Shown here piece by piece: positions 1-64,000 of a stretch of DNA of 64,000 bases. Position numbers and translations under genes: made by a program. Under the pieces are notes generated by a model. The model ran no database searches and was not told where the DNA came from. It saw nothing but the letters and a program-made list of their open reading frames with translations. Source of the stretch: Actinomycetota bacterium (GTDB taxonomy: Bacteria; Actinomycetota; Thermoleophilia; BMS3ABIN01); the NCBI GenBank assembly GCA_023382335.1, contig JAMCPM010000012.1, positions 1 to 64,000 of the forward strand. Direction: 5' to 3'. Numbering within the stretch: position 1 is the stretch's first letter; every line of letters begins with the position of its first letter.

Positions 1-1
1 C

Positions 2-112
2 AGGCTGCTGAAACCGATCGGCGACATCCCGCCGGCAGAACTGGAAGCGAACTACTGGGAGAAAGAGAAAGAGGAAATCATCGAGTTACCCAAACAAAAG
101 AGTCTCCGGTAA
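2..112 (+). CDS. IS3-family transposase, C-terminal end only
   Basis: The window opens inside a reading frame (frame 2) that stops at TAA 110-112. The 36 visible residues contain IGDIPPAELEANYW, the pattern found at the extreme C-terminus of IS3-family OrfB transposases, whose DDE domain usually ends with a similar IPPAE-E-YY/YW segment. Only the tail is inside the window, so completeness and the left end of the element cannot be judged. No convincing terminal inverted repeat is visible in the 15 bases before the next gene. The assignment rests on a short motif; a chance match is possible. Confidence 0.55.
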   Translation, partial: RLLKPIGDIPPAELEANYWEKEKEEIIELPKQKSLR

Positions 113-127
113 ACCCGGGGCGATTCA

Positions 128-376
128 ATGATCACCATCGCCCCCGTTAGACGCAGAAGCTTTTTCCCCGCAGGACTGAACGGCAGGCTGCTCGAAATCC
201 TGAGGCAGCATCCGGGTGTTCCTTTCCCGTGTGAACTGCTGGCCAGCATGATGGGCAAGACACATTTTCAAATCGAGATCGCCATCGAGGAAATCGAAGG
301 CCCGATCGAGTCCGAAGAGCCGGGTGCATTCGTGCATCACTGGCGGATTACCGATGAAGCCATTTACATCCCCTGA
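128..376 (+). CDS. Small winged-helix-like protein, copy 1 (upstream of phoP)
   Basis: An 82-residue protein of unknown function. Its central part (LLEILRQHPGVPFPCELLASMM, then a helix ending EEIEGPI) reads like a compact winged-helix DNA-binding fold, and it ends DEAIYIP. The same layout, including LEIEGPI and the terminal DAVFIP, occurs in the minus-strand protein at 7732-7992, so the two are paralogues bracketing the phosphate locus. The start ATG follows a GGGG stretch at usual Shine-Dalgarno distance. It lies 34 bp before phoP on the same strand and may be co-expressed with it. Seen: the paralogy and the conserved C-terminus. Inferred: DNA binding and a role in phosphate control. Confidence 0.7.
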   Translation: MITIAPVRRRSFFPAGLNGRLLEILRQHPGVPFPCELLASMMGKTHFQIEIAIEEIEGPIESEEPGAFVHHWRITDEAIYIP

Positions 377-398
377 AGCCCTTCAGCTCCGCCTCTGC

Positions 399-404
399 TA
401 AAAT
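399..404 (+). promoter_or_regulatory. Candidate -10 for a leaderless phoP transcript
   Basis: TAAAAT is followed by only six bases (CAGATC) before the phoP ATG at 411. No Shine-Dalgarno sequence is visible. This spacing puts the transcription start at or next to the start codon, the usual signature of leaderless genes in actinobacteria. No good -35 is apparent. Confidence 0.45.
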
Positions 405-410
405 CAGATC

Positions 411-1139
411 ATGGATAAACATGAGATCAACAACGCTCGTATCCTGGTCGTCGAAGACGACGAGGCCATCCGCGAGACCGTCGCCTTCAATCTCAAGAAA
501 CAGGGTTACCGTTTTCTGACGGCCGCCACCGGCCTCGAGGGCCTGCGACTGTTGCGGCGCGAGCGTCCCGACCTCATGATCCTAGACCTCATGCTTCCCG
601 AGATGGACGGCTGGAAGCTCTGCGAGCAGGCCCGCGAGGAAGGCTTCGACCTGCCCATCATCATCCTCAGCGCCCGCACCAGCGAATTTGACAAGGTGCA
701 GGGTCTGACCATGGGCGCTGATGATTATCTCACCAAGCCCTTCGGGATGAGCGAACTGATGGCGAGGGTAGAGGCGCAACTGCGGCGCCACCGCCAGACG
801 GTGTCGGCGGCGGGGAAACCCGGCCCGCTCTCATTCAACGGGCTGACCGTGGATCCGGAGCGGAAAGAAGCGTTCGGCGCGGACAAGCCGCTCGGGTTGA
901 CTTCCAAGGAATTTGCGGTACTTTACATGCTGGCGCGTGAATCGCCGCAGGTCATTTCCCGCGAGGATATCTACAAGTCGGTCTGGGGCTACGAGATGCT
1001 GCACGGCGACCGCTCGGTCGACGTCTTCGTCAGGAGGATCAGGAAGAAGCTCGCCCGGGTGTTTCCCGAGAAGACCTTCCTGCAGACGCATTACGGTTTT
1101 GGTTACAAGTTCGAAGTCCGCGCCGCCGGCGAGAAGTAG
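411..1139 (+). CDS. phoP: PhoP/PhoB-type response regulator (OmpR family)
   Basis: A 242-residue two-domain regulator. The receiver domain has the acidic pair E15-D16-D17, the phosphoacceptor D59 in LMILDLMLPEMDG, and the conserved lysine in DDYLTKPFG. The C-terminal OmpR/PhoB winged helix (about residues 135-235) contains LTSKEFAVLYML and the recognition region RSVDVFVRRIRKKL. It precedes pstSCAB-phoU-phoR, and the PHO boxes at 1209-1252, 2567-2610 and 8066-8109 are its probable targets. PhoR at 6077 is the obvious partner kinase. The kinase is separated from the regulator by the whole pst-phoU cluster. Its own promoter region has no PHO box that I can see, so autoregulation is not evident. 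Confidence 0.92.
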   Translation: MDKHEINNARILVVEDDEAIRETVAFNLKKQGYRFLTAATGLEGLRLLRRERPDLMILDLMLPEMDGWKLCEQAREEGFDLPIIILSARTSEFDKVQGLTMGADDYLTKPFGMSELMARVEAQLRRHRQTVSAAGKPGPLSFNGLTVDPERKEAFGADKPLGLTSKEFAVLYMLARESPQVISREDIYKSVWGYEMLHGDRSVDVFVRRIRKKLARVFPEKTFLQTHYGFGYKFEVRAAGEK

Positions 1140-1208
1140 CCTGCCGGAATAGCAGCCGGTCGGCGAAAGGCGGCCGTCATCTCGGTCCCAAAATCCCGCT
1201 TCCTCCCC

Positions 1209-1252
1209 GTTCATATTTTGTTCACAATTTATTTACGTCTTGTTAACCTCGG
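1209..1252 (+). promoter_or_regulatory. PHO box of pstS: four 11-bp direct repeats
   Basis: Four contiguous 11-mers: gttcatatttt, gttcacaattt, atttacgtctt, gttaacctcgg. A -10-like TAATCT lies at 1269-1274, 16 nt after the last repeat, so the repeats occupy the -35 region as expected for an activator such as phosphorylated PhoP. Streptomyces PHO boxes are also tandem 11-bp GTTCACC-type units. Confidence 0.85.
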
Positions 1253-1317
1253 CCGGTTTGGCCTCTGCTAATCTAACCTCACTAATCCAAAGGTCGAAAT
1301 AAGGAGGACTGATCGGT

Positions 1318-2439
1318 TTGCAAACAACAAGATTTAGCAAGCGCCTGGCGCTGGCTGCGGTCATTATCGTCGTGGTCGGGCTGGTGGCAATAGCAGCCGG
1401 CTGCGGCGGCAGTGACACTGGCGCCACAACCGGCGGCACGGGACCGGCGCTGAATGTTCCCACCGCCAATCTCACCGGCGCCGGCGCCACTTTCCCGTTT
1501 CCCATCTATTCCAAGTGGTTCGACGTCTTCAGCAAGCAGTACCCACAGGCGACCATCAACTACCAGTCGGTCGGCAGCGGCGCGGGCATCCAGCAGATAA
1601 TCGCCCAGACCGTGGACTTCGGCGCCTCGGACGCGCCGATGAAAGACGATCAGCTGGCAAAGGCGCCGGCGGAGCTGCTGCACATTCCCACCGTGGCCGG
1701 AGCGGTCGTCATTACCTACAACGTTGATGGCGTGCCTACCAACCTGAAGATGACGCCGGAGAACCTGGCCAACATATTCATGGGCAAACTCACCAAGTGG
1801 AACGATCCCGCGCTGAAGGCCGACAACCCCGGCATCAACTTCCCCGACGAGGATATCGTAGTCGTGCACCGCTCGGACGGCAGCGGCACCACCAATATCT
1901 TCACCAGCTACCTCTCGGCGGTGAGCCCGGACTGGAACAGCCAGGTCGGCAAGGGCACCGACGTTAAGTGGCCCGTGGGCCTTGGCGGCAAGGGCAATGA
2001 GGGTGTCAGCGGCCAGGTGTCGCAGACCAAGGGGGCCATCGGTTACGTGGAGCTTGCCTACGCCAAGCAGAACAAGCGGCCTTACGCATTGATGAAGAAC
2101 AAGGCGGGCAACTTCGTCGAGGCCACCGTGGCCAGCACCACAGCCGCGGTTCAGGGAGCAATCGCCAACATACCCGCCGATTTCCGCATAGCGTTGGGCA
2201 ACCCCGACGGCAAGGACTCCTATCCCATCGCCGGCTTCACCTACCTGCTGGTCTACAAGGACCAGAAAGACCACGACAAGGGTCAGGTCCTGGTGGACTT
2301 TATCTGGTGGGCGCTGCACGACGGTTCTCAGTACACCGCGGCTCTCGACTATGTGTCGCAGCCGCCGGAAATGCTCAAGAAAGTGGAAGACCAGGTCCGC
2401 AAGATCAACTACAACGGGCAGAGCCTGGCGCCGCAGTAG
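1318..2439 (+). CDS. pstS: Phosphate ABC transporter, substrate-binding lipoprotein
   Basis: A 373-residue periplasmic-type phosphate-binding protein. The TTG start at 1318 is chosen because AAGGAGG lies 9-15 nt upstream. It opens with a lipoprotein signal: basic TTRFSKR, a hydrophobic stretch, and a lipobox AAGC with the acylated Cys at residue 29. The mature part has the PstS hallmarks GAGATFPFPIYSKW near the start, SVGSGAGIQQ, FGASDAPM, and RSDGSGTTNIF, which line the phosphate site in the family. It is separated from pstC by a terminator and a second PHO box, which would allow pstS to be expressed at a higher level than the rest of the transporter. Confidence 0.96.
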   Translation: MQTTRFSKRLALAAVIIVVVGLVAIAAGCGGSDTGATTGGTGPALNVPTANLTGAGATFPFPIYSKWFDVFSKQYPQATINYQSVGSGAGIQQIIAQTVDFGASDAPMKDDQLAKAPAELLHIPTVAGAVVITYNVDGVPTNLKMTPENLANIFMGKLTKWNDPALKADNPGINFPDEDIVVVHRSDGSGTTNIFTSYLSAVSPDWNSQVGKGTDVKWPVGLGGKGNEGVSGQVSQTKGAIGYVELAYAKQNKRPYALMKNKAGNFVEATVASTTAAVQGAIANIPADFRIALGNPDGKDSYPIAGFTYLLVYKDQKDHDKGQVLVDFIWWALHDGSQYTAALDYVSQPPEMLKKVEDQVRKINYNGQSLAPQ

Positions 2440-2475
2440 CGCGAATCAGCACAGACGGCCACTCTCCGTAGCCGG

Positions 2476-2524
2476 CCCGCGCGGGACATGCCTTCCATGG
2501 CGCATGTCCCGCGCGGGCTTTTTA
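2476..2524 (+). terminator. Rho-independent terminator after pstS
   Basis: A perfect 15-bp stem (cccgcgcgggacatg at 2476-2490 with catgtcccgcgcggg at 2503-2517), a 12-nt loop, then CTTTTTAA. It lies 36 nt after the pstS stop and would uncouple pstS from pstCAB-phoU-phoR. Confidence 0.9.
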
Positions 2525-2566
2525 AGCCCGGCCGCAAAGCCCGATCGCCGGGCCGAAAAGGCGCCC

Positions 2567-2610
2567 GTTCACAATTCGTTCACAATTCGTTCACTTCCTG
2601 TTAACCTGCC
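2567..2610 (+). promoter_or_regulatory. PHO box of pstC: four 11-bp direct repeats
   Basis: Four contiguous 11-mers: gttcacaattc twice in perfect repeat, gttcacttcct, and gttaacctgcc. A -10-like GATAAT is at 2625-2630, 14 nt after the last unit. The order (three GTTCAC-type units, then GTTAACCT) is the same as at pstS, giving pstCAB-phoU-phoR a separate PhoP-dependent promoter. Confidence 0.87.
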
Positions 2611-2715
2611 TGTCCGCAAACTTTGATAATTTGTTTTCAGGCGGAATGGGTAGCTTGTTCCCACCTGAATTATCCTTTCTGAATATCCGAATCGACCCAG
2701 AATGCCCGGAATCAT

Positions 2716-3699
2716 ATGTCTTTCATAAACAATCAGCGCGATAAATTCCGCCGGGCTCCTCTGCCGGCCCGGGAACGGCTCGGGGATACGCTGTTTAGAA
2801 TTATTGCTTTCCTGGCGGCGGCAACCATCGTCCTCATCATCGCGCTGCTTGTCATTCAGCTGTTCCGTGGCGCCATTCCGTCCATCCGTGAGTTCGGCTT
2901 CGGGTTTTTATCCTCAACGGAATGGGACCCGGTCAACGATCTCTATGGCGCCTGGCCGTTTATCTACGGGACCCTGGTCTCATCGCTGCTGGCGCTGCTG
3001 TTCGCGGTGCCGCTGAGCCTGGGGATAGCGATATTCCTCAGCCAGTTCGCGCCAGGATGGCTGCGTGCGCCGCTCGGTTTCATCGTCGAGCTGCTGGCGG
3101 CGATCCCCAGCGTGGTCTACGGACTCTGGGGAATCTTCGTGCTGGCGCCGTTTCTGGGCGAGACCATCGAGCCGTTCTTCTCTGATCATTTTGGTTCGAT
3201 ACCGATTTTCGCCGGTCCTGTCTACGGCGTCGGCCTTTTCTCCGCCGCCGTGGTGCTGGCGATCATGATCCTGCCGACGATCTCCGCCATCTCGCGCGAG
3301 TCGATGCTCAATGTTCCCCGTGATCTCAAGGAAGCGGCCCAGGCGCTCGGGGCCACTCCCTGGGAGACCGTCCGCATGTCGGTGCTGCCGCTGGCGCGGC
3401 CGGGAATCATCGGCGCCGTCATCCTGGGGCTGGGCAGGGCGCTGGGTGAGACCATGGCGGTGACCATGGTCATCGGCAACCGGCCCGAGGTCTCGGCTTC
3501 CATTTTCGCGCCCGCCTACACGATAGCCAGTGTCATCGCCAACGAATTCGCCGAGGTCACCGCAGGGCTACACATGGCGGCGCTGATCGAGCTGGCGCTG
3601 ATCCTGCTGGCGATAACGCTGCTGCTCAACCTGCTGGCCCGGCTGCTGGTGCAGCAGACCGGAGCCCGGGCCGCCAGGGGCAAGGATAAACGGGCATGA
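2716..3699 (+). CDS. pstC: Phosphate ABC transporter permease PstC
   Basis: A 327-residue inner-membrane permease, one half of the phosphate channel. Hydrophobic segments recur through the protein. The ABC-permease EAA loop is visible as LKEAAQALGATPWETVRMSVLP with G at the expected position, and GRALGETMAVTMVIGN is the PstC-family segment that follows. It is the first gene after the second PHO box. The ATG at 2716 has no strong Shine-Dalgarno, but it fits the family N-terminus (a short cytoplasmic tail and then the first membrane helix at about residue 28). Confidence 0.94.
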   Translation: MSFINNQRDKFRRAPLPARERLGDTLFRIIAFLAAATIVLIIALLVIQLFRGAIPSIREFGFGFLSSTEWDPVNDLYGAWPFIYGTLVSSLLALLFAVPLSLGIAIFLSQFAPGWLRAPLGFIVELLAAIPSVVYGLWGIFVLAPFLGETIEPFFSDHFGSIPIFAGPVYGVGLFSAAVVLAIMILPTISAISRESMLNVPRDLKEAAQALGATPWETVRMSVLPLARPGIIGAVILGLGRALGETMAVTMVIGNRPEVSASIFAPAYTIASVIANEFAEVTAGLHMAALIELALILLAITLLLNLLARLLVQQTGARAARGKDKRA

Positions 3700-3721
3700 G
3701 CATGTTCAGGGTTAAAAGCGC

Positions 3722-4576
3722 ATGAATAACGGCTTCAACCGGCGGCGGCGCAACGCCATCAGCGGCTTGGCGTATCTGCTCTGTGTGCTGGCGACGATCA
3801 TCGCCCTGATCCCGTTGATGCTTATACTTTTTTATGTCATCAGGCAGGGCGCGCCGGCCATGAACCTGGATTTTCTCACCCAGTTGCCCAAGCCGGTCGG
3901 AGAGACCGGCGGCGGCATGGGCAACGCCATCGTCGGCTCGCTGATGCTGATCGGCATCGCCGCGGTCATCGGCCTGCCGCTCGGCGTCCTTGCGGGGACT
4001 TACCTGGCCGAGTTCAGAAGCCCGCGGCTGAGCTGGACGGTGCGGCTGCTGGCGGATATCCTCAGCGGAGTACCATCGATCATCATCGGCGTTTTTGTCT
4101 ACACATTGCTCGTGCTCACCATGAAGCATTTCTCCGCCCTGGCCGGTGGCGTGGCCCTGGCGATACTGATGCTGCCCACGGTGGCGCGGACGACCGAGGA
4201 GATGCTGCGCATGGTCCCCGATACCCTGCGGGAGGCCTCGCTGGCCCTGGGCATATCACGCTGGCGCACGATCGTCAGTATCATCATCAAGACCGCGGGC
4301 GGCGGCATCATGACCGGCATCATGCTGGCCCTGGCCCGCATTGCCGGCGAGACGGCGCCGCTGCTGTTCACGGCGCTGAGCAGCCGCACCTGGCCGACCG
4401 GCCTGGACAAGCCGGTGGCCTCTCTCCCGGTGCAGATATATACATATGCCATCTCGCCGTACGAGGACTGGCACCAGCAGGCCTGGGCGGGATCGCTGGT
4501 CCTGGTCATCATGGTGCTGCTTTTGAGCGTGGGGTCAAAACTATACTTTGGCAGAAAGATGAGGAGTGTCAGATAA
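3722..4576 (+). CDS. pstA: Phosphate ABC transporter permease PstA
   Basis: A 284-residue permease that pairs with PstC. Several membrane helices are evident, the first around residues 16-39. The EAA loop reads LREASLALGISRWRTIVSII, and ARIAGETAPLLFTAL is the conserved PstA segment. It follows pstC by 22 bp and ends 3 bp before pstB, so the three transporter genes form one transcription unit. The length matches the family. Confidence 0.95.
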   Translation: MNNGFNRRRRNAISGLAYLLCVLATIIALIPLMLILFYVIRQGAPAMNLDFLTQLPKPVGETGGGMGNAIVGSLMLIGIAAVIGLPLGVLAGTYLAEFRSPRLSWTVRLLADILSGVPSIIIGVFVYTLLVLTMKHFSALAGGVALAILMLPTVARTTEEMLRMVPDTLREASLALGISRWRTIVSIIIKTAGGGIMTGIMLALARIAGETAPLLFTALSSRTWPTGLDKPVASLPVQIYTYAISPYEDWHQQAWAGSLVLVIMVLLLSVGSKLYFGRKMRSVR

Positions 4577-4579
4577 ACC

Positions 4580-5359
4580 ATGGCAGGATCGATAACCACA
4601 AATAATCTCAGCGCCACCTTCGGCGAAGTCCGGGCGATCGAAGGAATATCCATCGAGATCATCGCCAACAAGGTAACGGCCCTGATCGGGCCTTCCGGCT
4701 GCGGCAAGTCCACATTCCTGCGATGCCTCAACCGCATGCACGAACTGGTTCCCGGCGCCGGCACGACCGGTGAAGTCATCTGGGACGGCAGGAACATCTA
4801 TGCCCCCGATGTCGACGCCACCGATGTCCGGCGTGGCATCGGCATGGTATTCCAGAAACCCAATCCTTTTCCCCTGATGTCCATAGCCGACAATGTCAGC
4901 GCCGGCCTTCGGCTGGCGGGTTCGAAGAAGAACAAGGGCGCCATCGAGGAAGCCGTCGAGCGCAGCCTCAGGCTGGCCGCCCTCTGGGACGAGGTCAAGA
5001 ACAAGCTCCACAAACCCGGCGGCAGCCTCTCCGGAGGTCAGCAGCAGCGGCTCTGCATCGCCCGGGCGCTGGCGGTCGAGCCCGACATCATCCTCATGGA
5101 TGAGCCCTGTTCGGCGCTCGACCCGGCCTCAACGCAGAAAATTGAAGACACGATGGATAAATTGAAGGATAATTACACCATAGTCATCGTCACCCACAAC
5201 ATGCAGCAGGCGGGCAGGGTCTCCGACTTCACCGGCTTCCTGCTCACCCAGGAATCGGGCGAGCCCGGCCGGCTGATCGAATACGGGCCGACCAGCAAGA
5301 TCTTCACCATGCCGGACCACAAGGAAACGGAAAACTATATCACCGGGAGGTTCGGATAG
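4580..5359 (+). CDS. pstB: Phosphate ABC transporter ATPase PstB
   Basis: A 259-residue ATPase that drives phosphate import. It has Walker [10 protein letters not shown], a Q-loop at VFQKPNPFP (the PstB-specific form), the ABC signature LSGGQQQR, Walker B IILMDEP with catalytic Glu, and the switch His in VTHNMQQA. All catalytic residues are present. Its TAG stop abuts the phoU start with no gap, which suggests translational coupling. Confidence 0.97.
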
Positions 5360-6070
5360 ATGACCAGACAATCGTTTCACGAAGGTCTAAATCAACTAAA
5401 TCACGAGATACTGAGGATGGCCAGCCTCGTCGTCGAGGCGGTCGACCTCTCGACCCAGGCGCTCCTGACCGGCGACCGCAAGCTGGCCAACAGCGTCATC
5501 GCCGGCGACGACGACATCAACGAGCTTAGCCTCTGGATCGAAGGGCAGTGCCTGGCGCTGCAGGCCCGCCAGCAGCCGGTCGCCAAGGACCTGAGGCTGC
5601 TGCACGTCTGCCTGCTGGTCAGCCTGCACCTCGAGCGCATCGGCGACCTGGCGGTCAACGTCGCCAAGATCGCCAAGCGCATGGAGCGCACCGAGGGCGC
5701 GGAGCCTTTCCTGGAACTGCTCAGGAAGATGTCGGCCCAGGCGCTGGAGGTGCTGCGGCAGGGGATCAAGGCGTTCGCCGACCGCGACGCCGATCTGGCC
5801 GACAGGCTCGAGGAGATCGACGAGCCCATCGACGAGATGTTCAAGGAGATCCTGGAGCGGCTGCTGCATCCAACTGAGGCCGATCAGGAAGTCGCCTCAT
5901 CGGAATGGGCGACCCACGTGGCCCTCGCCAGCCGTTACATCGAGCGCATCGCCGACCAGGTCGTCGACATGGGCGGGCGCGTATCGTTCCTGGTGACAGG
6001 CGAGCTGGACGGCAAATATTTCGACCGCCCGCTGGCGCAGCCGGATATCAAGAACCAGTTCGGGGAATAA
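5360..6070 (+). CDS. phoU: Phosphate signalling protein PhoU
   Basis: A 236-residue helical protein with the duplicated PhoU three-helix repeat. LRLLHVCLLVSLHLERIGDLAVNVAKIAKR in the first half and ATHVALASRYIERIADQVVDMGGRV in the second carry the E-R-x-x-D metal-binding pattern typical of the family. PhoU links the Pst transporter to PhoR and keeps the kinase in its off state when phosphate is plentiful. It starts directly after the pstB stop and ends 6 bp before phoR, consistent with a sensor complex made from one mRNA. Confidence 0.95.
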   Translation: MTRQSFHEGLNQLNHEILRMASLVVEAVDLSTQALLTGDRKLANSVIAGDDDINELSLWIEGQCLALQARQQPVAKDLRLLHVCLLVSLHLERIGDLAVNVAKIAKRMERTEGAEPFLELLRKMSAQALEVLRQGIKAFADRDADLADRLEEIDEPIDEMFKEILERLLHPTEADQEVASSEWATHVALASRYIERIADQVVDMGGRVSFLVTGELDGKYFDRPLAQPDIKNQFGE

Positions 6071-6076
6071 GCCCGC

Positions 6077-7288
6077 ATGGAGTTCTCAGACATCTCCCTG
6101 ATCGCAGTCGCGGCGGCGGCCCTGATCGTCGTAGCGGTGCTGGCTGTCGTGCTGGGGCGGCTCTCTTCCGAGCGCTCCCGCATCGGCGCGGAGCTCAAGC
6201 CCGACCGCGGGGAATCTCTTGAAGCCGCCGCGGGCAGGCTTGCCGAAGCGGCGGGGCTGGCCGGTGAGCTGCTTGATTTCAAGAACAGTTTCGACCACCT
6301 GCTCGCCCACTGTCCGCTGCCGGTGCTGCTGCTGGACGAAGACCTCATCATCAAAAATCTGAGTCATAAGGCCGAGACCGAGCTCGACCAGCCCCGGATC
6401 AGGCGCGGATTGCTGGAAGGGCTCGAAAGCCATGAGCTGGAAATAGCCGTGCGCCAGTCGATCGAGTCGATGAAGCCGGTCAAGATGACGGTCAGGCTCT
6501 ATGCCTCGGGCAGGCGCTCGTATCACGCCCGGATCTTCCCCTTCCAGACCGGCGACAAGCACATGTGCCTGGTCTATCTGCAGAGCGCCGCCTCCACCGT
6601 TGAGTTCGGCGAGCTGAGGTCGCAGTTCGCCGCCACCGTCTCGCACGAGTTGCGCACGCCCCTGGCCGGGATCCGGGCGATGGCGGAGACACTCAAGGAC
6701 CCGAAAATCGGCCCCGGGGACCGCGACCATTTCCTGGAGCGGATCGACCGCGAGACCAACCGCCTCGGGCAGCTGGTCGACGAGATCCTCTTCCTGTCCT
6801 CGCTCGAATCGGGGGCGACCAATCTAGAGGGCAGCTCGGACCTGCTGCAGCTGACCGAGTCGCTGATGGAAAAACTGGGGCCTCAGGCGGAGCAATTCGA
6901 AGTCAGGATCAAGGGCAGCGTTCCCGAAGGGCTCGCTGTGAACCTTCCGGAGAGGATGGCGTCGATTGTCATCTCCAACCTTCTGGAAAACGCGATCAGG
7001 TACAGCGGCCGCGGCTCTCATGTGGAGGTCAACGCTTTCCGGGAAGGCAATCAGGTGAAGCTGCGGGTGAGCGATGACGGCATCGGCATCGACGGCGAGC
7101 ACCTGCCGCACATCTTCGAACGTTTCTACCGCGTGGACAAGTCCCGCAGCCGCCGGCTGGGCGGCACCGGCCTGGGCCTTTCGATCGTCAAGCACATCGT
7201 CGAGAGCGCCGGCGGAGAAATAAAAGTCAGCAGCCAGGAGGGCTTCGGCACCGAGTTCACCGTGCTGCTGCCTGAATCAGCCGCCTGA
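6077..7288 (+). CDS. phoR: PhoR-type sensor histidine kinase
   Basis: A 403-residue membrane kinase. One N-terminal transmembrane helix (about residues 7-28) has no sizeable extracellular loop, the usual PhoR layout. A PAS-like region follows (about 70-170), then HisKA with the phosphorylated H190 in VSHELRTPL. The ATPase domain has the N box (SNLLENAIRYS), G1 (DDGIGI), F box (FERFYRVD) and G2 (GTGLGLSIVKH). It is the last gene of the pst operon. Its 3' end overlaps the convergent arsC by 12 bp, so antisense or collision effects between the two transcripts are possible. Confidence 0.94.
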   Translation: MEFSDISLIAVAAAALIVVAVLAVVLGRLSSERSRIGAELKPDRGESLEAAAGRLAEAAGLAGELLDFKNSFDHLLAHCPLPVLLLDEDLIIKNLSHKAETELDQPRIRRGLLEGLESHELEIAVRQSIESMKPVKMTVRLYASGRRSYHARIFPFQTGDKHMCLVYLQSAASTVEFGELRSQFAATVSHELRTPLAGIRAMAETLKDPKIGPGDRDHFLERIDRETNRLGQLVDEILFLSSLESGATNLEGSSDLLQLTESLMEKLGPQAEQFEVRIKGSVPEGLAVNLPERMASIVISNLLENAIRYSGRGSHVEVNAFREGNQVKLRVSDDGIGIDGEHLPHIFERFYRVDKSRSRRLGGTGLGLSIVKHIVESAGGEIKVSSQEGFGTEFTVLLPESAA

Positions 7289-7690
7289 CGGGCGTAACCG
7301 CCTGACGAGCGCCTCGACTTTCCTAAAAATCATTTCTCTCAGATCCCGGTAATCTTCAAGAGGCTTACCCTTCAGGTCCGGCAAGCCCCAGTCTTCAGAC
7401 TCGACCGGCAGCAGAGGACAGCCCTCATCGCCGCACCCCATCGTGATAACAATCTGCGCCGCGTCAACCAGCTGAGAGGTCAGAAGGCGGGGGATTTTTT
7501 CGCCGGCGTCTATCCCGGATTCCTTCAGCACCTCGATGGTGCCGGGATAAACTGACGCCGCCGGCCTGGTGCCGGCGCTGGCGGCCTGCCAGCCGGGAGG
7601 AGCCATGGAATTGAAGATGGCTTCAGCCAGCTGGCTCCTGCCGGCATTCTCGGTGCAAACGAACAGGACTGTCTTTTCGGTTTCGTTCAT
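7277..7690 (-). CDS. arsC: Arsenate reductase (LMW-phosphatase fold, thioredoxin type)
   Basis: A 137-residue enzyme that reduces arsenate to arsenite. The P-loop C12-TENAG-R18 (CX5R) starts the catalytic cycle; C86 and C91 in MGCGDEGCP are the likely disulfide relay; WGLPDLKG holds the general-acid Asp of the fold. These features point to the thioredoxin-coupled ArsC class rather than a tyrosine phosphatase. It lies 41 bp downstream of the small winged-helix gene on the same strand, so it should be transcribed from the PHO box at 8066-8109. Making ArsC under phosphate starvation fits the entry of arsenate through Pst. No arsR or arsB/acr3 is in view. Confidence 0.9.
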   Translation of the reverse strand: MNETEKTVLFVCTENAGRSQLAEAIFNSMAPPGWQAASAGTRPAASVYPGTIEVLKESGIDAGEKIPRLLTSQLVDAAQIVITMGCGDEGCPLLPVESEDWGLPDLKGKPLEDYRDLREMIFRKVEALVRRLRPSGG

Positions 7691-7731
7691 TTGATGGCTC
7701 TACCGTTTCACGATTATCCCATAGCTGATTG

Positions 7732-7992
7732 CTATGGAATGAATACCGCGTCATTGCTGCAGCGGCACCGGTGTACGTAGGCGCTGTCCTTGCCGTCGGC
7801 TCCGGCGATCGGCCCTTCGATCTCAAGGAGCGCCCTCTCCACCTGGGACTGTGTGACCCCGGCCAGGCTATCGGCCAGAATCTCGACCGAAAGCGGGACG
7901 CACGGTTGCCGCCTGAGACAGCTGAGCACGTCGCTCCTGATCACATCCTGGCACAGCACCCGCTTCGGCGGAATTATCGTCGTGATGTTCAT
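7732..7992 (-). CDS. Small winged-helix-like protein, copy 2 (PHO-box controlled)
   Basis: An 86-residue protein of unknown function, paralogous to the product of 128-376 (VLSCLRRQPCVPLSVEILAD, LLEIEGPI and terminal DAVFIP line up with copy 1). ATG at 7992 is preferred over the upstream in-frame start because GGGGGTG lies five bases before it. Unlike copy 1 it has five cysteines, including CRC near the C-terminus, which could bind metal or arsenite; that is speculation. It is the first gene of a two-gene unit with arsC and carries a full PHO box and -10 upstream. Confidence 0.75.
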   Translation of the reverse strand: MNITTIIPPKRVLCQDVIRSDVLSCLRRQPCVPLSVEILADSLAGVTQSQVERALLEIEGPIAGADGKDSAYVHRCRCSNDAVFIP

Positions 7993-8043
7993 ATTCACCC
8001 CCTTCCCCAAACTTGTTCGTTTTATATTCTCACTTCGGCTCGA

Positions 8044-8109
8044 ATTCTAGCAACGTTGCTTTCCCCGCAGGTTAAAAGGGGGTAAACAGATTGTGACAAA
8101 GCGGTGAAC
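8044..8109 (-). promoter_or_regulatory. PHO box and -10 of the winged-helix/arsC operon
   Basis: Read on the minus strand, 8109-8066 is four contiguous 11-mers: gttcaccgctt, tgtcacaatct, gtttaccccct, tttaacctgcg. A -10 TAGAAT follows at 8049-8044 after exactly 16 nt, the same distance as at pstS. The unit order mirrors the pstS and pstC boxes, which makes this a third member of the local Pho regulon. Confidence 0.8.
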
Positions 8110-8166
8110 GGCGCAAAAAAATTGGCCGCCCGGCGCAGACGGCCGGCCGCCACTGTCTGGCAGAAC

Positions 8167-8562
8167 TCAGCCGGCCGTGACCTTGACGTACACCCGCCGG
8201 TTGCGGGGGCCGTCGAACTCGCAGAAATAGACCGCCTGCCAGGTGCCCAGAACCAGGCGCCCGGCGCTCACGGGGATCGTCTCGGAAGAGCCCACCAGCG
8301 TGGTCTTGATATGCGCGGCGGAGTTGCCCTCGGAATGTGCGAAGCCGCCGTTCCAGGGGACCATCTTGTCCAGCTCGTCCTCGATGTCATGCCGGACGGC
8401 GGGATCGGCGCCTTCGTTGATGGTGACGGCAGCCGTCGTATGGGGAACGAACACCAGGCACCAGCCCTCGCTGACGCCGCTGGCGTTGACCGCCAGGCGC
8501 ACCTCGGCGGTGATGTCGATCAGCTGGCTTCGCTCGCTGGATGTGACCTTGAATTCTATCAT
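8167..8562 (-). CDS. yjbQ: YjbQ/UPF0047 family protein
   Basis: A 131-residue protein of the YjbQ (UPF0047) family, whose members have weak thiamine-phosphate-synthase activity in vitro and no settled cellular role. FVPHTTAAVTINEGADPAV, the His-rich GGFAHSEGNSAAHIK and LGTWQAVYFCEFDGPR are the family core, including the conserved metal-binding histidines. The ATG at 8562 is chosen because GGGAGG precedes it; a TTG further up lacks a ribosome site. It is apparently single-standing, 46 bp from the PAP2 gene on the same strand. Confidence 0.88.
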   Translation of the reverse strand: MIEFKVTSSERSQLIDITAEVRLAVNASGVSEGWCLVFVPHTTAAVTINEGADPAVRHDIEDELDKMVPWNGGFAHSEGNSAAHIKTTLVGSSETIPVSAGRLVLGTWQAVYFCEFDGPRNRRVYVKVTAG

Positions 8563-8608
8563 CGCCTCGCCTCCCAAAATCGATTCAGCCTCCAGTTCCT
8601 GAAACTGC

Positions 8609-9121
8609 TCAGGCCCAGGCCAGGAAGAGGGCTCCCAGCAGTCCCATCGTCACGCCGACGGCTGTGCCCGCCAGCACGTCGGAGGGATAGTGGACGCCGA
8701 CGTAGACCCGCGTCCAGGAAACGATCAGGGCCAGGCCGAAAAACAGAAACCAGAGCGACGGATGGAAGTAGGTGAAGACGATCGCGGCCGCGAATGACAT
8801 CGCCGCGTGCGCCGAAGGGAACGAGCTGCTCGAGGGCACCTTGACCAGCGGTTCGAGCCCGCTGCCGGCGGCCGCCACGGGCCGCTCACGCCGCAGCACC
8901 GACTTTACGCCATAATTGATAATCATCGTCAACCATACTGTCAACGGGATCATGATCAGGACGCCGCGGGTGTCGCCGCCGAGCCAGAAGACCAGCGCCA
9001 GGCCGACCCAGAAGAAACCGTAATTGCCACCGATCGAGAGCGCGGTCAAAATGGCCTCGAGCGGCTGAAAATGAAACCGCGTCCTCAGCGCCACGAACAG
9101 CCTCTTGTCGAGGCTCTCCAT
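8609..9121 (-). CDS. PAP2-family membrane phosphatase
   Basis: About 170 residues with several hydrophobic helices. The three acid-phosphatase motifs are present: KSVLRRERP, SSSFPSAHA (with PSAH in place of the commoner PSGH) and SWTRVYVGVHYPSD, which carries the catalytic His and Asp. Bacterial members dephosphorylate undecaprenyl pyrophosphate or phosphatidylglycerol phosphate; which one cannot be told here. The start ATG at 9121 has GGAGG about 9 nt upstream and overlaps the stop of the preceding DUF3343 gene by one base, implying coupled translation. Confidence 0.88.
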   Translation of the reverse strand: MESLDKRLFVALRTRFHFQPLEAILTALSIGGNYGFFWVGLALVFWLGGDTRGVLIMIPLTVWLTMIINYGVKSVLRRERPVAAAGSGLEPLVKVPSSSSFPSAHAAMSFAAAIVFTYFHPSLWFLFFGLALIVSWTRVYVGVHYPSDVLAGTAVGVTMGLLGALFLAWA

Positions 9122-9363
9122 CAATGGGCCTCCACCTCGGGCTTATAAATCTCGAAAGCGAGGCCCCGTGACGTCAGCAGTCCCCTGATTTCCTGGAGGT
9201 TGGCGGCAAGCACCTGGAGGGCCAGGCCGCAGAGGCCGGACATGGCGTCCGGAGGCCGCGGCACGACATCGCACCAGAAGCCGGCGTCGATGACGGCGTC
9301 CTCAGCCTCCATCGCCGCGTGGGTGGTATCAAAGAGAAGGACGGCCGTCTCCGGCTCGGTCAC
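9121..9363 (-). CDS. DUF3343 protein (putative Se/S carrier-like)
   Basis: An 80-residue protein matching the DUF3343 family: an N-terminal TAVLLFDTTHAAMEAEDAV stretch, then VVPRPPDAMSGLCGLALQV, where the CG motif corresponds to the conserved cysteine of this family. DUF3343 proteins are often annotated as putative Se/S carriers because of neighbours in selenium metabolism; no such neighbour is in view here. The GTG start sits in the first copy of a 23-bp tandem duplication (9358-9403), so the translation start region has itself been duplicated. Confidence 0.75.
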   Translation of the reverse strand: MTEPETAVLLFDTTHAAMEAEDAVIDAGFWCDVVPRPPDAMSGLCGLALQVLAANLQEIRGLLTSRGLAFEIYKPEVEAH

Positions 9364-9403
9364 GCTATCGTCTCCGGTCCGGTCACGCTATCGTCTCCGG
9401 CCC
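9358..9403. repeat. Tandem 23-bp duplication between DUF3343 and SAM hydrolase genes
   Basis: Two adjacent 23-mers (9358-9380 and 9381-9403) differ at one base; the following bases (9404 on) are a degraded third relative. On the minus strand each copy starts with a GTG/ATG-ACC-GG reading frame that closes on TGA within a few codons. Confidence 0.85.
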
Positions 9404-9405
9404 GG

Positions 9406-10221
9406 TCATGCCATTGTCCTCAAGATTATCTGGTTGCCCGGAGTGATCTGAAAGACCCGCGCGGCATTGCCCTGGTTGACCGAGAAAGAGATCTTGCGGT
9501 AGGAATCCTCGTAGACAAGCAGGTTCTCGGGATCGACGTCCGCGAAAGACTGGACGAAGGGAACCTTCCATTTTTCATCTCCGCAGCGCACCTCCAGCGT
9601 GTCGCCGACAGCGGCTCCCGTCTGCTTGAGTTCCTCGAGGGAAAGGTTCAGCTGCACGTTGCCGAAGCGGTCGGTATATATGACCGTGGCCGAAACGGTC
9701 CTCTCCCCGAAGACAGGCTTGGGTAGATGGAAAGTCTCGAGTCCCCCGGCCGGCACGGCCGCGCCGAGCTTCTCCAGCGGCACGCCGCCGGCCAGGTGAG
9801 CCGCGGCCGGCGCGAACAGGTCCCGTCCCTCAAAGGTCTTGCAGACTTCCGGGAGGCTGTAGATGGAACAGGTGAGCTCGACCGCCGTCTCGACCCCGCC
9901 CAGTTCCCTGGCCGCCAGCGACAGCAGCCCGTTGTCCGGGCCGACCATCAGGGTGCCATCGGCGGCGCGGAGCGCCAGCGGCTTGCGGTGACCGCCGACG
10001 CCGGGGTCCACGACCGCGAGCACAACACTTTTAGGGAGGTAGGGGAGGGCATTGCAGAGGATGACCGCGCCCTGCATGACGTCATGGCGGGGAACCCCGT
10101 GGGTGATGTCGATGATGTCAGCTTCCGGGGTGATTCTCTTGATGACCCCGTGGCAGGTGCCGACGAAATCGTCGGCGAGGCCGAAGTCGCTGAGGAAGGT
10201 GATGAATTTTTGCTCCGTCAT
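9406..10221 (-). CDS. SAM hydrolase (DUF62/SAM hydroxide adenosyltransferase family)
   Basis: About 271 residues, matching the DUF62 family that hydrolyses S-adenosylmethionine to adenosine and methionine and is related to fluorinase and chlorinase. ITFLSDFGLADDFVG at the N-terminus supplies the adenosine-site Asp, VVDPGVGGHRKPLALRA the hydroxide-activating Asp-Arg-His set, and YTDRFGNVQLNL the C-terminal-domain signature. The 21-23-residue halogenase loop was not seen. ATG 10221 is preferred, with GGGG upstream; a start at 10260 would add 13 residues outside the family. It heads a compact run of minus-strand genes and diverges from hsdM. Confidence 0.88.
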   Translation of the reverse strand: MTEQKFITFLSDFGLADDFVGTCHGVIKRITPEADIIDITHGVPRHDVMQGAVILCNALPYLPKSVVLAVVDPGVGGHRKPLALRAADGTLMVGPDNGLLSLAARELGGVETAVELTCSIYSLPEVCKTFEGRDLFAPAAAHLAGGVPLEKLGAAVPAGGLETFHLPKPVFGERTVSATVIYTDRFGNVQLNLSLEELKQTGAAVGDTLEVRCGDEKWKVPFVQSFADVDPENLLVYEDSYRKISFSVNQGNAARVFQITPGNQIILRTMA

Positions 10222-10414
10222 GACGACCCCCGGTCGGTAGACGCTGTCATTATATATCAATCAGCCAAGGCAACGGTTCAATCAGCAATGGCTGCGGTTG
10301 GTTGGCGCAAATCAAATCTCTCCGCTTTTCGTGGAATTTAATCACCGCGGATCGTTCTTTCCCTCCGCCACGGGTGATAAACTGGCGCTCTACCGACTGA
10401 ACGGAAGGAAATAT

Positions 10415-12025
10415 ATGCCCGCGTCCATCATCGAGCTGGAAAAAAGACTCTGGGGCGTCGCCGACGAGCTGAGGGCCAACTCGCCGCTAAGCTCCTGGGA
10501 ATACTCGGTGCCGGTGCTCGCTCTCCTGTTTCTGCGCTACGCCGATGCCAAATTCACCCAGGCCGAGGAAGAGCTGATAGCCGGCGCCGGTAAAGGCCCG
10601 GGGAGTAAAGCCGGCAAGGGCTCGCGCCGCAAGATCGGCAAGGACGATTACAAGGCGCGCGGCGTCCTGTTTCTGCCAAAGGCGGCCCGCTTCGAAACCC
10701 TGCTCAACCTCCCCGAGGGCGCCGACATCGGCGAGGCGATCAACGCCGCCATGGAGGCCATCGAGTCGCAGAACGAGGACCTCAAGGGCACCCTCCCCCG
10801 CAACTACGGCCGCCTGAGCAACGACCTGCTCGTGACCCTGCTCAAGACCTTCAACTCCATCCCCATGGATATCGAAGGGGACGCCTTCGGCAAGATCTAC
10901 GAATACTTCCTCGGCGAGTTCGCCATGAGCGAGGGCAAGAAGGGCGGCGAGTTCTTCACACCGACCGCGATCGTGAAGCTGATAGTCGAGGTCATCGAGC
11001 CCTTCGAGGGGCGCATCTTCGACCCGGCCTGCGGGTCAGGCGGCATGTTCGTGCAGAGCGCCCGCTTCGTCGCCAGCCACAAGCGCGACCCCGGCGCCGA
11101 GATCAGCGTTTACGGGCAGGAGAAGAACGCCGAGACGGTGCGCCTTTGCAAGATGAACATGGCGGTCCACGGCCTCTCCGGCGACATCAGGCAGGCCAAC
11201 ACCTATTACGAGAATGTCCACGAATGCGTGGGCCGGTTCGACTTCGTCATGGCCAATCCGCCGTTCAACGTGGACGGCGTGGACAAGGACAAGATCAAGG
11301 ACGACCCCCGCTACCAGTTCGGCATACCCAAGCCCGACAACGCCAATTATCTGTGGATACAGGAATTTTACAGCGCCCTGAACGACAACGGCCGCGCCGG
11401 CTTCGTCATGGCCAACTCCGCCGCCGACGCCCGCAGCTCGGAGCTGGAGATCAGAAAGCAGCTGATTAAGTCCGGCGCCGTGGACGTGGTCATCGCGATT
11501 GGTTCGAACTTCTTTTATACGGTGACGCTGCCGTGCACGCTGTGGTTCTTTGATCGGGGGAAGGCTGGCACGGACAGGAAGGACAAGGTCCTGTTCATTG
11601 ATGCCCGGCATATATACAGGCAGCTCGACCGGGCGCACCGTGATTTCACGGGGGAGATGATTCGGTTTATTGCTGATGTTGTGCGGGTTTATCGGGGGGA
11701 GACGGTGGAGAAGCGGAAGGCTGCCAGGAAGGCGGAAGCCGCTGTCAAAGAAGGGGCGGCGCCTGACTGGAAAGAGACATTTCCGAAGAGCGAGTATCGG
11801 GATGTGCCTGGTCTGTGCAAAGTGGCGACCGTCGATGATATTGAAGCTCAGGGTTGGAGCCTTAATCCTGGCCGTTACGTAGGTGTCACTGAAAGGGCAG
11901 CGGACGATTTTGATTTTAAAGAGCGGCTGGAGGCATTGAATGAGGAGTTGGAGTTGTTGAATGTTGAAGCGCGGGAGCTGGAGCAACGGATAGCGGAGAA
12001 TGTAGCGAAGTTATTGGAGAATTAA
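10415..12025 (+). CDS. hsdM: Type I restriction-modification methylase subunit (island A)
   Basis: 536 residues. The N-terminal helical HsdM domain begins [21 protein letters not shown]. The methylase core has motif [12 protein letters not shown], the preceding [16 protein letters not shown], and the N6-adenine motif IV ANPPFN. ATG 10415 follows GGAAGGA; upstream in-frame starts lack a ribosome site. It forms the DNA adenine methyltransferase with HsdS immediately downstream (1-nt gap). GC content falls sharply after about 12 kb, where the variable part of the island begins. Confidence 0.95.
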
Positions 12026-12026
12026 G

Positions 12027-13244
12027 ATGAATCATCTTCCAAAAGGATGGAAGAGTGTCCCGCTTGGTGATTTATGCGATCTTGTTCAATACGGATTTAC
12101 CGCAAAAGCGAGCAAGGAGCCTGTCGGTCCAAAATTTCTTAGAATTACTGATATTGTTCCAGAAAGGATTAGCTGGGAAGATGTTCCCTTTTGCGAGCTT
12201 GATGATTCCGCAGTTGGAAAGTATTTACTTCAACCTGGAGATATCGTTATTGCTCGTACCGGTGCAACAACAGGGTATGCCAAACGAATAAAAAAGCCAT
12301 TACGCGCCATTTTTGCTTCATATCTAGTCCGGTTGAGAATAAAAGATGATGTTGATAATCGCTACATAGGTTTAGTTGTCGAGTCCGACTTCTACAAACG
12401 GTTTATTCAGACCAACATAGGTGGAGCAGCTCAACCAAATGCAAATGCAAAAATCCTTACCTCTTTTCCCGTCCCCTTGCCACCACTTAAAGACCAGCAA
12501 ATTATCGCCTCCATCCTCTCCGCCTACGACGACCTAATCGAAAACAACACCCGCCGCATCAGGATACTAGAGGAGATGGCCCAGTCCCTCTACCGCGAAT
12601 GGTTCGTCTACTTCCGCTTCCCCGGCCACGAAAAAGTAAAACTAGTCAACTCCGCCGTCGGAAATATTCCTGAAGGCTGGCAGCTTAGAAAGCTAGGCGA
12701 TGCTTGCATTATTATCATGGGTCAATCGCCAAAGTCAGAATTCTATAACGAAGATGGTGATGGATTACCATTTCATCAGGGTGTTAGGGATTTCGGTTCA
12801 AGATTTCCCCTCGATCGTTTATTTTGCACAGTCACAAATCGCATTGCCGAGGCTGGTGACATTCTCTTCAGTGTACGAGCACCTGTAGGGCGGATTAATT
12901 TAACAAACAAGAAAATTGCAATTGGGCGCGGTCTGTCAGCAATACGGAGCAAGGAAAGCTGGCAAGCTTTTGTTTTTCAGCAACTTAAAGATAAATTTCA
13001 TGAGGAAGACATTATTGGCGGAGGAACCATCTTTAAGTCCGTGACAAAGGCTGATATGCATAACATAGACTTCATTTCCCCGCCCAGCTCACTAATCATT
13101 AAATTTGAGAATATTGTCAGCCCAATTTATTCAGCGATAGAGTATTTCCTTGCAGAAAATGTCAATCTTTGTCAAATGCGAGACATTCTTCTTCCTAGAC
13201 TGATCGCCGGAGAAATTGGCATGAATAGAATCAGCGACCAATGA
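12027..13244 (+). CDS. hsdS: Type I restriction specificity subunit (island A)
   Basis: 405 residues in two tandem target-recognition halves. Each opens with the HsdS pattern LPKGWKSVPLGDLCD or IPEGWQLRKLGDACI. The first half ends VPLPPLKDQQIIASILSAYDDLIENN, which leads into the central conserved helix. The second half ends with a matching C-terminal helix ending ILLPRLIAGEI. HsdS decides the bipartite recognition sequence. The base composition is clearly more AT-rich than hsdM, as usual for exchangeable specificity genes. Its end overlaps the next gene by 4 bp (ATGA). Confidence 0.93.
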   Translation: MNHLPKGWKSVPLGDLCDLVQYGFTAKASKEPVGPKFLRITDIVPERISWEDVPFCELDDSAVGKYLLQPGDIVIARTGATTGYAKRIKKPLRAIFASYLVRLRIKDDVDNRYIGLVVESDFYKRFIQTNIGGAAQPNANAKILTSFPVPLPPLKDQQIIASILSAYDDLIENNTRRIRILEEMAQSLYREWFVYFRFPGHEKVKLVNSAVGNIPEGWQLRKLGDACIIIMGQSPKSEFYNEDGDGLPFHQGVRDFGSRFPLDRLFCTVTNRIAEAGDILFSVRAPVGRINLTNKKIAIGRGLSAIRSKESWQAFVFQQLKDKFHEEDIIGGGTIFKSVTKADMHNIDFISPPSSLIIKFENIVSPIYSAIEYFLAENVNLCQMRDILLPRLIAGEIGMNRISDQ

Positions 13245-14311
13245 GAAAAGAAGCAAAGCTTTTAAAAGACAAAGCTATTAATTCACTGGTTGTGAGCATA
13301 GAACATTTTAACCGGCCTATTGATCGTGGAAGGGCTGAGGTAGTTCTCATAATGCTCGATCACTCCTTTGAAATGTTACTCAAGGCTGCAATTCTTCATC
13401 GTGGGGGGAAAATTCGTGAACCAAGGGCGAGGCAAACGATTGGTTTCGATTCTTGCGTGCGGAAGGCGCTCAATGATGGAAAAGTGAAGTTTTTGACGGA
13501 TGAGCAAGCACTTACTCTTCAAAATATAAATAGTCTTCGAGATGCTGCCCAACATCATTTGATAGATATTTCGGAACAGCACCTCTACATTCAGGCTCAA
13601 GCTGGTCTGACTTTATTTCGGGATATTTATAAGAATGTATTTGGCGAGGAACTGCATACAGAATTACCCGCGAGAGTACTTCCTCTTTCAACAAGCCCGC
13701 CGATGGACCTAGCCACATTATTTGATAATGAAGTAAAAGAAATTGAGCGGTTGCTTAGTCCGGGCAGCAGGAGAAATATCGAGGCCAAGGCCAAGCTAAG
13801 GTCTCTTGCAATAATGGAAAATTCTATTCAAGGTGAGAAGGTTCAGCCAGGCGAGGCCGAATTAAGAAAGATTGCCAAAGAGGTTAAGGACGGAAAGAAT
13901 TGGAGCGAGATTTTTCCCGGCGTGGCGTTATTAAATATAACAACAGAGGGATACGGGCCGTCGATAGACTTACGATTTACAAAGCAAGCGGGAGTCCCTA
14001 TGCACGTGGTTCCAGAGGGAACACCTGGTGCTGCAGTTATAGGAATTAAACGAGTTGATGATCTGGGCTTTTATAATCTGGGAAGAGATCAGCTAGCAAC
14101 GAACATCGGCCTCAGTGGTCCAAAGACAACTGCAGTAATAAGATATCTCGATCTTCAATCTGATCCCGAATGTTATAAGCGATTAGTCATTGGCAGAGCT
14201 AAGTTTGATCGATATTCTCAGAAAGCGATATTGCGCATACAAGAAGCCCTTACAACGGTATCAGTTGATGATATATGGCAAACACACGGTATTAGGCCAA
14301 AAAAGCGGTAA
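13241..14311 (+). CDS. DUF3644 protein with HEPN-like RX4H motif
   Basis: 356 residues. The N-terminal half matches DUF3644, a family seen near restriction systems: LVVSIEHFNRPIDRGRAEVVLIMLDHSFEMLLKA is its signature. R100-DAAQ-H105 is an RX4H motif in a helix, the catalytic signature of HEPN ribonucleases found in many abortive-infection and toxin systems. The C-terminal half (about 200-356) is unassigned. It overlaps hsdS by 4 bp and is AT-rich like it, so specificity subunit and candidate effector are translated together. RNase activity is inferred from the motif only. Confidence 0.78.
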   Translation: MRKEAKLLKDKAINSLVVSIEHFNRPIDRGRAEVVLIMLDHSFEMLLKAAILHRGGKIREPRARQTIGFDSCVRKALNDGKVKFLTDEQALTLQNINSLRDAAQHHLIDISEQHLYIQAQAGLTLFRDIYKNVFGEELHTELPARVLPLSTSPPMDLATLFDNEVKEIERLLSPGSRRNIEAKAKLRSLAIMENSIQGEKVQPGEAELRKIAKEVKDGKNWSEIFPGVALLNITTEGYGPSIDLRFTKQAGVPMHVVPEGTPGAAVIGIKRVDDLGFYNLGRDQLATNIGLSGPKTTAVIRYLDLQSDPECYKRLVIGRAKFDRYSQKAILRIQEALTTVSVDDIWQTHGIRPKKR

Positions 14312-14354
14312 GTGCCAAGAATAAAACGGCGGGAATTCCGGGAGGTTCGCAGAA

Positions 14355-15179
14355 ATGGAGGATTTAAAAGCAGAGGACATTGGACCTTGGTCGGAAGTGA
14401 AGCTGGAAATAATTCAAAAGTATGCTGCAGCTTATTCCCAAATTCTTTCAGCTCAGCGAAGGCCTTCCTTAGAGCACGTTTACATAGATGCCTTCGCCGG
14501 ATCAGGAATTCACGTTTCTCGAACAACTGGTAAATTTGTTCTTGGAAGTCCATTGAATGCATTAATGGTGGAACCACCCTTCAAGCACCATTACTTCATT
14601 GATTTGGATGGTACCAAGGTTGATCAGTTAAAAAGTCTGGCTGGCAAACGGGGAGACTCATCTTTTTACCAAGGCGATTGTAATCCCATATTGCTTGAAG
14701 AAATATTTCCACATGTCCAATACGAACAATACAAGCGCGGCCTTTGCTTGCTTGATCCCTACGGTATGCATCTCCAATGGGAGGTCATTCAGGCTGCTGG
14801 AAGAATGGGCACAATTGATTTGTTTTTGAACTTTCCTATTTATGACATGAATATTAATGTCTTCCGACGTGATAGTGAAAAAGCAGACCTCGCCCACATT
14901 GATCGTATGAATCGTTACTGGGGGAATGATTCTTGGCGACAGGTAGCTTATAACACGCAGGAAAATTTATTCGGGTTTCCCATGAAAGAACAGAATGAAA
15001 AAGTGGCGGAAGGTTTTAGGCGGCGCTTGATAGAAGTAGCGCAATTCAAATACGTGCCGTCACCATTGCCAATGAAAAATAAAAATAATTCAGTAATTTA
15101 TTACTTGTTCTTTGCCTCACAAAAGCCTGCTGGTGAAAAAATTGTTGAAGATATCTTCGATAAGTTTAGAAAAGGATAA
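14355..15179 (+). CDS. tcmP: Three-Cys-motif partner protein TcmP
   Basis: 274 residues, recognisable as TcmP, a family named for its constant neighbour, a three-cysteine-motif protein. Visible pieces are [11 protein letters not shown] (a methyltransferase-like motif I), [18 protein letters not shown] and [14 protein letters not shown], which resemble a Rossmann-fold methyltransferase with D-P-Y-G at the catalytic loop. The biochemical role is unknown. GGGAGG precedes the ATG. Its TAA overlaps the next start as TAATG, so TcmP and its partner are translationally coupled, as in other genomes. Confidence 0.85.
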
Positions 15180-15907
15180 TGGCCACCAATTCCACAATCG
15201 AATGGACGCAAGCCACTTGGAACCCCGTCACCGGTTGCACTAAGGCAAGCCCGGGTTGCCGCCATTGCTACGCCGAGCGTATGACACGCCGTCTACAGGC
15301 GATGGGCCAGCGCAACTACGTGAACGGTTTCAGGCCGGCTGTTCACGAGCACGCCCTGAGTTTGCCGCTTCACTGGAAGAAGCCTCGCACGGTTTTCGTG
15401 AACTCCATGAGCGATCTTTTCCATCGGGACATTGCCGGCGATTTCATCCAGCGCGTTTTCAATGTCATGTGGCAGGCGGACTGGCATGTTTTTCAGGTGC
15501 TGACCAAAAGGTCCGAACGGCTTCTGGAGCTAAGCAACCATCTCCCCTGGCCGGATAACATCTGGATGGGAGTAAGTGTGGAAAACGCGGATTACGCTTA
15601 CCGCATCGATCATCTGCGGGCCACAGCCGCGGCCACGAAATTTCTTTCCCTGGAACCGCTGCTCGGCCCGATTCCCGGCCTGAACCTGGAGGGGATCGAC
15701 TGGGTTATCGTCGGTGGCGAGTCTGGCCCCGGCGCCAGGCCCATGGATCCCTCATGGGTTACGGATATCAGGGACCAATGCGCCCAAGCGGGTGTTCCCT
15801 TCTTCTTCAAGCAGTGGGGAGGGGTTCGAAAGAAAAAGGCCGGGCGGATGCTTGAGGGCAGGACCTGGGATGATATGCCTTTGGCGGATAATGTCCTAAA
15901 CTGGTAG
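15179..15907 (+). CDS. Phage Gp37/Gp68 (DUF5131) three-Cys protein
   Basis: 242 residues of the Gp37/Gp68 (DUF5131) family found in phages and near TcmP. Three cysteines C20, C27 and C30 (CX6CX2C, in [12 protein letters not shown]) suggest an iron-sulphur cluster, radical-SAM-like. [50 protein letters not shown] and VIVGGESGP are family blocks. Function is not established. A second, N-terminally truncated copy with about 4-5% nucleotide differences lies at 17748-18242, behind a recombination joint. A terminator follows at 15933. Confidence 0.87.
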
Positions 15908-15932
15908 CAAAACTCCCGTATTCTTAGCCTAA

Positions 15933-15957
15933 AATCCTGAATCGTGCAGGATTTTTT
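15933..15957 (+). terminator. Terminator after the gp37-like gene
   Basis: A 7-bp stem (aatcctg/caggatt, loop aatcgtg) is followed by a run of six T. It ends the hsdM-hsdS-DUF3644-tcmP-gp37 unit. Confidence 0.75.
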
Positions 15958-15985
15958 GTTGCTAAGGACAATCTGTAGTTATATT
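15956..15985 (+). promoter_or_regulatory. Candidate promoter of abiE, related to the hsdR promoter
   Basis: TTGTTG (15956-15961) and TATATT (15980-15985) are 18 nt apart. The segment TTGTTGC..GACAATCTGTAGTTATATT closely resembles 20789-20821 in front of hsdR (GACAATTCGTAGTTAGATT), with a small indel between the two boxes. This suggests that the abiE pair now uses a copy of the hsdR promoter. Confidence 0.5.
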
Positions 15986-16019
15986 ATCGAACACAATACT
16001 CTCAGAATCAGGGAGTTTC

Positions 16020-16847
16020 GTGTCTTCCAATATAATAAAGATGGGTCCAAAGGCGCTTCAGCTGGTATCGAATCTTGCTCAGACGGGCAAGCATGTAATC
16101 TCCATCGATGACGCCGCTCAATATACAGAAAGCCGACCCCGCGCTCAGCAGTTGCTTTCAGTCGCTGTGGCGCAAGGGCTATTAATACGTCTGGAGCGAG
16201 GTGTTTATCTCATCGTGCCGCTTGAGGCTGGCCCCGGACGAAAATGGTCTGAGGCCAGTTTTGTTATCGCGAGCGCTTTGGCTAAACCAGCGGTAATCGC
16301 GTACCTGTCTGCGATTCGCCACTGGAACTGGACCGAACAACTCCCGAGGACGGTTTTCATCCAGACCACGCAGCGTAAGTCAAAAACCAGACGCGAGGTT
16401 CTGGGTGTTACCTATCAATTCATTCGCGTTCCCCCTCGCCTGCTTTTCGGCTTCAAGGAACAGCGTATCGACAGTCAGACTTTTTCGGTCACGGATCGCG
16501 AGAAAACCCTTCTTGATTGCGCTGACAGACCAGACCTGGCCGGCGGTATGGCTACCATATTCCAGGCAGTTGGCGAAGCCGTAAACCAGATCGACTGGCA
16601 AATCCTCAATAATTACCTTGAACGAATTCAGCGTGGCGCCGCTATCAAGCGCCTTATGTATTTACTTGAGCGAACAAATATCCAGGATCCGGCGTTTCAG
16701 GACATGGCAGATTACTGGCGCGGTAATCTCACTGCGGGCGTTGCTTTACTGGACCCCGCATTGCCTGCAAAGGGGCCGATTGTCACACGTTGGCGCTTAA
16801 GGCTAAATGTTCATGGTTTTGATCGGGCAAGAAATAATCGTTTGTGA
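16020..16847 (+). CDS. abiEi: AbiEi-family antitoxin of a type IV toxin-antitoxin pair
   Basis: 275 residues. The N-terminal part (about 1-70) is a winged-helix domain (QLLSVAVAQGLLIRLERGVYLI) as in AbiEi antitoxins, and the middle (AVIAYLSAIRHWNWTEQLP, TVFIQTTQRK, SVTDREKTLLDCADRPDLAGG) matches the AbiEi C-terminal domain. AbiEi represses its operon and counteracts AbiEii. The GTG start has GGGAG at proper distance, and the gene overlaps the toxin start by 4 bp (GTGA), the classical arrangement for these pairs. Confidence 0.87.
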   Translation: MSSNIIKMGPKALQLVSNLAQTGKHVISIDDAAQYTESRPRAQQLLSVAVAQGLLIRLERGVYLIVPLEAGPGRKWSEASFVIASALAKPAVIAYLSAIRHWNWTEQLPRTVFIQTTQRKSKTRREVLGVTYQFIRVPPRLLFGFKEQRIDSQTFSVTDREKTLLDCADRPDLAGGMATIFQAVGEAVNQIDWQILNNYLERIQRGAAIKRLMYLLERTNIQDPAFQDMADYWRGNLTAGVALLDPALPAKGPIVTRWRLRLNVHGFDRARNNRL

Positions 16848-17695
16848 TTCCAGAGGCTGAAACCAGGCGGCTTGCGGCGGCAAAAGGCGTCGATCTGATG
16901 GTAATCGATCTGGATTATGCTCTGGGGTGGCTATTGGCGGGGTTGTTCTCGGATTCTGCCATTAGGGATAGCTGGATCTTCAAAGGTGGAACCAGCCTGA
17001 AAAAATGCTGGTTTCCAGAATATCGCTTTTCAGAAGATCTGGATTTTACTGTCCACGGTCGCCTCGATGTGGATATGGTCCAGAATCTATTGAAGGATCC
17101 GCTGGAAAAAGTAGCCCAATTATCGGGAATAGACCTGAATGCCACTGCTCCCCGGTTTGAGCTAGTCTCCGACGAATATGGCAAAGAGAGTTTGCAGGGT
17201 CGGCTATATCACAGATCGACAATCCAACGCACCGGCTCACCTCAAGCTATCCGCATAGATCTTTCAGCTGACGAAGTAGTTATTTTTCCTCCCGTTTCGC
17301 GCCAATTAATGCATCCTTATTCAGACAGCGCTTCGTTGCCCAAAGTCGCAATTCCTTGCTACAGCCTGGAAGAGGTTGTCGCCGAAAAGCTCAGGGCTGT
17401 GGGCGGCCAACGTCATTATGCCATCGCTCGTGATATTTATGATATTCATCAACTCACGAGTACAGGCGTTGATTTAGAGAATGTAATGTCTGCATTGGGA
17501 GAAAAGTTTGCTGTGAAGGGGTTGAAAATTTCGCCAGGCATTGTGACTGGGTTTGTCGATCGGCGAGACGATTACAGACTCGATTGGGAACGCCGGGTCG
17601 AAAATCTCGAAGCAGGTTTGCAGGTTGAATTCGACGTTGCTTTTCAAACGGTCACCGATATGTTGGAACGAATAATTGAGGAGTACTGTCATTGA
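16844..17695 (+). CDS. abiEii: AbiEii/AbiGii-family nucleotidyltransferase toxin
   Basis: 283 residues. The nucleotidyltransferase motif FKGGTSLKKC at about 46-55, followed by RFSEDLDF with D65 and D67, supplies the G-S/T and paired Asp of the AbiEii family, and EEVVAEKLRAVGG with RDIYDIHQL is the conserved C-terminal block. Such toxins modify tRNA or other targets and arrest growth during phage infection. Catalytic residues are intact, so the pair looks functional. The TGA stop overlaps the TTG that begins the hsdR remnant, showing how exactly the cassette abuts hsdR sequence. Confidence 0.88.
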   Translation: MIPEAETRRLAAAKGVDLMVIDLDYALGWLLAGLFSDSAIRDSWIFKGGTSLKKCWFPEYRFSEDLDFTVHGRLDVDMVQNLLKDPLEKVAQLSGIDLNATAPRFELVSDEYGKESLQGRLYHRSTIQRTGSPQAIRIDLSADEVVIFPPVSRQLMHPYSDSASLPKVAIPCYSLEEVVAEKLRAVGGQRHYAIARDIYDIHQLTSTGVDLENVMSALGEKFAVKGLKISPGIVTGFVDRRDDYRLDWERRVENLEAGLQVEFDVAFQTVTDMLERIIEEYCH

Positions 17696-17747
17696 ACGCT
17701 GACTACTCAGAAGACGTCCTGGTCGAACAACCCGCCATCGCTCTGTT
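17692..17747 (+). pseudogene. hsdR 5' remnant (first ~18 codons)
   Basis: These 56 bases match the first 56 bases of hsdR at 20830-20885 with five substitutions, starting from the same TTG. The match stops abruptly at 17747, where the sequence switches to the interior of the gp37-like gene. Read through, the fused frame closes within about 32 further codons. Confidence 0.85.
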
Positions 17748-18242
17748 AGCGATCTTTTCCATCGGGACATTGCCGGCGATTTCATCCATCGTGTTTTCAA
17801 TGTCATGTGGCAGGCGGACTGGCATGTTTTTCAGGTGCTGACCAAAAGGTCCGAACGGCTTCTTGATCTAAGCGACCATCTCCCCTGGCCGGATAACGTC
17901 TGGATGGGAGTAAGTGTGGAAAGCGCGGATTACGCCTATCGTATCGATCATCTGCGGGCCACAGGCGCGGCCACGAAATTTCTTTCCCTGGAACCGCTGC
18001 TCGGCCCGATTCCCGGCCTGAAACTGGAGGGGATCGACTGGGTTATCGTCGGTGGCGAGTCCGGCCCCGGCGTCAGGCCCATGGATCCCTCATGGGTTAC
18101 GGATATCAGGGACCAATGCGCCCAAGCGGGTGTTCCCTTCTTCTTCAAGCAGTGGGGCGGGGTTCGAAAGAAAAAGTCCGGGCGGTTGCTTGAGGGTAGA
18201 ACCTGGGACGAAATGCCTTCGGCGGCTGGTGTGGCGGATTAA
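17748..18242 (+). pseudogene. Truncated second copy of the Gp37/Gp68 (DUF5131) gene
   Basis: This segment corresponds to 15410-15907, residues 78 to the end of the intact protein, and so lacks the three cysteines. An open frame of 145 codons from ATG 17805 survives, and the copy ends in AAGVAD instead of ADNVLNW. Divergence from the intact copy is a few percent, similar to that of the adjoining hsdR fragment, which points to recombination between diverged alleles rather than a very recent duplication. It has no ribosome site of its own that I can see. Confidence 0.85.
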
Positions 18243-18662
18243 AGGATATGCCAGACACTGCCCTGGCATATCGAACTCTTTAATTCGGCAGACAGTGTTT
18301 GCCAAATTGATAAAAGCGAATGACGGCAGGATCCGACCGACAGTGTCGGTCGGATCCTGTGAGCGAAAAATCCAGACGCCGTCTGGAGAATTTACATTAG
18401 CCGTAATATCAGCAATATTCCCACTTCCCTAGTCCCATTCTGTGCAACCTAAAGTTCAACTTGAGATCGTTGAGTAAAATATCTCAATACATTGAGTAAT
18501 TTGTAAAAGCCCTGCAAAAGCTGTGATTTGAAGGTGTCACGGCAGAAATATGTATCTGCTGCTGGCATCTTCTCACTGAATGAAACTGAATTTCCATTGC
18601 ATTTATGTAATACAATATAATACAATGTAATCCGCTGGGCATGCGAATCAGCTATTGAGCTG
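18243..18662. other. 420-bp gap with two hairpins and an AT-rich promoter
   Basis: No gene is seen. It holds a 9-bp stem at 18246-18271 (atatgccag/ctggcatat), a perfect 15-bp stem with triloop agt at 18327-18359, and an AT-rich stretch at 18608-18630 with two AATACAAT units and TATAAT at 18616-18621 that probably forms the promoter/operator of the BrnT/BrnA-like pair. Confidence 0.6.
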
Positions 18663-18968
18663 ATGTGGAAACTGGAGAAATCGTTGAGTGTCAGGGTTCG
18701 CAAGCTCGTGTGGGACGATTGGAACAACGCGCATATAGCCCGGCGGCAGATTACGCCGGAAGATATCGACTGGCTTCTTACCGGCATGCAGCCCAGGCCG
18801 CGATTCGATAGGGGCCGAAGTGGGACGTTGGCCGTTTGGGGTAAGGATAAACGAGATCGCTACTTGCTTCTGATCCTGACCGAAAGGAGTCCGGGAATTT
18901 ACTACCCGGTAACCGCAAGGCCCATGACCAACCGTGAAAAAAGCCGTTTTAAGGAATTATCAAAATGA
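18663..18968 (+). CDS. BrnT-like toxin
   Basis: 101 residues from the ATG at 18663; an internal TTG at 18684 with GGAG upstream is an alternative start. The core LVWDDWNNAHIARRQITPEDIDWLL and then GTLAVWGKDKRDRYLLLILTE and PVTARPMTNREKSRFKEL match the BrnT ribonuclease toxin fold (RelE-like). The family recognises itself by W-D-x-x-N-x-x-H-I near the start and by a C-terminal R-x-M-T-x-x-E. It overlaps the downstream antitoxin by 4 bp (ATGA), toxin first, as in brnTA operons. Confidence 0.78.
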   Translation: MWKLEKSLSVRVRKLVWDDWNNAHIARRQITPEDIDWLLTGMQPRPRFDRGRSGTLAVWGKDKRDRYLLLILTERSPGIYYPVTARPMTNREKSRFKELSK

Positions 18969-19261
18969 GTGCAAAAAAGAAAACTGAAAAACCTGGGGAT
19001 AAAGTGCCGAATTTCATTTCTCCAGAAGAAGAGGCGGCATTTTGGGAAAGCCACAGTCCGCTCGATTTCCCTGGGGAGTTCAAAGCGGTTGAAGCGGATA
19101 TCGACAGGCCGCTGCGTCACGAGCGAGTGCTTTCGATCAGGCTCGACGAGATGACTATTACCAAAATGGAGGCGCTTGCGCGGCAGCGCCACATCGGCAA
19201 AAGCACTTTGGCTCGCATGTTGATTGTTCAGGGTCTGGATAAGTTCAGCCGCACCGTGTAG
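18965..19261 (+). CDS. BrnA/CopG-like antitoxin
   Basis: 98 residues. The N-terminal part (PNFISPEEEAAFWESHSPLDFPGEF) is the toxin-binding region typical of CopG-type antitoxins paired with BrnT-like toxins, and the C-terminal VLSIRLDEMTITKMEALARQRHIGKSTLARMLI is a ribbon-helix-helix DNA-binding domain. It should neutralise the upstream toxin and repress the promoter at about 18616. The coding frame ends just before a two-hairpin repeat with a terminator. Confidence 0.82.
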   Translation: MSAKKKTEKPGDKVPNFISPEEEAAFWESHSPLDFPGEFKAVEADIDRPLRHERVLSIRLDEMTITKMEALARQRHIGKSTLARMLIVQGLDKFSRTV

Positions 19262-19280
19262 CATTAAAATTTTCTACGCT

Positions 19281-19333
19281 TGCAGGGTTCGCCCTTGTAA
19301 TGCCCATAGGCTGCTGTCTATGGGCTTTTTTAA
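19281..19333 (+). repeat. Two-hairpin terminator repeat, copy 1
   Basis: TGCAGGGTTCGCCCTTG (stem AGGG/CCCT around TTCG) is followed by a hairpin gcccatag/ctatgggc and a T-run. It is homologous over about 50 bp to 20731-20783. It terminates the BrnT/BrnA unit. Confidence 0.8.
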
Positions 19334-19484
19334 TGAACGAATCAGTTTTCCGTCCGGTCCCGGTGTTACAATGTCGCTACTCTCACCTCGTTTTTCCCAT
19401 TCAGTTTTCCCGCTCCGCCCAATGGAGTCCGCGCGCTCATTTATCAAAACGCGCGGGCCGACTGCGAATCGGGAGGGTGCGGCT

Positions 19485-20618
19485 ATGGTGAAGGACACGA
19501 GTGGAAAGAGAATCGGAAGCGGTGAGGGTGGTTACGACGTTGTACTGGCAGAGGTTGTAAATCTGCTGGAGGAGGCTCGGCGTTCCGCGGCCAGATCGGT
19601 CAACGTCATAATGACGGCGACTTATTGGGAGATCGGGCGGCGGGTTGTGGAATGCGAGCAGGGCGGAAGTGATAGGGCCGAATATGGAAAGCAGATTATA
19701 AAACGTCTTTCCCTGGATTTGACAAGGCAATTTGGAAGAGGCTTCTCTCGGCAGAATCTTCAACAAATGCGGGCATTTTATATTGCCTATGCTGATAAAC
19801 AAATATGCCAGACACCGTATGGCATATTGGAAAAAACTAATGATGTCCAGATTCAGCAGGCAGCGTCTGTTGAATTGAATCTTGAGATTCTTGGTCGAGA
19901 TTCCTGCTTTCCTGGTCTCACTACGTAATATTTGTTCGCCGGGTCAAAACTGTACAAGCGCGATCATTTTATGAGACCGAGGCTCTTCGAAACGGCTGGA
20001 CTGTCCGGCAGCTGAGCCGCCAGATCGAATCCCAATTCTACGAGCGCACTGCCTTATCGCGGAACAAGGAAGCCATGCTCGTGCGTGGCGCTGATCAGAT
20101 CCCTGAAGACACGACAACGCCTGAAGACGAGATCAAAGACCCCTTTGTCCTTGAATTTCTCGATCTGAAGGATGAGTATTCGGAGAACGATCTGGAAGGG
20201 GCCTTGATCGAGCGCCTGGAAAGCTTCCTGCTGGAGCTCGGCGGCGATTTCACCTTTGTCGAGCGCCAGCGGCGCCTGAGAATAGGCGATGAGTGGTTCC
20301 GGGTCGATCTGCTGTTCTTCCATCGCCGTTTGCGCCTGCCTGGTGGTGATCGATTTGAAGCTGGGCAAGTTCACGCCTGCCGCTGTCGGGCAGATGCACT
20401 TCTATCTCAACTACGCCGGAGAAAACTGGACGAACGCCGACGAGAATCCGCCTGTTGGCTTAATCCTTTGCGCCGAGAAGAATAGCGCCGTGGCTCATTA
20501 CGCGCTGGAAGGACTTCCAAACAAGGTGCTGGCGGCTGAGTATATAACAGCGCTGCCGGCCGAAAGCACTCTTGCGGCCGAGGTTGACGAGGTTCGCAAA
20601 AGGTTTAATCGGCGCTGA
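19485..20618 (+). pseudogene. DUF1016 (YhcG-type PDDEXK nuclease) with two frameshifts
   Basis: Three overlapping frames together spell one DUF1016 protein of about 377 residues. Frame 1 runs from ATG 19485 (GGGAGGG upstream) to about 19894 and ends ELNLEILG. A missing base near 19894 moves to the next frame (SRFLLSWSHYVIFV, then FYETEALRNGWTVRQLSRQIESQFYERTALSRNKEAML). An extra C near 20334 moves to a third frame (CLVVIDLKLGKFTPAAVGQMHFYLNYAGENW), which holds the catalytic D and E/K region and runs to the stop at 20618. The family is linked to defence and DNA repair. Two single-base indels could be decay or assembly error. Confidence 0.88.
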
Positions 20619-20730
20619 GGCGCGTTTTATATATTCAACCGGATATTTATTTGCGCCTGATGTCGCAAACCAGTAGTTTTCATAATAGTTTGCGACATTG
20701 TATGCAAAAATAGATTTTGAATCTTCCCCC

Positions 20731-20783
20731 TGCAGGGTTCGCCCTTGCAGCGCCCATGGGCTACGGTCCATGGGCTTTTTTTG
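20731..20783 (+). repeat. Two-hairpin terminator repeat, copy 2
   Basis: CTGCAGGGTTCGCCCTTGC and the hairpin cccatggg...ccatggg with T-run repeat the arrangement at 19281-19333. With the first copy it brackets the DUF1016 gene. Confidence 0.8.
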
Positions 20784-20788
20784 TCCCC

Positions 20789-20821
20789 TTGTTGCAGTGT
20801 GTGACAATTCGTAGTTAGATT
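20789..20821 (+). promoter_or_regulatory. Candidate hsdR promoter
   Basis: TTGTTG (20789-20794) and TAGATT (20816-20821) in a segment homologous to that before abiEi (15956-15985). The spacing here is long (21 nt), so the exact -35 is uncertain. It sits between the terminator repeat and the hsdR TTG at 20830, and the -10 is only about 8 nt from the start codon. Confidence 0.4.
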
Positions 20822-20829
20822 CTACTGAA

Positions 20830-23800
20830 TTGAACGCCGACTACTCAGAAGACGCCCTGGTCGAAAAACCCGCTATCTCTCTGTTTGCAGAGCTGGGCTG
20901 GGAGACCGCCGGCTGCTTCTATGAAATCCTTGGTACCAGCGGCGATGGTGCCACCCCCGAACGGCCCTGGCTTGGCCGCGAGACAACTTCTGAAGTCGTG
21001 CTTGTCCCCCGGTTGCGTCAAGCACTCGAAAAGCTAAATCCCGATCTTCCTGCCGAAGCCATCGCCGATGCCATCGAGCAACTGACTCGCGATCGCAGCG
21101 CCATGAGCCCGGCTGTCGCCAATCGCGAAATCTACAAGCTTCTGAAAGACGGCGTCAAGGTGGCGACAGGTGATCGCGCCGGCATCGGCGAGGAGCAGGT
21201 CGAGACCGCGCGCGTCATCGATTGGGACAAACTCGAAAACAACAACTTCCTGCTGACCTCGCAGTTCTGGATTTCCGGCGAGATGTACAAACGGCGCATG
21301 GACCTGGTCGGTTTTATCAACGGTCTGCCGCTGCTTTTCATCGAACTAAAAGCCTCACACAAGCGCCTGAAAAATGCCTACCGCGACAACTTGCGTGATT
21401 ACAAAAACGCCATTCCCCAACTTTTCTGGTACAACGCCCTCGTCATTCTCTCCAACGGCAGCAAGAGCCGCATCGGCAGTATGACTTCAGAGTGGGGCCA
21501 CTTCAACGAGTGGAAAAAAATCAACAGCGAGGGCGAGGCAGGTGTTGTTTCGCTTGATACTATGATCCGAGGAGTCTGCGATAAGAGCCGCTTTCTCGAT
21601 CTGGTCGAGAATTTTACGGTCTTCAGCGATATCCGCGGCGGCCTCATCAAGATGATCGCCAAGAATCATCAGTACCTAGGCGTGAACAATGCCATAGAGG
21701 CGATGGGTGACGCGCGGGACAGGCAAGGCCGGCTCGGCGTATTCTGGCATACGCAGGGGAGCGGCAAGAGTCTCTCCATGGTGTTCTTCTCTCAGAAGGT
21801 GCTCAGGAAACTGCCCGGCAATTACACTTTCCTCATTGTCACCGACCGCACCGACCTCGACGACCAGATCTACAAATATTTCGCTTCGGCCGGTTCCGTG
21901 ACCGAAGGCGAAATCCAGGCGGTGAGCGGAGAGAACTTAAAACGCTTGCTCCGTGAAGACCACCGCTTCATTTTCACGCTCATCCAGAAGTTCCGCACCG
22001 ACAAGGGCGCTACCTACCCCATGCTTTCCGAGCGTGACGACATCATCGTCATCACCGACGAGGCTCACCGCAGCCAGTACGACACCTTCGCCCTCAACAT
22101 GCGAAACGCGCTGCCCCATGCCTCCTTCATCGGATTCACGGGCACGCCGCTGATGGTGGGTGAAGAGAAGACCCGCGAGGTCTTCGGCGACTACGTGAGC
22201 GTGTATAACTTCAAACAGTCAATGGACGACGGCGCCACCGTGCCGCTCTATTACGAGAACCGCATTCCGGAGCTGCAGCTTACCAACGAGGACCTTAACG
22301 AAGACATGGAGCGCCTCCTTGAGGACGCCGAGCTAAGCGAGGAACAGGAAAAGAAGCTGGAGCGGGAGTTCGCGCGCGAGTACCACCTCATCACCCGTGA
22401 CGACCGGTTGGAGAAAGTCGCTGAGGACATTGTTGGACACTTTATGGGCCGTGGCTTCGCCGGCAAAGCCATGGTTGTTGCCATCGACAAGGCGACCGCC
22501 GTGCGCATGTACGGCAAGGTGCGCAAGTATTGGGGCGTGTATCTGGAAAAACTGAAGTCCGAACTGAAGGAGAGCGATTTCGCCGGCAGGGAAACCGAGC
22601 GCGAAGCCCTGGCGGCCAGGATCAAATACATGGAAGAGACCGACATGGCGGTGGTCGTTTCTCAGGCGCAAAATGAAATCGAGGACTTCCGGCAGATGTG
22701 TCTCGATATCGCGCCTCACCGCCGCCGCATGGTCAGCGAAGACCTGGACACGAAATTCAAAGACCCCGGCGATCCCTTCCGCATCGTTTTCGTCTGCGCC
22801 ATGTGGATGACCGGTTTCGATGTGCCCAGTTGCTCCACCATCTATCTCGACAAGCCCATGCGCAATCACACTCTTATGCAGACCATCGCCAGGGCAAATC
22901 GTGTCTTCGGTGACGAGAAGGTTAACGGCCTGATCGTCGATTATGTAGGCATCTTCCGCAGCCTTCAACGCGCTCTGGCTATTTATGGAACAGCGGCAGG
23001 TGGCGTTTTAGGCGAAGGTGATTGGCCGGTTCAGGACAAGTCGGCGCTGGTGGCGGAGTTGAAGAGGGCGATCGAAGAGACTGAGGCATATTGCGCGGAG
23101 TTGCAAATAGATACGAAAGCGCTTGTCGCCGCTGAAGGTTTTGATTTCATCAGGCTGCGGGACGACGCGGCGGACATCATAGTCGCCAAAGAAGAAACTA
23201 AAAAGCGTTTCCTGTCGCTGGCTGACAATGTTAACCGCCTGTTCCGGGCGATACTGCCGGACAAGGCAGACAACGAGTTCGGCCCTGCTCGCGCACTCTT
23301 TTCAGTGATCGCCGACAAAATCCGCTCCGATGCTCCCGAGGTGGATGTCTCTGAAGTGGTTGAGTCCGTGGATCGTCTGCTCGACGATTCCATCGCCGCC
23401 GCCGGTTACATCATCTCCGCTACCGATAACGCCATCGATCTCAGCAAAGTAGATTTCGATGCGCTAAGAGCCCGTTTTGAGAAGGGCCATCGCCATCTGG
23501 AAACAGAAAGGCTCAAGACCGCCCTGACCGTGAAAATAAAGAAAATGGTGGCGCTTAATCACAGCCGTATGGATTTCCTGACCAAACTCCAGGAGATGAT
23601 AGATGAATATAATGCCGGCGCCTGCAATGTGGAGGCACTCTACAACAGGCTGCTTGAACTCACCCGGGAGCTGAGTCAGGAAGACCAGCGGGCCGTCGTC
23701 GAGCAACTAAGCGAGGAAGAACTGGCGATATTTGATCTCCTGACCCGGCCGGATATGGATCTTTCAGAAAAGGATCGCAAACTGGTAAAAATTGCCGCCA

Positions 23801-24024
23801 GGGATTTACTGGAAACGCTTAAGAGAGAGACACTGGTGCTGGACTGGCGCAAGCGCCAACAGGCGCGGGCGGCAGTGAGAGTGGCTATCAGTGAAATGCT
23901 GGACAACGAGTTACCTGGTACATTTACCAAAGAGATTTATCAGCAGAAATGTGACCTTCTATATCAGCACGTCTACGATTCCTATTTCGGGCAGGGCCGC
24001 AGTATTTACGCTCCGGCGGCATAA
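20830..24024 (+). CDS. hsdR: Type I restriction endonuclease subunit R (island A)
   Basis: 1064 residues. The N-terminal nuclease domain carries MDLVGFINGLPLLFIELKAS, the D-x(n)-ELK core of the PD-(D/E)XK site. The translocase has Walker A TQGSGKSLSM, a DEAH box VITDEAHRSQYD, motif III GFTGTPL, and later MWMTGFDVPSCSTIYLDKPM and QTIARANR, which are helicase motifs V and VI. The length is normal and the gene is intact. It uses a TTG start, supported by the duplicate of exactly this start at 17692. It lies about 8.8 kb from hsdM, separated by the cargo genes, rather than adjacent as usual. Confidence 0.94.
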   Translation: MNADYSEDALVEKPAISLFAELGWETAGCFYEILGTSGDGATPERPWLGRETTSEVVLVPRLRQALEKLNPDLPAEAIADAIEQLTRDRSAMSPAVANREIYKLLKDGVKVATGDRAGIGEEQVETARVIDWDKLENNNFLLTSQFWISGEMYKRRMDLVGFINGLPLLFIELKASHKRLKNAYRDNLRDYKNAIPQLFWYNALVILSNGSKSRIGSMTSEWGHFNEWKKINSEGEAGVVSLDTMIRGVCDKSRFLDLVENFTVFSDIRGGLIKMIAKNHQYLGVNNAIEAMGDARDRQGRLGVFWHTQGSGKSLSMVFFSQKVLRKLPGNYTFLIVTDRTDLDDQIYKYFASAGSVTEGEIQAVSGENLKRLLREDHRFIFTLIQKFRTDKGATYPMLSERDDIIVITDEAHRSQYDTFALNMRNALPHASFIGFTGTPLMVGEEKTREVFGDYVSVYNFKQSMDDGATVPLYYENRIPELQLTNEDLNEDMERLLEDAELSEEQEKKLEREFAREYHLITRDDRLEKVAEDIVGHFMGRGFAGKAMVVAIDKATAVRMYGKVRKYWGVYLEKLKSELKESDFAGRETEREALAARIKYMEETDMAVVVSQAQNEIEDFRQMCLDIAPHRRRMVSEDLDTKFKDPGDPFRIVFVCAMWMTGFDVPSCSTIYLDKPMRNHTLMQTIARANRVFGDEKVNGLIVDYVGIFRSLQRALAIYGTAAGGVLGEGDWPVQDKSALVAELKRAIEETEAYCAELQIDTKALVAAEGFDFIRLRDDAADIIVAKEETKKRFLSLADNVNRLFRAILPDKADNEFGPARALFSVIADKIRSDAPEVDVSEVVESVDRLLDDSIAAAGYIISATDNAIDLSKVDFDALRARFEKGHRHLETERLKTALTVKIKKMVALNHSRMDFLTKLQEMIDEYNAGACNVEALYNRLLELTRELSQEDQRAVVEQLSEEELAIFDLLTRPDMDLSEKDRKLVKIAARDLLETLKRETLVLDWRKRQQARAAVRVAISEMLDNELPGTFTKEIYQQKCDLLYQHVYDSYFGQGRSIYAPAA

Positions 24025-24254
24025 AAACGGGACGGAAGACGCCAGACGCCAGTGGCTGTCTGCCAGCCCTGGCGAGGAAAACTGTTCACTGTCATAAGTG
24101 ATAAAGCTAATGCTCTAAACTAAATAGCACGAAAAGAGCAGCAAGTTTGACCAGACGGCCAGGAAGCCGGCCAGGAAGCATTCATGGCAAGAGCTCATGG
24201 AGATCGCGGCGCGGCGTGAAGTCTACTGAAAATCCATCTCTGTAAGGAGAAGTG

Positions 24255-25004
24255 ATGGAAAATTCGGAGTTCAATATCACCGATGAAGATCTGCGATCGG
24301 CCCTCAAGGAACTCAAGACTTACGTTGATGTCACGGATGAGGACTTGCGGGAGATCTACCGGCTGGCGCTCAAACATGCCAGCGAACGGCTGGCGCTTAA
24401 CGGCCTTCCCTGTGACAGCTGCCCGCGGCTCGAGCCCCGGGCTGGCGGTGCCGGGACGGCGGCCAGGTTGAAGCCGGCAGCCAAACTGAAACCCGTGGCT
24501 CAGTCGCCGCCCCGTGTGGGCCTCCCCGAGATTTTCTGGTCCTGGCTGGGGGCGGCGATCGGCATAGGTCTTTGTGCCTGGCTTTCCTCGCAATTTTTTG
24601 AGCCGCGCGACCTCACGCTTTTTATCGGTTCATTTGGCGCGTCGGCGGTACTGGTCTACGCCGCCATCAAGAGTCCGCTCGCCCAGCCCCGGAACCTTAT
24701 CGGTGGTCATATCGTCTCCGCCTTCGTCGGCGTGGCCGCGTGGCAGTTGCTGGGAGGCACCACCTGGCTGGCGGCCGCGGCGGCGGTGTCACTGGCCATC
24801 GTCGCCATGCTGGCAACCGGGACCGTCCATCCTCCGGGAGGCGCCACCGCGCTTATCGCCGTCATCGGCGGCCAGCAGGTGCACAACCTCGGCTGGCTCT
24901 ATCCTTTCATCCCCGTAGGCGCGGGCGCGCTGGTGCTGCTGGCGGTGGCCCTGGCGGTGAATAACATCCCGGCCGTCAGGAGCTACCCGGAGTACTGGCG
25001 CTAG
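24255..25004 (+). CDS. HPP-family integral membrane protein
   Basis: 249 residues. The N-terminal ~85 residues are soluble and acidic to basic, with a CDSC motif (near residue 56) that could bind metal. The C-terminal half has four hydrophobic helices and the family signature TVHPPGGATAL between helices three and four, and IGSFGASAVLVYAAIKSPLAQPRN before it. HPP proteins are linked to nitrite or other anion transport in cyanobacteria and plastids. The ATG at 24255 follows AAGGAGA; the GTG just before is an alternative. The 230 bp upstream hold no gene, only short GC-rich repeats. Confidence 0.85.
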   Translation: MENSEFNITDEDLRSALKELKTYVDVTDEDLREIYRLALKHASERLALNGLPCDSCPRLEPRAGGAGTAARLKPAAKLKPVAQSPPRVGLPEIFWSWLGAAIGIGLCAWLSSQFFEPRDLTLFIGSFGASAVLVYAAIKSPLAQPRNLIGGHIVSAFVGVAAWQLLGGTTWLAAAAAVSLAIVAMLATGTVHPPGGATALIAVIGGQQVHNLGWLYPFIPVGAGALVLLAVALAVNNIPAVRSYPEYWR

Positions 25005-25023
25005 GACCAATCTGCGCCGTCAC

Positions 25024-26550
25024 TCACTCCCAGTCGAGCAAACGCTGCTGGCCGGTCAGCCCTCTTACAGCCGTCGCGTCCTGGACAACCTCAAGAGTAC
25101 CCCTGTAGGCTCCGCTATCATCTCGAACGGCGAAGTATCTGATGTAGATGAATCTGTCTTCTTTCTCAATCCAGAAATCCGCGACATCCTTCTTGCCTGA
25201 CTTGAACTCATTGAGGATCTTCTGAACCTTGTCAAGGCTGGCCGGTGGATGGCAGTTCTGGACCTTGCGGCCGATCACGCCGGGGCTGCGGGGAAATATC
25301 TTGTGCCGCACCTGCGAGTAGTAACGCACCTCATCGTTCTCATCAACAAAGGAGATCTCTACGGGCAGATGCGTCAGGATCAGTTTTACCTGTTCGGGAG
25401 TCAGTTGCCCGGTGGCGAGATCCAGAAAGACGGACCCCCCGGCCGATGTGGGCCCCCCGGCCGATTTCCTAAAAACCGGACTAATGGTTTCTTCCGTGGC
25501 CACGCCCTGTTCGGGAACAATCCAGGCATATCCGATCTCGCTTTCACCCTGGCCGACTTTTTGCCAATCGGCTTCGGAAAGTGTTTCCATGGCCATGGGG
25601 AAGAGGATGTTCTCTTCCTTGTAGATCATGTCATTGATTGACTTGATCACATATCTGAGTGTGTTTATTACTTCATGTTCCCGCGAGGCCGCGAGTTCGC
25701 CCCGGGCTGTCTTGATGGCGTCCCGGATGTCATCATGGAGCGCCCACATGACTTGAGAGGGCCCAGTGATCTTGTACCTCTCCAGCAGGGGGAAGAGCTG
25801 GTTTTCCTTCCGCAGATAATGAAGGTCGATGTCAGCCAGCCGCTCCATCAGCTGTTCGAGCTCATCCCGGTATTGCCTGAAAAATTCTTCTTCTCCCAGG
25901 CCACCGGCCTTATCAAGGACCCGCGCCATCTCCCGCGTGATTTCCTCCGCGGCCCGGTTCTCGCGCATGAACGTATGCACGGGATGGCCCGGAGGCGTCG
26001 CGAGCGCGGCCTGGCTCGCAAGGGATTCCCGGAACACTTCAACGTGCACATCGCATAAACGCTTGATCTCCGATTCGGGCATGCCCTCTTCGATCAGCCC
26101 CTGCTCCATGGCGGCGATTTCAGACGGGTCGATATCCTTGACAAGATCATGGAACCGCTGTTTCAGGATTTCCATGTCCTCGCCGTTGTGGAGGTCCATG
26201 ATTATACCTTTCAGGATCTCCTGCCTGGCGGCGCGGTCATCTGGCTCCGCGCCCCTGATACCAACTTCATCGCGCCCGGCCGGCGCCTCCTCGTCATCAT
26301 TCCCCTGTCCGGCCGTCACCTCTTCGCCGGTATTTTTCCTGATCTCAGCAGCAATTTCAGAAAGAAGCTGATCGATTGGCAGTCCGCCCATGGACGCCAC
26401 CTGGGCCAGTGAGGCCACTTTACCGATGGTTTTCCTTGAAACCGGGTTCTGCAGCAGCTTGTACCTGGGGGACTTGGCCAGAAAGAATTCCAGCAGAAAG
26501 GGATAACCGCTCAGCAGGTCGTCAATTTTGGTTTTCGGGCCTAGCTCCAC
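25024..26550 (-). CDS. DUF438 protein with hemerythrin and PAS-like domains
   Basis: 508 residues with a recognisable domain order. An N-terminal DUF1858-like helical domain (about 1-65) includes DLLSGYPFLLEFFLAKSPRYKLLQNP. A DUF438 block follows (about 105-175; HDLVKDIDPSEIAAMEQGLIEEGMP), then a hemerythrin four-helix region with histidines in HTFMREN, DIDLHYLRKENQLFPLLER, ALHDDIRDA and EENILFPMA (about 190-330), and a C-terminal PAS-like domain (about 365-495; ISFVDENDEVRYYSQ). Relatives are linked to nitric-oxide or redox sensing. GTG 26550 lacks a Shine-Dalgarno; a weak -10 (CATTAT) lies five bases before it, so the message may be leaderless. Confidence 0.88.
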   Translation of the reverse strand: MELGPKTKIDDLLSGYPFLLEFFLAKSPRYKLLQNPVSRKTIGKVASLAQVASMGGLPIDQLLSEIAAEIRKNTGEEVTAGQGNDDEEAPAGRDEVGIRGAEPDDRAARQEILKGIIMDLHNGEDMEILKQRFHDLVKDIDPSEIAAMEQGLIEEGMPESEIKRLCDVHVEVFRESLASQAALATPPGHPVHTFMRENRAAEEITREMARVLDKAGGLGEEEFFRQYRDELEQLMERLADIDLHYLRKENQLFPLLERYKITGPSQVMWALHDDIRDAIKTARGELAASREHEVINTLRYVIKSINDMIYKEENILFPMAMETLSEADWQKVGQGESEIGYAWIVPEQGVATEETISPVFRKSAGGPTSAGGSVFLDLATGQLTPEQVKLILTHLPVEISFVDENDEVRYYSQVRHKIFPRSPGVIGRKVQNCHPPASLDKVQKILNEFKSGKKDVADFWIEKEDRFIYIRYFAVRDDSGAYRGTLEVVQDATAVRGLTGQQRLLDWE

Positions 26551-26642
26551 GACAGATAATGTTCCCCGCTTTGAGCCTGCTCTAACTTATTGGCAAAGGA
26601 AAAATTTTACCTCGGATTTCACGCCGCCGCTCTTCGGCTGGC

Positions 26643-27380
26643 TCACGCCGCCGCCCGCGCCGGGCCGCAGACCGGCACCGCTTCGCCCAGCCCGCCGCCG
26701 CCGGTGGTGACCGAGGCCTCGGCCCGCCGCTTGATTCCCAGCAGCATGCGCCGCTCCATGATGAAATGCACCGGCTCCAGGCCGTACTTGTTCCACATCA
26801 GGTCGGAAAAAGTGTGCCCGAAATCAGACCGCGTACGGGCGATCAGCCTGGTCGTGCGGCTGTCGAGCCGGATCAGCGCCAGCGTCCAGCTCACAAACGG
26901 TTTGTGCCCGGCAAGATTTTCAGCCGGCGAACCGGGGCTGCGCATGACCAGTGCGTGCTCGGGCTCAACCGATACGACCTCGAAGTGCAGGTCGGTGAAA
27001 TAATCCTCGGGAACCAGCCGGAAGGTGTCGCCTGGCTTGAGGTCCTGGAATTCCGGGATGATGCGATCGGCGCTATGGACGCGCATGCGCAGGATGTTTT
27101 CCAGCCAGTCGTAGCTGTAGAGGCCGCCGCGTCCCTGGCCCATCTGCACCACCCACGGCCAGACCACCGCCGCCGGGGCGTTGATGGTGATGGCGTGATT
27201 GACGGAGTAGCGGGGGTTGCTGACGATCTCATCCCCGGGAAGGGGAATCAGGGTCTCCTCTTCGGTTGCCCCCCATCGGGTCAGTTTCCGCCTGCCAACG
27301 GTCGCGTAGCTGCTGGCGCCGGCGGCGGCGAGCAGCGCCGCCAGCCGCGGGCCGGTTACTTTTATTCGCGAGAACTTCAT
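26643..27380 (-). CDS. SRPBCC-family (START-like) protein
   Basis: 245 residues. After a hydrophobic N-terminus (AALLAAAGASSYATVG, possible signal anchor) comes an SRPBCC fold: HAITINAPAAVVWPWVVQMGQGRGGLYSYDWLEN is the usual first strand and helix of polyketide-cyclase-like proteins, followed by PGDTFRL and TRLIARTRSDF. These bind hydrophobic ligands in a deep pocket; the ligand here is unknown. It starts one base after the stop of the upstream DUF4097-like gene, so the two are an operon. The Gly/Ala-rich C-terminus looks unstructured. Confidence 0.78.
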   Translation of the reverse strand: MKFSRIKVTGPRLAALLAAAGASSYATVGRRKLTRWGATEEETLIPLPGDEIVSNPRYSVNHAITINAPAAVVWPWVVQMGQGRGGLYSYDWLENILRMRVHSADRIIPEFQDLKPGDTFRLVPEDYFTDLHFEVVSVEPEHALVMRSPGSPAENLAGHKPFVSWTLALIRLDSRTTRLIARTRSDFGHTFSDLMWNKYGLEPVHFIMERRMLLGIKRRAEASVTTGGGGLGEAVPVCGPARAAA

Positions 27381-27381
27381 C

Positions 27382-28179
27382 TCAGCTCCCCCCCGTCACT
27401 TGCAGGCTGAGGGATCCCAGCGCCATGCTCGCAAGGACGGACAATACCGGCGTCTTCCCCGCGAGCGCCGCTTCGGTCCAGAAAGCGCCCTCTTTCTTGG
27501 CCAGGCCGTCGCCGATGTCGAGGCTGCCGAGCACCGAGCCCGGCGTGATCTTCGCCGCCGTGGTCGCGGGCACCCTGACCTTGACCAGAGAGGCGCCGGC
27601 CGTCAGCTTGACGCTGGCGTCGCGGTGAAGCTCGCCGCCGAAGTCGAAATCGTAGGTGGCGGCGCCGCCGTCGAGGGCCATCCGGGACATGTTGGCGTTG
27701 GCCAGGTTCCTCATGACCATGGTCACGGCTCCGGCGCTGATATCGATGTTATCCATCTCGATCGGGTTGGGCTCGGAAAAATCGATCTCGCTCTTGCCGG
27801 CTCCCTTCTTGATGACAAGCCGGATCAGCGGCAGCCCGCCGAGTTCGAGGGAGCTTTCGCTGGCGCCGGTCTCGACGATGAGCGTGAAAGGGCGGGCCTT
27901 GCCAAGCAAGAGCTCGAGCTGCGGAGCCCCGGAGAATGGCGTCTTGATCGCCGAGATGCTGCCCTTCTGGGTGATGCGGACCATGCCGTCGCCCTCGTCG
28001 ACGATCTTCGAGGCAAGGCCGCCGCCGGGATCCTCGTAGCTGCCGGTGATCCAGGCGCCGGCCGTGTTTTCCTCCGGGGAAATGCGCAGACGGCAGGCGC
28101 CGACGCTGATCCTCAGCTGTAGCGGCGCTTCGATATCGGGATAGGGGATCTCTATCTTCGTGGCTTCGTCGGTTTTCAT
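27382..28179 (-). CDS. DUF4097-like beta-solenoid protein
   Basis: 265 residues. It is built of repeated short beta strands with small residues (LQLRISVGACRLRI, ARPFTLIVETGASESSLELGGLPLIRLVIKKGAGKSEIDFS, DISAGAVTMVMRNLANAN, GGAATYDFDFGG, VKLTAGASLVKVRVP), the pattern of DUF4097/LiaF-type 'toastrack' domains. No enzyme motif is visible, and there is no signal peptide. ATG 28179 is chosen for its GGGAGG upstream. Function unknown; in relatives the fold occurs in envelope-stress proteins. It is coupled to the downstream SRPBCC gene. Confidence 0.65.
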   Translation of the reverse strand: MKTDEATKIEIPYPDIEAPLQLRISVGACRLRISPEENTAGAWITGSYEDPGGGLASKIVDEGDGMVRITQKGSISAIKTPFSGAPQLELLLGKARPFTLIVETGASESSLELGGLPLIRLVIKKGAGKSEIDFSEPNPIEMDNIDISAGAVTMVMRNLANANMSRMALDGGAATYDFDFGGELHRDASVKLTAGASLVKVRVPATTAAKITPGSVLGSLDIGDGLAKKEGAFWTEAALAGKTPVLSVLASMALGSLSLQVTGGS

Positions 28180-28377
28180 GGCTCCTCCCAATCACGTGAA
28201 CAGGTCAAGCAACGCGAAAATGCGCATTACTTCGCAATTTCCCGCGGCGGCGGGAGTTCAAACAAAAGCTGCAATTCTGTTTTGAATTTCATGATTGAGT
28301 GGCAGAAAACGAGTATAATTAACGTCATCTTGCAAAATTACATTGTATTATTGCAAGTATTATGATAATTTGCATAT

Positions 28378-30060
28378 ATGAAATTATACCCGCGTCATAT
28401 TTCCAGGATGCTCGAAGACAGGGTCGCAACTCGCAAAATCGCGCTGTTGACTGGTGCCCGCCAGACAGGCAAGACTACGATGGTGCGTGATATCTTGCCT
28501 GTCGAATCAGACCTGGATATCGCTTACTTCAACCTGGATGATCCAGATGAACGGATAAGATTGCATGAGAATCCAGTTAGCCTGCTCAACTTGCCTGGCA
28601 AACTTGTGGTTCTGGATGAAATTCAGAAGCAGCCCGAACTTCTGGATGTTGTGAAACTTATTACAGATCGTCAAGTAACTCCACGCTTTCTCCTCTTGGG
28701 ATCGTCCCAGATTCTCCTTCTCAATAAAGTTCGGGAATCACTTGCCGGCCGCATAACTATTCTTTCTCTTTGGCCTTTGGCTGTGGGGGAAAGAGTCCAT
28801 GGCAAGCAAGCGCCGGAAATCGTAATTAATCAGATTATGGAGGAAGGGGAAGTGACCCTGACTAAGCTTATTAACTCCCCGCCATCTCCCTCGGCCGGAC
28901 AGTTACTTCAAGAGAGAAGCCATCGCGGCCTGGTTTGGGGAGGCTTCCCCCCGGTAGAAACGCTGCCCGAAGATCAACAACGCAGAATCTGGCTGCGGGA
29001 TTACAGAAGCACATATTTGGAACGAGACCTGGCTGATGTCGGCCGTGTTGCAGATCTTGACCAGTTTGCCCGAGCTCAAATTCTGTTTGCTGCTCGCACC
29101 GGACAGATACTTTCATACTCCGAGGTTTCTCGAGACCTTGGCGTCAGCGTGAACACAATCAAGAAATACCTCAAATTTTTAGAGATCTCTTATCAGGTAC
29201 ATCTGCTACAGCCTTATTCAGACAATATCTCCAGCAGACTTGTGAAAAGCCCGAAAATTTATTGGCTGGATACGGGCTTGGCTAGGGTACTGTCTGAACG
29301 ATTCAACCCTGGCGATGGACCCCTATATGAAACCTTTATCGCTGGAGAAATAGTAAAGTGGTTATCCTGGATGGAGGAGCCCCCAAAATTTGGCTTTTTC
29401 CGGACAAGCGCGGGCGCGGAGGTGGATTTTGTTATCTGGACGAACGAGACCATCATTGCCATTGAGGCCAAAGCCTCAACAAACGTCCACCCAGGTTCGG
29501 CTCGGAGTATTATCCACTTTTTTGATTCCATTCCACTGGGAAAAAAGAAAACACGACAGATCGGCCTGATTGTTTATAGGGGAAAAACAATAAGACAAAT
29601 GCAACCAAATGTCTGGGCAATCCCGGACTGGATTCTGTTTGGAGGAATTAACATGTATTTATGCAGCTACAAAGGATCGAGCCGGACGAGTGATGCTCTC
29701 ATGGATGGAGTAGAATACCGGTTTGATTTTACTCTTACACCGGAAGAAAAGATCGGTCAGCCCGACGAGAAACACAGTCAGAAGGAAGTAGGAGTTTCTG
29801 TCTCATGCTCCGGAAGCCAGGCTGCTGTTTGGGGATTTGACCACCTATCCCAGGATATAAGAAAAATTCTTTACTGGTTCGCCCAGGAAAAAATCAAGAA
29901 AGGTGAGATCAAGCTTGGCCGGCAGAATGAAATTTCCTGGAATGAATTTCCGGAAGAGTTTAGAAACATGGCCCCTGATGTTTCACGCATACAATTCCCG
30001 CCGCCGGAGCCATTCCTAATTCAATTAGAGGATAGACGGAAGGTCGGCTTTCAACAGTAG
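28378..30060 (+). CDS. DUF4143-type AAA ATPase with extra C-terminal domain
   Basis: 560 residues. Residues 1-420 are a typical AAA_14/DUF4143 protein: Walker A GARQTGKTT, Walker B LVVLDEIQK, sensor LLLGSSQI, a helix-turn-helix (YSEVSRDLGVSVNTIKKYLKFLE), and the C-terminal nuclease-like core FFRTSAGAEVDFVIWT..AIEAKA. Such proteins usually end after NVWAIPDWILFG. Here the frame continues for about 138 residues (SYKGSSRTSDALMDGVEYRFDF onwards) with no recognised domain. At the joint the DNA reads TTTGGAGGAATTAACATG (29636-29653), a near-ideal ribosome site and ATG in the same frame. The gene is AT-richer than its neighbours and probably acquired. Confidence 0.8.
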   Translation: MKLYPRHISRMLEDRVATRKIALLTGARQTGKTTMVRDILPVESDLDIAYFNLDDPDERIRLHENPVSLLNLPGKLVVLDEIQKQPELLDVVKLITDRQVTPRFLLLGSSQILLLNKVRESLAGRITILSLWPLAVGERVHGKQAPEIVINQIMEEGEVTLTKLINSPPSPSAGQLLQERSHRGLVWGGFPPVETLPEDQQRRIWLRDYRSTYLERDLADVGRVADLDQFARAQILFAARTGQILSYSEVSRDLGVSVNTIKKYLKFLEISYQVHLLQPYSDNISSRLVKSPKIYWLDTGLARVLSERFNPGDGPLYETFIAGEIVKWLSWMEEPPKFGFFRTSAGAEVDFVIWTNETIIAIEAKASTNVHPGSARSIIHFFDSIPLGKKKTRQIGLIVYRGKTIRQMQPNVWAIPDWILFGGINMYLCSYKGSSRTSDALMDGVEYRFDFTLTPEEKIGQPDEKHSQKEVGVSVSCSGSQAAVWGFDHLSQDIRKILYWFAQEKIKKGEIKLGRQNEISWNEFPEEFRNMAPDVSRIQFPPPEPFLIQLEDRRKVGFQQ

Positions 30061-30088
30061 AGCTTGTACCGGCGGCGTCACCCCCGAA

Positions 30089-30268
30089 TTCAATCCGTCC
30101 GCGGCTTCTGCTATACTCTTCACTTCCACTGCATAGCGTCGCGCGCCTGCTAAGGCAGCCGCCTGCGCACATAGCGTTGCGGGCCCGGCAAGGGCCGGCA
30201 TACGCGCCAAATATTCCCACTCCTGCTCCATGCAAAGGCATGGGGCCGCCATAGACCAAAGGAGGTGA
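30089..30268 (+). promoter_or_regulatory. rpsF promoter and structured leader
   Basis: A weak promoter (TTCAAT at 30089-30094, 17 nt, TATACT at 30112-30117) precedes a ~145-nt leader. The leader holds two direct copies of CATAGCGTYGCG (from 30132 and 30170), each followed by a short hairpin, and ends in AAAGGAGGTGAG. Ribosomal-protein S6:S18 autoregulatory leaders occur upstream of rpsF in many bacteria; whether this is one cannot be decided by eye. Confidence 0.4.
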
Positions 30269-30582
30269 GTACCACGAGCAACTACGAAATAATGCTTCTG
30301 CTCAACCCTGAAGCAGAGCCCGCCCGCCAGACGGAAATACTGGACCGCATCAGGAAGACGTCCACGGACGGCGGCGGCTCGGTTGAAAAAGTCGAGGAAT
30401 GGGGCAAGAAGCGTCTTGCCTACGAGATCGACCATATCCGCGACGCCTTCTATTACGTCATCACTCTCACCATCACTCCGGCTGTGCTAGACGAGATCTC
30501 GCGCATCCTCAGGATAACCGACGAGGTGATCCGGTTCATGCCGGTGGCCCTCAAGGAAAAAGTAGCAGTAAGTGAGAGCTAA
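30265..30582 (+). CDS. rpsF: 30S ribosomal protein S6
   Basis: 105 residues from GTG 30265; the S6 fold is clear from NYEIMLLLNPEAEP, WGKKRLAYEIDHIRDAFYYVITL and RILRITDEVIRFMPV. S6 binds with S18 in the 30S platform. The start is odd: the perfect anti-SD complement AAAGGAGGTGA (30258-30268) overlaps that GTG, whereas an in-frame ACG at 30274 is 8 nt after GGAGG and gives the normal S6 N-terminus (M)SNYEIM. It heads the rpsF-ssb-rpsR-DUF2232-rplI-dnaB cluster. Confidence 0.93.
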   Translation: MSTTSNYEIMLLLNPEAEPARQTEILDRIRKTSTDGGGSVEKVEEWGKKRLAYEIDHIRDAFYYVITLTITPAVLDEISRILRITDEVIRFMPVALKEKVAVSES

Positions 30583-30594
30583 AGGAGGCACTCG

Positions 30595-31038
30595 ATGGCC
30601 AGTATCAACCGTGTAACCCTGGTAGGAAACCTGACCCGCGACCCCGAGCTGAGGACGACGCCCAACGGCAAGTCCGTGTGCACGCTGGGGCTGGCGGTGA
30701 ACGAACGCTACAAGAACGAGTCCGGCGAGTGGATCGAGAAGCCGAACTTCTTTGACATCGTCGTCTGGGGAGCCCAGGCGGAGAGCTGCAGCCAGTATCT
30801 CGCCAAGGGCAGGCAGGTCGCCGTTGACGGGCGGCTGAGCTTCCGCAGCTGGGAAGCCCAGGACGGCTCCAAGCGCTCCAAGGTGGAGGTCATCGCCAAT
30901 ACGGTGCAGTTCCTGGGCACGCGCCAGGACGCAGGCTCATCGGCCGCGCCGGTAGCAACGGGAGCGCCGTCGGGCTTGAACCCCGATACGTCCGATTTTG
31001 ATGCACCTTCGTCGTCTGATGACGACATCCCGTTTTAA
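30595..31038 (+). CDS. ssb: Single-stranded DNA-binding protein
   Basis: 147 residues. It starts INRVTLVGNLTRDPELRTTPNG, the OB-fold opening of bacterial SSB, with FFDIVVWGAQAE and GRLSFRSWEAQDGSKRSKVEVIA following. The C-terminal tail is disordered and ends SSSDDDIPF, the acidic tip that docks replication and repair proteins. AAAGGAGG precedes the ATG by a usual distance. Its position between rpsF and rpsR is conserved across most bacteria. Confidence 0.97.
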   Translation: MASINRVTLVGNLTRDPELRTTPNGKSVCTLGLAVNERYKNESGEWIEKPNFFDIVVWGAQAESCSQYLAKGRQVAVDGRLSFRSWEAQDGSKRSKVEVIANTVQFLGTRQDAGSSAAPVATGAPSGLNPDTSDFDAPSSSDDDIPF

Positions 31039-31135
31039 GCGGGAAAAAACCAGCCAGGGGGCTTGCCTCGCAAAGGCAACGCCCTTTGGTTTTAACCAGG
31101 AACCAGGAACAAGAAACTAGAAACGGAGTTTTTAC

Positions 31136-31423
31136 ATGCCACCATCATCTTCAAGAGGTTCAGGACCGCGCCGCGGCGGCAGCAAGCGGCCGTCCTGGCG
31201 AGCCGGGGGAGGTTCCCAGCGCCGCAAATACTGCTATTTCTGCAAGGAAAAGGTCGACGAGATCGACTACAAGAACTATAACCAGCTACGCCGTTACGTC
31301 TCCGACCGGGGCAAGATCCGCGCCCGCCGTGTCACCGGGACCTGCCGGCGCCATCAGCGCCAGCTCGCCATTGCCATCAAGCGCGCCCGGGAAATGGCTC
31401 TGCTGCCGTATCTGGTCAGATAG
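31136..31423 (+). CDS. rpsR: 30S ribosomal protein S18, zinc-binding form
   Basis: 95 residues. The S18 core is [16 protein letters not shown] and [16 protein letters not shown]. It has CxxC (CYFC) and CRRH, the four ligands of the zinc-containing (C+) form. The basic N-terminal 35 residues are Gly/Arg-rich, longer than in E. coli but usual for actinobacteria. S18 forms a heterodimer with S6 from the first gene in this cluster. Confidence 0.96.
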
Positions 31424-31433
31424 GACTGAACCG

Positions 31434-32417
31434 TTGGCCGATACCGCCGACAAAGGTGCGGTTTTCAAGGTCGCAGGCAAGGCGCTCGCAGCCTCGATCG
31501 CTCTGGGGATAGTCATCGCTTTTCTTCCCCTGCTGTCGCTGATAGCGATTCCCGCGATCCTGGTTCCGGCAGCGCTGGTCACCCACCGGTACGGCATCCT
31601 GGCCGGCATGGCCGTCAGCCTGATCGCCGGGGCCGTCTGTCTGGCCCTGACCGGGGTCTATGCCGGCATGCTGATCCTGCTGCTGGCTGCTCTGGCCGGC
31701 ACCGGCGCCGGAATTGCTTTGCGGCGCGGCGTCAGTCAGTTCCGCCTGTTCATGGTGACGGCGGGGCTGCTTTTCGTGGTCCTTGTCCTCTGGCTGGGAG
31801 CGGTACTGCTCATCAGCGGCCAGGGTCCGGTGAGCGCCATGCAGTCCCTGGCCGACCAGAACGCCGACTCTAGCCGGCAGATCTATCAGGCCATGGGGAT
31901 GAGCCAGCAGGATATCGACGCCACGCTTCAGGGTGTGAGCAATTTCGCCACGGCGCTGCCCTATCTGGCGCCGGCGGTGCTGCTGGTAGCCTCGCTCGTG
32001 TTCTCAGGGGCTTTCATCGCCATCGGCCGCAGGGTTTTCGAAAAGGCGGGAACACCGTTCCCGCAGGACTTCGTTTTCCGGGAAATGCGGGTGCACTGGG
32101 CCTTCGCCTACGCGACCATCGCCGGCTTTGTCTGCCTGATCTACGCCTATACCGTCGATGGAACCGGCGCCGAAGTGGTCTACCTCGTTGGCATGAACCT
32201 GCTGATCGCCTCGGGCGTGATGTTCTTCGTCCAGGGCCTGTCGGTCGTCAGCTTCCTGGTCTGGCATTTCAAGCTGTCGAGGGGGAAGCGGGCCGGCATC
32301 TACGCCTGCGTGGTCGTGCTGGAGGCATTCTTCTACACCACCAGCCTGCTGGGACTGTTTGACATCTGGTTCGACTTTCGCCGCCGGCTCATCGGCAGGA
32401 AAGCTGCCGGTCACTAA
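31434..32417 (+). CDS. DUF2232 (YybS-like) membrane protein
   Basis: 327 residues with about eight hydrophobic segments and no enzymatic motif; it matches DUF2232 (YybS), a family regularly encoded among rpsF-rpsR-rplI genes. TTG at 31434, ten bases after the rpsR stop, is chosen as the start (MADTADKGAVFKVAGKAL, then the first helix), because a longer frame upstream overlaps rpsR entirely. Function unknown; a transporter-like fold related to ECF S-components has been proposed for the family. Confidence 0.75.
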   Translation: MADTADKGAVFKVAGKALAASIALGIVIAFLPLLSLIAIPAILVPAALVTHRYGILAGMAVSLIAGAVCLALTGVYAGMLILLLAALAGTGAGIALRRGVSQFRLFMVTAGLLFVVLVLWLGAVLLISGQGPVSAMQSLADQNADSSRQIYQAMGMSQQDIDATLQGVSNFATALPYLAPAVLLVASLVFSGAFIAIGRRVFEKAGTPFPQDFVFREMRVHWAFAYATIAGFVCLIYAYTVDGTGAEVVYLVGMNLLIASGVMFFVQGLSVVSFLVWHFKLSRGKRAGIYACVVVLEAFFYTTSLLGLFDIWFDFRRRLIGRKAAGH

Positions 32418-32507
32418 GTCAGCCCGCGGGCGTACCAAGCAAATAGCGCCAAATATTAACAGCTGCAAATAGCTGCAAAAATAATTAAGAGAGGAGACCT
32501 CGAAGAC

Positions 32508-32963
32508 ATGGACGTGATATTGTTGCAGGACGTTGAGACGCTGGGCGACAGGGGTGCGGTCGTTACCGTCGCCGACGGTTATGCCCGCAATTTCCTTCTG
32601 CCCCGCAACCTGGCGGAACAGGCTTCACCCGGCCGCATAGCCGAGGTCAGGCACCGCCAGGAAGAGGAAGAGGCCAGGAAGGTCCGCGACGTCGAACGCG
32701 CCGGCGATCTGGCCGAGATCCTGAGCAAGACCGTGCTGACCGTGACCGCCCAGGCGGGAGCGGATGGCAAGCTCTTCGGCTCGGTTACCGCCGCGGATAT
32801 CTCCAAGGAGATCCTGCGCGCGCGCAACGTCAAGATCGACAAGAAAAAAATCAACCTCGAGGAACCGATCAAGGAGACCGGCGACTACATGGTCGAGATC
32901 GAAGTAAATACAGGGGTCAAAGCCAACGCCAAGGTAATCGTGGCGCCGGCGGCACAGGCCTGA
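32508..32963 (+). CDS. rplI: 50S ribosomal protein L9
   Basis: 151 residues. The N-terminal domain MDVILLQDVETLGDRGAVVTVADGYARNFLLPRNLA is diagnostic of L9. The long connecting helix (about 41-75) and the C-terminal RNA-binding domain (KLFGSVTAADISKEI, then IKETGDYMVEIEVNTGVKAKV-like) follow. AGAGAGGAG lies before the ATG. dnaB starts eight bases downstream. Confidence 0.97.
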   Translation: MDVILLQDVETLGDRGAVVTVADGYARNFLLPRNLAEQASPGRIAEVRHRQEEEEARKVRDVERAGDLAEILSKTVLTVTAQAGADGKLFGSVTAADISKEILRARNVKIDKKKINLEEPIKETGDYMVEIEVNTGVKANAKVIVAPAAQA

Positions 32964-32970
32964 GGAGCCC

Positions 32971-34302
32971 GTGGCGCGCGAGCTGAAAACGGCACCTTCC
33001 CTGCTTCCGCAGAATCTCGAGGCCGAAGTTTCAGTGCTCGGCGCCATGATGATCTCCCCCATGGCCATCACGGCCGTGGTGGAGAAGATCCACGACACCG
33101 ATTTTTACCGTGACTCGCACCGCGAGATCTTCCGGGCGATCACCGAGCTCTTCAACCGGGGCAATCCTGTCGATCCGATCACGGTCACGGAGCACCTCGC
33201 CCTGGGGGGCGTGCTCGACCAGGTCGGCGGCAAGGCCTACATCCATACCCTGGTGTCAACGGTGCCGGCGGCGGCCAACGCCTCCCATTACGCCGCCATC
33301 GTTCGCGAGAATTCGGTCCTGCGCTCGCTGATACAGGTGGGAAACCGCATCGCCGAGCTCGGTTATGAGCGCCCCGGCGAGGTCCGGGAGCTGCTCGACG
33401 AGAGCGAGAAGCTGGTCTACGAGATCGCGCAGAGGCAGATACACGGCGTCGCCCGGCCTCTGAAGGAGCTGCTGGCCGAGCAGTTCGACCGCATCGAGAA
33501 GCTGCACGAGCAGGGCCGCAAGATCACCGGCATCTCCACCGGATTCTCCGACCTCGACAAGCTGACCTCCGGTTTTCAGGAATCCAACCTCATCATCCTG
33601 GCTGCGCGCCCCGCCGTGGGCAAGACGGCGCTGGCTCTCGACATCGCCCAGAACATCGCCCTGAAGGACGACGTCCGCGTGGTCATCTTCAGCCTGGAGA
33701 TGAGCGACAGCGAGCTGGCCCAGCGCATGATGTGCACCCAGGGCCGGGTCGACAGCCACAGGCTGCGCACCGGCGCCGTCGGGCCCGATGACTGGGCCAA
33801 GCTGACCGAGGCCTGCGCCCGCCTGGAGCGCGCGCCGATCACCGTCGTCGATACCCCTGGCACAAATATGCTCGAGATCAAGGCACTGACGCGCCGGCTT
33901 GCCAGCCAGCAGAAGGTGGGCCTGGTCATCATCGACTACATGCAGCTGATGATGTCCGATGGACGCTACGAGAACCGGCAGCAGGAGATCACCAAGATTT
34001 CACGTTCGCTCAAGATCATGGCGCGCGAGCTTAAGATCCCGGTTCTGGCCATCTCCCAGCTTTCCCGCGCCGTGGAATCGAGGACCCCGCCGCGGCCGCA
34101 GCTCTCCGACCTGAGGGAATCCGGCGCCATCGAGCAGGACGCCGACATGGTGATGTTCATCTACCGGCCCAAGGAAGAGAACGGGCATCCCGGAAACATG
34201 GCCGAGCTGATCGTCGCCAAGCACCGCAACGGCCCCACCGGCACCATCGACCTGGTCTTCAAGGACAAATACACTTCTTTTAGCAGCGCCGCCCGGGTCT
34301 AA
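32971..34302 (+). CDS. dnaB: Replicative DNA helicase DnaB
   Basis: 443 residues, normal length. The N-terminal domain begins PQNLEAEVSVLGAMMISPMAI; the RecA-like motor has Walker A AARPAVGKTALALDIA, Walker B VGLVIIDYMQLM, and LAISQLSRAVESRTPPRPQLSDLRESGAIEQDADMV. No intein is present. GTG start with GAGGAG upstream. It unwinds DNA at the replication fork as a hexamer and interacts with the SSB encoded in the same cluster. Confidence 0.97.
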   Translation: MARELKTAPSLLPQNLEAEVSVLGAMMISPMAITAVVEKIHDTDFYRDSHREIFRAITELFNRGNPVDPITVTEHLALGGVLDQVGGKAYIHTLVSTVPAAANASHYAAIVRENSVLRSLIQVGNRIAELGYERPGEVRELLDESEKLVYEIAQRQIHGVARPLKELLAEQFDRIEKLHEQGRKITGISTGFSDLDKLTSGFQESNLIILAARPAVGKTALALDIAQNIALKDDVRVVIFSLEMSDSELAQRMMCTQGRVDSHRLRTGAVGPDDWAKLTEACARLERAPITVVDTPGTNMLEIKALTRRLASQQKVGLVIIDYMQLMMSDGRYENRQQEITKISRSLKIMARELKIPVLAISQLSRAVESRTPPRPQLSDLRESGAIEQDADMVMFIYRPKEENGHPGNMAELIVAKHRNGPTGTIDLVFKDKYTSFSSAARV

Positions 34303-34315
34303 CTGCGGGTTGCCC

Positions 34316-35842
34316 ATGGATCTGCCACTAAAAGATTTGCTGATTCCGGCCCGGCGCGTCTCCCGCAGGGAGATTGAAATCCGGCTGACCAACCCCGTCG
34401 GCCTCATCCGGCGGCTGGGCCTCCCCGGCAGCGGCCCCTTCGTGCTGCTCGACAGCGCCGGCGGCAACCCCGACCTCTGCCGCTATTCCTTCCTCGCCTG
34501 GAGCCCGCGCCTGATGGTGACCATCAAGGCCGGGATGGCGACGCTGCGCGGCTCCGACTGCACGGTCGAGGAAGAAGTCGGGGATCCCTTTGGATTCTTG
34601 CGGAAGCTTATCGGCGCGCTGGCGCCGGCAGCGGTCTTGCCGCCCACCAATGACGGCCATCCCGCGAGTGGCACCCGGCCGCCGAATCATCCGAAAGGGT
34701 TTCCGGATCCGCCCGTTACCGGCGGCGCCTTCGGCATGGTCAGCTATGATGCCGGCCGCTATATCGAGAAGCTGCCGTCCCGGGCCGTCGACGACCTGTC
34801 CTTCCCGGAATTTGATTTCATCTTTCCCAGGCGGCTCATCTGTTACGACCACTGGCGGGGCGCCGCTCATCTTGTTTTCGAGGACGCGGCGCCCGGGGAA
34901 CTCGAGGAAGCCGAGGGCGCGCTCCGCCGCGCAGCGGCGGAGCGCGCCCCTGAAGCCCCGCCAGAAATCGACCGTTTCAGTTTTAACCAAAGTTCTTTAA
35001 CGCGGTCAAACATGACCGGGGACGGCTTCAGGCATATAGTAGAGCGGGCCAAGGAGTACATCCTCGCCGGCGACATCTTCCAGTCGAACCTCTCCCAGCG
35101 CCTGGAGCTGGATTATTCGGGCGACAGCCTCGATCTTTATTCAGCGCTGCGCACCGTGAATCCATCCCCCTTTGCCGGTTACCTCGATTTCGGCGGCTAC
35201 CAGCTGATCTCGTCCTCGCCCGAGCGGCTGGTGCAGCTGGAGGGGCGGCGGGCGCAGACCCGGCCCATCGCCGGCACCCGCAGGCGCGGGGCCGATTTCA
35301 ACGAGGATGACAGCCTCAGGCAGGAGCTCAACCTCGATCCCAAGGAGCGCGCCGAGCACATCATGCTGGTCGACCTCGAGCGCAACGACATGGGGCGCGT
35401 CTGCGACTACGGCAGCGTGCAGGTCAACGAGCTGATGGTGAACGAGGCTTATTCCCACGTGATCCACATAGTCTCGAACGTGCGGGGAGTGCTGCACGAA
35501 AAGAAAGACGCCCTGGACCTGCTGAAGGCGATGTTCCCCGGCGGCACCATCACCGGCTGTCCCAAGGTTCGCTGCATGGAGATAATCGACGAACTCGAGC
35601 CGGTGCGCCGGGGCCCCTACACCGGCAGCTTCGGCTACATCGGCTACAACGACAACATGGACATGAACATCATCATCCGCACACTGGCAAGAATCGGGAA
35701 CCGGGTCTACGCCCAGGCGGGCGCCGGCATCGTCGCCGACTCCGACCCCGCCCGCGAACACCGCGAGACGCTGCGCAAGGCGGAAGCGATGGTCAGGGCG
35801 GTAGAGTTTGCCGGCCGGGCGGCAGCGGCGCGGATGCGATGA
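34316..35842 (+). CDS. pabB: Chorismate-utilising enzyme, component I (PabB/TrpE family)
   Basis: 508 residues. Diagnostic blocks are LISSSPERLVQL, RPIAGTRRRG, HIMLVDLERNDMGRVC, PGGTITGCPKVR and GPYTGSFGYIGYN, the full chorismate-binding domain. E. coli PabB has Lys in the PIKGT motif; this protein has PIAGT, the anthranilate-synthase form. The downstream 4-bp overlap with a PabC-like aminotransferase argues for aminodeoxychorismate (folate) synthesis, so the assignment to PabB is by context. No glutaminase component is in view. A perfect palindrome with GCA triloop lies in-frame at 34915-34949. ATG 34316 is preferred over TTG 34310; neither has a clear ribosome site. Confidence 0.85.
   Translation: MDLPLKDLLIPARRVSRREIEIRLTNPVGLIRRLGLPGSGPFVLLDSAGGNPDLCRYSFLAWSPRLMVTIKAGMATLRGSDCTVEEEVGDPFGFLRKLIGALAPAAVLPPTNDGHPASGTRPPNHPKGFPDPPVTGGAFGMVSYDAGRYIEKLPSRAVDDLSFPEFDFIFPRRLICYDHWRGAAHLVFEDAAPGELEEAEGALRRAAAERAPEAPPEIDRFSFNQSSLTRSNMTGDGFRHIVERAKEYILAGDIFQSNLSQRLELDYSGDSLDLYSALRTVNPSPFAGYLDFGGYQLISSSPERLVQLEGRRAQTRPIAGTRRRGADFNEDDSLRQELNLDPKERAEHIMLVDLERNDMGRVCDYGSVQVNELMVNEAYSHVIHIVSNVRGVLHEKKDALDLLKAMFPGGTITGCPKVRCMEIIDELEPVRRGPYTGSFGYIGYNDNMDMNIIIRTLARIGNRVYAQAGAGIVADSDPAREHRETLRKAEAMVRAVEFAGRAAAARMR
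34915..34949. repeat. GCA-triloop palindrome inside pabB
   Basis: Perfect 16-bp arms (gggcgcgctccgccgc and its complement) around the triloop GCA. The reading frame passes through it as EGALRRAAAERAPEA, in a poorly conserved Ala/Arg-rich linker. It shares its form with 58706-58740 and 63582-63614. Confidence 0.85.
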
Positions 35843-36735
35843 CATACGTTTACTTAAACAGCCGGCTCGTCCCAGCCGCCGCGGCCATGGTCTCTGTCTT
35901 CGACCGCGGCCTTGCCTACGGCGACTCCCTGATCGAGATTTTAAAGATCCTCAGGGGCCAACCCGTCTTCTTCGCCGACCACTACCGGCGGCTGAAAAAT
36001 TCCATGGAAAAAACAGGAATCGGCAGCCCCATCGACGCCGAAGGCCTGCGTGACCAGGCGCTGGCCCTGGCCGAAGCCAACCGGGTCGATGACGGCCGCC
36101 TGCGCATCCAGCTGACGCGCGGGCTTCCGGCCAGCCCCGGAGGGATCGATCCCCACGAGGGCATCGAACCGACCCTGCTTCTCACCGCCGAACCATTCGC
36201 GGGATTTCCCGGGGAGATTTATGAAAAAGGAATCGCCTGCGCCACCATCGCCGCCAACCGGGGCAGCCTGGCGCGGCTGAAGAACGGCAGCCTGCTGGCG
36301 ACGGTGACCGCCCGGCGCGAGGCCGCCGCGGCCGGCGCCGGGGAGGCCATCTTCACCAGCGGCCACGGACGCCTGCTCGAGGGCTCGCTCTCCAACATCT
36401 TTTTTTCCCTGAATGGCGGGCATCACCAGGGCGGGGATTCCCTGAATGGCGGGGAAATCACCCTGCTCACACCGGGCGAGGATCAGCAGATTCTGCCGGG
36501 CATCGTCAGGGGAAAGGTCATCGGCATCGCTGAAGAAATGGGTATCGAGGTGCACTACGAGGCGCCCAAGCTGGGCGAGCTGCGGGCGGGGGAGGATGCC
36601 GCCTTCCTTACCAGCAGCATTCTGGGCGTCTGCCTGGTGCGTGAGATCGACGGAAAAGAAATGGCGCTGGAAATGGGCCTCACCGGTTTCCTAAACTGCC
36701 GTCTCGTTGAGCTGGAACTGGCCTCAATTGCCTGA
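35839..36735 (+). CDS. pabC: Class IV aminotransferase, PabC-like
   Basis: 298 residues of fold-type IV PLP enzymes: VSVFDRGLAYGDSLIEIL at the N-terminus, LRIQLTRG, the Lys of LKNGSLLATVTARREAAAAG that should bind PLP, and EGSLSNIFFSL. Family members are aminodeoxychorismate lyases, D-amino-acid or branched-chain aminotransferases. Overlap with the chorismate enzyme (ATGA) favours 4-amino-4-deoxychorismate lyase, giving p-aminobenzoate for folate. An insertion around residue 190-208 repeats SLNGG twice (14-bp direct repeat). Confidence 0.85.
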   Translation: MTYVYLNSRLVPAAAAMVSVFDRGLAYGDSLIEILKILRGQPVFFADHYRRLKNSMEKTGIGSPIDAEGLRDQALALAEANRVDDGRLRIQLTRGLPASPGGIDPHEGIEPTLLLTAEPFAGFPGEIYEKGIACATIAANRGSLARLKNGSLLATVTARREAAAAGAGEAIFTSGHGRLLEGSLSNIFFSLNGGHHQGGDSLNGGEITLLTPGEDQQILPGIVRGKVIGIAEEMGIEVHYEAPKLGELRAGEDAAFLTSSILGVCLVREIDGKEMALEMGLTGFLNCRLVELELASIA

Positions 36736-36794
36736 AATCCGCGGTAGCACTCGTAATAGGAAAAAGTAATTATTATGTTTACTTACTTATAAAT

Positions 36795-36839
36795 TTGACA
36801 GGGCAGTATTTTTTTGTATAATAAGAACAATATTGTTCT
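36795..36839 (+). promoter_or_regulatory. Near-consensus promoter with palindromic operator, island B
   Basis: TTGACA (36795-36800), a 16-nt spacer and TATAAT (36817-36822) form a perfect-hexamer sigma-70-type promoter. Directly behind, 36824-36839 reads agaacaatattgttct, a perfect 16-bp palindrome covering the predicted start site. This is the arrangement of a strong promoter held off by a dimeric repressor. No repressor gene is adjacent. Confidence 0.8.
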
Positions 36840-36853
36840 CTACTTACAAAAAT

Positions 36854-37432
36854 ATGACTCACATTTCACAATTGAAGGACATATCCCAAATTCAGGTCGG
36901 TTACCAAACAAAGGGTCGCGTCCAGGAAAACATTGAAGGCACGCATGCCCTTATTCAGGGCAGTGATTTCGACGGGTGTCATGCTTTGAAGGCAAAAACC
37001 CTATTGTCGTTTAACCCAAAGCGCGATCCTGAACCTTACCTGGTAAAGAGGGGCGATGTATTATTTCAGGCTCGAGGGCTGGATAATATTGCAATTTACC
37101 TTGAACACTCGCTTCAGAAAACCCTTGCGGCCAGCACATTCTATGTGGTCAGAATCAAAGATCGCGAGGTGCTACCACAGTATGCAACCTGGTGGCTAAA
37201 CCAGAAGACGGCGCAGAATTACTTCAAATCCCAGGCATCAGGAACCCGGATGTCGTTTATTTCAAAAAAGACGCTGGCCAATATGAGCATTCCAATCCCG
37301 CCCATACGAATACAGGAAAAAATTATAAGGGCCAGCAGTCTCTTGGCTGCCGAGCGCAATCTTTGCGCTGAACTTGCTGAGCTGAGGGGCAAGCTGGTCG
37401 AATCCATATGCACTCAGGCTGTCCAGAAATAA
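36854..37432 (+). CDS. hsdS: Half-size type I specificity subunit (single TRD)
   Basis: 192 residues, about half a normal HsdS. The pattern is that of a single target-recognition domain plus helix: ISQLKDISQIQVGY, VKRGDVLFQARG, LNQKTAQNYFKSQASGTRM, ISIPIPPIRIQEKIIRASSLLAAERNL. A dimer of such half-subunits could replace a full HsdS. It lies 14 bp before hsdM and is first in the island B unit. An upstream in-frame TTG (36833) is possible, but it falls in the palindrome, so ATG 36854 is preferred although no ribosome site is clear. Confidence 0.82.
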   Translation: MTHISQLKDISQIQVGYQTKGRVQENIEGTHALIQGSDFDGCHALKAKTLLSFNPKRDPEPYLVKRGDVLFQARGLDNIAIYLEHSLQKTLAASTFYVVRIKDREVLPQYATWWLNQKTAQNYFKSQASGTRMSFISKKTLANMSIPIPPIRIQEKIIRASSLLAAERNLCAELAELRGKLVESICTQAVQK

Positions 37433-37445
37433 AGGAGAAAAAACG

Positions 37446-38969
37446 ATGAACCCACACATTTCCCAGAAGGAAATAAACGATGTCGTCTGGCGCGCCTGCG
37501 ACACTTTCAGGGGCGCCGTCGATCCTGCTGAATACAAGAACTATATCCTGACGATGCTCTTCATCAAGTACATGAGCGACCTGACAAAGGATAAGCGTGA
37601 GCAGTACAAGGAGAAGTATAAAGGCGACAAGGTCCGGGTGGAGCGGGCCCTCAGCCGCGAGCGCTTCGTGGTGCCGAAGGACTGCGACTTCGACACCCTC
37701 TACAGTCAGCGCGACAAGGCCAACATTGGCGAAATCATCAACATCGCCCTGGAAAAAATCGAGGATGCCAATAAGTCAAAGCTTGAAAATGTTTTCCGCA
37801 ATATCGACTTCAACAGCGAACCGGCCCTCGGTCAGACGAGGGACCGCAACCGCCGCCTGAAGAACCTGCTGGAGGATTTCGCTGACGAGCGCCTTGATCT
37901 CAGGCCATCACGCATCGGCAACCGCGATGTCATCGGTGACGTCTACGAATACCTGATCGGCCGTTTCGCCGCCGGCGCCGGCAAGAAAGCCGGTGAATTT
38001 TATACGCCTCCTGAAGTTTCCACGCTAATCGCCAAGCTAATGGCTCCCAAGGCCGGCGACCGTATCTGTGATCCCGCCTGCGGCTCGGGTTCGCTGCTGA
38101 TAAAGGTAGGTCACGAGGTCGGCAGCAAGAACTTCGCCCTTTTCGGGCAGGAATCGAACGGCTCCACCTGGTCGCTCTGCCGCATGAACATGTTTCTGCA
38201 CGGCATGGACGGCGCCCGCGTCGAATGGTCCGACACCATCAACAATCCCAGGCTCATCGAGAACGACGAGCTGATGCGCTTCAACGTGGTCGTAGCCAAT
38301 CCCCCGTTCTCTCTCGACAAGTGGGGCCACGAGGACGCCGGTCACGACCGCTTTAACCGTTTCTGGCGGGGCGTGCCGCCAAAGAGCCGGGGCGATTACG
38401 CCTTTGTCACCCACATGGTCGAGGTCGCGCTGGAAGGCGAAGGCAAGGTGGGCGTTGTGGTTCCCCACGGCGTTCTTTTCCGCAGCGGCGCAGAGGGAGT
38501 CATCCGTCAGAAGTTCATTGAGGAGAATATCCTGGAGGCCGTCATCGGCCTGCCCGGTCAGCTGTTTTTCGGCACCGGCATCCCGGTGGCCATTCTGGTT
38601 TTTAACAAGAGCCGCAAGCCCTGGAAGCAGGCCAAGACCAAGCGGGACAAACACATTCTCTTCATCGATGCCAGCCGGGAATTTCAGGACGGCAAGAAAC
38701 AGAACCGGTTGCGGGACGAAGATATCGAGAAAATAGTGGCCACCTTCCGCGATTTTCGGGAAATCGAAAAATATTCGCATCTGGCCACGCTGGAGGAAGT
38801 CGGAGAAGCCGAGTTCAACCTGAACATCCCGCGCTACGTGGACACCTTCGAGGAAGAAGAGGACGTCGACATCCCCGCCGTGCAAAAAGAGATCGAGCGG
38901 ATCGAAGCGGAATTAGCCTCGACGCGGAAAGAGCTGGACCGGCACCTGAAGGAGCTGGGGCTCTCGTGA
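37446..38969 (+). CDS. hsdM: Type I restriction-modification methylase subunit (island B)
   Basis: 507 residues. The N-terminal helical region starts ISQKEINDVVWRACDTFRGAVDPAEYKNYILTMLF; the methylase has GEFYTPPEVSTLIAKLM, motif I ICDPACGSGSLL and motif IV ANPPFS; PHGVLFRSGAEGVIRQK and GLPGQLFFGTGIPVAILV are also HsdM blocks. AAAGGAG precedes the ATG. It belongs to a different HsdM subgroup from the island A protein, so the two systems are not recent duplicates. A terminator with a long loop follows. Confidence 0.95.
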   Translation: MNPHISQKEINDVVWRACDTFRGAVDPAEYKNYILTMLFIKYMSDLTKDKREQYKEKYKGDKVRVERALSRERFVVPKDCDFDTLYSQRDKANIGEIINIALEKIEDANKSKLENVFRNIDFNSEPALGQTRDRNRRLKNLLEDFADERLDLRPSRIGNRDVIGDVYEYLIGRFAAGAGKKAGEFYTPPEVSTLIAKLMAPKAGDRICDPACGSGSLLIKVGHEVGSKNFALFGQESNGSTWSLCRMNMFLHGMDGARVEWSDTINNPRLIENDELMRFNVVVANPPFSLDKWGHEDAGHDRFNRFWRGVPPKSRGDYAFVTHMVEVALEGEGKVGVVVPHGVLFRSGAEGVIRQKFIEENILEAVIGLPGQLFFGTGIPVAILVFNKSRKPWKQAKTKRDKHILFIDASREFQDGKKQNRLRDEDIEKIVATFRDFREIEKYSHLATLEEVGEAEFNLNIPRYVDTFEEEEDVDIPAVQKEIERIEAELASTRKELDRHLKELGLS

Positions 38970-39027
38970 GTGATTTTGGCTTACACTTTGATTCCTCCGG
39001 CCACAGTGATAACTTATTGCCAGCACA

Positions 39028-39075
39028 CCCGCCAAGCCTCTGCCCTGCATGCTCAATTTTGGCGGGTTTTTCTTT
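39028..39075 (+). terminator. Terminator after hsdM of island B
   Basis: cccgccaa (39028-39035) pairs with ttggcggg (39059-39066), followed by TTTTTCTTT. The loop is long (23 nt). It would partly separate hsdS-hsdM from fic and the CBASS genes. Confidence 0.7.
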
Positions 39076-39167
39076 GCCCAAACCCAGCCTCGGCCTTCGA
39101 TCAGCAGGCCGGCCAACACCCCAGGCTGGCCTTCTGGCCAAAAAGCCTCAATGAAAGGTAGGCGCTA

Positions 39168-40205
39168 ATGTTTCAGCCCAACTGGCGCTATACAGACAAT
39201 ATCGTTAAGAATCTGACGTTCATATCCGAGGCCAGGGCGATAGTGCTAAATGCTCCTCTCGTTCCCAAGTGGGAAGTATCCCTGCGCCGCGACGCATTAT
39301 TAAGAAGCGCCCATTCGTCAACTGCCATCGAAGGAAATCCGCTGACCATGGAAGAGGTCAGCGAACTTGCGGCAGGCCGTGAAGTGATGGTCGCCAGAAA
39401 GGACCGCCAGGAAGTTCTTAACTATCTGCAGGTGCTGGAGCAGCTGGCGGTATTCGCCAAAAAAACCCGCTTCCAGTCCGAAGACCTCCTTGCCATTCAC
39501 AAGCGGGTTACCAAGGGAACGCTTGAAAATTCTGACGAGGAAGGCGCTTTTCGAAAAAGCCAGGTTTTCGTTGGTAACGCCCGCACGGGAAAGGTTGTCT
39601 TTATGCCGCCCTCTTCGCGGCAGGTGCCCAAACTGGTTGATGAATTCCTGACCTGGCTAAATTCGCCCGGCGCCAATGATATTGATCCGGTGCTGCAGGC
39701 GGGGATTGCCCACTACGAACTGGTCAGAATCCATCCCTTTATCGACGGCAACGGCCGCACGGCCAGGGTGCTCGCGACATTGATGCTTTATCGGCGCGGC
39801 TTTGATGTGAAACGGTTTTTTACTCTCGATGACTACTATGACAATGACCGCCCCGGTTACTACGCGGCGCTAAAAGCCGTGGATCAGAAGAATCTGGACC
39901 TGACGGGATGGCTGGATTATTTTACCGGCGGTGTGGCTGTCAGCCTGAAAGTCGTCAAGGAAAAAGTCATCGGCCTGAGCAGAGATATCAAATTCCTCAA
40001 AGATAAGGGCCAGGTGGCGCTTACCGAGCGGCAGATGAAGATAGTGGAGCGGGCGATTCAAAACAATCAGGTTACGGTTGGCGAACTCGCGCAGGAGTTT
40101 GGTATTTCCAGGCAGGCAGGTCTAAAGGAAATGAACAAGCTCGTGGAGCTGGGCGTCGTGAGACTGGTGGGCAAGGGCAGGGGAGCACATTATGTTCTCG
40201 CATAA
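39168..40205 (+). CDS. fic: Fic-family AMP transferase, class II (self-inhibited)
   Basis: 345 residues. The Fic core HPFIDGNGRTAR is at 189-200 with catalytic H189. Upstream, S51-TAI-E55-G56 is the [S/T]xxxE[G/N] inhibitory helix motif, placed N-terminal as in class II Fic proteins, so the enzyme should be held inactive until released. The C-terminal region (about 280-345; VTVGELAQEFGISRQAGLKEMNKLVELGVVRLV) is a winged helix, suggesting DNA-linked control. Fic proteins of this layout are common cargo of type I restriction loci. It lies between hsdM and the patatin/CD-NTase genes; a role in defence is inferred from position. Confidence 0.92.
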   Translation: MFQPNWRYTDNIVKNLTFISEARAIVLNAPLVPKWEVSLRRDALLRSAHSSTAIEGNPLTMEEVSELAAGREVMVARKDRQEVLNYLQVLEQLAVFAKKTRFQSEDLLAIHKRVTKGTLENSDEEGAFRKSQVFVGNARTGKVVFMPPSSRQVPKLVDEFLTWLNSPGANDIDPVLQAGIAHYELVRIHPFIDGNGRTARVLATLMLYRRGFDVKRFFTLDDYYDNDRPGYYAALKAVDQKNLDLTGWLDYFTGGVAVSLKVVKEKVIGLSRDIKFLKDKGQVALTERQMKIVERAIQNNQVTVGELAQEFGISRQAGLKEMNKLVELGVVRLVGKGRGAHYVLA

Positions 40206-40208
40206 ACA

Positions 40209-40240
40209 GGTTGTCGATAAGGTTGTCGAATCGGTTGTCG
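40209..40240. repeat. Three GGTTGTCG units with 12-bp period
   Basis: GGTTGTCG occurs at 40209, 40221 and 40233, exactly 12 bp apart, in the 62-bp gap between fic and the patatin gene. It may be an operator for the downstream genes. Alternatively it is a coding relic: in another frame it reads VVDKVVESVV until a TAG at about 40257. Confidence 0.65.
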
Positions 40241-40267
40241 TTTATTGCGGCGTTTAGGAGCTACTGA

Positions 40268-41215
40268 ATGACTAAAAACATGAATGAACGGTTTCAAATT
40301 CTCTCCCTGGATGGCGGTGGAATTAAAGGTTTATTCTCCGCTGCGGTACTTGCTTGCCTGGAAGAAGATCATGGCACGCAAGTCACTAACCATTTCGATC
40401 TGATCGTTGGTACCTCCACTGGCGGCATCATTGCACTCGGGCTGGGTATGGGGATGCGGCCCCATGAAATTGTTCGTTTCTACATTGAGAGAGGGCCAGA
40501 TATTTTTTCTGGCGGTCGTCTGGCTAGCCTCAAGTGTGGCTTCAGAAACAAATACGACGGCGCGGAACTGGAGCGTGCTTTGAAAGACTGTTTTGGCGAG
40601 AAACGATTAGCCGACAGCCACAAACGTCTTGTTGTTGCCGCATATAACATTGGCGAGGATGACGTGTACCTCTTTAAAACACCGCATCATGATCGACTAA
40701 AGCGTGATTATAAAGTCCCAGCGTGGAAGGTCGCCATGGCAACAAGCGCTGCCCCGACTTATTTTCCGTCTTTCCGTAAATTAGATCATGTTCGGCTGGT
40801 TGATGGCGGCATTTGGGCCAATAATCCGTCCATGGTAGGGATCACCGAGGCTGTCAGCATGCTGGATGTACCTTTGAGCGCCATCCGGGTTCTCAGCCTC
40901 GGCACTACGGATGAGGTTAAGGGTCGTCCCAAGAAACTGGATCGCGGCGGCATCTGCCAATGGGGGGCTCAAGCAATTGAAGTAATTTTACGCGGTCAAA
41001 GTATCGGCGCGACCAATCAGGCAAAGCGCCTCCTAGGACCGGATAGAGTTTTCAGATTGGATCCGAAGGTTCCTGACGGAATATTCAAGCTGGACTTGCT
41101 GAAAGAAAGGGAGCTGCTAGCAAAAGCGGCTCACGAAAGTCGTCACTTTTCGCCAGCATTTTATACGGACTTCATGGAGCACATTGCGCCTAAGTTCAAG
41201 CCGTTACACATTTAG
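40268..41215 (+). CDS. capV: Patatin-like phospholipase, CBASS effector (CapV type)
   Basis: 315 residues. The patatin fold is complete: oxyanion loop DGGGIKG (15-21), nucleophile S50 in GTSTGG, and catalytic D179 in VDGGIWANNP. In CBASS, such enzymes are switched on by a cyclic nucleotide and degrade the membrane of the infected cell. The next gene, nine bases on, is a CD-NTase, which fixes the context. AGGAG precedes the ATG. No membrane segment is visible. Confidence 0.93.
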   Translation: MTKNMNERFQILSLDGGGIKGLFSAAVLACLEEDHGTQVTNHFDLIVGTSTGGIIALGLGMGMRPHEIVRFYIERGPDIFSGGRLASLKCGFRNKYDGAELERALKDCFGEKRLADSHKRLVVAAYNIGEDDVYLFKTPHHDRLKRDYKVPAWKVAMATSAAPTYFPSFRKLDHVRLVDGGIWANNPSMVGITEAVSMLDVPLSAIRVLSLGTTDEVKGRPKKLDRGGICQWGAQAIEVILRGQSIGATNQAKRLLGPDRVFRLDPKVPDGIFKLDLLKERELLAKAAHESRHFSPAFYTDFMEHIAPKFKPLHI

Positions 41216-41224
41216 GGGGAGATT

Positions 41225-42772
41225 ATGAACACGAGCGATAGCATTACCGCAAAAAGCCAGTTAAACAATTTGTTTCGGGGTGTCACCGAGGCACTGGACA
41301 TTCCAGAAAGTCGCTACAAACAAGCTGAGGAGCGTTATCAGGCCATTGGTAAGTGGTTGGGAAGAAACGAATCATCCGTTGCCGCTCTCGCGCCGGAAAT
41401 ATACCCCCAAGGTTCATTTCGCCTAGGCACGGTTATTAAGCCTATTTCTGATGCGGAGGAGTACGACATCGATCTCGTGTGCAAGCTCGATCTCTCAAAA
41501 GAAAAGATCAGCCAGAAACAATTAAAGGAACTTGTCGGGGCTGAAATCAAGAGCTATGCCAGTGCCAACTCCATGGGCTCTGATCCCGAAGAGGGCCATC
41601 GCTGCTGGACATTAAATTATAGTGAGGATGCCCAGTTCCACATGGATGTTTTGCCAGCAATTCCTGATGTTGAAAGTTGGGAAGTTATCCAGCACGGTGT
41701 CTCGGCTTTGCAGGCAGAGAAAAGCATCGCGATCACTGATAACACCCTTTCAAATTATCATCTGCTCAATGACGAATGGCCGCGCAGTAATCCTTCCGGT
41801 TATGCAGACTGGTTTAAGGAACAAATGATGTCTGTGTACGATGAGCGGCGAGTCAAATTCGCTGAATCGACACATGCAAATATTGAGGATGTACCGGATT
41901 ACAAGATCAAAACGCCACTGCAGCAGGCGGTCCAGATTCTAAAGCGACACCGAGACATTATGTTCGCGGATGAGCCGGATAATAAACCGATCTCAATCAT
42001 CATCACAACTCTCGCGGCCCACGCTTACAATAATGAAAGGGATCTCGTTGAGGCTTTGATAAATATTGTCAATGGTATGTCTGCCTTCATTCAGGAGAAA
42101 GACGGCATTTCATGGATACCTAATCCCGTAAACCCGCATGAAAACTTTGCTGACAAATGGAGGACCCACCAAGAGCGTGAATTGAAATTTCGCCGATGGT
42201 TGCTTCAGGTTCGTGCGGATATAAAGAGCGCACTTGGCGCTGGAGACATCCGCGTTATGAGCGAGTCTCTTAAACCACATCTGGGCGAAGGAATAATCAG
42301 TGAGGCTGTCCGCCTTCTTCCAGATACAAGTTCCGGCCGGGTCCCAGCCATTGTACCCAGAGTAACTCGTGTGCCCGATCGATTTAACGTGTCACATCGG
42401 CAAGCCCCAATTTGGCCAATTCGTAATAAATATTCTGTGACCATTTCGGGACGCTATAAATACAACAGCGAGTGGCGCAACTTTCGCCATGACTGCAATC
42501 CTTTGCCAAAGCATTGTGACTTACTTTTTTCGGCACGGACGGATACGCCAGGACCGTTTGAAGTCTATTGGCAAGTGGTTAACACGGGTTTCGAAGCCAG
42601 TACTGCTAGCCAATTACGCGGTGATATTTTCCACTCTAAGACTGCAGGAATGGGTGGATTAACTCAAGCCGAAGGTACCCTATATACCGGAATTCACTGG
42701 GTTGAATGTTTCATTGTCAAAAATGGAGACTGCGTCGCCCGAAGCGGCGAATTTGTAGTGAACATTGAGTAG
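41225..42772 (+). CDS. CD-NTase (cGAS/DncV-like) with C-terminal sensor-like domain
   Basis: 515 residues. The nucleotidyltransferase (SMODS) domain has G63-S64 in PQGSFRLGT, D81 and D83 in EEYDIDLVCKL, and D141 in QFHMDVLPA, so the catalytic set is intact. A helical region follows to about 360. The last ~125 residues (from WPIRNKYSVTISGRYKY; CDLLFSARTDTPGPFEVYWQVVN; GIHWVECFIVKNGD) resemble the AGS-C domain, predicted to sense a ligand and fused to SMODS enzymes. The product should be a cyclic di- or oligonucleotide that activates the patatin. GGGGGAG lies before the ATG. No Cap2/Cap3 ubiquitin-like or HORMA/TRIP13 genes are seen, so this looks like a two-gene CBASS. Confidence 0.92.
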   Translation: MNTSDSITAKSQLNNLFRGVTEALDIPESRYKQAEERYQAIGKWLGRNESSVAALAPEIYPQGSFRLGTVIKPISDAEEYDIDLVCKLDLSKEKISQKQLKELVGAEIKSYASANSMGSDPEEGHRCWTLNYSEDAQFHMDVLPAIPDVESWEVIQHGVSALQAEKSIAITDNTLSNYHLLNDEWPRSNPSGYADWFKEQMMSVYDERRVKFAESTHANIEDVPDYKIKTPLQQAVQILKRHRDIMFADEPDNKPISIIITTLAAHAYNNERDLVEALINIVNGMSAFIQEKDGISWIPNPVNPHENFADKWRTHQERELKFRRWLLQVRADIKSALGAGDIRVMSESLKPHLGEGIISEAVRLLPDTSSGRVPAIVPRVTRVPDRFNVSHRQAPIWPIRNKYSVTISGRYKYNSEWRNFRHDCNPLPKHCDLLFSARTDTPGPFEVYWQVVNTGFEASTASQLRGDIFHSKTAGMGGLTQAEGTLYTGIHWVECFIVKNGDCVARSGEFVVNIE

Positions 42773-42778
42773 GTGAAA

Positions 42779-44083
42779 ATGAGCAGACGAAATGCAAATA
42801 GACCCGGACATAAGAAGACTAAGGTGGGCTGGATCCCAGATGATTGGGAATGCGTTCAACTAAGAACCGTTAGCGATGTCAAAACGGGGCCATTCGGCGC
42901 TCAATTGCACGAGAGAGATTATGTCGAAGATGGAACGCCTATTGTTACTGTTGAGCACTTGGGCGAACAGGGTCTAGTCTATCAAAATCTTCCAAGGGTT
43001 TCTGAAATCGATAAAAAAAGATTGGCGCCATATGTATTGCAGCAGGGGGACATAGTCTTCAGTCGCGTTGGCTCAGTTGACAGAAATTCGTTGATTAGAA
43101 AGAGTGAGGAGGGTTGGTTATTTTCAGGCCGTTTGTTGCGAATCCGACCGCAGGGCGTGAAGCTCGATTCCGCATTTTTAAGCGCATTCTTTCATTTGTC
43201 ATCCTTTAAACATTATGTTCGTAGCATTGCCGTGGGTGGAACCATGCGATGTTTGAACACGTCGCTTCTTTCACAAATTAGTGTTCCATTACCCAATAAA
43301 GCAGAGCAGAAGAAAATCGCGGAAATCCTTTCTACTTGGGACAGGGCGATCGAGCAGACGCGCGAGCTTATTGATGCGAAGAAGTTGCTGAAGAAGGGCC
43401 TGATGCAGCAGCTGCTCACCGGGCGCATGCGGTTTCCCGAATTTGGTGAGCCGGTTCTTGAAATACTTGAGCTGTCGGCTGGGTGGCTAGACGCGAAATT
43501 GGGAGATTGCCTTTTAAGAATCGTTGGCGGGGGGACGCCTGCAAGAGACAAGGGCGCTTTTTGGGGCGGATCCATCCCTTGGGCAACTGTAAAAGATATA
43601 AGCGCCGGCAATGTAGAAAAAACTCAAGAGTGCATCTCACAACTGGGCTTGCAGTCATCTTCGGCAAATCTAATACCACCAAATATCAATATTATTGCAA
43701 CAAGGATGGCGGTTGGTTCCAGTATCCGTTTTACACGTGACGTTGCAATAAACCAAGATTTAAAAGCGCTCTTTCCAAAAAAGGAAATGCTTAGTGGTGA
43801 CTATTTAAAATGGTTATTACTTTATAAAGAGGCGCATTTATCGAGGCTTGGTGGAGGTAGCACAGTCAATGGCATACGTCTTGTGGAACTTAAAGGATTA
43901 AAAATAAAGTTGCCCGAAATTTCCGAGCAGCGCCGCATCTCCGGTGTTCTATTTGAATGTGACAAGGAAATCGAACTTCTCACTACCGAAGTTTCGTTTC
44001 TGTCAGACCAGAAAAAAGGCCTCATGCAAAAACTCCTCACCGGTGAAGTGCGTGTCAAGTTACCCGCGAAGGCTGCTTCGTGA
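42779..44083 (+). CDS. hsdS: Type I restriction specificity subunit, full length (island B)
   Basis: About 434 residues with two target-recognition domains. The first starts WIPDDWECVQLRTVSDVKTGPFG and ends VPLPNKAEQKKIAEILSTWDRAIEQTRELIDAKKLLKKGLMQQLLTG. The second starts GWLDAKLGDCLLRIVGGGTP and ends LPEISEQRRISGVLFECDKEIELL..LMQKLLTGEVRV. The repeated LMQ(K/Q)LLTG helix ends mark the two halves. It follows the CD-NTase by a few bases and overlaps hsdR by 4 bp. Together with the half-size hsdS at 36854 the island has two different specificity genes. Confidence 0.93.
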   Translation: MSRRNANRPGHKKTKVGWIPDDWECVQLRTVSDVKTGPFGAQLHERDYVEDGTPIVTVEHLGEQGLVYQNLPRVSEIDKKRLAPYVLQQGDIVFSRVGSVDRNSLIRKSEEGWLFSGRLLRIRPQGVKLDSAFLSAFFHLSSFKHYVRSIAVGGTMRCLNTSLLSQISVPLPNKAEQKKIAEILSTWDRAIEQTRELIDAKKLLKKGLMQQLLTGRMRFPEFGEPVLEILELSAGWLDAKLGDCLLRIVGGGTPARDKGAFWGGSIPWATVKDISAGNVEKTQECISQLGLQSSSANLIPPNINIIATRMAVGSSIRFTRDVAINQDLKALFPKKEMLSGDYLKWLLLYKEAHLSRLGGGSTVNGIRLVELKGLKIKLPEISEQRRISGVLFECDKEIELLTTEVSFLSDQKKGLMQKLLTGEVRVKLPAKAAS

Positions 44084-47000
44084 ACATCGACCCACCAGAT
44101 CTAAACGAAGACGCCATCTCCAAGCTGCCGGGGCTGCACCTGCTGCAAAACCTGGGGTGGCAGTATTTAACGCCGGCGGAAGCTCTGAGGTTGCGCGGCG
44201 GCAGGCTTGGCAATGTCCTTCTCGAGGATGTGCTGGCTTCCTGGCTCAGGGAGCACAACCGGATCCACTTCAAGGGCAGGGAGCTGCCGTTTACCGAAGG
44301 CAATATCCTCAGTGCCGTTCAGGCGCTTAAGGAAATCCCGCTTGACGGGCTGGTCCGCACCAATGAAAAAATCTACGACCTGCTTTGCCTGGGCAAGAGC
44401 CTGCAGCAGTCGGTGGACGGCGACATCAAGAGCTTTACGCTGGGCTACGTCGATTGGGAGCATCCGGAAAATAATGTTTATCATGTCACCGAGGAGTTCC
44501 CCGTTGAATGCGCGGGTACGCATGAGACCCTGCGGCCCGATATCGTCCTGTTTGTCAACGGCATCCCCCTGGGCGTTATCGAATGCAAGACGCCGCACGC
44601 GAAAAACCCCATCGAGCAGGCCATATCCCAGCATATCCGCAACCAGAAAGACGACGGCATTCCCGGGCTCTTCCTCTATTCGCAGCTGCTGATGGGCGTT
44701 TCCAAGAATGAGGCGAAATATGCCACCACGGGCACGCCGGCTGAATTCTGGTCAGGCTGGCGGGAAGAAACGAAGGGGTTTGATGAAGAGGTGCAACGGC
44801 TTGTCAACATCCCGCTCACCGAGGAGCAGATAGACAGGCTGTTTATCGCCAATGAATGGCTGGCCAGGGAAAAATCCCCGGCAGGGTATGGCAATCTTTC
44901 CCGCCGCGTCACTGAGCAGGACCGGGCCATCTACGCGCTTTGCCGGCCCGAACGGCTGCTGGAGCTGACCTACCGTTTCATCCTGTTCGATGCCGGTGAA
45001 AAAAAGATCGCCCGCTACCAGCAGTACTTCTGCGTCCGCAAGATCATGGACCGCATCCGCGCCCGCGACCACGATGGGCGGCGCCGCGGCGGCGTTGTCT
45101 GGCATACCCAGGGAAGCGGGAAATCCCTGACTATGGTCATGCTGGCCAAGGCGATCGCCCTCGACCCGGACATCACTGACTATAAAATCGTGCTGGTCAC
45201 CGACCGCGTCGACCTCGACGACCAGATCTACAAGACCTTCCATCATTGCGGCAAAGAAGTTGAGAAGGCCAGAACGGGCAAACACCTTTCCGAGATGCTC
45301 ACCGGCAGGAAGCAGCGCATCATCACCACCATCATCGACAAGTTCGATGCCGCCGTGGGCCGCCACGCCGCCTGCAATGATGATCCTGATATCTTTGTGC
45401 TGGTGGATGAGGGGCACCGCGGGCAATACGGCCCGCGCCACGCCAAGATGCGCCGGGTTCTGCCCAACGCCTGTTACATCGGCTTCACCGGTACGCCGGT
45501 GATGAAGAAAGACAGAAACACTGTCGAGAGGTTCGGCGGCCTGATCGACACTTACACCATCGACCGGGCGGTTGAAGACAAGGCCGTGGTGCCACTCCTG
45601 TACGAGGGAAGGCACGTCGAACAGTTCGTGGACGAGCAGGGCATCGACGCCTGGTTCGAGCGGATCACCGCCGGGCTGAGTAAGGAACAGTCCGCTGACC
45701 TGAAAAAGAAATTCTCCACCACCGATCAGCTCAACAAGGCCGAGCAGAAGGTCAAAGCTATCGCCTGGGATATCAGTGAGCACTTCCGCGATAACTGGCA
45801 GGGCACCGGCTTCAAGGGCCAGCTGGTGGCCCAGGACAAAGCCACGGCGCTGCTGTACAAGCAGTATCTGGATGAGTTCGGCATGGTTTCCTCCGAGGTG
45901 CTGATCTCAGGCCCGGACGAGCGCGAAGGCGAGGAGGACCTGTACCGGGAGAACAAAGAGGCGGTGCAACGCTTCTGGAAGGCCGCCATGCAGAGGTACG
46001 GCAGCGAACAGCAGTACAACAAGCAGGTGATCAACGCATTCAAACACGGGGAAGACCCCGAGATCATCATCGTGGTGGATAAACTGCTGACCGGGTTCGA
46101 CGCCCCGCGCGACACCATCCTTTATCTGACCAGGAAGCTCCGGGACCACACCCTGTTACAGGCCATCGCCCGGGTCAACCGCCTGCATGAAGGCAAGCAG
46201 TTCGGCTATATCCTCGACTACCGTGGCGTGCTGGAGAATCTCGACCAGGCGCTGGATCTTTACAGCAGCCTGCCTGAATTCGATGCGTCCGATCTGGCGA
46301 ATATACTCACTGACATCAGCGTGGAAACGGCGACGCTGCCGCAGAAACATTCGCTGCTGTGGGACACGTTCAAGGAAATAAAGAACCGTGGTGACGAAGA
46401 AGAATACGAACTGCTATTGGCGGACGAGGAACTGCGCGGCAAGTTCTACGAGCGGCTGTCGGCTTTTTCCCGCACGCTGGCGGTCGCGCTCTCGAGTGTT
46501 GATTTCCTTGAAGAAACCGCGCCCGAGAAGGTCGAGCGTTACCGGGCGGACCTTAAATTTTTCGCCAAACTGCGGGCCTCTGTCAGGCGGCGCTATGCTG
46601 AAACGGTGGAATTCGCCGAGTACGAGCCAAAGATCCAGAAGCTGCTAGACACGCACGTAGGCACCGGCGAAATTGAGAAGATCACGCCGCTGGTCAGCAT
46701 CTTCGACAAGGACGCCTTCAACGAGGAAGTGGCAAAGCTCCCCGGGGCGGCAGCCAAGGCCGACACCATCGCACATAGGACCGCCCGCACCATTCACGAA
46801 AGAATGCAGGAGGACCCTGCCTTCTACAAACGCTTTTCCCAGCTGCTGAAAGAAACGATCGAGGCATTTCATGAGGAGCGGCTCAAGGCCAACGAGTATC
46901 TGAAGCAGGTCACCGAAATTATGAACGCGGTTGTCAACCGGACGGGTGATGAAATTCCGGTCAGGTTGCGGGAGCACGACGTGGCCAAAGCCTACTTTGG

Positions 47001-47271
47001 CACGCTAAAGGAAATCCTGGGTCAGGCTGCTGATGGCGACCGTGGTACGGATAATGCCCTGGCCGGCGCCGCGCTGGATATTGAGGCTATCATTGAGCGC
47101 AACCGCATTGTTAACTGGACAAACGACCCGGACACTCAAAACCATATGAAGAACGAAATCGAAGACAGCCTGTTTGATTTCAAGGAACAGGCTGGTATTC
47201 AGATTACACTTGATGAAATGGACGTCATCATGGCGCAATGCCTGGATATTGCAAAGGTCAGGCGGCCATGA
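44080..47271 (+). CDS. hsdR: Type I restriction endonuclease subunit R (island B)
   Basis: 1063 residues. The nuclease core is PDIVLFVNGIPLGVIECKTP; the translocase has Walker A TQGSGKSLTM, VLVTDRVDLDDQI, a DEGH box LVDEGHRGQYG, GFTGTPV, and IVVDKLLTGFDAPRD with QAIARVNRLH. All catalytic motifs are present. It differs strongly from the island A HsdR, belonging to another type I subfamily. GTG start within the hsdS stop (GTGA), and its own stop overlaps the next ATG, so hsdS-hsdR-ygjP are translated as one unit. Confidence 0.94.
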   Translation: MNIDPPDLNEDAISKLPGLHLLQNLGWQYLTPAEALRLRGGRLGNVLLEDVLASWLREHNRIHFKGRELPFTEGNILSAVQALKEIPLDGLVRTNEKIYDLLCLGKSLQQSVDGDIKSFTLGYVDWEHPENNVYHVTEEFPVECAGTHETLRPDIVLFVNGIPLGVIECKTPHAKNPIEQAISQHIRNQKDDGIPGLFLYSQLLMGVSKNEAKYATTGTPAEFWSGWREETKGFDEEVQRLVNIPLTEEQIDRLFIANEWLAREKSPAGYGNLSRRVTEQDRAIYALCRPERLLELTYRFILFDAGEKKIARYQQYFCVRKIMDRIRARDHDGRRRGGVVWHTQGSGKSLTMVMLAKAIALDPDITDYKIVLVTDRVDLDDQIYKTFHHCGKEVEKARTGKHLSEMLTGRKQRIITTIIDKFDAAVGRHAACNDDPDIFVLVDEGHRGQYGPRHAKMRRVLPNACYIGFTGTPVMKKDRNTVERFGGLIDTYTIDRAVEDKAVVPLLYEGRHVEQFVDEQGIDAWFERITAGLSKEQSADLKKKFSTTDQLNKAEQKVKAIAWDISEHFRDNWQGTGFKGQLVAQDKATALLYKQYLDEFGMVSSEVLISGPDEREGEEDLYRENKEAVQRFWKAAMQRYGSEQQYNKQVINAFKHGEDPEIIIVVDKLLTGFDAPRDTILYLTRKLRDHTLLQAIARVNRLHEGKQFGYILDYRGVLENLDQALDLYSSLPEFDASDLANILTDISVETATLPQKHSLLWDTFKEIKNRGDEEEYELLLADEELRGKFYERLSAFSRTLAVALSSVDFLEETAPEKVERYRADLKFFAKLRASVRRRYAETVEFAEYEPKIQKLLDTHVGTGEIEKITPLVSIFDKDAFNEEVAKLPGAAAKADTIAHRTARTIHERMQEDPAFYKRFSQLLKETIEAFHEERLKANEYLKQVTEIMNAVVNRTGDEIPVRLREHDVAKAYFGTLKEILGQAADGDRGTDNALAGAALDIEAIIERNRIVNWTNDPDTQNHMKNEIEDSLFDFKEQAGIQITLDEMDVIMAQCLDIAKVRRP

Positions 47272-47996
47272 CCGAGCAGCTGGAACTAATCTATGGCAAG
47301 CGACAGTTCACGGTTAGTGTTGATTTCAACTGTCGCAAGCAATTGACAATCACGGTTCATCCGGATTGCAGTATTTCAGCTATAGCGCCGCAAGGATACG
47401 AGCTGGCTGCCATCAGACAGCGTCTGGAGAGGCGCAGAAGCTGGATTGCCAGACAGATTTCTTTTTTTGAGCAGTTCCAGCCTGCCGCCACTGAGCGAAA
47501 ATATGTCAGCGGTGAGACTCATCACTATCTGGGAAGACAGTACCGGCTGAAGATAAGCAAAGGACAAACCCCGAAGGTGCGACTGGTGGGGCGATTCTTT
47601 AAAGTGGAGTTGCCTGTGACAGACGACAGGGGCAAAGCGCGGGAAGTGATGCAGCAATGGTACACGGAACATGCAAAGATCTATTTAACCCGGCAGATTG
47701 AAAACCGTTGGCCTCTTATTTCAGATCAGGGAGCACAAAAGCCAGCGGTACAATTTCGCCGAATGAAGAAAAGATGGGGATCTTGTTCTAACAAAGGGAC
47801 GATTACGCTAAACACGGAACTTATAAAACTGCCAACTTATTGCATTGATTACGTGATTGTTCATGAACTCTGTCACATGGCACGGGCAGACCATGACAAC
47901 ATTTTCTATCGCAACCTGGGTCGGATCTTGCCAGATTGGGAAATGCGCAAAGATCGTTTGGAAAAGGCTGCTAGCGCAATCACCGTAACTAACTAG
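47268..47996 (+). CDS. YgjP/DUF45-family metallopeptidase
   Basis: 242 residues. The zinc site is HELCHMARADHDNIFYRNL (HExxH plus a downstream His), preceded by RMKKRWGSCSNKGTITLN, both diagnostic of the YgjP-like (DUF45) family. Members of this family are very often the last gene of type I restriction operons, where their role is unknown; regulated breakdown of HsdR is one idea. ATG 47268 overlaps the hsdR stop (ATGA). Confidence 0.9.
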   Translation: MTEQLELIYGKRQFTVSVDFNCRKQLTITVHPDCSISAIAPQGYELAAIRQRLERRRSWIARQISFFEQFQPAATERKYVSGETHHYLGRQYRLKISKGQTPKVRLVGRFFKVELPVTDDRGKAREVMQQWYTEHAKIYLTRQIENRWPLISDQGAQKPAVQFRRMKKRWGSCSNKGTITLNTELIKLPTYCIDYVIVHELCHMARADHDNIFYRNLGRILPDWEMRKDRLEKAASAITVTN

Positions 47997-48007
47997 CAGC
48001 TGCTTAT

Positions 48008-48028
48008 GGTCCGCCACTATCGCGGACC
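48008..48028. terminator. Hairpin between convergent genes
   Basis: ggtccgc (48008-48014) pairs with gcggacc (48022-48028) around a 7-nt loop. It sits between the stops of the metallopeptidase and gmd genes. There is no clear T-run on either side, so termination activity is uncertain. Confidence 0.45.
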
Positions 48029-48033
48029 TCAAG

Positions 48034-49026
48034 CTACCCGCCGGCCCTGATCCCCGCGTCGATCTCTTCCTGGACTATCTTCAGATCGTTGTCGATCATC
48101 ATCTCGATCATCTGCTTGAAAGAGACCTGAGGCACCCAGCCAAGCTTCTCTTTTGCCTTGGCGGCGTCGCCGATCAGCAGGTCGACCTCTGCCGGCCGTA
48201 CGAAGCGCTGATCGATCTTGACGTAGTCTTTCCAGTTGAGGCCGACATGGTCGAAGGCGATCTGCACCAACTCCTCGACCGAGTGCGTCTCTCCGGAACA
48301 GATGACATAGTCATCCGGCTCGTCCTGCTGCAGCATCATCCACATCATGCGCACGTAATCCTCGGCGTAACCCCAGTCCCTCTTGGCGTCCAGGTTGCCC
48401 AGGCGGATCTCGCCGGCCAGCCCCAGCTTGATGCGCGCCACGCCGTCGGTCACCTTGCGGGTGACGAACTCGCGGCCGCGCCGCGGCGATTCGTGGTTGA
48501 AGAGAATGCCCGAACAGGCGTAGAGGTCATAGCTCTCACGGTAATTGACCGTGATGAAATGCCCGTAGACCTTGGCTACCCCATAGGGACTGCGGGGATG
48601 GAAAGGCGTATTCTCCGTCTGCGGCGACTCGGCCACCTTGCCGAACATCTCCGAGGAAGAAGCCTGGTAGAAGCGGGCGTCGGGCTTGGTCAGGCGCATG
48701 GCCTCGAGCATCCGGGTGACTCCCAGGGCTGTGAACTGTGCGGTCAGCACCGGCTTGGTCCATGAGGTGGGAACAAAACTTTGTGCGGCCAGGTTATAGA
48801 TCTCGTCCGGCTGCGACTCGCCGATGATGCTGATCAGCGACATCTGGTCAAGCAGGTCCGCCTGGATCAGCGTCACCCGGTCGCGGATCAGCGCGATCCG
48901 CTCGAAGTTCTCGGTGCTCGAGCGGCGCACCATGCCGAATACCTTGTAGCCTTTTTCGAGCAGGAACTCGGCCAGATAAGAGCCGTCCTGCCCGGTGATT
49001 CCCGTTATCAGGGCTGCCTTTTGCAT
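48034..49026 (-). CDS. gmd: GDP-mannose 4,6-dehydratase
   Basis: 330 residues of the extended SDR family. [15 protein letters not shown] is the NADP-binding motif in the Gmd-specific form; [16 protein letters not shown] and [12 protein letters not shown] hold the catalytic Ser/Thr, Glu and Yxxx[21 protein letters not shown] is characteristic of Gmd. It converts GDP-mannose to GDP-4-keto-6-deoxymannose. AGGAAGGG precedes the ATG. The upstream gene (rmd) ends four bases before, so the two form an operon making a deoxysugar for surface glycans. Confidence 0.95.
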
Positions 49027-49029
49027 ATC

Positions 49030-50004
49030 TTACCCTTCCTGTTGAGTTCTTACCTGTTCCCGCCAATAATTCAGAGTATCTTCCAGACTCTGTTCTAGTG
49101 GAATCTCCGGCTTCCAGTCGCCCAGCGCCCTCAGCTTGCTGGTGTCGCCTTCAACCACCGGCGTATCGGATGGCCGCATCAGCTCGGGGATGTTTTCCAC
49201 CCGGGGCTTCACCGTCGAGAGCTGCAGCAGCTTCTTCAGGATCTCGCTGATCGGGCGCGAAACCCCCGATGCGACATTATACGCCTCTCCCGGCTTGCCG
49301 CTGGTCAGCAGAAGCCAGTAGCCGCGGACAATATCCCGCACATCGGTAAAATCACGCCGGGACTCAAGGTTTCCCACCCGTAGCACCGGATCCCTCAGCC
49401 CGGCCTCCATCCTAGCGATCTGGCGGGCGAAGGCCGGCACGACGAAATTGCCTACCTGCCGCGGGCCGATATGGTTGAAGGGCCGCGCGATCACGGCCTC
49501 GGCGCCGAAGGCCTCGTGATACTGGATGCCGACGAACTCCTGCCCGACCTTGCTGACCGAGTAGGGATTGTTGGGCTTCAAAGGGCTGTCCTCGCCGGTC
49601 GGCAGCCGGTCCTGATCGACCTTGCCATAGACCTCGCTGGAGCTGACGATCAGAACCCTGGCCTGCGGGGCCTTTTCATGCAGGGTCTGCATCAGCGCCT
49701 GCGTGCAGAGGATGTTGGTCTCGAGGATCGCCGGGGCCGATTCCCAGGCCCCGGCCACCTGGGCCCGGGCCGCCAGATGTACTACAGCGTCCGGCTGCTC
49801 GGCCTCGATGGCTCTCGCCAGCGGCCGGGCTTCGGCCAGGTCGCAACAGTAGACGGTGGGGGGTCCTTCGGGAAACAGCTCCAAAAACTGCTCGCCCGGC
49901 GGCATCAGGTCCAGGCCCGCGACCTCGACGCCTTCGAGAGAGCGCAGGTAGCTGGTAAGATGGCTACCCGCAAACCCGGATATTCCCGTGACCAGGACCT
50001 TCAT
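49030..50004 (-). CDS. rmd: GDP-4-keto-6-deoxymannose reductase-type SDR
   Basis: 324 residues. NAD(P) motif TGISGFAGSHL, active-site SSSEVYG and NPYSVSKVGQEF (YxxxK), and ARPFNHIGPRQ as in RMD and related epimerases. With Gmd downstream the likely reaction is reduction to GDP-D-rhamnose. It could also be a GDP-fucose-type reductase/epimerase, but it lacks the longer GER features. The ATG at 50004 lacks a strong Shine-Dalgarno. Confidence 0.87.
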   Translation of the reverse strand: MKVLVTGISGFAGSHLTSYLRSLEGVEVAGLDLMPPGEQFLELFPEGPPTVYCCDLAEARPLARAIEAEQPDAVVHLAARAQVAGAWESAPAILETNILCTQALMQTLHEKAPQARVLIVSSSEVYGKVDQDRLPTGEDSPLKPNNPYSVSKVGQEFVGIQYHEAFGAEAVIARPFNHIGPRQVGNFVVPAFARQIARMEAGLRDPVLRVGNLESRRDFTDVRDIVRGYWLLLTSGKPGEAYNVASGVSRPISEILKKLLQLSTVKPRVENIPELMRPSDTPVVEGDTSKLRALGDWKPEIPLEQSLEDTLNYWREQVRTQQEG

Positions 50005-50024
50005 TCAGTGAAGGCGGACACGGG

Positions 50025-50720
50025 TCAGTTGTTCCGGCTGATGATGACCATGCGCAGGAGCGACAGGATCGCCATCAGCGTAGCGGCCACATAGGTCAGC
50101 GCCGCGGCGGTGAGCACCTTGCGCGCACCCTTGGCTTCGCTGGAAACGACGAGCCCGTTGCTCTGCAGCAGCGTCATGGCGCGGGAAGAGGCATCGAACT
50201 CCACCGGCAGCGTCACGATCTGGAAGATCACAGCCGCGGTGAAGAGGATGATGCCGATCGTCATCAGCGGCCTGGCCGCCGAGAAGAAGAGGCCCATCAG
50301 GAAGATCATGGGGCCGAGGCTCGAGCCGAACGATGCCGCCGGCACCACGGCCGCGCGGATCTTCATGGGAACATATCCCCTGGCGTCCTGGATGGCGTGG
50401 CCGGTCTCATGGGCGGCAACGCCTAGCGCTGCCAGCGAGGTGCCGCGGGCGACGCCCTGGCTGAGGCGCATGACCCGCTCACGCGGATCGTAATGGTCGG
50501 TGAGGTTGCCGGCTATCTCTTCGATGCCGACATCGGTGAGCCCCTCCTGGTCGAGCAGCCGCCGGCTGGCCTGGGCGCCGGTGACGCCGCTTGACGCCTG
50601 CTTCTGTGAATATTCCTTGTAAGTGCTCTTCACTTTCAGCTGCGCGTATAACGAGAGCAATACTCCCGGGATCAGCAGCAGCATGCTGGTGAAGAAGATC
50701 GGGTTTCCTCCGTAAAACAT
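50025..50720 (-). CDS. Zinc-dependent membrane protease (YugP family)
   Basis: 231 residues. AAHETGHAIQD contains HExxH; an N-terminal membrane helix and two or three C-terminal helices flank it, the layout of YugP (Zn_peptidase_2). VTGAQASRRLLDQEGL, NLTDHYDPRERVMRLSQGV and LPVEFDASSRAMTLL are family blocks, the last with the third zinc ligand Glu. ATG 50720 is chosen because AGGAGGT lies just upstream. Substrates are unknown. Confidence 0.9.
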   Translation of the reverse strand: MFYGGNPIFFTSMLLLIPGVLLSLYAQLKVKSTYKEYSQKQASSGVTGAQASRRLLDQEGLTDVGIEEIAGNLTDHYDPRERVMRLSQGVARGTSLAALGVAAHETGHAIQDARGYVPMKIRAAVVPAASFGSSLGPMIFLMGLFFSAARPLMTIGIILFTAAVIFQIVTLPVEFDASSRAMTLLQSNGLVVSSEAKGARKVLTAAALTYVAATLMAILSLLRMVIISRNN

Positions 50721-50789
50721 ACTCTTGTTACCTCCTGATTTTACGGCTCTCACAGCCGGGTTCTACTGTAAAAATTATAGCATAGCCGC

Positions 50790-51824
50790 CTAGGACGGCC
50801 CTTCGCCTTCCACTGGCTCCGCGGCCGCTGCCGCCCTGATCTTCAGGTGGCGCACTTTCACCAGGCCCATGACGATCAGGACCAGGCCGACTTCCACCAG
50901 CGTCTGCCAGAAGCGGATGACGATGGCGAAAGCCGAGGCGACGCCGCCATAGTCGCCCGGAAAATCATTCTTGAAGGCAAAGCCGAGCAGCGCCGCGTAA
51001 ACGACTTCGCGGACGCCGAGGCCGCTGGGAGATATAAAGAACAGCACCGACATGATCCATGCCAGCGGCGTGCAGGCAATCACGATCGGCAGGTCGGAAA
51101 TATTGATGGTGACAACCGTGTGGACCATGGCAAAGAGGCCGAACCCGGCGACGATCCAGAAGAATCCGTAATAGAGGAACATCATCAGGATGTCCTTGAA
51201 CGGCAGAAATTCCTCGATGGGGTCCCGTTTGACCTTCCGCAACACGAAATTGCCTAGCTTGCCGACTATCGACGGATGCAGGCTGGCGATCGCCAGCGGC
51301 GGCACCGCCAGCACCAGCCAGAGAAAGCGTGAATAATTCTGCAGGTCCTCGCTGAATGGAAGCGCCACCGCGATCGTGGTGGCTGCCGACGCGGCCAGTA
51401 TCGCCTGCTCATAGGCGACGCTGGTCAGCGAGATGCGTTTGGGTACTCCGTATGGCTGGATCATCATGACCCGGCCCATCACCATCAGCACGTTGCCCGG
51501 CACATAGCGGGCCATCAGCGATTTGAACCAGACGTAGATTCCCGGCAGGAACGGCACCGGATGGCGGAAGCGCCAGAGGATGATCAGCCAGCCGCAGGAA
51601 TGGCCGACATAGAGCGCCGACAACAGCAGCAGCGAAACCACCAGCCAGGGGATGTCGAAATTCCATTGACTGGATGTGATCTGGGGCCAATCCTGCTGGA
51701 TTCTCCGTCCGAGGAGGAAGAAAATCGCACCGATAATAACTATCTGCGCGCTCAGCCGGAGGACTTTCTTTAATTGAGGAGTGATGGTCCCTCCCGGAGA
51801 AGTGTACGGTGGAAAAAGTGCCAC
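50790..51824 (-). CDS. LPG-synthase/flippase-like membrane protein (UPF0104)
   Basis: About 345 residues, multi-pass, matching the lysylphosphatidylglycerol-synthase TM (UPF0104, AglD-like) family: GRVMMIQPYGVPKRISLTSVAYEQAI, PLAWIMSVLFFISPSGLGVREVVY and the closing helices. It lacks the soluble aminoacyl-transferase domain. The start is uncertain: no in-frame ATG lies near the first helix. GTG at 51824 falls in an inverted repeat and has no ribosome site; an ATC at 51785 has GGGAGG at good distance. The longer frame running to 52016 would overlap ddl and is unlikely. Confidence 0.75.
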   Translation of the reverse strand: MALFPPYTSPGGTITPQLKKVLRLSAQIVIIGAIFFLLGRRIQQDWPQITSSQWNFDIPWLVVSLLLLSALYVGHSCGWLIILWRFRHPVPFLPGIYVWFKSLMARYVPGNVLMVMGRVMMIQPYGVPKRISLTSVAYEQAILAASAATTIAVALPFSEDLQNYSRFLWLVLAVPPLAIASLHPSIVGKLGNFVLRKVKRDPIEEFLPFKDILMMFLYYGFFWIVAGFGLFAMVHTVVTINISDLPIVIACTPLAWIMSVLFFISPSGLGVREVVYAALLGFAFKNDFPGDYGGVASAFAIVIRFWQTLVEVGLVLIVMGLVKVRHLKIRAAAAAEPVEGEGPS

Positions 51825-51829
51825 CGTAC
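51804..51829. promoter_or_regulatory. Inverted repeat between UPF0104 gene and ddl
   Basis: gtacggtgg (51804-51812) and ccaccgtac (51821-51829) form perfect 9-bp arms around 8 nt. It covers the possible GTG start of the minus-strand gene and lies in a divergent promoter region; it may be an operator or a leader hairpin. Confidence 0.55.
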
Positions 51830-51886
51830 AAGAGTATATACTAATTACAAATTCGCTGGCGTGATGCCCCACCCTGCTTCTTAAGG

Positions 51887-51892
51887 TATAAT
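51887..51892 (+). promoter_or_regulatory. -10 box of ddl, near-leaderless
   Basis: A perfect TATAAT, 14 nt before the ATG at 51907. Transcription should start about seven bases before the start codon, and there is no Shine-Dalgarno in CCCCTGTTTGCC. Confidence 0.6.
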
Positions 51893-51906
51893 GACCCCTG
51901 TTTGCC

Positions 51907-52854
51907 ATGAATGATCTTATCCTCAAAAAAAGCCGCATCGGCGTGCTTATGGGAGGTTTTTCCCGTGAGCGCGAGGTCTCTCTGAGATCCGGAGAGGGCT
52001 GTCTCGGCGCGCTCAAGTCGATGGGTTATGACGCTGTCGGCATCGACGTCGGCCATGACGTCGCCGAGGTGCTTGTGCGTGAGGGCGTCAAAGCCGCTTT
52101 CCTGGCGCTGCACGGCAAATACGGAGAAGACGGCTGCATCCAGGGGCTGCTGGAAATGATGGGCATCCCTTATACGGGCTCCCGCGTGCTGGCCAGCGCC
52201 ATCGGCATGAACAAGGTCCGTTCCAAGCAGATCGCTGTCTTCCACAAAGTGCCCACCGCCGCCTTCGAGATCTTTGACGTCGGCGTCGACCTGGGAACGA
52301 CCAGCAAGCAGGCGGTCGAGAAACTCAGGTTCCCGGTAATGGTCAAGCCCTGCGAGGAAGGATCGAGCCTGGGAGTGCTAAAGATTAGCGATCCGGCGGA
52401 GTTGATAGGGGCCGCGGTTGAGACCCATCGCGACTTTGGCTGTTTCATGGTCGAGGAATTCATCGAGGGCGACGAGATCACCATCGGCCTGCTGGAGACC
52501 AGGCGGCAGCTGATAGCGATGCCGGTGCTGCAGCTCAAGCCCTCTTCCGAATTCTACGATTTCAAGGCCAAGTACAATCACGGCATGACCGAGTTCGTCG
52601 TGCCGGCCGAGATACCTGAAGAAGTGGCGACGATGGCGCAGGAGATGGCGATGCAGATGCATACGGCCATCGGTTGCCGCGGTTACAGCCGCGTCGACTT
52701 CATCGTCGACCGGGACGGCGTTCCCCATTTCACCGAGATCAACACCCTGCCGGGGATGACCGAGACCTCGGACTTCCCGGCACAGGCCAAGGCGGGCAAT
52801 ATCACTTACGAAAAACTGGTGGAGAAGATGCTGCGCTCGGCGCTTCTGCCCTAG
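51907..52854 (+). CDS. ddl: D-alanine--D-alanine ligase
   Basis: 315 residues of the ATP-grasp fold. GVLMGGFSREREVSLRSG is the Ddl opening, HGKYGEDGCIQGLLEMMGIPYTGS the second block, PVMVKPCEEGSSLGV the ATP site, and RVDFIVDRDGVPHFTEINTLPGMTETS the metal-binding C-terminus. It makes the D-Ala-D-Ala dipeptide for peptidoglycan. The Tyr in KAKYNHGM corresponds to the specificity loop of D-Ala ligases; D-lactate ligases have His there. The start is near-leaderless. Confidence 0.96.
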   Translation: MNDLILKKSRIGVLMGGFSREREVSLRSGEGCLGALKSMGYDAVGIDVGHDVAEVLVREGVKAAFLALHGKYGEDGCIQGLLEMMGIPYTGSRVLASAIGMNKVRSKQIAVFHKVPTAAFEIFDVGVDLGTTSKQAVEKLRFPVMVKPCEEGSSLGVLKISDPAELIGAAVETHRDFGCFMVEEFIEGDEITIGLLETRRQLIAMPVLQLKPSSEFYDFKAKYNHGMTEFVVPAEIPEEVATMAQEMAMQMHTAIGCRGYSRVDFIVDRDGVPHFTEINTLPGMTETSDFPAQAKAGNITYEKLVEKMLRSALLP

Positions 52855-52908
52855 CCCGCGGATCAGCCGGCGGAGCATCCGGCCGCGATGCCGCCCCCGG
52901 AAGCCGGG

Positions 52909-53088
52909 CTAATCAGACAGCTTCCGTGCAGCCCGGTTCGAGCAGGCCTCCCGAAGAATACCGCCCGCTACCATCGATGCGTTGATCTGGTAGCTGCGGG
53001 TTTCCACGGAATGCTTTAGTTCCCTGAGCCGGCGGTTTCGCTCGGCGCGGTTGCCGGGGGCAAGATCCTTGACGTTTATCGGGGCCAT
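52909..53088 (-). CDS. FlgM-like small protein (putative anti-sigma factor)
   Basis: 59 residues. After a basic N-terminus, RRLRELKHSVETRSYQINASMVAGGILREA resembles the C-terminal sigma-28-binding part of FlgM (the pattern I-x-x-x-I-x-x-G-x-Y-x-V-x-x-x-x-x-A-x-x-I). The match is by pattern only. ATG 53088 follows AAAGAGAA. No flagellar gene is in the window; the gene is convergent with ddl and alone. Confidence 0.5.
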   Translation of the reverse strand: MAPINVKDLAPGNRAERNRRLRELKHSVETRSYQINASMVAGGILREACSNRAARKLSD

Positions 53089-53285
53089 GTATTTCTCTTT
53101 CAACCGGCGAGCCTTGGATTTCCTGGTGTGGGGTTCGGCCTGTGACGGGCTCGCGTGCGCATCATCCGGCTATCTACTTAAGGTATCGGATGCCGTTCTC
53201 CTTCTTTGAGAAAACCTCCGTTTTTGATACTCCCTCCTTCTGCAGGTAAACTGTTACTGGTATTGCGTTATTACGGCAGACATTC

Positions 53286-54020
53286 ATGAGCAACCTCAGA
53301 TTCGGCGGCCAGGCCGCCGGCCTCGAAGGCATCACCGTGCTGGCTTCCCACGGATTCGATTTCGCCGACCTCAACCTCAACGAGCTGGACAAGATCCGTC
53401 GTGATGAAAGCGGCATGCTCAAGGCTGCCAAAAAGGCGGGCATGTTCTTCGTGGCCCACGCCCCCGATCTGCGGGTCGACAACGACGAGGGCATGAAGGG
53501 CATCAGCGAGGCGGTTCAGTACGCCGAACGTTTCCGGCCGCGTACGATCACGATCCATCCCATCCTGGCGCCCCGGTCCAACAACAAACCCGAGACGATC
53601 GACTTCAAGATCAGGCAGATCGGCGTGCTGGCGGAAATGGCCGAAAGCTATGGCGCCCGCATCGCCTGCGAAAACACCGCCGAAGACCCGATCGACATGA
53701 AGGCGGTGCTCGATGCCCATCCGGGATTAGTGCTGACGATCGACATCGGCCACAGCGAGCTTCTCGGTGACGAGAACAAATCCCTGGGATTCATCAAAAC
53801 CTATCCCGACCGCATCGGGCATATACACATCCATGACAACGTCGGCGGCGACACTTACTACGAGGATCTGCACCTGCCGCTGGGTGAGGGGCGCATCGAT
53901 TTCGCTCCTATCCTCACAGCGCTCAAGGAGTTGCCCCGCGACATCACCATCACTTTTGAGATGCCGCGTCAAAAAGCATACGAGGGCCTGCTGTGGCTGA
54001 GGGAGCGCAACCTCACGTGA
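53286..54020 (+). CDS. Xylose-isomerase-like TIM-barrel protein
   Basis: 244 residues of the sugar-phosphate isomerase/epimerase (AP endonuclease 2) family. Strand ends with likely metal ligands are visible: FFVAHAPDLRVD, RIACENTAED (Glu), LTIDIGHSELLG (Asp-x-x-His), IGHIHIHDN (His) and ITFEMPR (Glu). The substrate cannot be told. The end overlaps the radical SAM gene (GTGA), and those two are joined to a two-component system, so the set is one operon. No Shine-Dalgarno is visible before the ATG. Confidence 0.85.
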   Translation: MSNLRFGGQAAGLEGITVLASHGFDFADLNLNELDKIRRDESGMLKAAKKAGMFFVAHAPDLRVDNDEGMKGISEAVQYAERFRPRTITIHPILAPRSNNKPETIDFKIRQIGVLAEMAESYGARIACENTAEDPIDMKAVLDAHPGLVLTIDIGHSELLGDENKSLGFIKTYPDRIGHIHIHDNVGGDTYYEDLHLPLGEGRIDFAPILTALKELPRDITITFEMPRQKAYEGLLWLRERNLT

Positions 54021-54679
54021 GCAAATCCGGGTTTGAGGAAAAAAAAGGCGCGGCTCCCGCAGCCGTGGCCTATCGCCTCGACGGCAAGATCTATCTCAAC
54101 ATCACCAACCGTTGCTCGGCCGATTGCGTCTTTTGCCTGGCCAGGTTCACCGACACCTTCCGCGGCTACAATCTGCGGCTGGAAAAAGAGCCTGACGTGG
54201 AAGAGATCCTCAAGGACCTGGAGCTGGCCTTTCTCGAAGGGCCCGCCGACGAGGTCGTCTTCGTCGGCTTTGGCGAGCCGACGCTGCGGCTTGACGAGGT
54301 GCTGGAGACGGTTGAGTGGCTGAAAGTCAGGCGGATCGCCTCGAGGCTCAACACCAACGGGCACGGGCAGCTGATCAATCCGGGCCGGGATGTGGTCGCC
54401 GAGCTGGCCGCCGCCGGCCTCACCTTCGCGTCGGTCAGCCTTGTGGCTCATAATTCCGAGGTCTACAATCAGTTATGCAGACCCATTTTCAGCAAGGCAT
54501 ACCGGGCGGTGCTTAAATTTGCGGAAGATTGCATCAGTGCCGGGATAAGAGTGACCCTTTCCGTTGTCGAATTGCCGGAGGTCGATATCGAGGCCTGTCG
54601 AAGTATCGCCGAGAGGATGGGCGCGGAGTTCCGCGTGCGGCCGTTGCTGACGCCGGCGTCCGAGGAGGTAAGGCCTTGA
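54017..54679 (+). CDS. Radical SAM protein (TatD-linked type)
   Basis: 220 residues. ITNRCSADCVFC supplies C32, C36 and C39 (CX3CX2C) for the 4Fe-4S cluster; VVFVGFGEPTLRLDEVLE and LNTNGHGQLINPGRD are typical of the short radical SAM family whose genes are linked to tatD. It is short for a radical SAM enzyme and has no extra cluster domain. GTG start overlaps the preceding stop; its own TGA overlaps the TTG of the next regulator. The reaction is unknown. Confidence 0.88.
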   Translation: MSKSGFEEKKGAAPAAVAYRLDGKIYLNITNRCSADCVFCLARFTDTFRGYNLRLEKEPDVEEILKDLELAFLEGPADEVVFVGFGEPTLRLDEVLETVEWLKVRRIASRLNTNGHGQLINPGRDVVAELAAAGLTFASVSLVAHNSEVYNQLCRPIFSKAYRAVLKFAEDCISAGIRVTLSVVELPEVDIEACRSIAERMGAEFRVRPLLTPASEEVRP

Positions 54680-55383
54680 ACGAAAACAGAGCGCCGCGAA
54701 TACTGCTGGTGGACGACGAAGCGGCGATCCAGAAGTTGTTGACCTACCCGATGGAAAAGGAAGGCTACGAGATCGTTCAGGCCATGGACGGCGAGACGGC
54801 GCTGGAGAAATTCCGCGAGCAGCCGTTCGATCTGGTCGTGCTCGACATCATGTTGCCGGGCATGGACGGCACCGACGTCTGCCGCATCATCCGTTCCGAG
54901 AGCACCGTCCCCATCATCATGCTCACCGCCAAGTCTGACGAATTCGACAAGGTGCTGGGGCTGGAGATCGGCGCCGACGACTACATCACCAAACCTTTCA
55001 GCATCCGTGAGTTCCGCAGCCGGGTGAAAGCGCAGTTGCGGCGCGCCCAGATGATCAGGCAACCAAACGACACCGTCCGCGAGGTGCTCGAGGTCGACCG
55101 CATGCGCATCGACTTCCTCAAGCGCAACGTCTTCGTCGACGGCGAGAAGATCGATCTCACCTATAAGGAATTCGAGCTTTTAAAGACGCTGGTGAGCCAT
55201 CCGGGCCGGGTGTTCGGCCGCGACTCGCTGCTGCAGCTGGTCTGGGGCGACGCCGATTTCCGCGATCCGCGCACGGTCGACGTGCACATACGCCACCTGC
55301 GGGAAAAGCTCGAGCCCGACCCTCACGACCCCGAATACATCTTTACCGTCCGGGGCGCCGGCTACAAGTTCAGGGATATGTAA
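54676..55383 (+). CDS. OmpR-family response regulator
   Basis: 235 residues. Receiver: D13-D14, phosphoacceptor D57 in VVLDIMLPGMDG, K in DDYITKPFS. C-terminal winged helix: LTYKEFELLKTLVSHPGRVFGRDSLLQLVWG and RTVDVHIRHLREKLEPDP. The TTG start at 54676 is supported by GAGGAGGT upstream and by overlap with the radical SAM stop. The kinase gene follows after 35 bp. It differs from PhoP at 411 in sequence. The htrA promoter downstream, with repeated GTTAAC units, is a possible target. Confidence 0.93.
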   Translation: MNENRAPRILLVDDEAAIQKLLTYPMEKEGYEIVQAMDGETALEKFREQPFDLVVLDIMLPGMDGTDVCRIIRSESTVPIIMLTAKSDEFDKVLGLEIGADDYITKPFSIREFRSRVKAQLRRAQMIRQPNDTVREVLEVDRMRIDFLKRNVFVDGEKIDLTYKEFELLKTLVSHPGRVFGRDSLLQLVWGDADFRDPRTVDVHIRHLREKLEPDPHDPEYIFTVRGAGYKFRDM

Positions 55384-55418
55384 CAGGAAAGTAACCGGGC
55401 CTTTGCCCAGAAGTAAAA

Positions 55419-57206
55419 ATGCATTTAACTCGTAAGAAAATAAACCTCAGCCTCGCCAACAAGCTCTTCCTGGTCTTCTTCTCCGTGTTCGTCTTTGGAG
55501 TCTTCATCATCGCCGCGGTAGTGGTGCCGCAGCTGAAGACGCGCCTCACCGACCAGAAGCTGCGAAATCTTGGCGACTACGCCACCCTGTATTCCGAGAG
55601 CTACCTGACGGCGCTCAATCAGGGCTCGTCCCGCATCGGTCTCGACCTGCTGACGCAGCAGTACGCCGAGCGCGCTGACGCCCGCATCCTGGCGGTTGAC
55701 AGCTCGGGCAATCTTCTTTCCGATTCGCTGATGGGGCAGGGTTTCGACTCCGGGGACTACGCCATCGCCAATGACGCCTTCAACAGCGGCAATCTTGCCA
55801 CGAACGTGACTTCCATCAATGGGCGCAGCTTCGCCATGGCCGCCGTGCCGGTGTCCAAAAACAACCGCATCGTCGCCGCCATCATCGTGTCATCGTCGAT
55901 GAGCGATGTCGATTCAGCGGTCAGGCTGGTCGGATGGCTGATGTTCGCCGCGGGAACCGCGGCGCTGGTTATCGCCAGCGTGGTCATCTACCTGGTATCG
56001 CATTTCGTCTCGCGCCGCATCCGCCGCATCGAATCCGGGGCGCAGCAGATAGCCGAAGGCGATTTCGACATCAAGCTGCCGGTGAGGTCCGCCGACGAGC
56101 TGGGCCAGCTGGCCATGACCTTCAACGACATGGGCAGCAAGCTGGGCTCCGCCTTCCAGCAGGTTGATAATGAGAAGAGGCGTGCCAAGGTCTTGCTCGA
56201 CGATCTGAGCGAGGGCGTCATCGGCATCGATGTCGATGGCAACATCATCGTCGCCAACCCGGCGGCGGAGGGGCTGCTCGGGCGCGAGATAACGGTGCCC
56301 TGTTCCCTGAAGGAATGCCTCCCGGACGAGATCTACGAGCTCTGGCTCTCGATGAATCCCCAGCACCCGTTCCGCGAGGACACTTTCATGCTGCCGCGCG
56401 AGCGGGCGATGCAGGTCCACACCTCGTTTCTCTCCGACCAGGCGGAGCTGGTATCGCTGCTGGTGCTGCGCGACGTCAGCCAGGAAGTCAAGATGGAAAA
56501 ATCCCGCCGCGATTTTATTGCCAACGCCTCGCACGAGCTGAAGACGCCGCTGTTCTCGCTGGGTGGTTTCCTCGAGTTGCTGCAGGACGAGGACGTCGAC
56601 GAGAGCACCAAGGAAGAGTTTGTCGCGACCATGCGCGAGCAGGTTGACCGCTTGTCCGACCTGGCCCGCAAGCTTCTCGATCTGTCGCAGATGGATTCGG
56701 GGGCGATCGACGTCCGCGCCAGCCGCGTCGAGCTCAAGGACGTCGTCGACACCGTCGCCAGGGAGTTCACCGCCTACTCGGTCTCGCACGATTCGCGCGT
56801 CGACACCTCGGCGCTGCCGGAAGATCTGGTAGCCTCCTGCGATCCCGACCGCACCGCCCAGCTGGCGCGGATCCTCATCGACAACGCCCTAAAATATTCT
56901 CCGGAAGGGGCCGCCGTCCAGGTGAGCGGCAGCCACAACGGCAAGAGCGTCAGCTTCACCGTGGCCGACCATGGACCGGGCATTCCCGCCGACGAGCTGC
57001 CGCGGGTGTTCGAGCGCTTCTACCGGGGGCGGGCCGCCGGGCGCATCCGCGGCACCGGCCTGGGCCTGTCGATCGCGCACGAGCTGGCGAGGTTGATGAA
57101 CGGCACGATCGAGGTAGAGTCGACAGGCAAGGGTTCCAGCTTCACGGTTACGCTGCCGGTGGGTCAGAGCCTCGGGGCCGGCACAGCCTCGAGCCTGCAG
57201 GCCTGA
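55419..57206 (+). CDS. HAMP-PAS sensor histidine kinase
   Basis: 595 residues. Two membrane helices (about 15-37 and 167-190) enclose an extracytoplasmic sensor of about 130 residues. Then HAMP (RRIRRIESGAQQIAEGDFDIKL), a PAS-like region (about 255-345; DDLSEGVIGIDVDGNIIVANPAA), HisKA with NASHELKTPLFSLGGFLELL, and ATPase boxes IDNALKYSPEG, DHGPGIP, FERFYRGR and GTGLGLSIAHEL. The layout is that of PhoR/ResE/WalK-type kinases. The signal is unknown, though proximity to htrA hints at envelope stress. Confidence 0.93.
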   Translation: MHLTRKKINLSLANKLFLVFFSVFVFGVFIIAAVVVPQLKTRLTDQKLRNLGDYATLYSESYLTALNQGSSRIGLDLLTQQYAERADARILAVDSSGNLLSDSLMGQGFDSGDYAIANDAFNSGNLATNVTSINGRSFAMAAVPVSKNNRIVAAIIVSSSMSDVDSAVRLVGWLMFAAGTAALVIASVVIYLVSHFVSRRIRRIESGAQQIAEGDFDIKLPVRSADELGQLAMTFNDMGSKLGSAFQQVDNEKRRAKVLLDDLSEGVIGIDVDGNIIVANPAAEGLLGREITVPCSLKECLPDEIYELWLSMNPQHPFREDTFMLPRERAMQVHTSFLSDQAELVSLLVLRDVSQEVKMEKSRRDFIANASHELKTPLFSLGGFLELLQDEDVDESTKEEFVATMREQVDRLSDLARKLLDLSQMDSGAIDVRASRVELKDVVDTVAREFTAYSVSHDSRVDTSALPEDLVASCDPDRTAQLARILIDNALKYSPEGAAVQVSGSHNGKSVSFTVADHGPGIPADELPRVFERFYRGRAAGRIRGTGLGLSIAHELARLMNGTIEVESTGKGSSFTVTLPVGQSLGAGTASSLQA

Positions 57207-57243
57207 GGCCGGCCCTTGGGAAATTTACTTCCCGCCGGGCTCA

Positions 57244-57307
57244 GTTAACATAAGTTAACCTCGCTTAACCCCTTCTCCATTGGCCTTTTCGCCTACTTGG
57301 GTATAAT
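57244..57307 (+). promoter_or_regulatory. htrA promoter with tandem GTTAAC-type repeats
   Basis: gttaacataa, gttaacctcg and cttaaccccт-type units begin at 57244, 57254 and 57264 (10-bp period), directly upstream of TTGGCC (57280-57285), 16 nt, and TATAAT (57302-57307). An activator binding the repeats would contact polymerase at the -35. The repeats resemble the last unit of the PHO boxes (GTTAACCT) but have a 10-bp rather than 11-bp period. Confidence 0.6.
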
Positions 57308-57350
57308 GAGGATGGTTGAGTTAGTGAAGTCTCGGCCGGGGTCTTAAATA

Positions 57351-57387
57351 AGCTTCTGTCGGGTGGCTTGGTCAGCCACCCGAAGCT
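57351..57387 (+). other. Hairpin in the htrA leader
   Basis: cgggtggct (57360-57368) pairs with agccacccg (57374-57382), extended by agctt/aagct across a small bulge. It lies about 30 nt before the start codon and does not cover the GAGGAG ribosome site. Confidence 0.65.
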
Positions 57388-57417
57388 GTTAAAGGAAGTA
57401 ATCGTGAGGAGAAGCAA

Positions 57418-58587
57418 ATGAAGAGAGCGCTCGAGATAGCAACAAGCTTCGTCGTCGGCATCGGCGGGGCGGCTTTATTTATATTAATCGCGTATTCGTT
57501 CCACTTCGGGGGCCTCGGTCAGATCGCGACCACCGTCACCCTTCCCACCACAGCTTCCGACAGCCAGCTCACTTCCGCGCCGGTGCCAACCGGCGGCGGC
57601 ATAGACCCGCAGCAGATCTATCAGAAGTATGCCGACTCGGTCGTGCAGATCGTCTCGACCTTCCAGGGAAGCGGCAACAACATCTTTCATCAGTCCCAGG
57701 AACAGCAGGGCGTAGGCTCTGGCTTCGTCGTCAACAGTGATGGTTATATCCTGACCAACGCCCACGTGGTGACCAGCGAGACGACGCCGGCCCAGAAGGC
57801 CACCGATATTGAGGTCAATTTCAGGAACGGCAAGAAGGCCAAGGCCACGATCGTCGGCTATGACCTCACCAGCAGCGACATCGCGGTCATCAAGGTCGAT
57901 CCTGCCGGGCTAGACCTGGTGCCCGCGGCGCTGGGCGATTCCGACAAGGTCAACGTCGGCGAGCCGGTCGTGGCTATCGGCAGCCCCTTCGGGATCGAAT
58001 ATGCGAGCACCCTTACTTCCGGAATCGTCAGCGGCACCAAGCGCACGGTCGAATCGCCGTCGGCGGGATTCAGCATTCAGAACGCCATCCAGACCGACGC
58101 GGCCATCAATCCCGGCAACAGCGGCGGCCCCCTGATCAATTCGCGTGGCGAGGTCATCGGGCTCAACGAGCAGATCGCTTCCAGCAGCGGCGGCTCTGAG
58201 GGCGTGGGCTTCGCGGTGCCGATCAATACGGCCAAGCAGGCGATGGACCAGATCCTCTCCAACGGCTCGGTCGAGTACGCCTGGCTGGGAGTCGTCGGCC
58301 AGACCGTCACCAGCGACGTCGCCAAGCAGCAGAACCTGTCGACCGACAAAGGCGCACTGATCACGGATATAGTCTCCGGCGCCCCGGCGGAAAAAGCCGG
58401 CCTGCAGAAGGGCGACATCATCACCGCCATCGATGGGCAGGCGATGAACAAGATGGAGGACGTCTCCGGTTACCTGACCCAGCGCCATCCTAGTGACAAG
58501 GTCAAGGTCACCTACCTGCGCGGCAGCGACTCTCACGACGCCGATGTCGAGCTGGCCAAGCGGCCTGACACTCTGACTCCGCAGTAA
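57418..58587 (+). CDS. htrA: HtrA/DegP-type serine protease with PDZ domain
   Basis: 389 residues. An N-terminal membrane anchor (about 8-30) is followed by a Thr/Ser-rich linker, a trypsin-like domain with H116 (TNAHVV), D154 (SSDIAVIKV) and S235 (NPGNSGGPL), and one PDZ domain (about 285-380; GALITDIVSGAPAEKAGLQKGDIITAIDGQ). It degrades or refolds damaged envelope proteins. It has its own strong promoter with tandem repeats and follows a two-component system, an arrangement common for envelope-stress HtrA genes. Confidence 0.95.
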   Translation: MKRALEIATSFVVGIGGAALFILIAYSFHFGGLGQIATTVTLPTTASDSQLTSAPVPTGGGIDPQQIYQKYADSVVQIVSTFQGSGNNIFHQSQEQQGVGSGFVVNSDGYILTNAHVVTSETTPAQKATDIEVNFRNGKKAKATIVGYDLTSSDIAVIKVDPAGLDLVPAALGDSDKVNVGEPVVAIGSPFGIEYASTLTSGIVSGTKRTVESPSAGFSIQNAIQTDAAINPGNSGGPLINSRGEVIGLNEQIASSSGGSEGVGFAVPINTAKQAMDQILSNGSVEYAWLGVVGQTVTSDVAKQQNLSTDKGALITDIVSGAPAEKAGLQKGDIITAIDGQAMNKMEDVSGYLTQRHPSDKVKVTYLRGSDSHDADVELAKRPDTLTPQ

Positions 58588-58639
58588 TCAGGATACGGAA
58601 GCAGCGGCAACCGATACCCTGATTATGCGATAGAACCTT

Positions 58640-58658
58640 GGCGCGCGAAGTGCGCGCC
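58640..58658. other. Short GC hairpin downstream of htrA
   Basis: ggcgcgc (58640-58646) and gcgcgcc (58652-58658) around gaagt. It lies 53 nt after the htrA stop and has no T-run. Confidence 0.5.
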
Positions 58659-58705
58659 GGCACATGGCAATGCATGCTTGCTCCAGCAGGTTGCCACTTT
58701 TGGAA

Positions 58706-58740
58706 GGGCGAGGGGCGCGCCGCAGGCGCGCCCCTCGCCC
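58706..58740. repeat. GCA-triloop palindrome upstream of acuC
   Basis: Perfect 16-bp arms (gggcgaggggcgcgcc and its complement) around GCA. It lies just before the acuC promoter. It could terminate htrA transcription but has no T-tract. It is the same form as 34915-34949 and 63582-63614. Confidence 0.88.
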
Positions 58741-58762
58741 GTTTCCACTTTCCATCCCCGTG

Positions 58763-58768
58763 GTAGTA
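58763..58768 (+). promoter_or_regulatory. -10 of acuC, near-leaderless
   Basis: TAGTAT ten bases before the ATG at 58779. TAGCCTGCC between them holds no Shine-Dalgarno, so the mRNA probably begins within a few bases of the start codon. Confidence 0.5.
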
Positions 58769-58778
58769 TTAGCCTGCC

Positions 58779-59948
58779 ATGACCGGGAACGCGGCACTCA
58801 TCTACAGCGAAAGCTACATGGGCTACAACTTCAGCCCCTGGCACCCCATGAAACCGGAACGGCTGATGCTGACCGCTGAGCTGATCAAGGCTTACGGACT
58901 GCCGGAGCTCCCGGGGATGGCCATCGTCGAGCCGAGGCTGGCCTCCGATGAGGAGCTCAGGCTCGTCCACGACCAGGACTACATCGACAAGGTGCGCGAG
59001 CTCAGCGATCCTGATGCCGGCCAGCAGAACGGGGCTGGCTGGGGGCTCGGCACAGGGGACAACCCCGTCTTCCCGCGTATGCACGAAGCCTCCGCCACTA
59101 TTGCCGGCGGCGCCCTCGAAGCCGCGCGCATGATCATGGAGGGCGAAGCCGGCCACGTCTTTCACATGGGCGGCGGCCTTCATCACGCCCAGCGGGCGCG
59201 GGCATCCGGCTTTTGCATCTACAACGACGTTGCCCTGGCGGCCGCCTGGCTCAGGAAGCAATATGGCGCCCGCGTCCTTTACCTGGATTTCGACGCCCAC
59301 CACGGAGACGGCGTCGAGGCTGCCTTCTACGACGACCCCGAAGTCATGACCGTTTCCTTTCACGAGTCGGGAATGTATCTCTTCCCCGGCACCGGCTTCA
59401 CCAATGAGAACGGCGCCGGGGCCGGCCGCGGCTACGCGGTGAACCTGCCGCTGGCTCCGGAGACCACCGACGACATCCTGCTGGAAGCTTATGACGCGCT
59501 GGTGCCCGGCCTCGCCCGCAGGTTCAAGCCGGACATCATCATCACCCAGAACGGCTGCGACGGTCACTGGAGCGATCCGCTGACGCATCTCTGCTACACG
59601 CTGGCGGGTTTCAGGGCGCTCGATGCGCGGCTGCATGAGCTGGTACACGAGGTCTGCGGCGGCCGCTGGCTGGGCTCCGGCGGCGGCGGCTATCAGGCTT
59701 ACACGGTGGTGCCGCGCGCCTGGACCATCCTCATGGCCGAGATGACACAGCAGCAGCTTCCCGAGCCGCTTCCCGAAAGCTGGCGGGTGCTCTGTGGCCG
59801 CTATGCCGACAGCGAGGTTCCCCTGACGCTCAGCGGCGACGAGCCGCCCCAGCCGCTACCCTCGGCGGTCGAGAGGGCGCGCAACATGGCGATGAAAGGT
59901 GTGGCGGAGCTAGAGGAAAAGGCCCCTCCGGAAAACGATGTGAAATAA
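58779..59948 (+). CDS. acuC: AcuC-type histone-deacetylase-family protein
   Basis: 389 residues of the arginase/HDAC fold. The active site is complete: FHMGGGLHHAQRARASGFCIYND (His-His), LYLDFDAHHGDGVEAAFY (zinc Asp and His), QNGCDGHWSDPL (second zinc Asp), and GSGGGGYQ. Bacterial AcuC removes acetyl groups from acetyl-CoA synthetase and other proteins, or acts on acetylpolyamines. No acs or acetyltransferase is nearby. The length fits AcuC rather than the shorter polyamine deacetylases. Confidence 0.93.
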   Translation: MTGNAALIYSESYMGYNFSPWHPMKPERLMLTAELIKAYGLPELPGMAIVEPRLASDEELRLVHDQDYIDKVRELSDPDAGQQNGAGWGLGTGDNPVFPRMHEASATIAGGALEAARMIMEGEAGHVFHMGGGLHHAQRARASGFCIYNDVALAAAWLRKQYGARVLYLDFDAHHGDGVEAAFYDDPEVMTVSFHESGMYLFPGTGFTNENGAGAGRGYAVNLPLAPETTDDILLEAYDALVPGLARRFKPDIIITQNGCDGHWSDPLTHLCYTLAGFRALDARLHELVHEVCGGRWLGSGGGGYQAYTVVPRAWTILMAEMTQQQLPEPLPESWRVLCGRYADSEVPLTLSGDEPPQPLPSAVERARNMAMKGVAELEEKAPPENDVK

Positions 59949-59985
59949 TACCGATAACATCAGTCCTCAGAACGGGAGATAAAAC

Positions 59986-61197
59986 TTGCGTACCTCAATG
60001 AAACTGCTTTTGTCACAAGCAGTTTTCCTGGTAATCCTAGCTTTCGCGGTGTCTTCATGCAGCACGGCTCAATCTCCGGAGATAAATAACGTTGGAGAAG
60101 CATTCTACCGTGGTGATGCCAGCCGAAGCGGGGTATACACTGCCCAAGAAATAATTGAGCTAAAAGGCATTAGGTGGAAGTTCCAGGCTGGAGACAGAAT
60201 CTTTTCTACGCCGGCGGTTGTTGATCAAACAGTTTATTTTGGCAGCGTTAATTCCAATTTTTATGCTGTTGATATTAATTCAGGCCAAGAGAAATGGAGA
60301 AAAAGAACTAACGGAGCGGTTTCTTCTGGCCCCGCAGTTGACAATGGGATTGTTTATATTGGAAGTTTCGATGGCGCTCTCTATGCATTAGATGCAAATA
60401 CGGGTGAAGAGCGGTGGCGTTTCGAAACGCCACCGGCATCCGTGCCTCCGTCTGATAAAAGGATATCGAATCACGGGATTGATTCATCTCCAGTAGTTGT
60501 AAATGGAGTCGTTTATTTTGGCACATATGGAGAGGATTTCTATGCTCTGAAAAGTACCACGGGGGAGAAACTATGGGAGTTTAGGGCAGACTCTCCAATA
60601 TTTTCGGCTGGTGCGGTCGACGATGGTTCAGTTTATTTTGCCAGTCTCACCAGTCTCTATGCACTAGATGCCAGTACGGGTGTAAAAAAGTGGTCTATCC
60701 AGACAGGAAAGAACACGATGTCGAATACACCTTCTGTGAAGGGAGGACTTGTATTCCTTGACGATGTGGAATTCCTACACGCTTTTGATATCAAGAATGG
60801 TAAAGAAAAATGGTCATTCAAATTAGGAAGGCAAGAAACTTCGGACTGTATGGTAGCTGTGGATCAAAACAGTGTCTTCATAGGAGACAGGGACGCCTTC
60901 TATATGATCGACGCGAACAGCGGCGAAAAAAAATGGGAGTTCAAACCTGTCATGTCTTCAGGCGCACCAGGCGCGACAGCGACTCCCCCTACAATTGCTG
61001 GCAATTCTGTCTATTTTGCGGATCTAAGGGGTAACATTGTGTCGCTGGATGTAAAGGATGGCAGCGTTAAATGGAAATATAAGTATCAAAAAGATTTAAT
61101 GCAGGCCCCGACGCCTCTTACTATATCTGACGGAGTTATTTATCTGGGTAGTATGGATGGGAACTTATACGCCATCGAAGGAGGTTCTTCAGCATAA
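59986..61197 (+). CDS. PQQ-type beta-propeller lipoprotein (BamB-like)
   Basis: 403 residues. Lipoprotein signal: MRTSMKLLLSQAVFLVILAF then lipobox VSSC. The rest is repeats of the PQQ propeller blade (VYFGSVNSNFYAVDINSGQEKWR, VYIGSFDGALYALDANTGEERWR, VYFGTYGEDFYALKSTTGEKLWE and so on), about seven. These act as scaffolds; in Gram-positive-type bacteria the partner is unknown. The gene is much lower in GC than both neighbours and looks recently acquired. TTG 59986 has GGGAG upstream; ATG 59998 is an alternative. Confidence 0.88.
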   Translation: MRTSMKLLLSQAVFLVILAFAVSSCSTAQSPEINNVGEAFYRGDASRSGVYTAQEIIELKGIRWKFQAGDRIFSTPAVVDQTVYFGSVNSNFYAVDINSGQEKWRKRTNGAVSSGPAVDNGIVYIGSFDGALYALDANTGEERWRFETPPASVPPSDKRISNHGIDSSPVVVNGVVYFGTYGEDFYALKSTTGEKLWEFRADSPIFSAGAVDDGSVYFASLTSLYALDASTGVKKWSIQTGKNTMSNTPSVKGGLVFLDDVEFLHAFDIKNGKEKWSFKLGRQETSDCMVAVDQNSVFIGDRDAFYMIDANSGEKKWEFKPVMSSGAPGATATPPTIAGNSVYFADLRGNIVSLDVKDGSVKWKYKYQKDLMQAPTPLTISDGVIYLGSMDGNLYAIEGGSSA

Positions 61198-61382
61198 CTG
61201 GACCAAGTCTTCGCCTGCTTAATAATTATTGATTGATTATTTTTTCTATCAACGTTGGCCTATGATTCCCCGTTAAAATCCTTTATATGATGGCTTGGAT
61301 ATTCGGATAGCACGGCCTGATTTGCGCTATACTTACCGCTTGTGAGAACTTCCCTTTACATAATCGTCCCGGCGCTCGACCG

Positions 61383-62360
61383 GTGAGCAAGGCTTCTCTG
61401 GACATCAACGGCCTGGCGCTCGACCTCTGCCGCAACCTGCGGGAGGTCGTGCTTCCCGAGATCGGCAAGGCCGCGGCGCGCACGCACGCCGGCACCGCTG
61501 TCGGCGGCGACGTCACCTTCGGCATCGACGAGCTGGCCGAGGACTACCTGGTGGATTATCTCGAGAAGAGCGGCGCCAGCATCGCCGTCTACTCCGAGGA
61601 CCGGGGGCTGCTGCGCTTCGGCGGCTCCGGGCCCGCCCACGTTCTCATCATCGATCCGGTCGACGGCACCCGTCCCGCCGCCGCGGGCCTCGAAGGCGCC
61701 ATGGTCTCGGTGGCCGTGGCAGAGCTTAAAAACGGAGAGCCGGCGATGGGCGACGTGGTCTTCGGCTGCCTCATCGAGATCAAGAGCGGCACTACTTTCA
61801 CCGCCGAGCGCGGCCAGGGCGTAAAGATCACGACCGCCGCCGGCGAGCCGGTCCCGGTCATCCTCTCCCGGAACACCGATCTCTCAAAACTTTTCTGGAC
61901 CATCGGCTTCCGCGGGCGTCCGGCGCGGGCCCTGATCGAAGCCCTGGGCGACCTCGTCGACCTCTCATCCGTCGACGGCGGCGTCTTCGACCTGGGCAGC
62001 GCCACCTTTTCCATCACCCGCGTCCTCACCGGCCAGCTCGACGCATATATAGACATCGGGCCGCGCATGATCGAGGATGTCCCCGCGGTCAAGGCGCTCT
62101 TCGAGGAAGTCGGCAAGGGCGCCATCCTCAACAATTCTCCCCACGACCTGGCCGCGGTCGGGCTGATCTGCCGCGAGGCCGGCGCCATCTTCGGCGACGG
62201 CTGGGGCGAACCGCTCGAGGAAAGGCTGCTGCTGGGCTCCGACCATTCCTATCAGATGTCCTGCATCGCCGCCGCCAACCGTGAGATGTTCGACGCCATC
62301 GTCAAGGCTGTCGACGCCGGCATCGACGGGTTGCGCACGGCGTTTGGAAAAGGACGGTAG
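61383..62360 (+). CDS. Inositol-monophosphatase-family phosphatase
   Basis: 325 residues. VLIIDPVDGTRPA is the metal-binding DPVDGT motif, ASIAVYSEDRG holds the upstream Glu-Asp, and LDAYIDIGPRMIEDVPAVKAL corresponds to the C-terminal motif, although the usual WD is replaced by IED. The family includes inositol monophosphatase, fructose-1,6-bisphosphatase and PAP phosphatase; which substrate fits cannot be told. GTG start. The next gene begins 22 bp downstream. Confidence 0.85.
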   Translation: MSKASLDINGLALDLCRNLREVVLPEIGKAAARTHAGTAVGGDVTFGIDELAEDYLVDYLEKSGASIAVYSEDRGLLRFGGSGPAHVLIIDPVDGTRPAAAGLEGAMVSVAVAELKNGEPAMGDVVFGCLIEIKSGTTFTAERGQGVKITTAAGEPVPVILSRNTDLSKLFWTIGFRGRPARALIEALGDLVDLSSVDGGVFDLGSATFSITRVLTGQLDAYIDIGPRMIEDVPAVKALFEEVGKGAILNNSPHDLAAVGLICREAGAIFGDGWGEPLEERLLLGSDHSYQMSCIAAANREMFDAIVKAVDAGIDGLRTAFGKGR

Positions 62361-62382
62361 CGGGAAGCTGCCAGGCAGGATC

Positions 62383-63447
62383 ATGGACGAGAATCTGCAT
62401 GAAGCGATGCTCTGGGAACCACGCCCCGGCGGCAAGGTGCGCTGCCGGGTCTGCCCCCGGCTGTGCGTCATCTCCGAGGGTAAGCTGGGAACCTGCAAGA
62501 CCCGCAAGAACGTCGGCGGCAAATGCTACAGCCTCATCTACGACGAAGTCGTATCGATCGCCGCCGATCCCATCGAGAAGAAACCGCTATTCCATTTTTA
62601 CCCGGGCACACAGGTCCTTTCCCTGGGAACCCTGGGCTGCAACATGCGCTGCCTGCACTGCCAGAACTGGCAGATCGCCCATGCCGACGCCGTCGAGGAC
62701 GGAGACCAGATGCGCCGGCTCAAGGCTGAGAATCTGCCGCGGATCGCCAAGCAGAACGACTGCGCCGGCGTCGCCTGGACCTACAACGAGCCCACTATCT
62801 GGCTGGAATTCGCCCTCGATGGGGCCAGGGCCTGTCACGAGCAGGGCCTCTACACGGTGTTTGTCACCAATGGCTACATAACCCAGGAGGGCCTGGATAT
62901 CATAGCGCCGCATCTCGACGCCTACCGCGTCGACATCAAGGGGTTCAGGCCCGAGACTTACAAGTTCCTGGCCAAGGTGCCCGACGCCAAGCCCATATTC
63001 GATGCCGCCGAGCGCGCCAAGAAGGTGCACGGCTGCCATGTAGAGATCGTCACAAATGTTATTCCCACGGTCAACGACGACGAGGAGACGCTGCGCGGCA
63101 TCGCCTCCTGGATCGCCGGCGCCCTGGGGGAGAAGACGCCATGGCATGTGACCCGCTTTTTCCCCTACCTGGAACTGTCGCATCTCTCGCCGACGCCGAT
63201 CGCGACGCTGGAGCGGGCCCTGGCCATTGGAAAAGAGGAAGGGCTCAAGTTCGTCTACCTGGGCAATGTCCCCGGGCATCCGAGTGAGAATACGGTCTGC
63301 CCGCATTGCCACCGCGTCGTCATCAGGCGCGACGGCTACAGTCTGGGGAACATCGATGTCCGGGAAGGTCATTGCGCCTTCTGCGGTGAAGATTTAAATA
63401 TAATCCAGGCCGGGAGGATGAAGGCGGAAGCACCGTCTGAGGCCTGA
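62383..63447 (+). CDS. AmmeMemoRadiSam-system radical SAM enzyme
   Basis: 354 residues. GCNMRCLHCQNWQIAH provides the CX3CX2C cluster site; it is preceded by RCRVCPRLCVISEGKLGTCKTRKN and followed by WTYNEPTIWLEF, VTNGYIT, DIKGFRPETY and HVTRFFP, all characteristic of the family named for AMMECR1, Memo and radical SAM. The C-terminus has a CPHC...CAFCG zinc-like pair. Partner AMMECR1 and Memo genes are not in the window. ATG 62383 has AGGA upstream, and a longer frame from 62281 would overlap the phosphatase gene. Confidence 0.93.
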   Translation: MDENLHEAMLWEPRPGGKVRCRVCPRLCVISEGKLGTCKTRKNVGGKCYSLIYDEVVSIAADPIEKKPLFHFYPGTQVLSLGTLGCNMRCLHCQNWQIAHADAVEDGDQMRRLKAENLPRIAKQNDCAGVAWTYNEPTIWLEFALDGARACHEQGLYTVFVTNGYITQEGLDIIAPHLDAYRVDIKGFRPETYKFLAKVPDAKPIFDAAERAKKVHGCHVEIVTNVIPTVNDDEETLRGIASWIAGALGEKTPWHVTRFFPYLELSHLSPTPIATLERALAIGKEEGLKFVYLGNVPGHPSENTVCPHCHRVVIRRDGYSLGNIDVREGHCAFCGEDLNIIQAGRMKAEAPSEA

Positions 63448-63581
63448 ATCAGGGAAGCGCGGGCCGGAGGCCTTGAAGGGCCCGGGTTCAAAGTTTCGCG
63501 GCGCCAGGCCGATGGATTGCCACTTCGGGGTGTAAAACAGGGGGCGGACAGGCCCGTGGTGGTGTATTATCCGAGCAACCG

Positions 63582-63614
63582 CCGCGGGGGCGGCCCGCAG
63601 GGCCGCCCCCGCGG
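63582..63614. repeat. GCA-triloop palindrome upstream of treT
   Basis: Perfect 15-bp arms (ccgcgggggcggccc and its complement) around GCA. It is 11 nt downstream of a TATTAT box (63565-63570) and 36 nt upstream of the treT start, so it would form in the 5' leader. Same form as 34915-34949 and 58706-58740. Confidence 0.88.
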
Positions 63615-63649
63615 AACATCCATTAAAAAGTCATGCGGGAGGTCGTTTT

Positions 63650-64000
63650 TTGCTGCAGGAAGTCCATGTCGGCCACAAGTTTCTGGCCGACTATCAAAGT
63701 GTTGTAGTGAAGCCTCTGATCGAGGAGATCAGGGAGCTTGCCGAGGGCCTCAAGGGGGCCCGGGTGCTGCACGTCAACGCCACCTCCTTCGGCGGCGGCG
63801 TCGCCGAGATCCTCTATACCCTGGTGCCGCTGATGCGCGATGTCGGCCTCGATGCAGAATGGCGCATCATCATGGCCGAGCAGGAATTCTACGAGGGCAC
63901 CAAGATCATGCACAACGCCCTGCAGGGCAACGAGCTGGGACTCGACCCGGCGCAGAAGGAGATCTACGAGAAGAACAACCGCCTTACCGCCGAGTCGCTC
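63650..64000 (+). CDS. treT: TreT-like trehalose glycosyltransferring synthase, N-terminal part
   Basis: The first 117 codons; the gene runs off the window. The TTG at 63650 follows GGGAGGT by six bases. VLHVNATSFGGGVAEILYTLVPLMRDVGLDAEWRII is the N-terminal signature of TreT-type GT4 glycosyltransferases (nucleotide-diphosphate-glucose plus glucose to trehalose), and FYEGTKIMHNALQG follows as in that family. The C-terminal nucleotide-sugar domain is outside the window, so the assignment could equally cover a closely related glycosyltransferase. Confidence 0.82.
   Translation, partial: MLQEVHVGHKFLADYQSVVVKPLIEEIRELAEGLKGARVLHVNATSFGGGVAEILYTLVPLMRDVGLDAEWRIIMAEQEFYEGTKIMHNALQGNELGLDPAQKEIYEKNNRLTAESL

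Follow-up and report, generated by a model that had tools for sequence, protein, structure and literature searches.

Here we present evidence that a perfect 16-bp palindrome, AGAACAATATTGTTCT, positioned across the inferred start site of a phage-defence island promoter, is probably the promoter-proximal operator (O2) of a type I restriction-modification (R-M) operon, which would be repressed by the product of its own first gene, a half-size HsdS (hereafter the short S), acting alone or together with HsdM. This assignment was reached by comparing sequences from the window, meaning the whole stretch of 64,000 nucleotides analysed here, with those of related loci. Binding of the operator by the short S, repression through that binding and induction through its release are all three steps that we infer. 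Furthermore, the comparison with relatives revealed a conserved gene backbone, a family of dyad operators in a fixed position relative to the promoter, and a variable defence cargo.

Promoter, palindrome and operon in the window

The promoter lies on the plus strand and consists of a TTGACA hexamer at 36795–36800 and a TATAAT hexamer at 36817–36822, separated by a 16-nt spacer. The palindrome, at 36824–36839, starts one base past the -10 hexamer. A preliminary description of this DNA had reported perfect hexamers and a 16-bp palindrome at 36795–36839 and had written the latter as GAAC-N6-GTTC, and both statements proved correct. TTGACA-N16-TATAAT is the sole 12/12 sigma-70 match on either strand of the 64-kb window, and the promoter region has a G+C content of 30%, as against 57% for the window. 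Three perfect palindromes of at least 14 bp were found in the window, AGAACAATATTGTTCT among them; a perfect palindrome of 24 bp, CGGTGGCGTTTCGAAACGCCACCG, is located at 60412–60435. When the 131-bp promoter region was shuffled with preservation of dinucleotides, 0.6% of trials produced a perfect 16-bp palindrome anywhere in the region, and 0.03% produced one in the slot 27–32 nt past the start of the -35 hexamer. The preliminary description had proposed searching the genome for other copies, and no further copy was found at up to two mismatches in the 2.45-Mb genome, with three-mismatch matches occurring at about the control level. Around the palindrome is an imperfect outer dyad (36808–36855), with 24-nt arms that are 75% complementary, which holds two inverted elements of the TTGTA-N7-AACAA type at 36814–36830 and 36833–36849.

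The start site that the hexamers imply falls within the palindrome, so that the left half-site of the latter would not be transcribed, which favours recognition at the level of DNA, and repression. A hairpin in the leader RNA was also considered and is ruled out, because the left half-site is upstream of the inferred start.

All eight genes of the operon lie downstream of the palindrome on the plus strand. The first (36854–37432, with an ATG start codon at 36854) encodes the short S, a protein of 192 aa with one target recognition domain (TRD) and one helix, which is the proposed autorepressor. It is followed by hsdM (37446–38969) and by three cargo genes, encoding a Fic protein with a C-terminal winged helix (39168–40205), a CBASS patatin-like phospholipase (40268–41215) and a CBASS CD-NTase (41225–42772). 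Next are a full-length hsdS with two TRDs (42773–44083), hsdR (44080–47271) and a gene for a YgjP/SprT-like metallopeptidase (47238–47996), which closes the conserved backbone. No WYL domain, as in regulators of the BrxR/CapW type, was found by Pfam in the eight operon genes; PADLOC reported a weak match of the HTH of a WYL model to the Fic protein. Elsewhere in the window, a second HsdS-like reading frame (12027–13244) encodes a full-length protein of 405 aa, which matches the short-S profile weakly, at 54 bits.

Gene order and dyad operators among relatives

Single-protein searches of genome contigs and viral contigs returned no relatives of the window short S, and no close relatives of it were found in approximately 790 genomes of the same phylum and class. 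Relatives of the operon were gathered by an HsdM-alignment scan of 84,980 genomes, which gave the 80 loci closest in HsdM, spread over many phyla. A short S is encoded directly upstream of hsdM in 73 of the 80, and likewise in 14 plasmid loci, chosen by short-S similarity, in which the cargo is variable. The usual gene order is short S-M-(variable cargo)-S-(cargo)-R-YgjP. In plasmid relatives from alpha- and gammaproteobacteria it is short S-M-(cargo)-S-(cargo)-R-YgjP/SprT peptidase, and the cargo types among plasmid relatives include RhuM, Fic, Shedu, DUF6119, TIGR04141, PDDEXK, HAD and DUF4868. In five loci (L025, L056, L064, L069 and L083) a 101-aa gene with a GIY-YIG-like start, SGVYVILGR, is inserted between the short S gene and hsdM; no Pfam match was found for the copy in L025. 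Other loci have DUF2188, 23S_rRNA_IVP or PDDEXK_3 genes in the same gap. Also, in L040, which belongs to the same HsdM family but has no short S, an HTH gene (XRE-like, as judged by eye) takes up the slot upstream of hsdM, at 9002–9883.

The sequence GTA-N7-TAC occurs in 33 of 88 short-S promoters, where dinucleotide shuffles predict 1.6, and its background density over whole loci is 0.022 per 130 bp. These GTA dyads extend to CTGTA-, CAGTA-, TTGTA- or TAGTA-N7/8-inverse, and pairs of them are frequent. One short-S clade has CATCA-N7-TGATG in place of the GTA dyads, and its relatives have CATGA, CATTA or CACCA. The half-site, which is of the GTA-, TCA- or CCA- type and was in part assigned by eye, varies with the short-S clade, and the spacer is constant at N6–N8. 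The enrichment of the family dyads is at N7/N8, as in the geometry of type I half-S proteins.

Three statistical approaches were applied to the 88 promoters. A leave-one-out matrix, whose training sites were picked by their GTA core, gave p < 0.05 in 48 promoters, and a motif-free test for a matching pair of dyads was significant in 17, with about 4 expected. A blind test for the best palindrome at each locus was too noisy, reaching p < 0.05 in just 11. About 40% of short-S promoters have no clear dyad. In viral contigs, a set dominated by one clade, GTA-N7/8-TAC is present in 20–21 of 38 short-S promoters, versus 2 of 24 HsdM loci without a short S (Fisher p about 2e-4). Additionally, the GTA dyad was not found in related E. 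coli operons of the layout M-S-cargo-R-M48, in which the short S is missing. In such E. coli relatives (L196–L201) a GATG-N10-CATC dyad, extended in some to ACGATG-N10-CATCGT, is located approximately 30–50 nt upstream of hsdM and is possibly the operator of a different regulator.

In the paired cases, one dyad (O1) is upstream of the -35 hexamer and the other (O2) is over the start site. Among the 23 loci in which O1, O2 and the TTGAC are all clear, 19 have an O2 that starts 27–32 nt past the start of TTGAC (median 30), and 19 have an O1 that ends 9–14 nt ahead of TTGAC. The distance between the centres of O1 and O2 has a median of 60 bp across 38 loci. The window palindrome starts 29 nt past the start of TTGACA and is thus within the O2 slot of the family. 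The preliminary description had proposed a repressible promoter for the whole unit and likened its palindrome to a LexA box. A repressible promoter for the whole island appears well supported by comparison with relatives, in which dyads occupy the same slot, and by the parallel with the E. coli RptR island (PMC12255303); it is the LexA-like part of the proposal that did not stand.

The short S as candidate repressor

The first gene of the operon had been described as hsdS; it does belong to the HsdS family, and what the description missed is that the protein is of half size and is likely a regulator. Its product has the Methylase_S/TRD fold, and no HTH was found. In an AlphaFold model computed with 50 sequences (pLDDT 96.8), one TRD is followed by a 41-residue helix, the predicted fold being that of a half-S. 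The best structural matches to the model are the single-TRD protein Esub1 (PDB 8VSQ and 8VSR) and the S subunits of type I and type IIB systems. Esub1, a single-TRD S-like protein, is the nearest solved fold. The 8VSR entry is a co-crystal of Esub1 with Prx, a hint that short-S proteins may be targeted by others. This Prx is presumably the streptococcal phage protein paratox.

Across phyla and plasmids the operators accompany the operon whatever its cargo, which indicates that the reader should be a backbone protein. Within the backbone, the short S is the best candidate, because half-S dimers read interrupted palindromes, because its gene is the first and adjoins the operator, and because RptR provides a parallel. 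Two half-S homodimers with such specificity are NgoAV, which reads GCA-N8-TGC, and truncated EcoDXXI, which reads TCA-N8-TGA (PMC3874165). As proposed for the short S, each is a homodimer of a single-TRD S whose target is an interrupted palindrome of fixed spacing. Unlike the proposed repressor, however, they are modification enzymes, with no described role as transcription regulators (PMC3874165).

The RptR parallel comes from an island of enteropathogenic E. coli (EPEC), rptR-M-S-(DarTG2)-R-M48, in which the first gene encodes a proven autorepressor and phage infection raises hsdM more than 15-fold (PMC12255303). As proposed for the window operon, the regulator comes first and is followed by M-S-(defence cargo)-R-metallopeptidase, and autorepression operates through several palindromes overlapping the -10 (PMC12255303). 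RptR itself differs from the short S, being an all-helical protein of 79 aa that binds 6-bp TAGCTA sites and is unrelated to HsdS (PMC12255303). A search of six E. coli loci did not turn up RptR, and the comparison is drawn from the published account (PMC12255303). Control of the window operon by a protein of the RptR type was rejected, as the first gene encodes an unrelated protein of 192 aa and inspection of 36736–36866 revealed no TAGCTA-type site. The controller (C) proteins of type II R-M systems are a further parallel, in that the product of a small first gene controls its own R-M operon from sites around the promoter, but they are helix-turn-helix proteins whereas the short S has a TRD fold; control by a C protein was rejected on the grounds of this fold and of the HTH not having been found.

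In 2023, a staphylococcal half-size hsdS located upstream of hsdM and designated hsdS_short was reported, whose product, in the authors' proposal, stabilises the methylase; they thought target recognition unlikely (PMC10030836). The window operon has the hsdS_short layout, with a single-TRD S of about 190 aa ahead of hsdM and a full-length hsdS. The staphylococcal hsdRSMS system resembles it in having a 191-aa half-S encoded directly upstream of hsdM, with the full-length hsdS after it, and is often found on mobile elements; it differs in that hsdR is first in the operon. Its HsdM and short S are distant, scoring 463 and 30 bits against our profiles. The staphylococcal hsdS_short promoters (L106 and L107) carry two TGTAG-N10-CTACA dyads, the upstream one inside the hairpin of the hsdR terminator; we found no mention of these dyads as operators in PMC10030836. 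Nor did we find a description of any HsdS-type transcription regulator in the literature covered, outside of which lay most subscription journals and all preprints.

In the proposed mechanism, a homodimer of the short S would lie on O2, across the start site, recognising the interrupted palindrome in the manner of known half-S proteins. In many relatives, O1, about 60 bp upstream and just ahead of the -35 hexamer, would be bound as well. Occupancy of the operator would silence the promoter that drives the entire unit (short S-M-cargo-S-R-peptidase), whose level the short S would set by negative feedback. The island would be switched on when the short S leaves the operator.

Alternative readers and wider meaning

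The strongest competitor to autorepression by the short S involves the methylase. Operator similarity tracks HsdM in a partial Mantel test (r = 0.50, p = 0.0005), and with HsdM controlled its correlation with the short S is r = 0.04 (p = 0.22), with short-S distances near saturation. HsdM is no worse than the short S as a predictor of operator similarity. This would agree with an (HsdM)2(short S)2 methylase complex as the species that binds the operators. Such a complex may also methylate one adenine per half-site, so that the promoter would sense free HsdM or the methylation of the operator. Type I enzymes can methylate A, and the inner base is A in the half-sites CTGTA, CAGTA, TTGTA, TAGTA, CATCA, CATGA, CATTA, CACCA and CAGAA, some of them assigned by eye. 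Furthermore, DNA binding by EcoKI is a property of the M2S complex only and of neither S nor M alone (PMC3874165). Against this, the staphylococcal short S expressed in E. coli with M and the long S gave only the motifs of the long S, and no palindromic m6A motif was seen, although a long, rare motif could escape detection (PMC10030836). We consider binding by the methylase complex unlikely, albeit with a real chance of being correct. A somewhat more doubtful proposition is that HsdM, with the short S, methylates its own operators and that the promoter responds to whether the DNA on which it lies is methylated, thereby timing expression of HsdR and the CBASS/Fic cargo. If this were true, expression would be timed at the entry of the island into a new host or at the disturbance of the methylase by a phage, and a restriction-specificity domain would have been turned into a transcription switch.

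It is improbable that the palindrome is bound by an unrelated regulator, such as a host factor or the operon's winged-helix Fic protein, with the short S only assisting the methylase, as proposed in staphylococci. The HTH-like C-terminus of the Fic protein and the deviation of the window half-site from the family would be compatible with such a regulator, as would the finding that full methylation in E. coli, from a foreign promoter, needed the short S (PMC10030836). However, operators are present in relatives without Fic in the operon, where the cargo has changed and the operators have stayed; the palindrome is single in the genome, unlike the sites of a host regulon; and the dyads accompany the presence of a short S.

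The promoter in the window does depart from its family in several respects. It does not fit the GTA family matrix (p = 0.36), and the motif-free two-operator test is not significant (p = 0.95), with just a degenerate dyad, AAGTAATTATTATGTTTACTT at 36764–36784, centred 57.5 bp upstream of O2, as a weak candidate for O1. From its position and symmetry, we infer that the palindrome may be AGAA-N8-TTCT, with a half-site that has diverged while keeping its slot; a CAGAA half-site, comparable with this AGAA reading, occurs in L046 and L058. The closest relatives differ from it: in L026, with an HsdM 86% and a short S 45% identical to those of the window, CAGTA-N7-TACTT is found at O1, and L115 and L144, with an HsdM 70% identical, have a perfect CAGTA-N7-TACTG at both O1 and O2. 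The lack of a significant second operator and of a match to the family matrix could mean that the palindrome is a chance occurrence or the relic of a control lost by this operon. This is very unlikely in view of the low probability (3e-4) that a perfect 16-bp palindrome would fall by chance in the exact O2 slot, and of a short S whose frame is intact and whose fold is well predicted. SOS control through LexA or a LexA-like protein can practically be dismissed: the genome does have one LexA gene and GAAC-N6-GTTC does resemble GAAC-N4-GTTC, but the spacer is N6 and not N4, the palindrome is single-copy, the half-sites of the relatives are different, being of the GTA-, TCA- and CCA- types, and no such boxes were found at the lexA locus of this genome.

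The most likely mechanism is that the half-size specificity subunit represses its own operon, which would constitute a new form of autoregulated R-M operon. RptR is the one solved case that we found of how type I restriction islands and their lethal cargo are kept quiet. If our proposal is true, there is a second, apparently widespread way of restraining phage-defence islands, in which the regulator is a half-size specificity subunit. Short-S genes of unexplained function would gain a role, and the TRD fold would join the recognised types of transcription repressor. The proposal predicts operator sequences for dozens of loci. It would also make the short S an obvious potential target for phages; a single-TRD protein and a partner protein, Prx, have already been co-crystallised.
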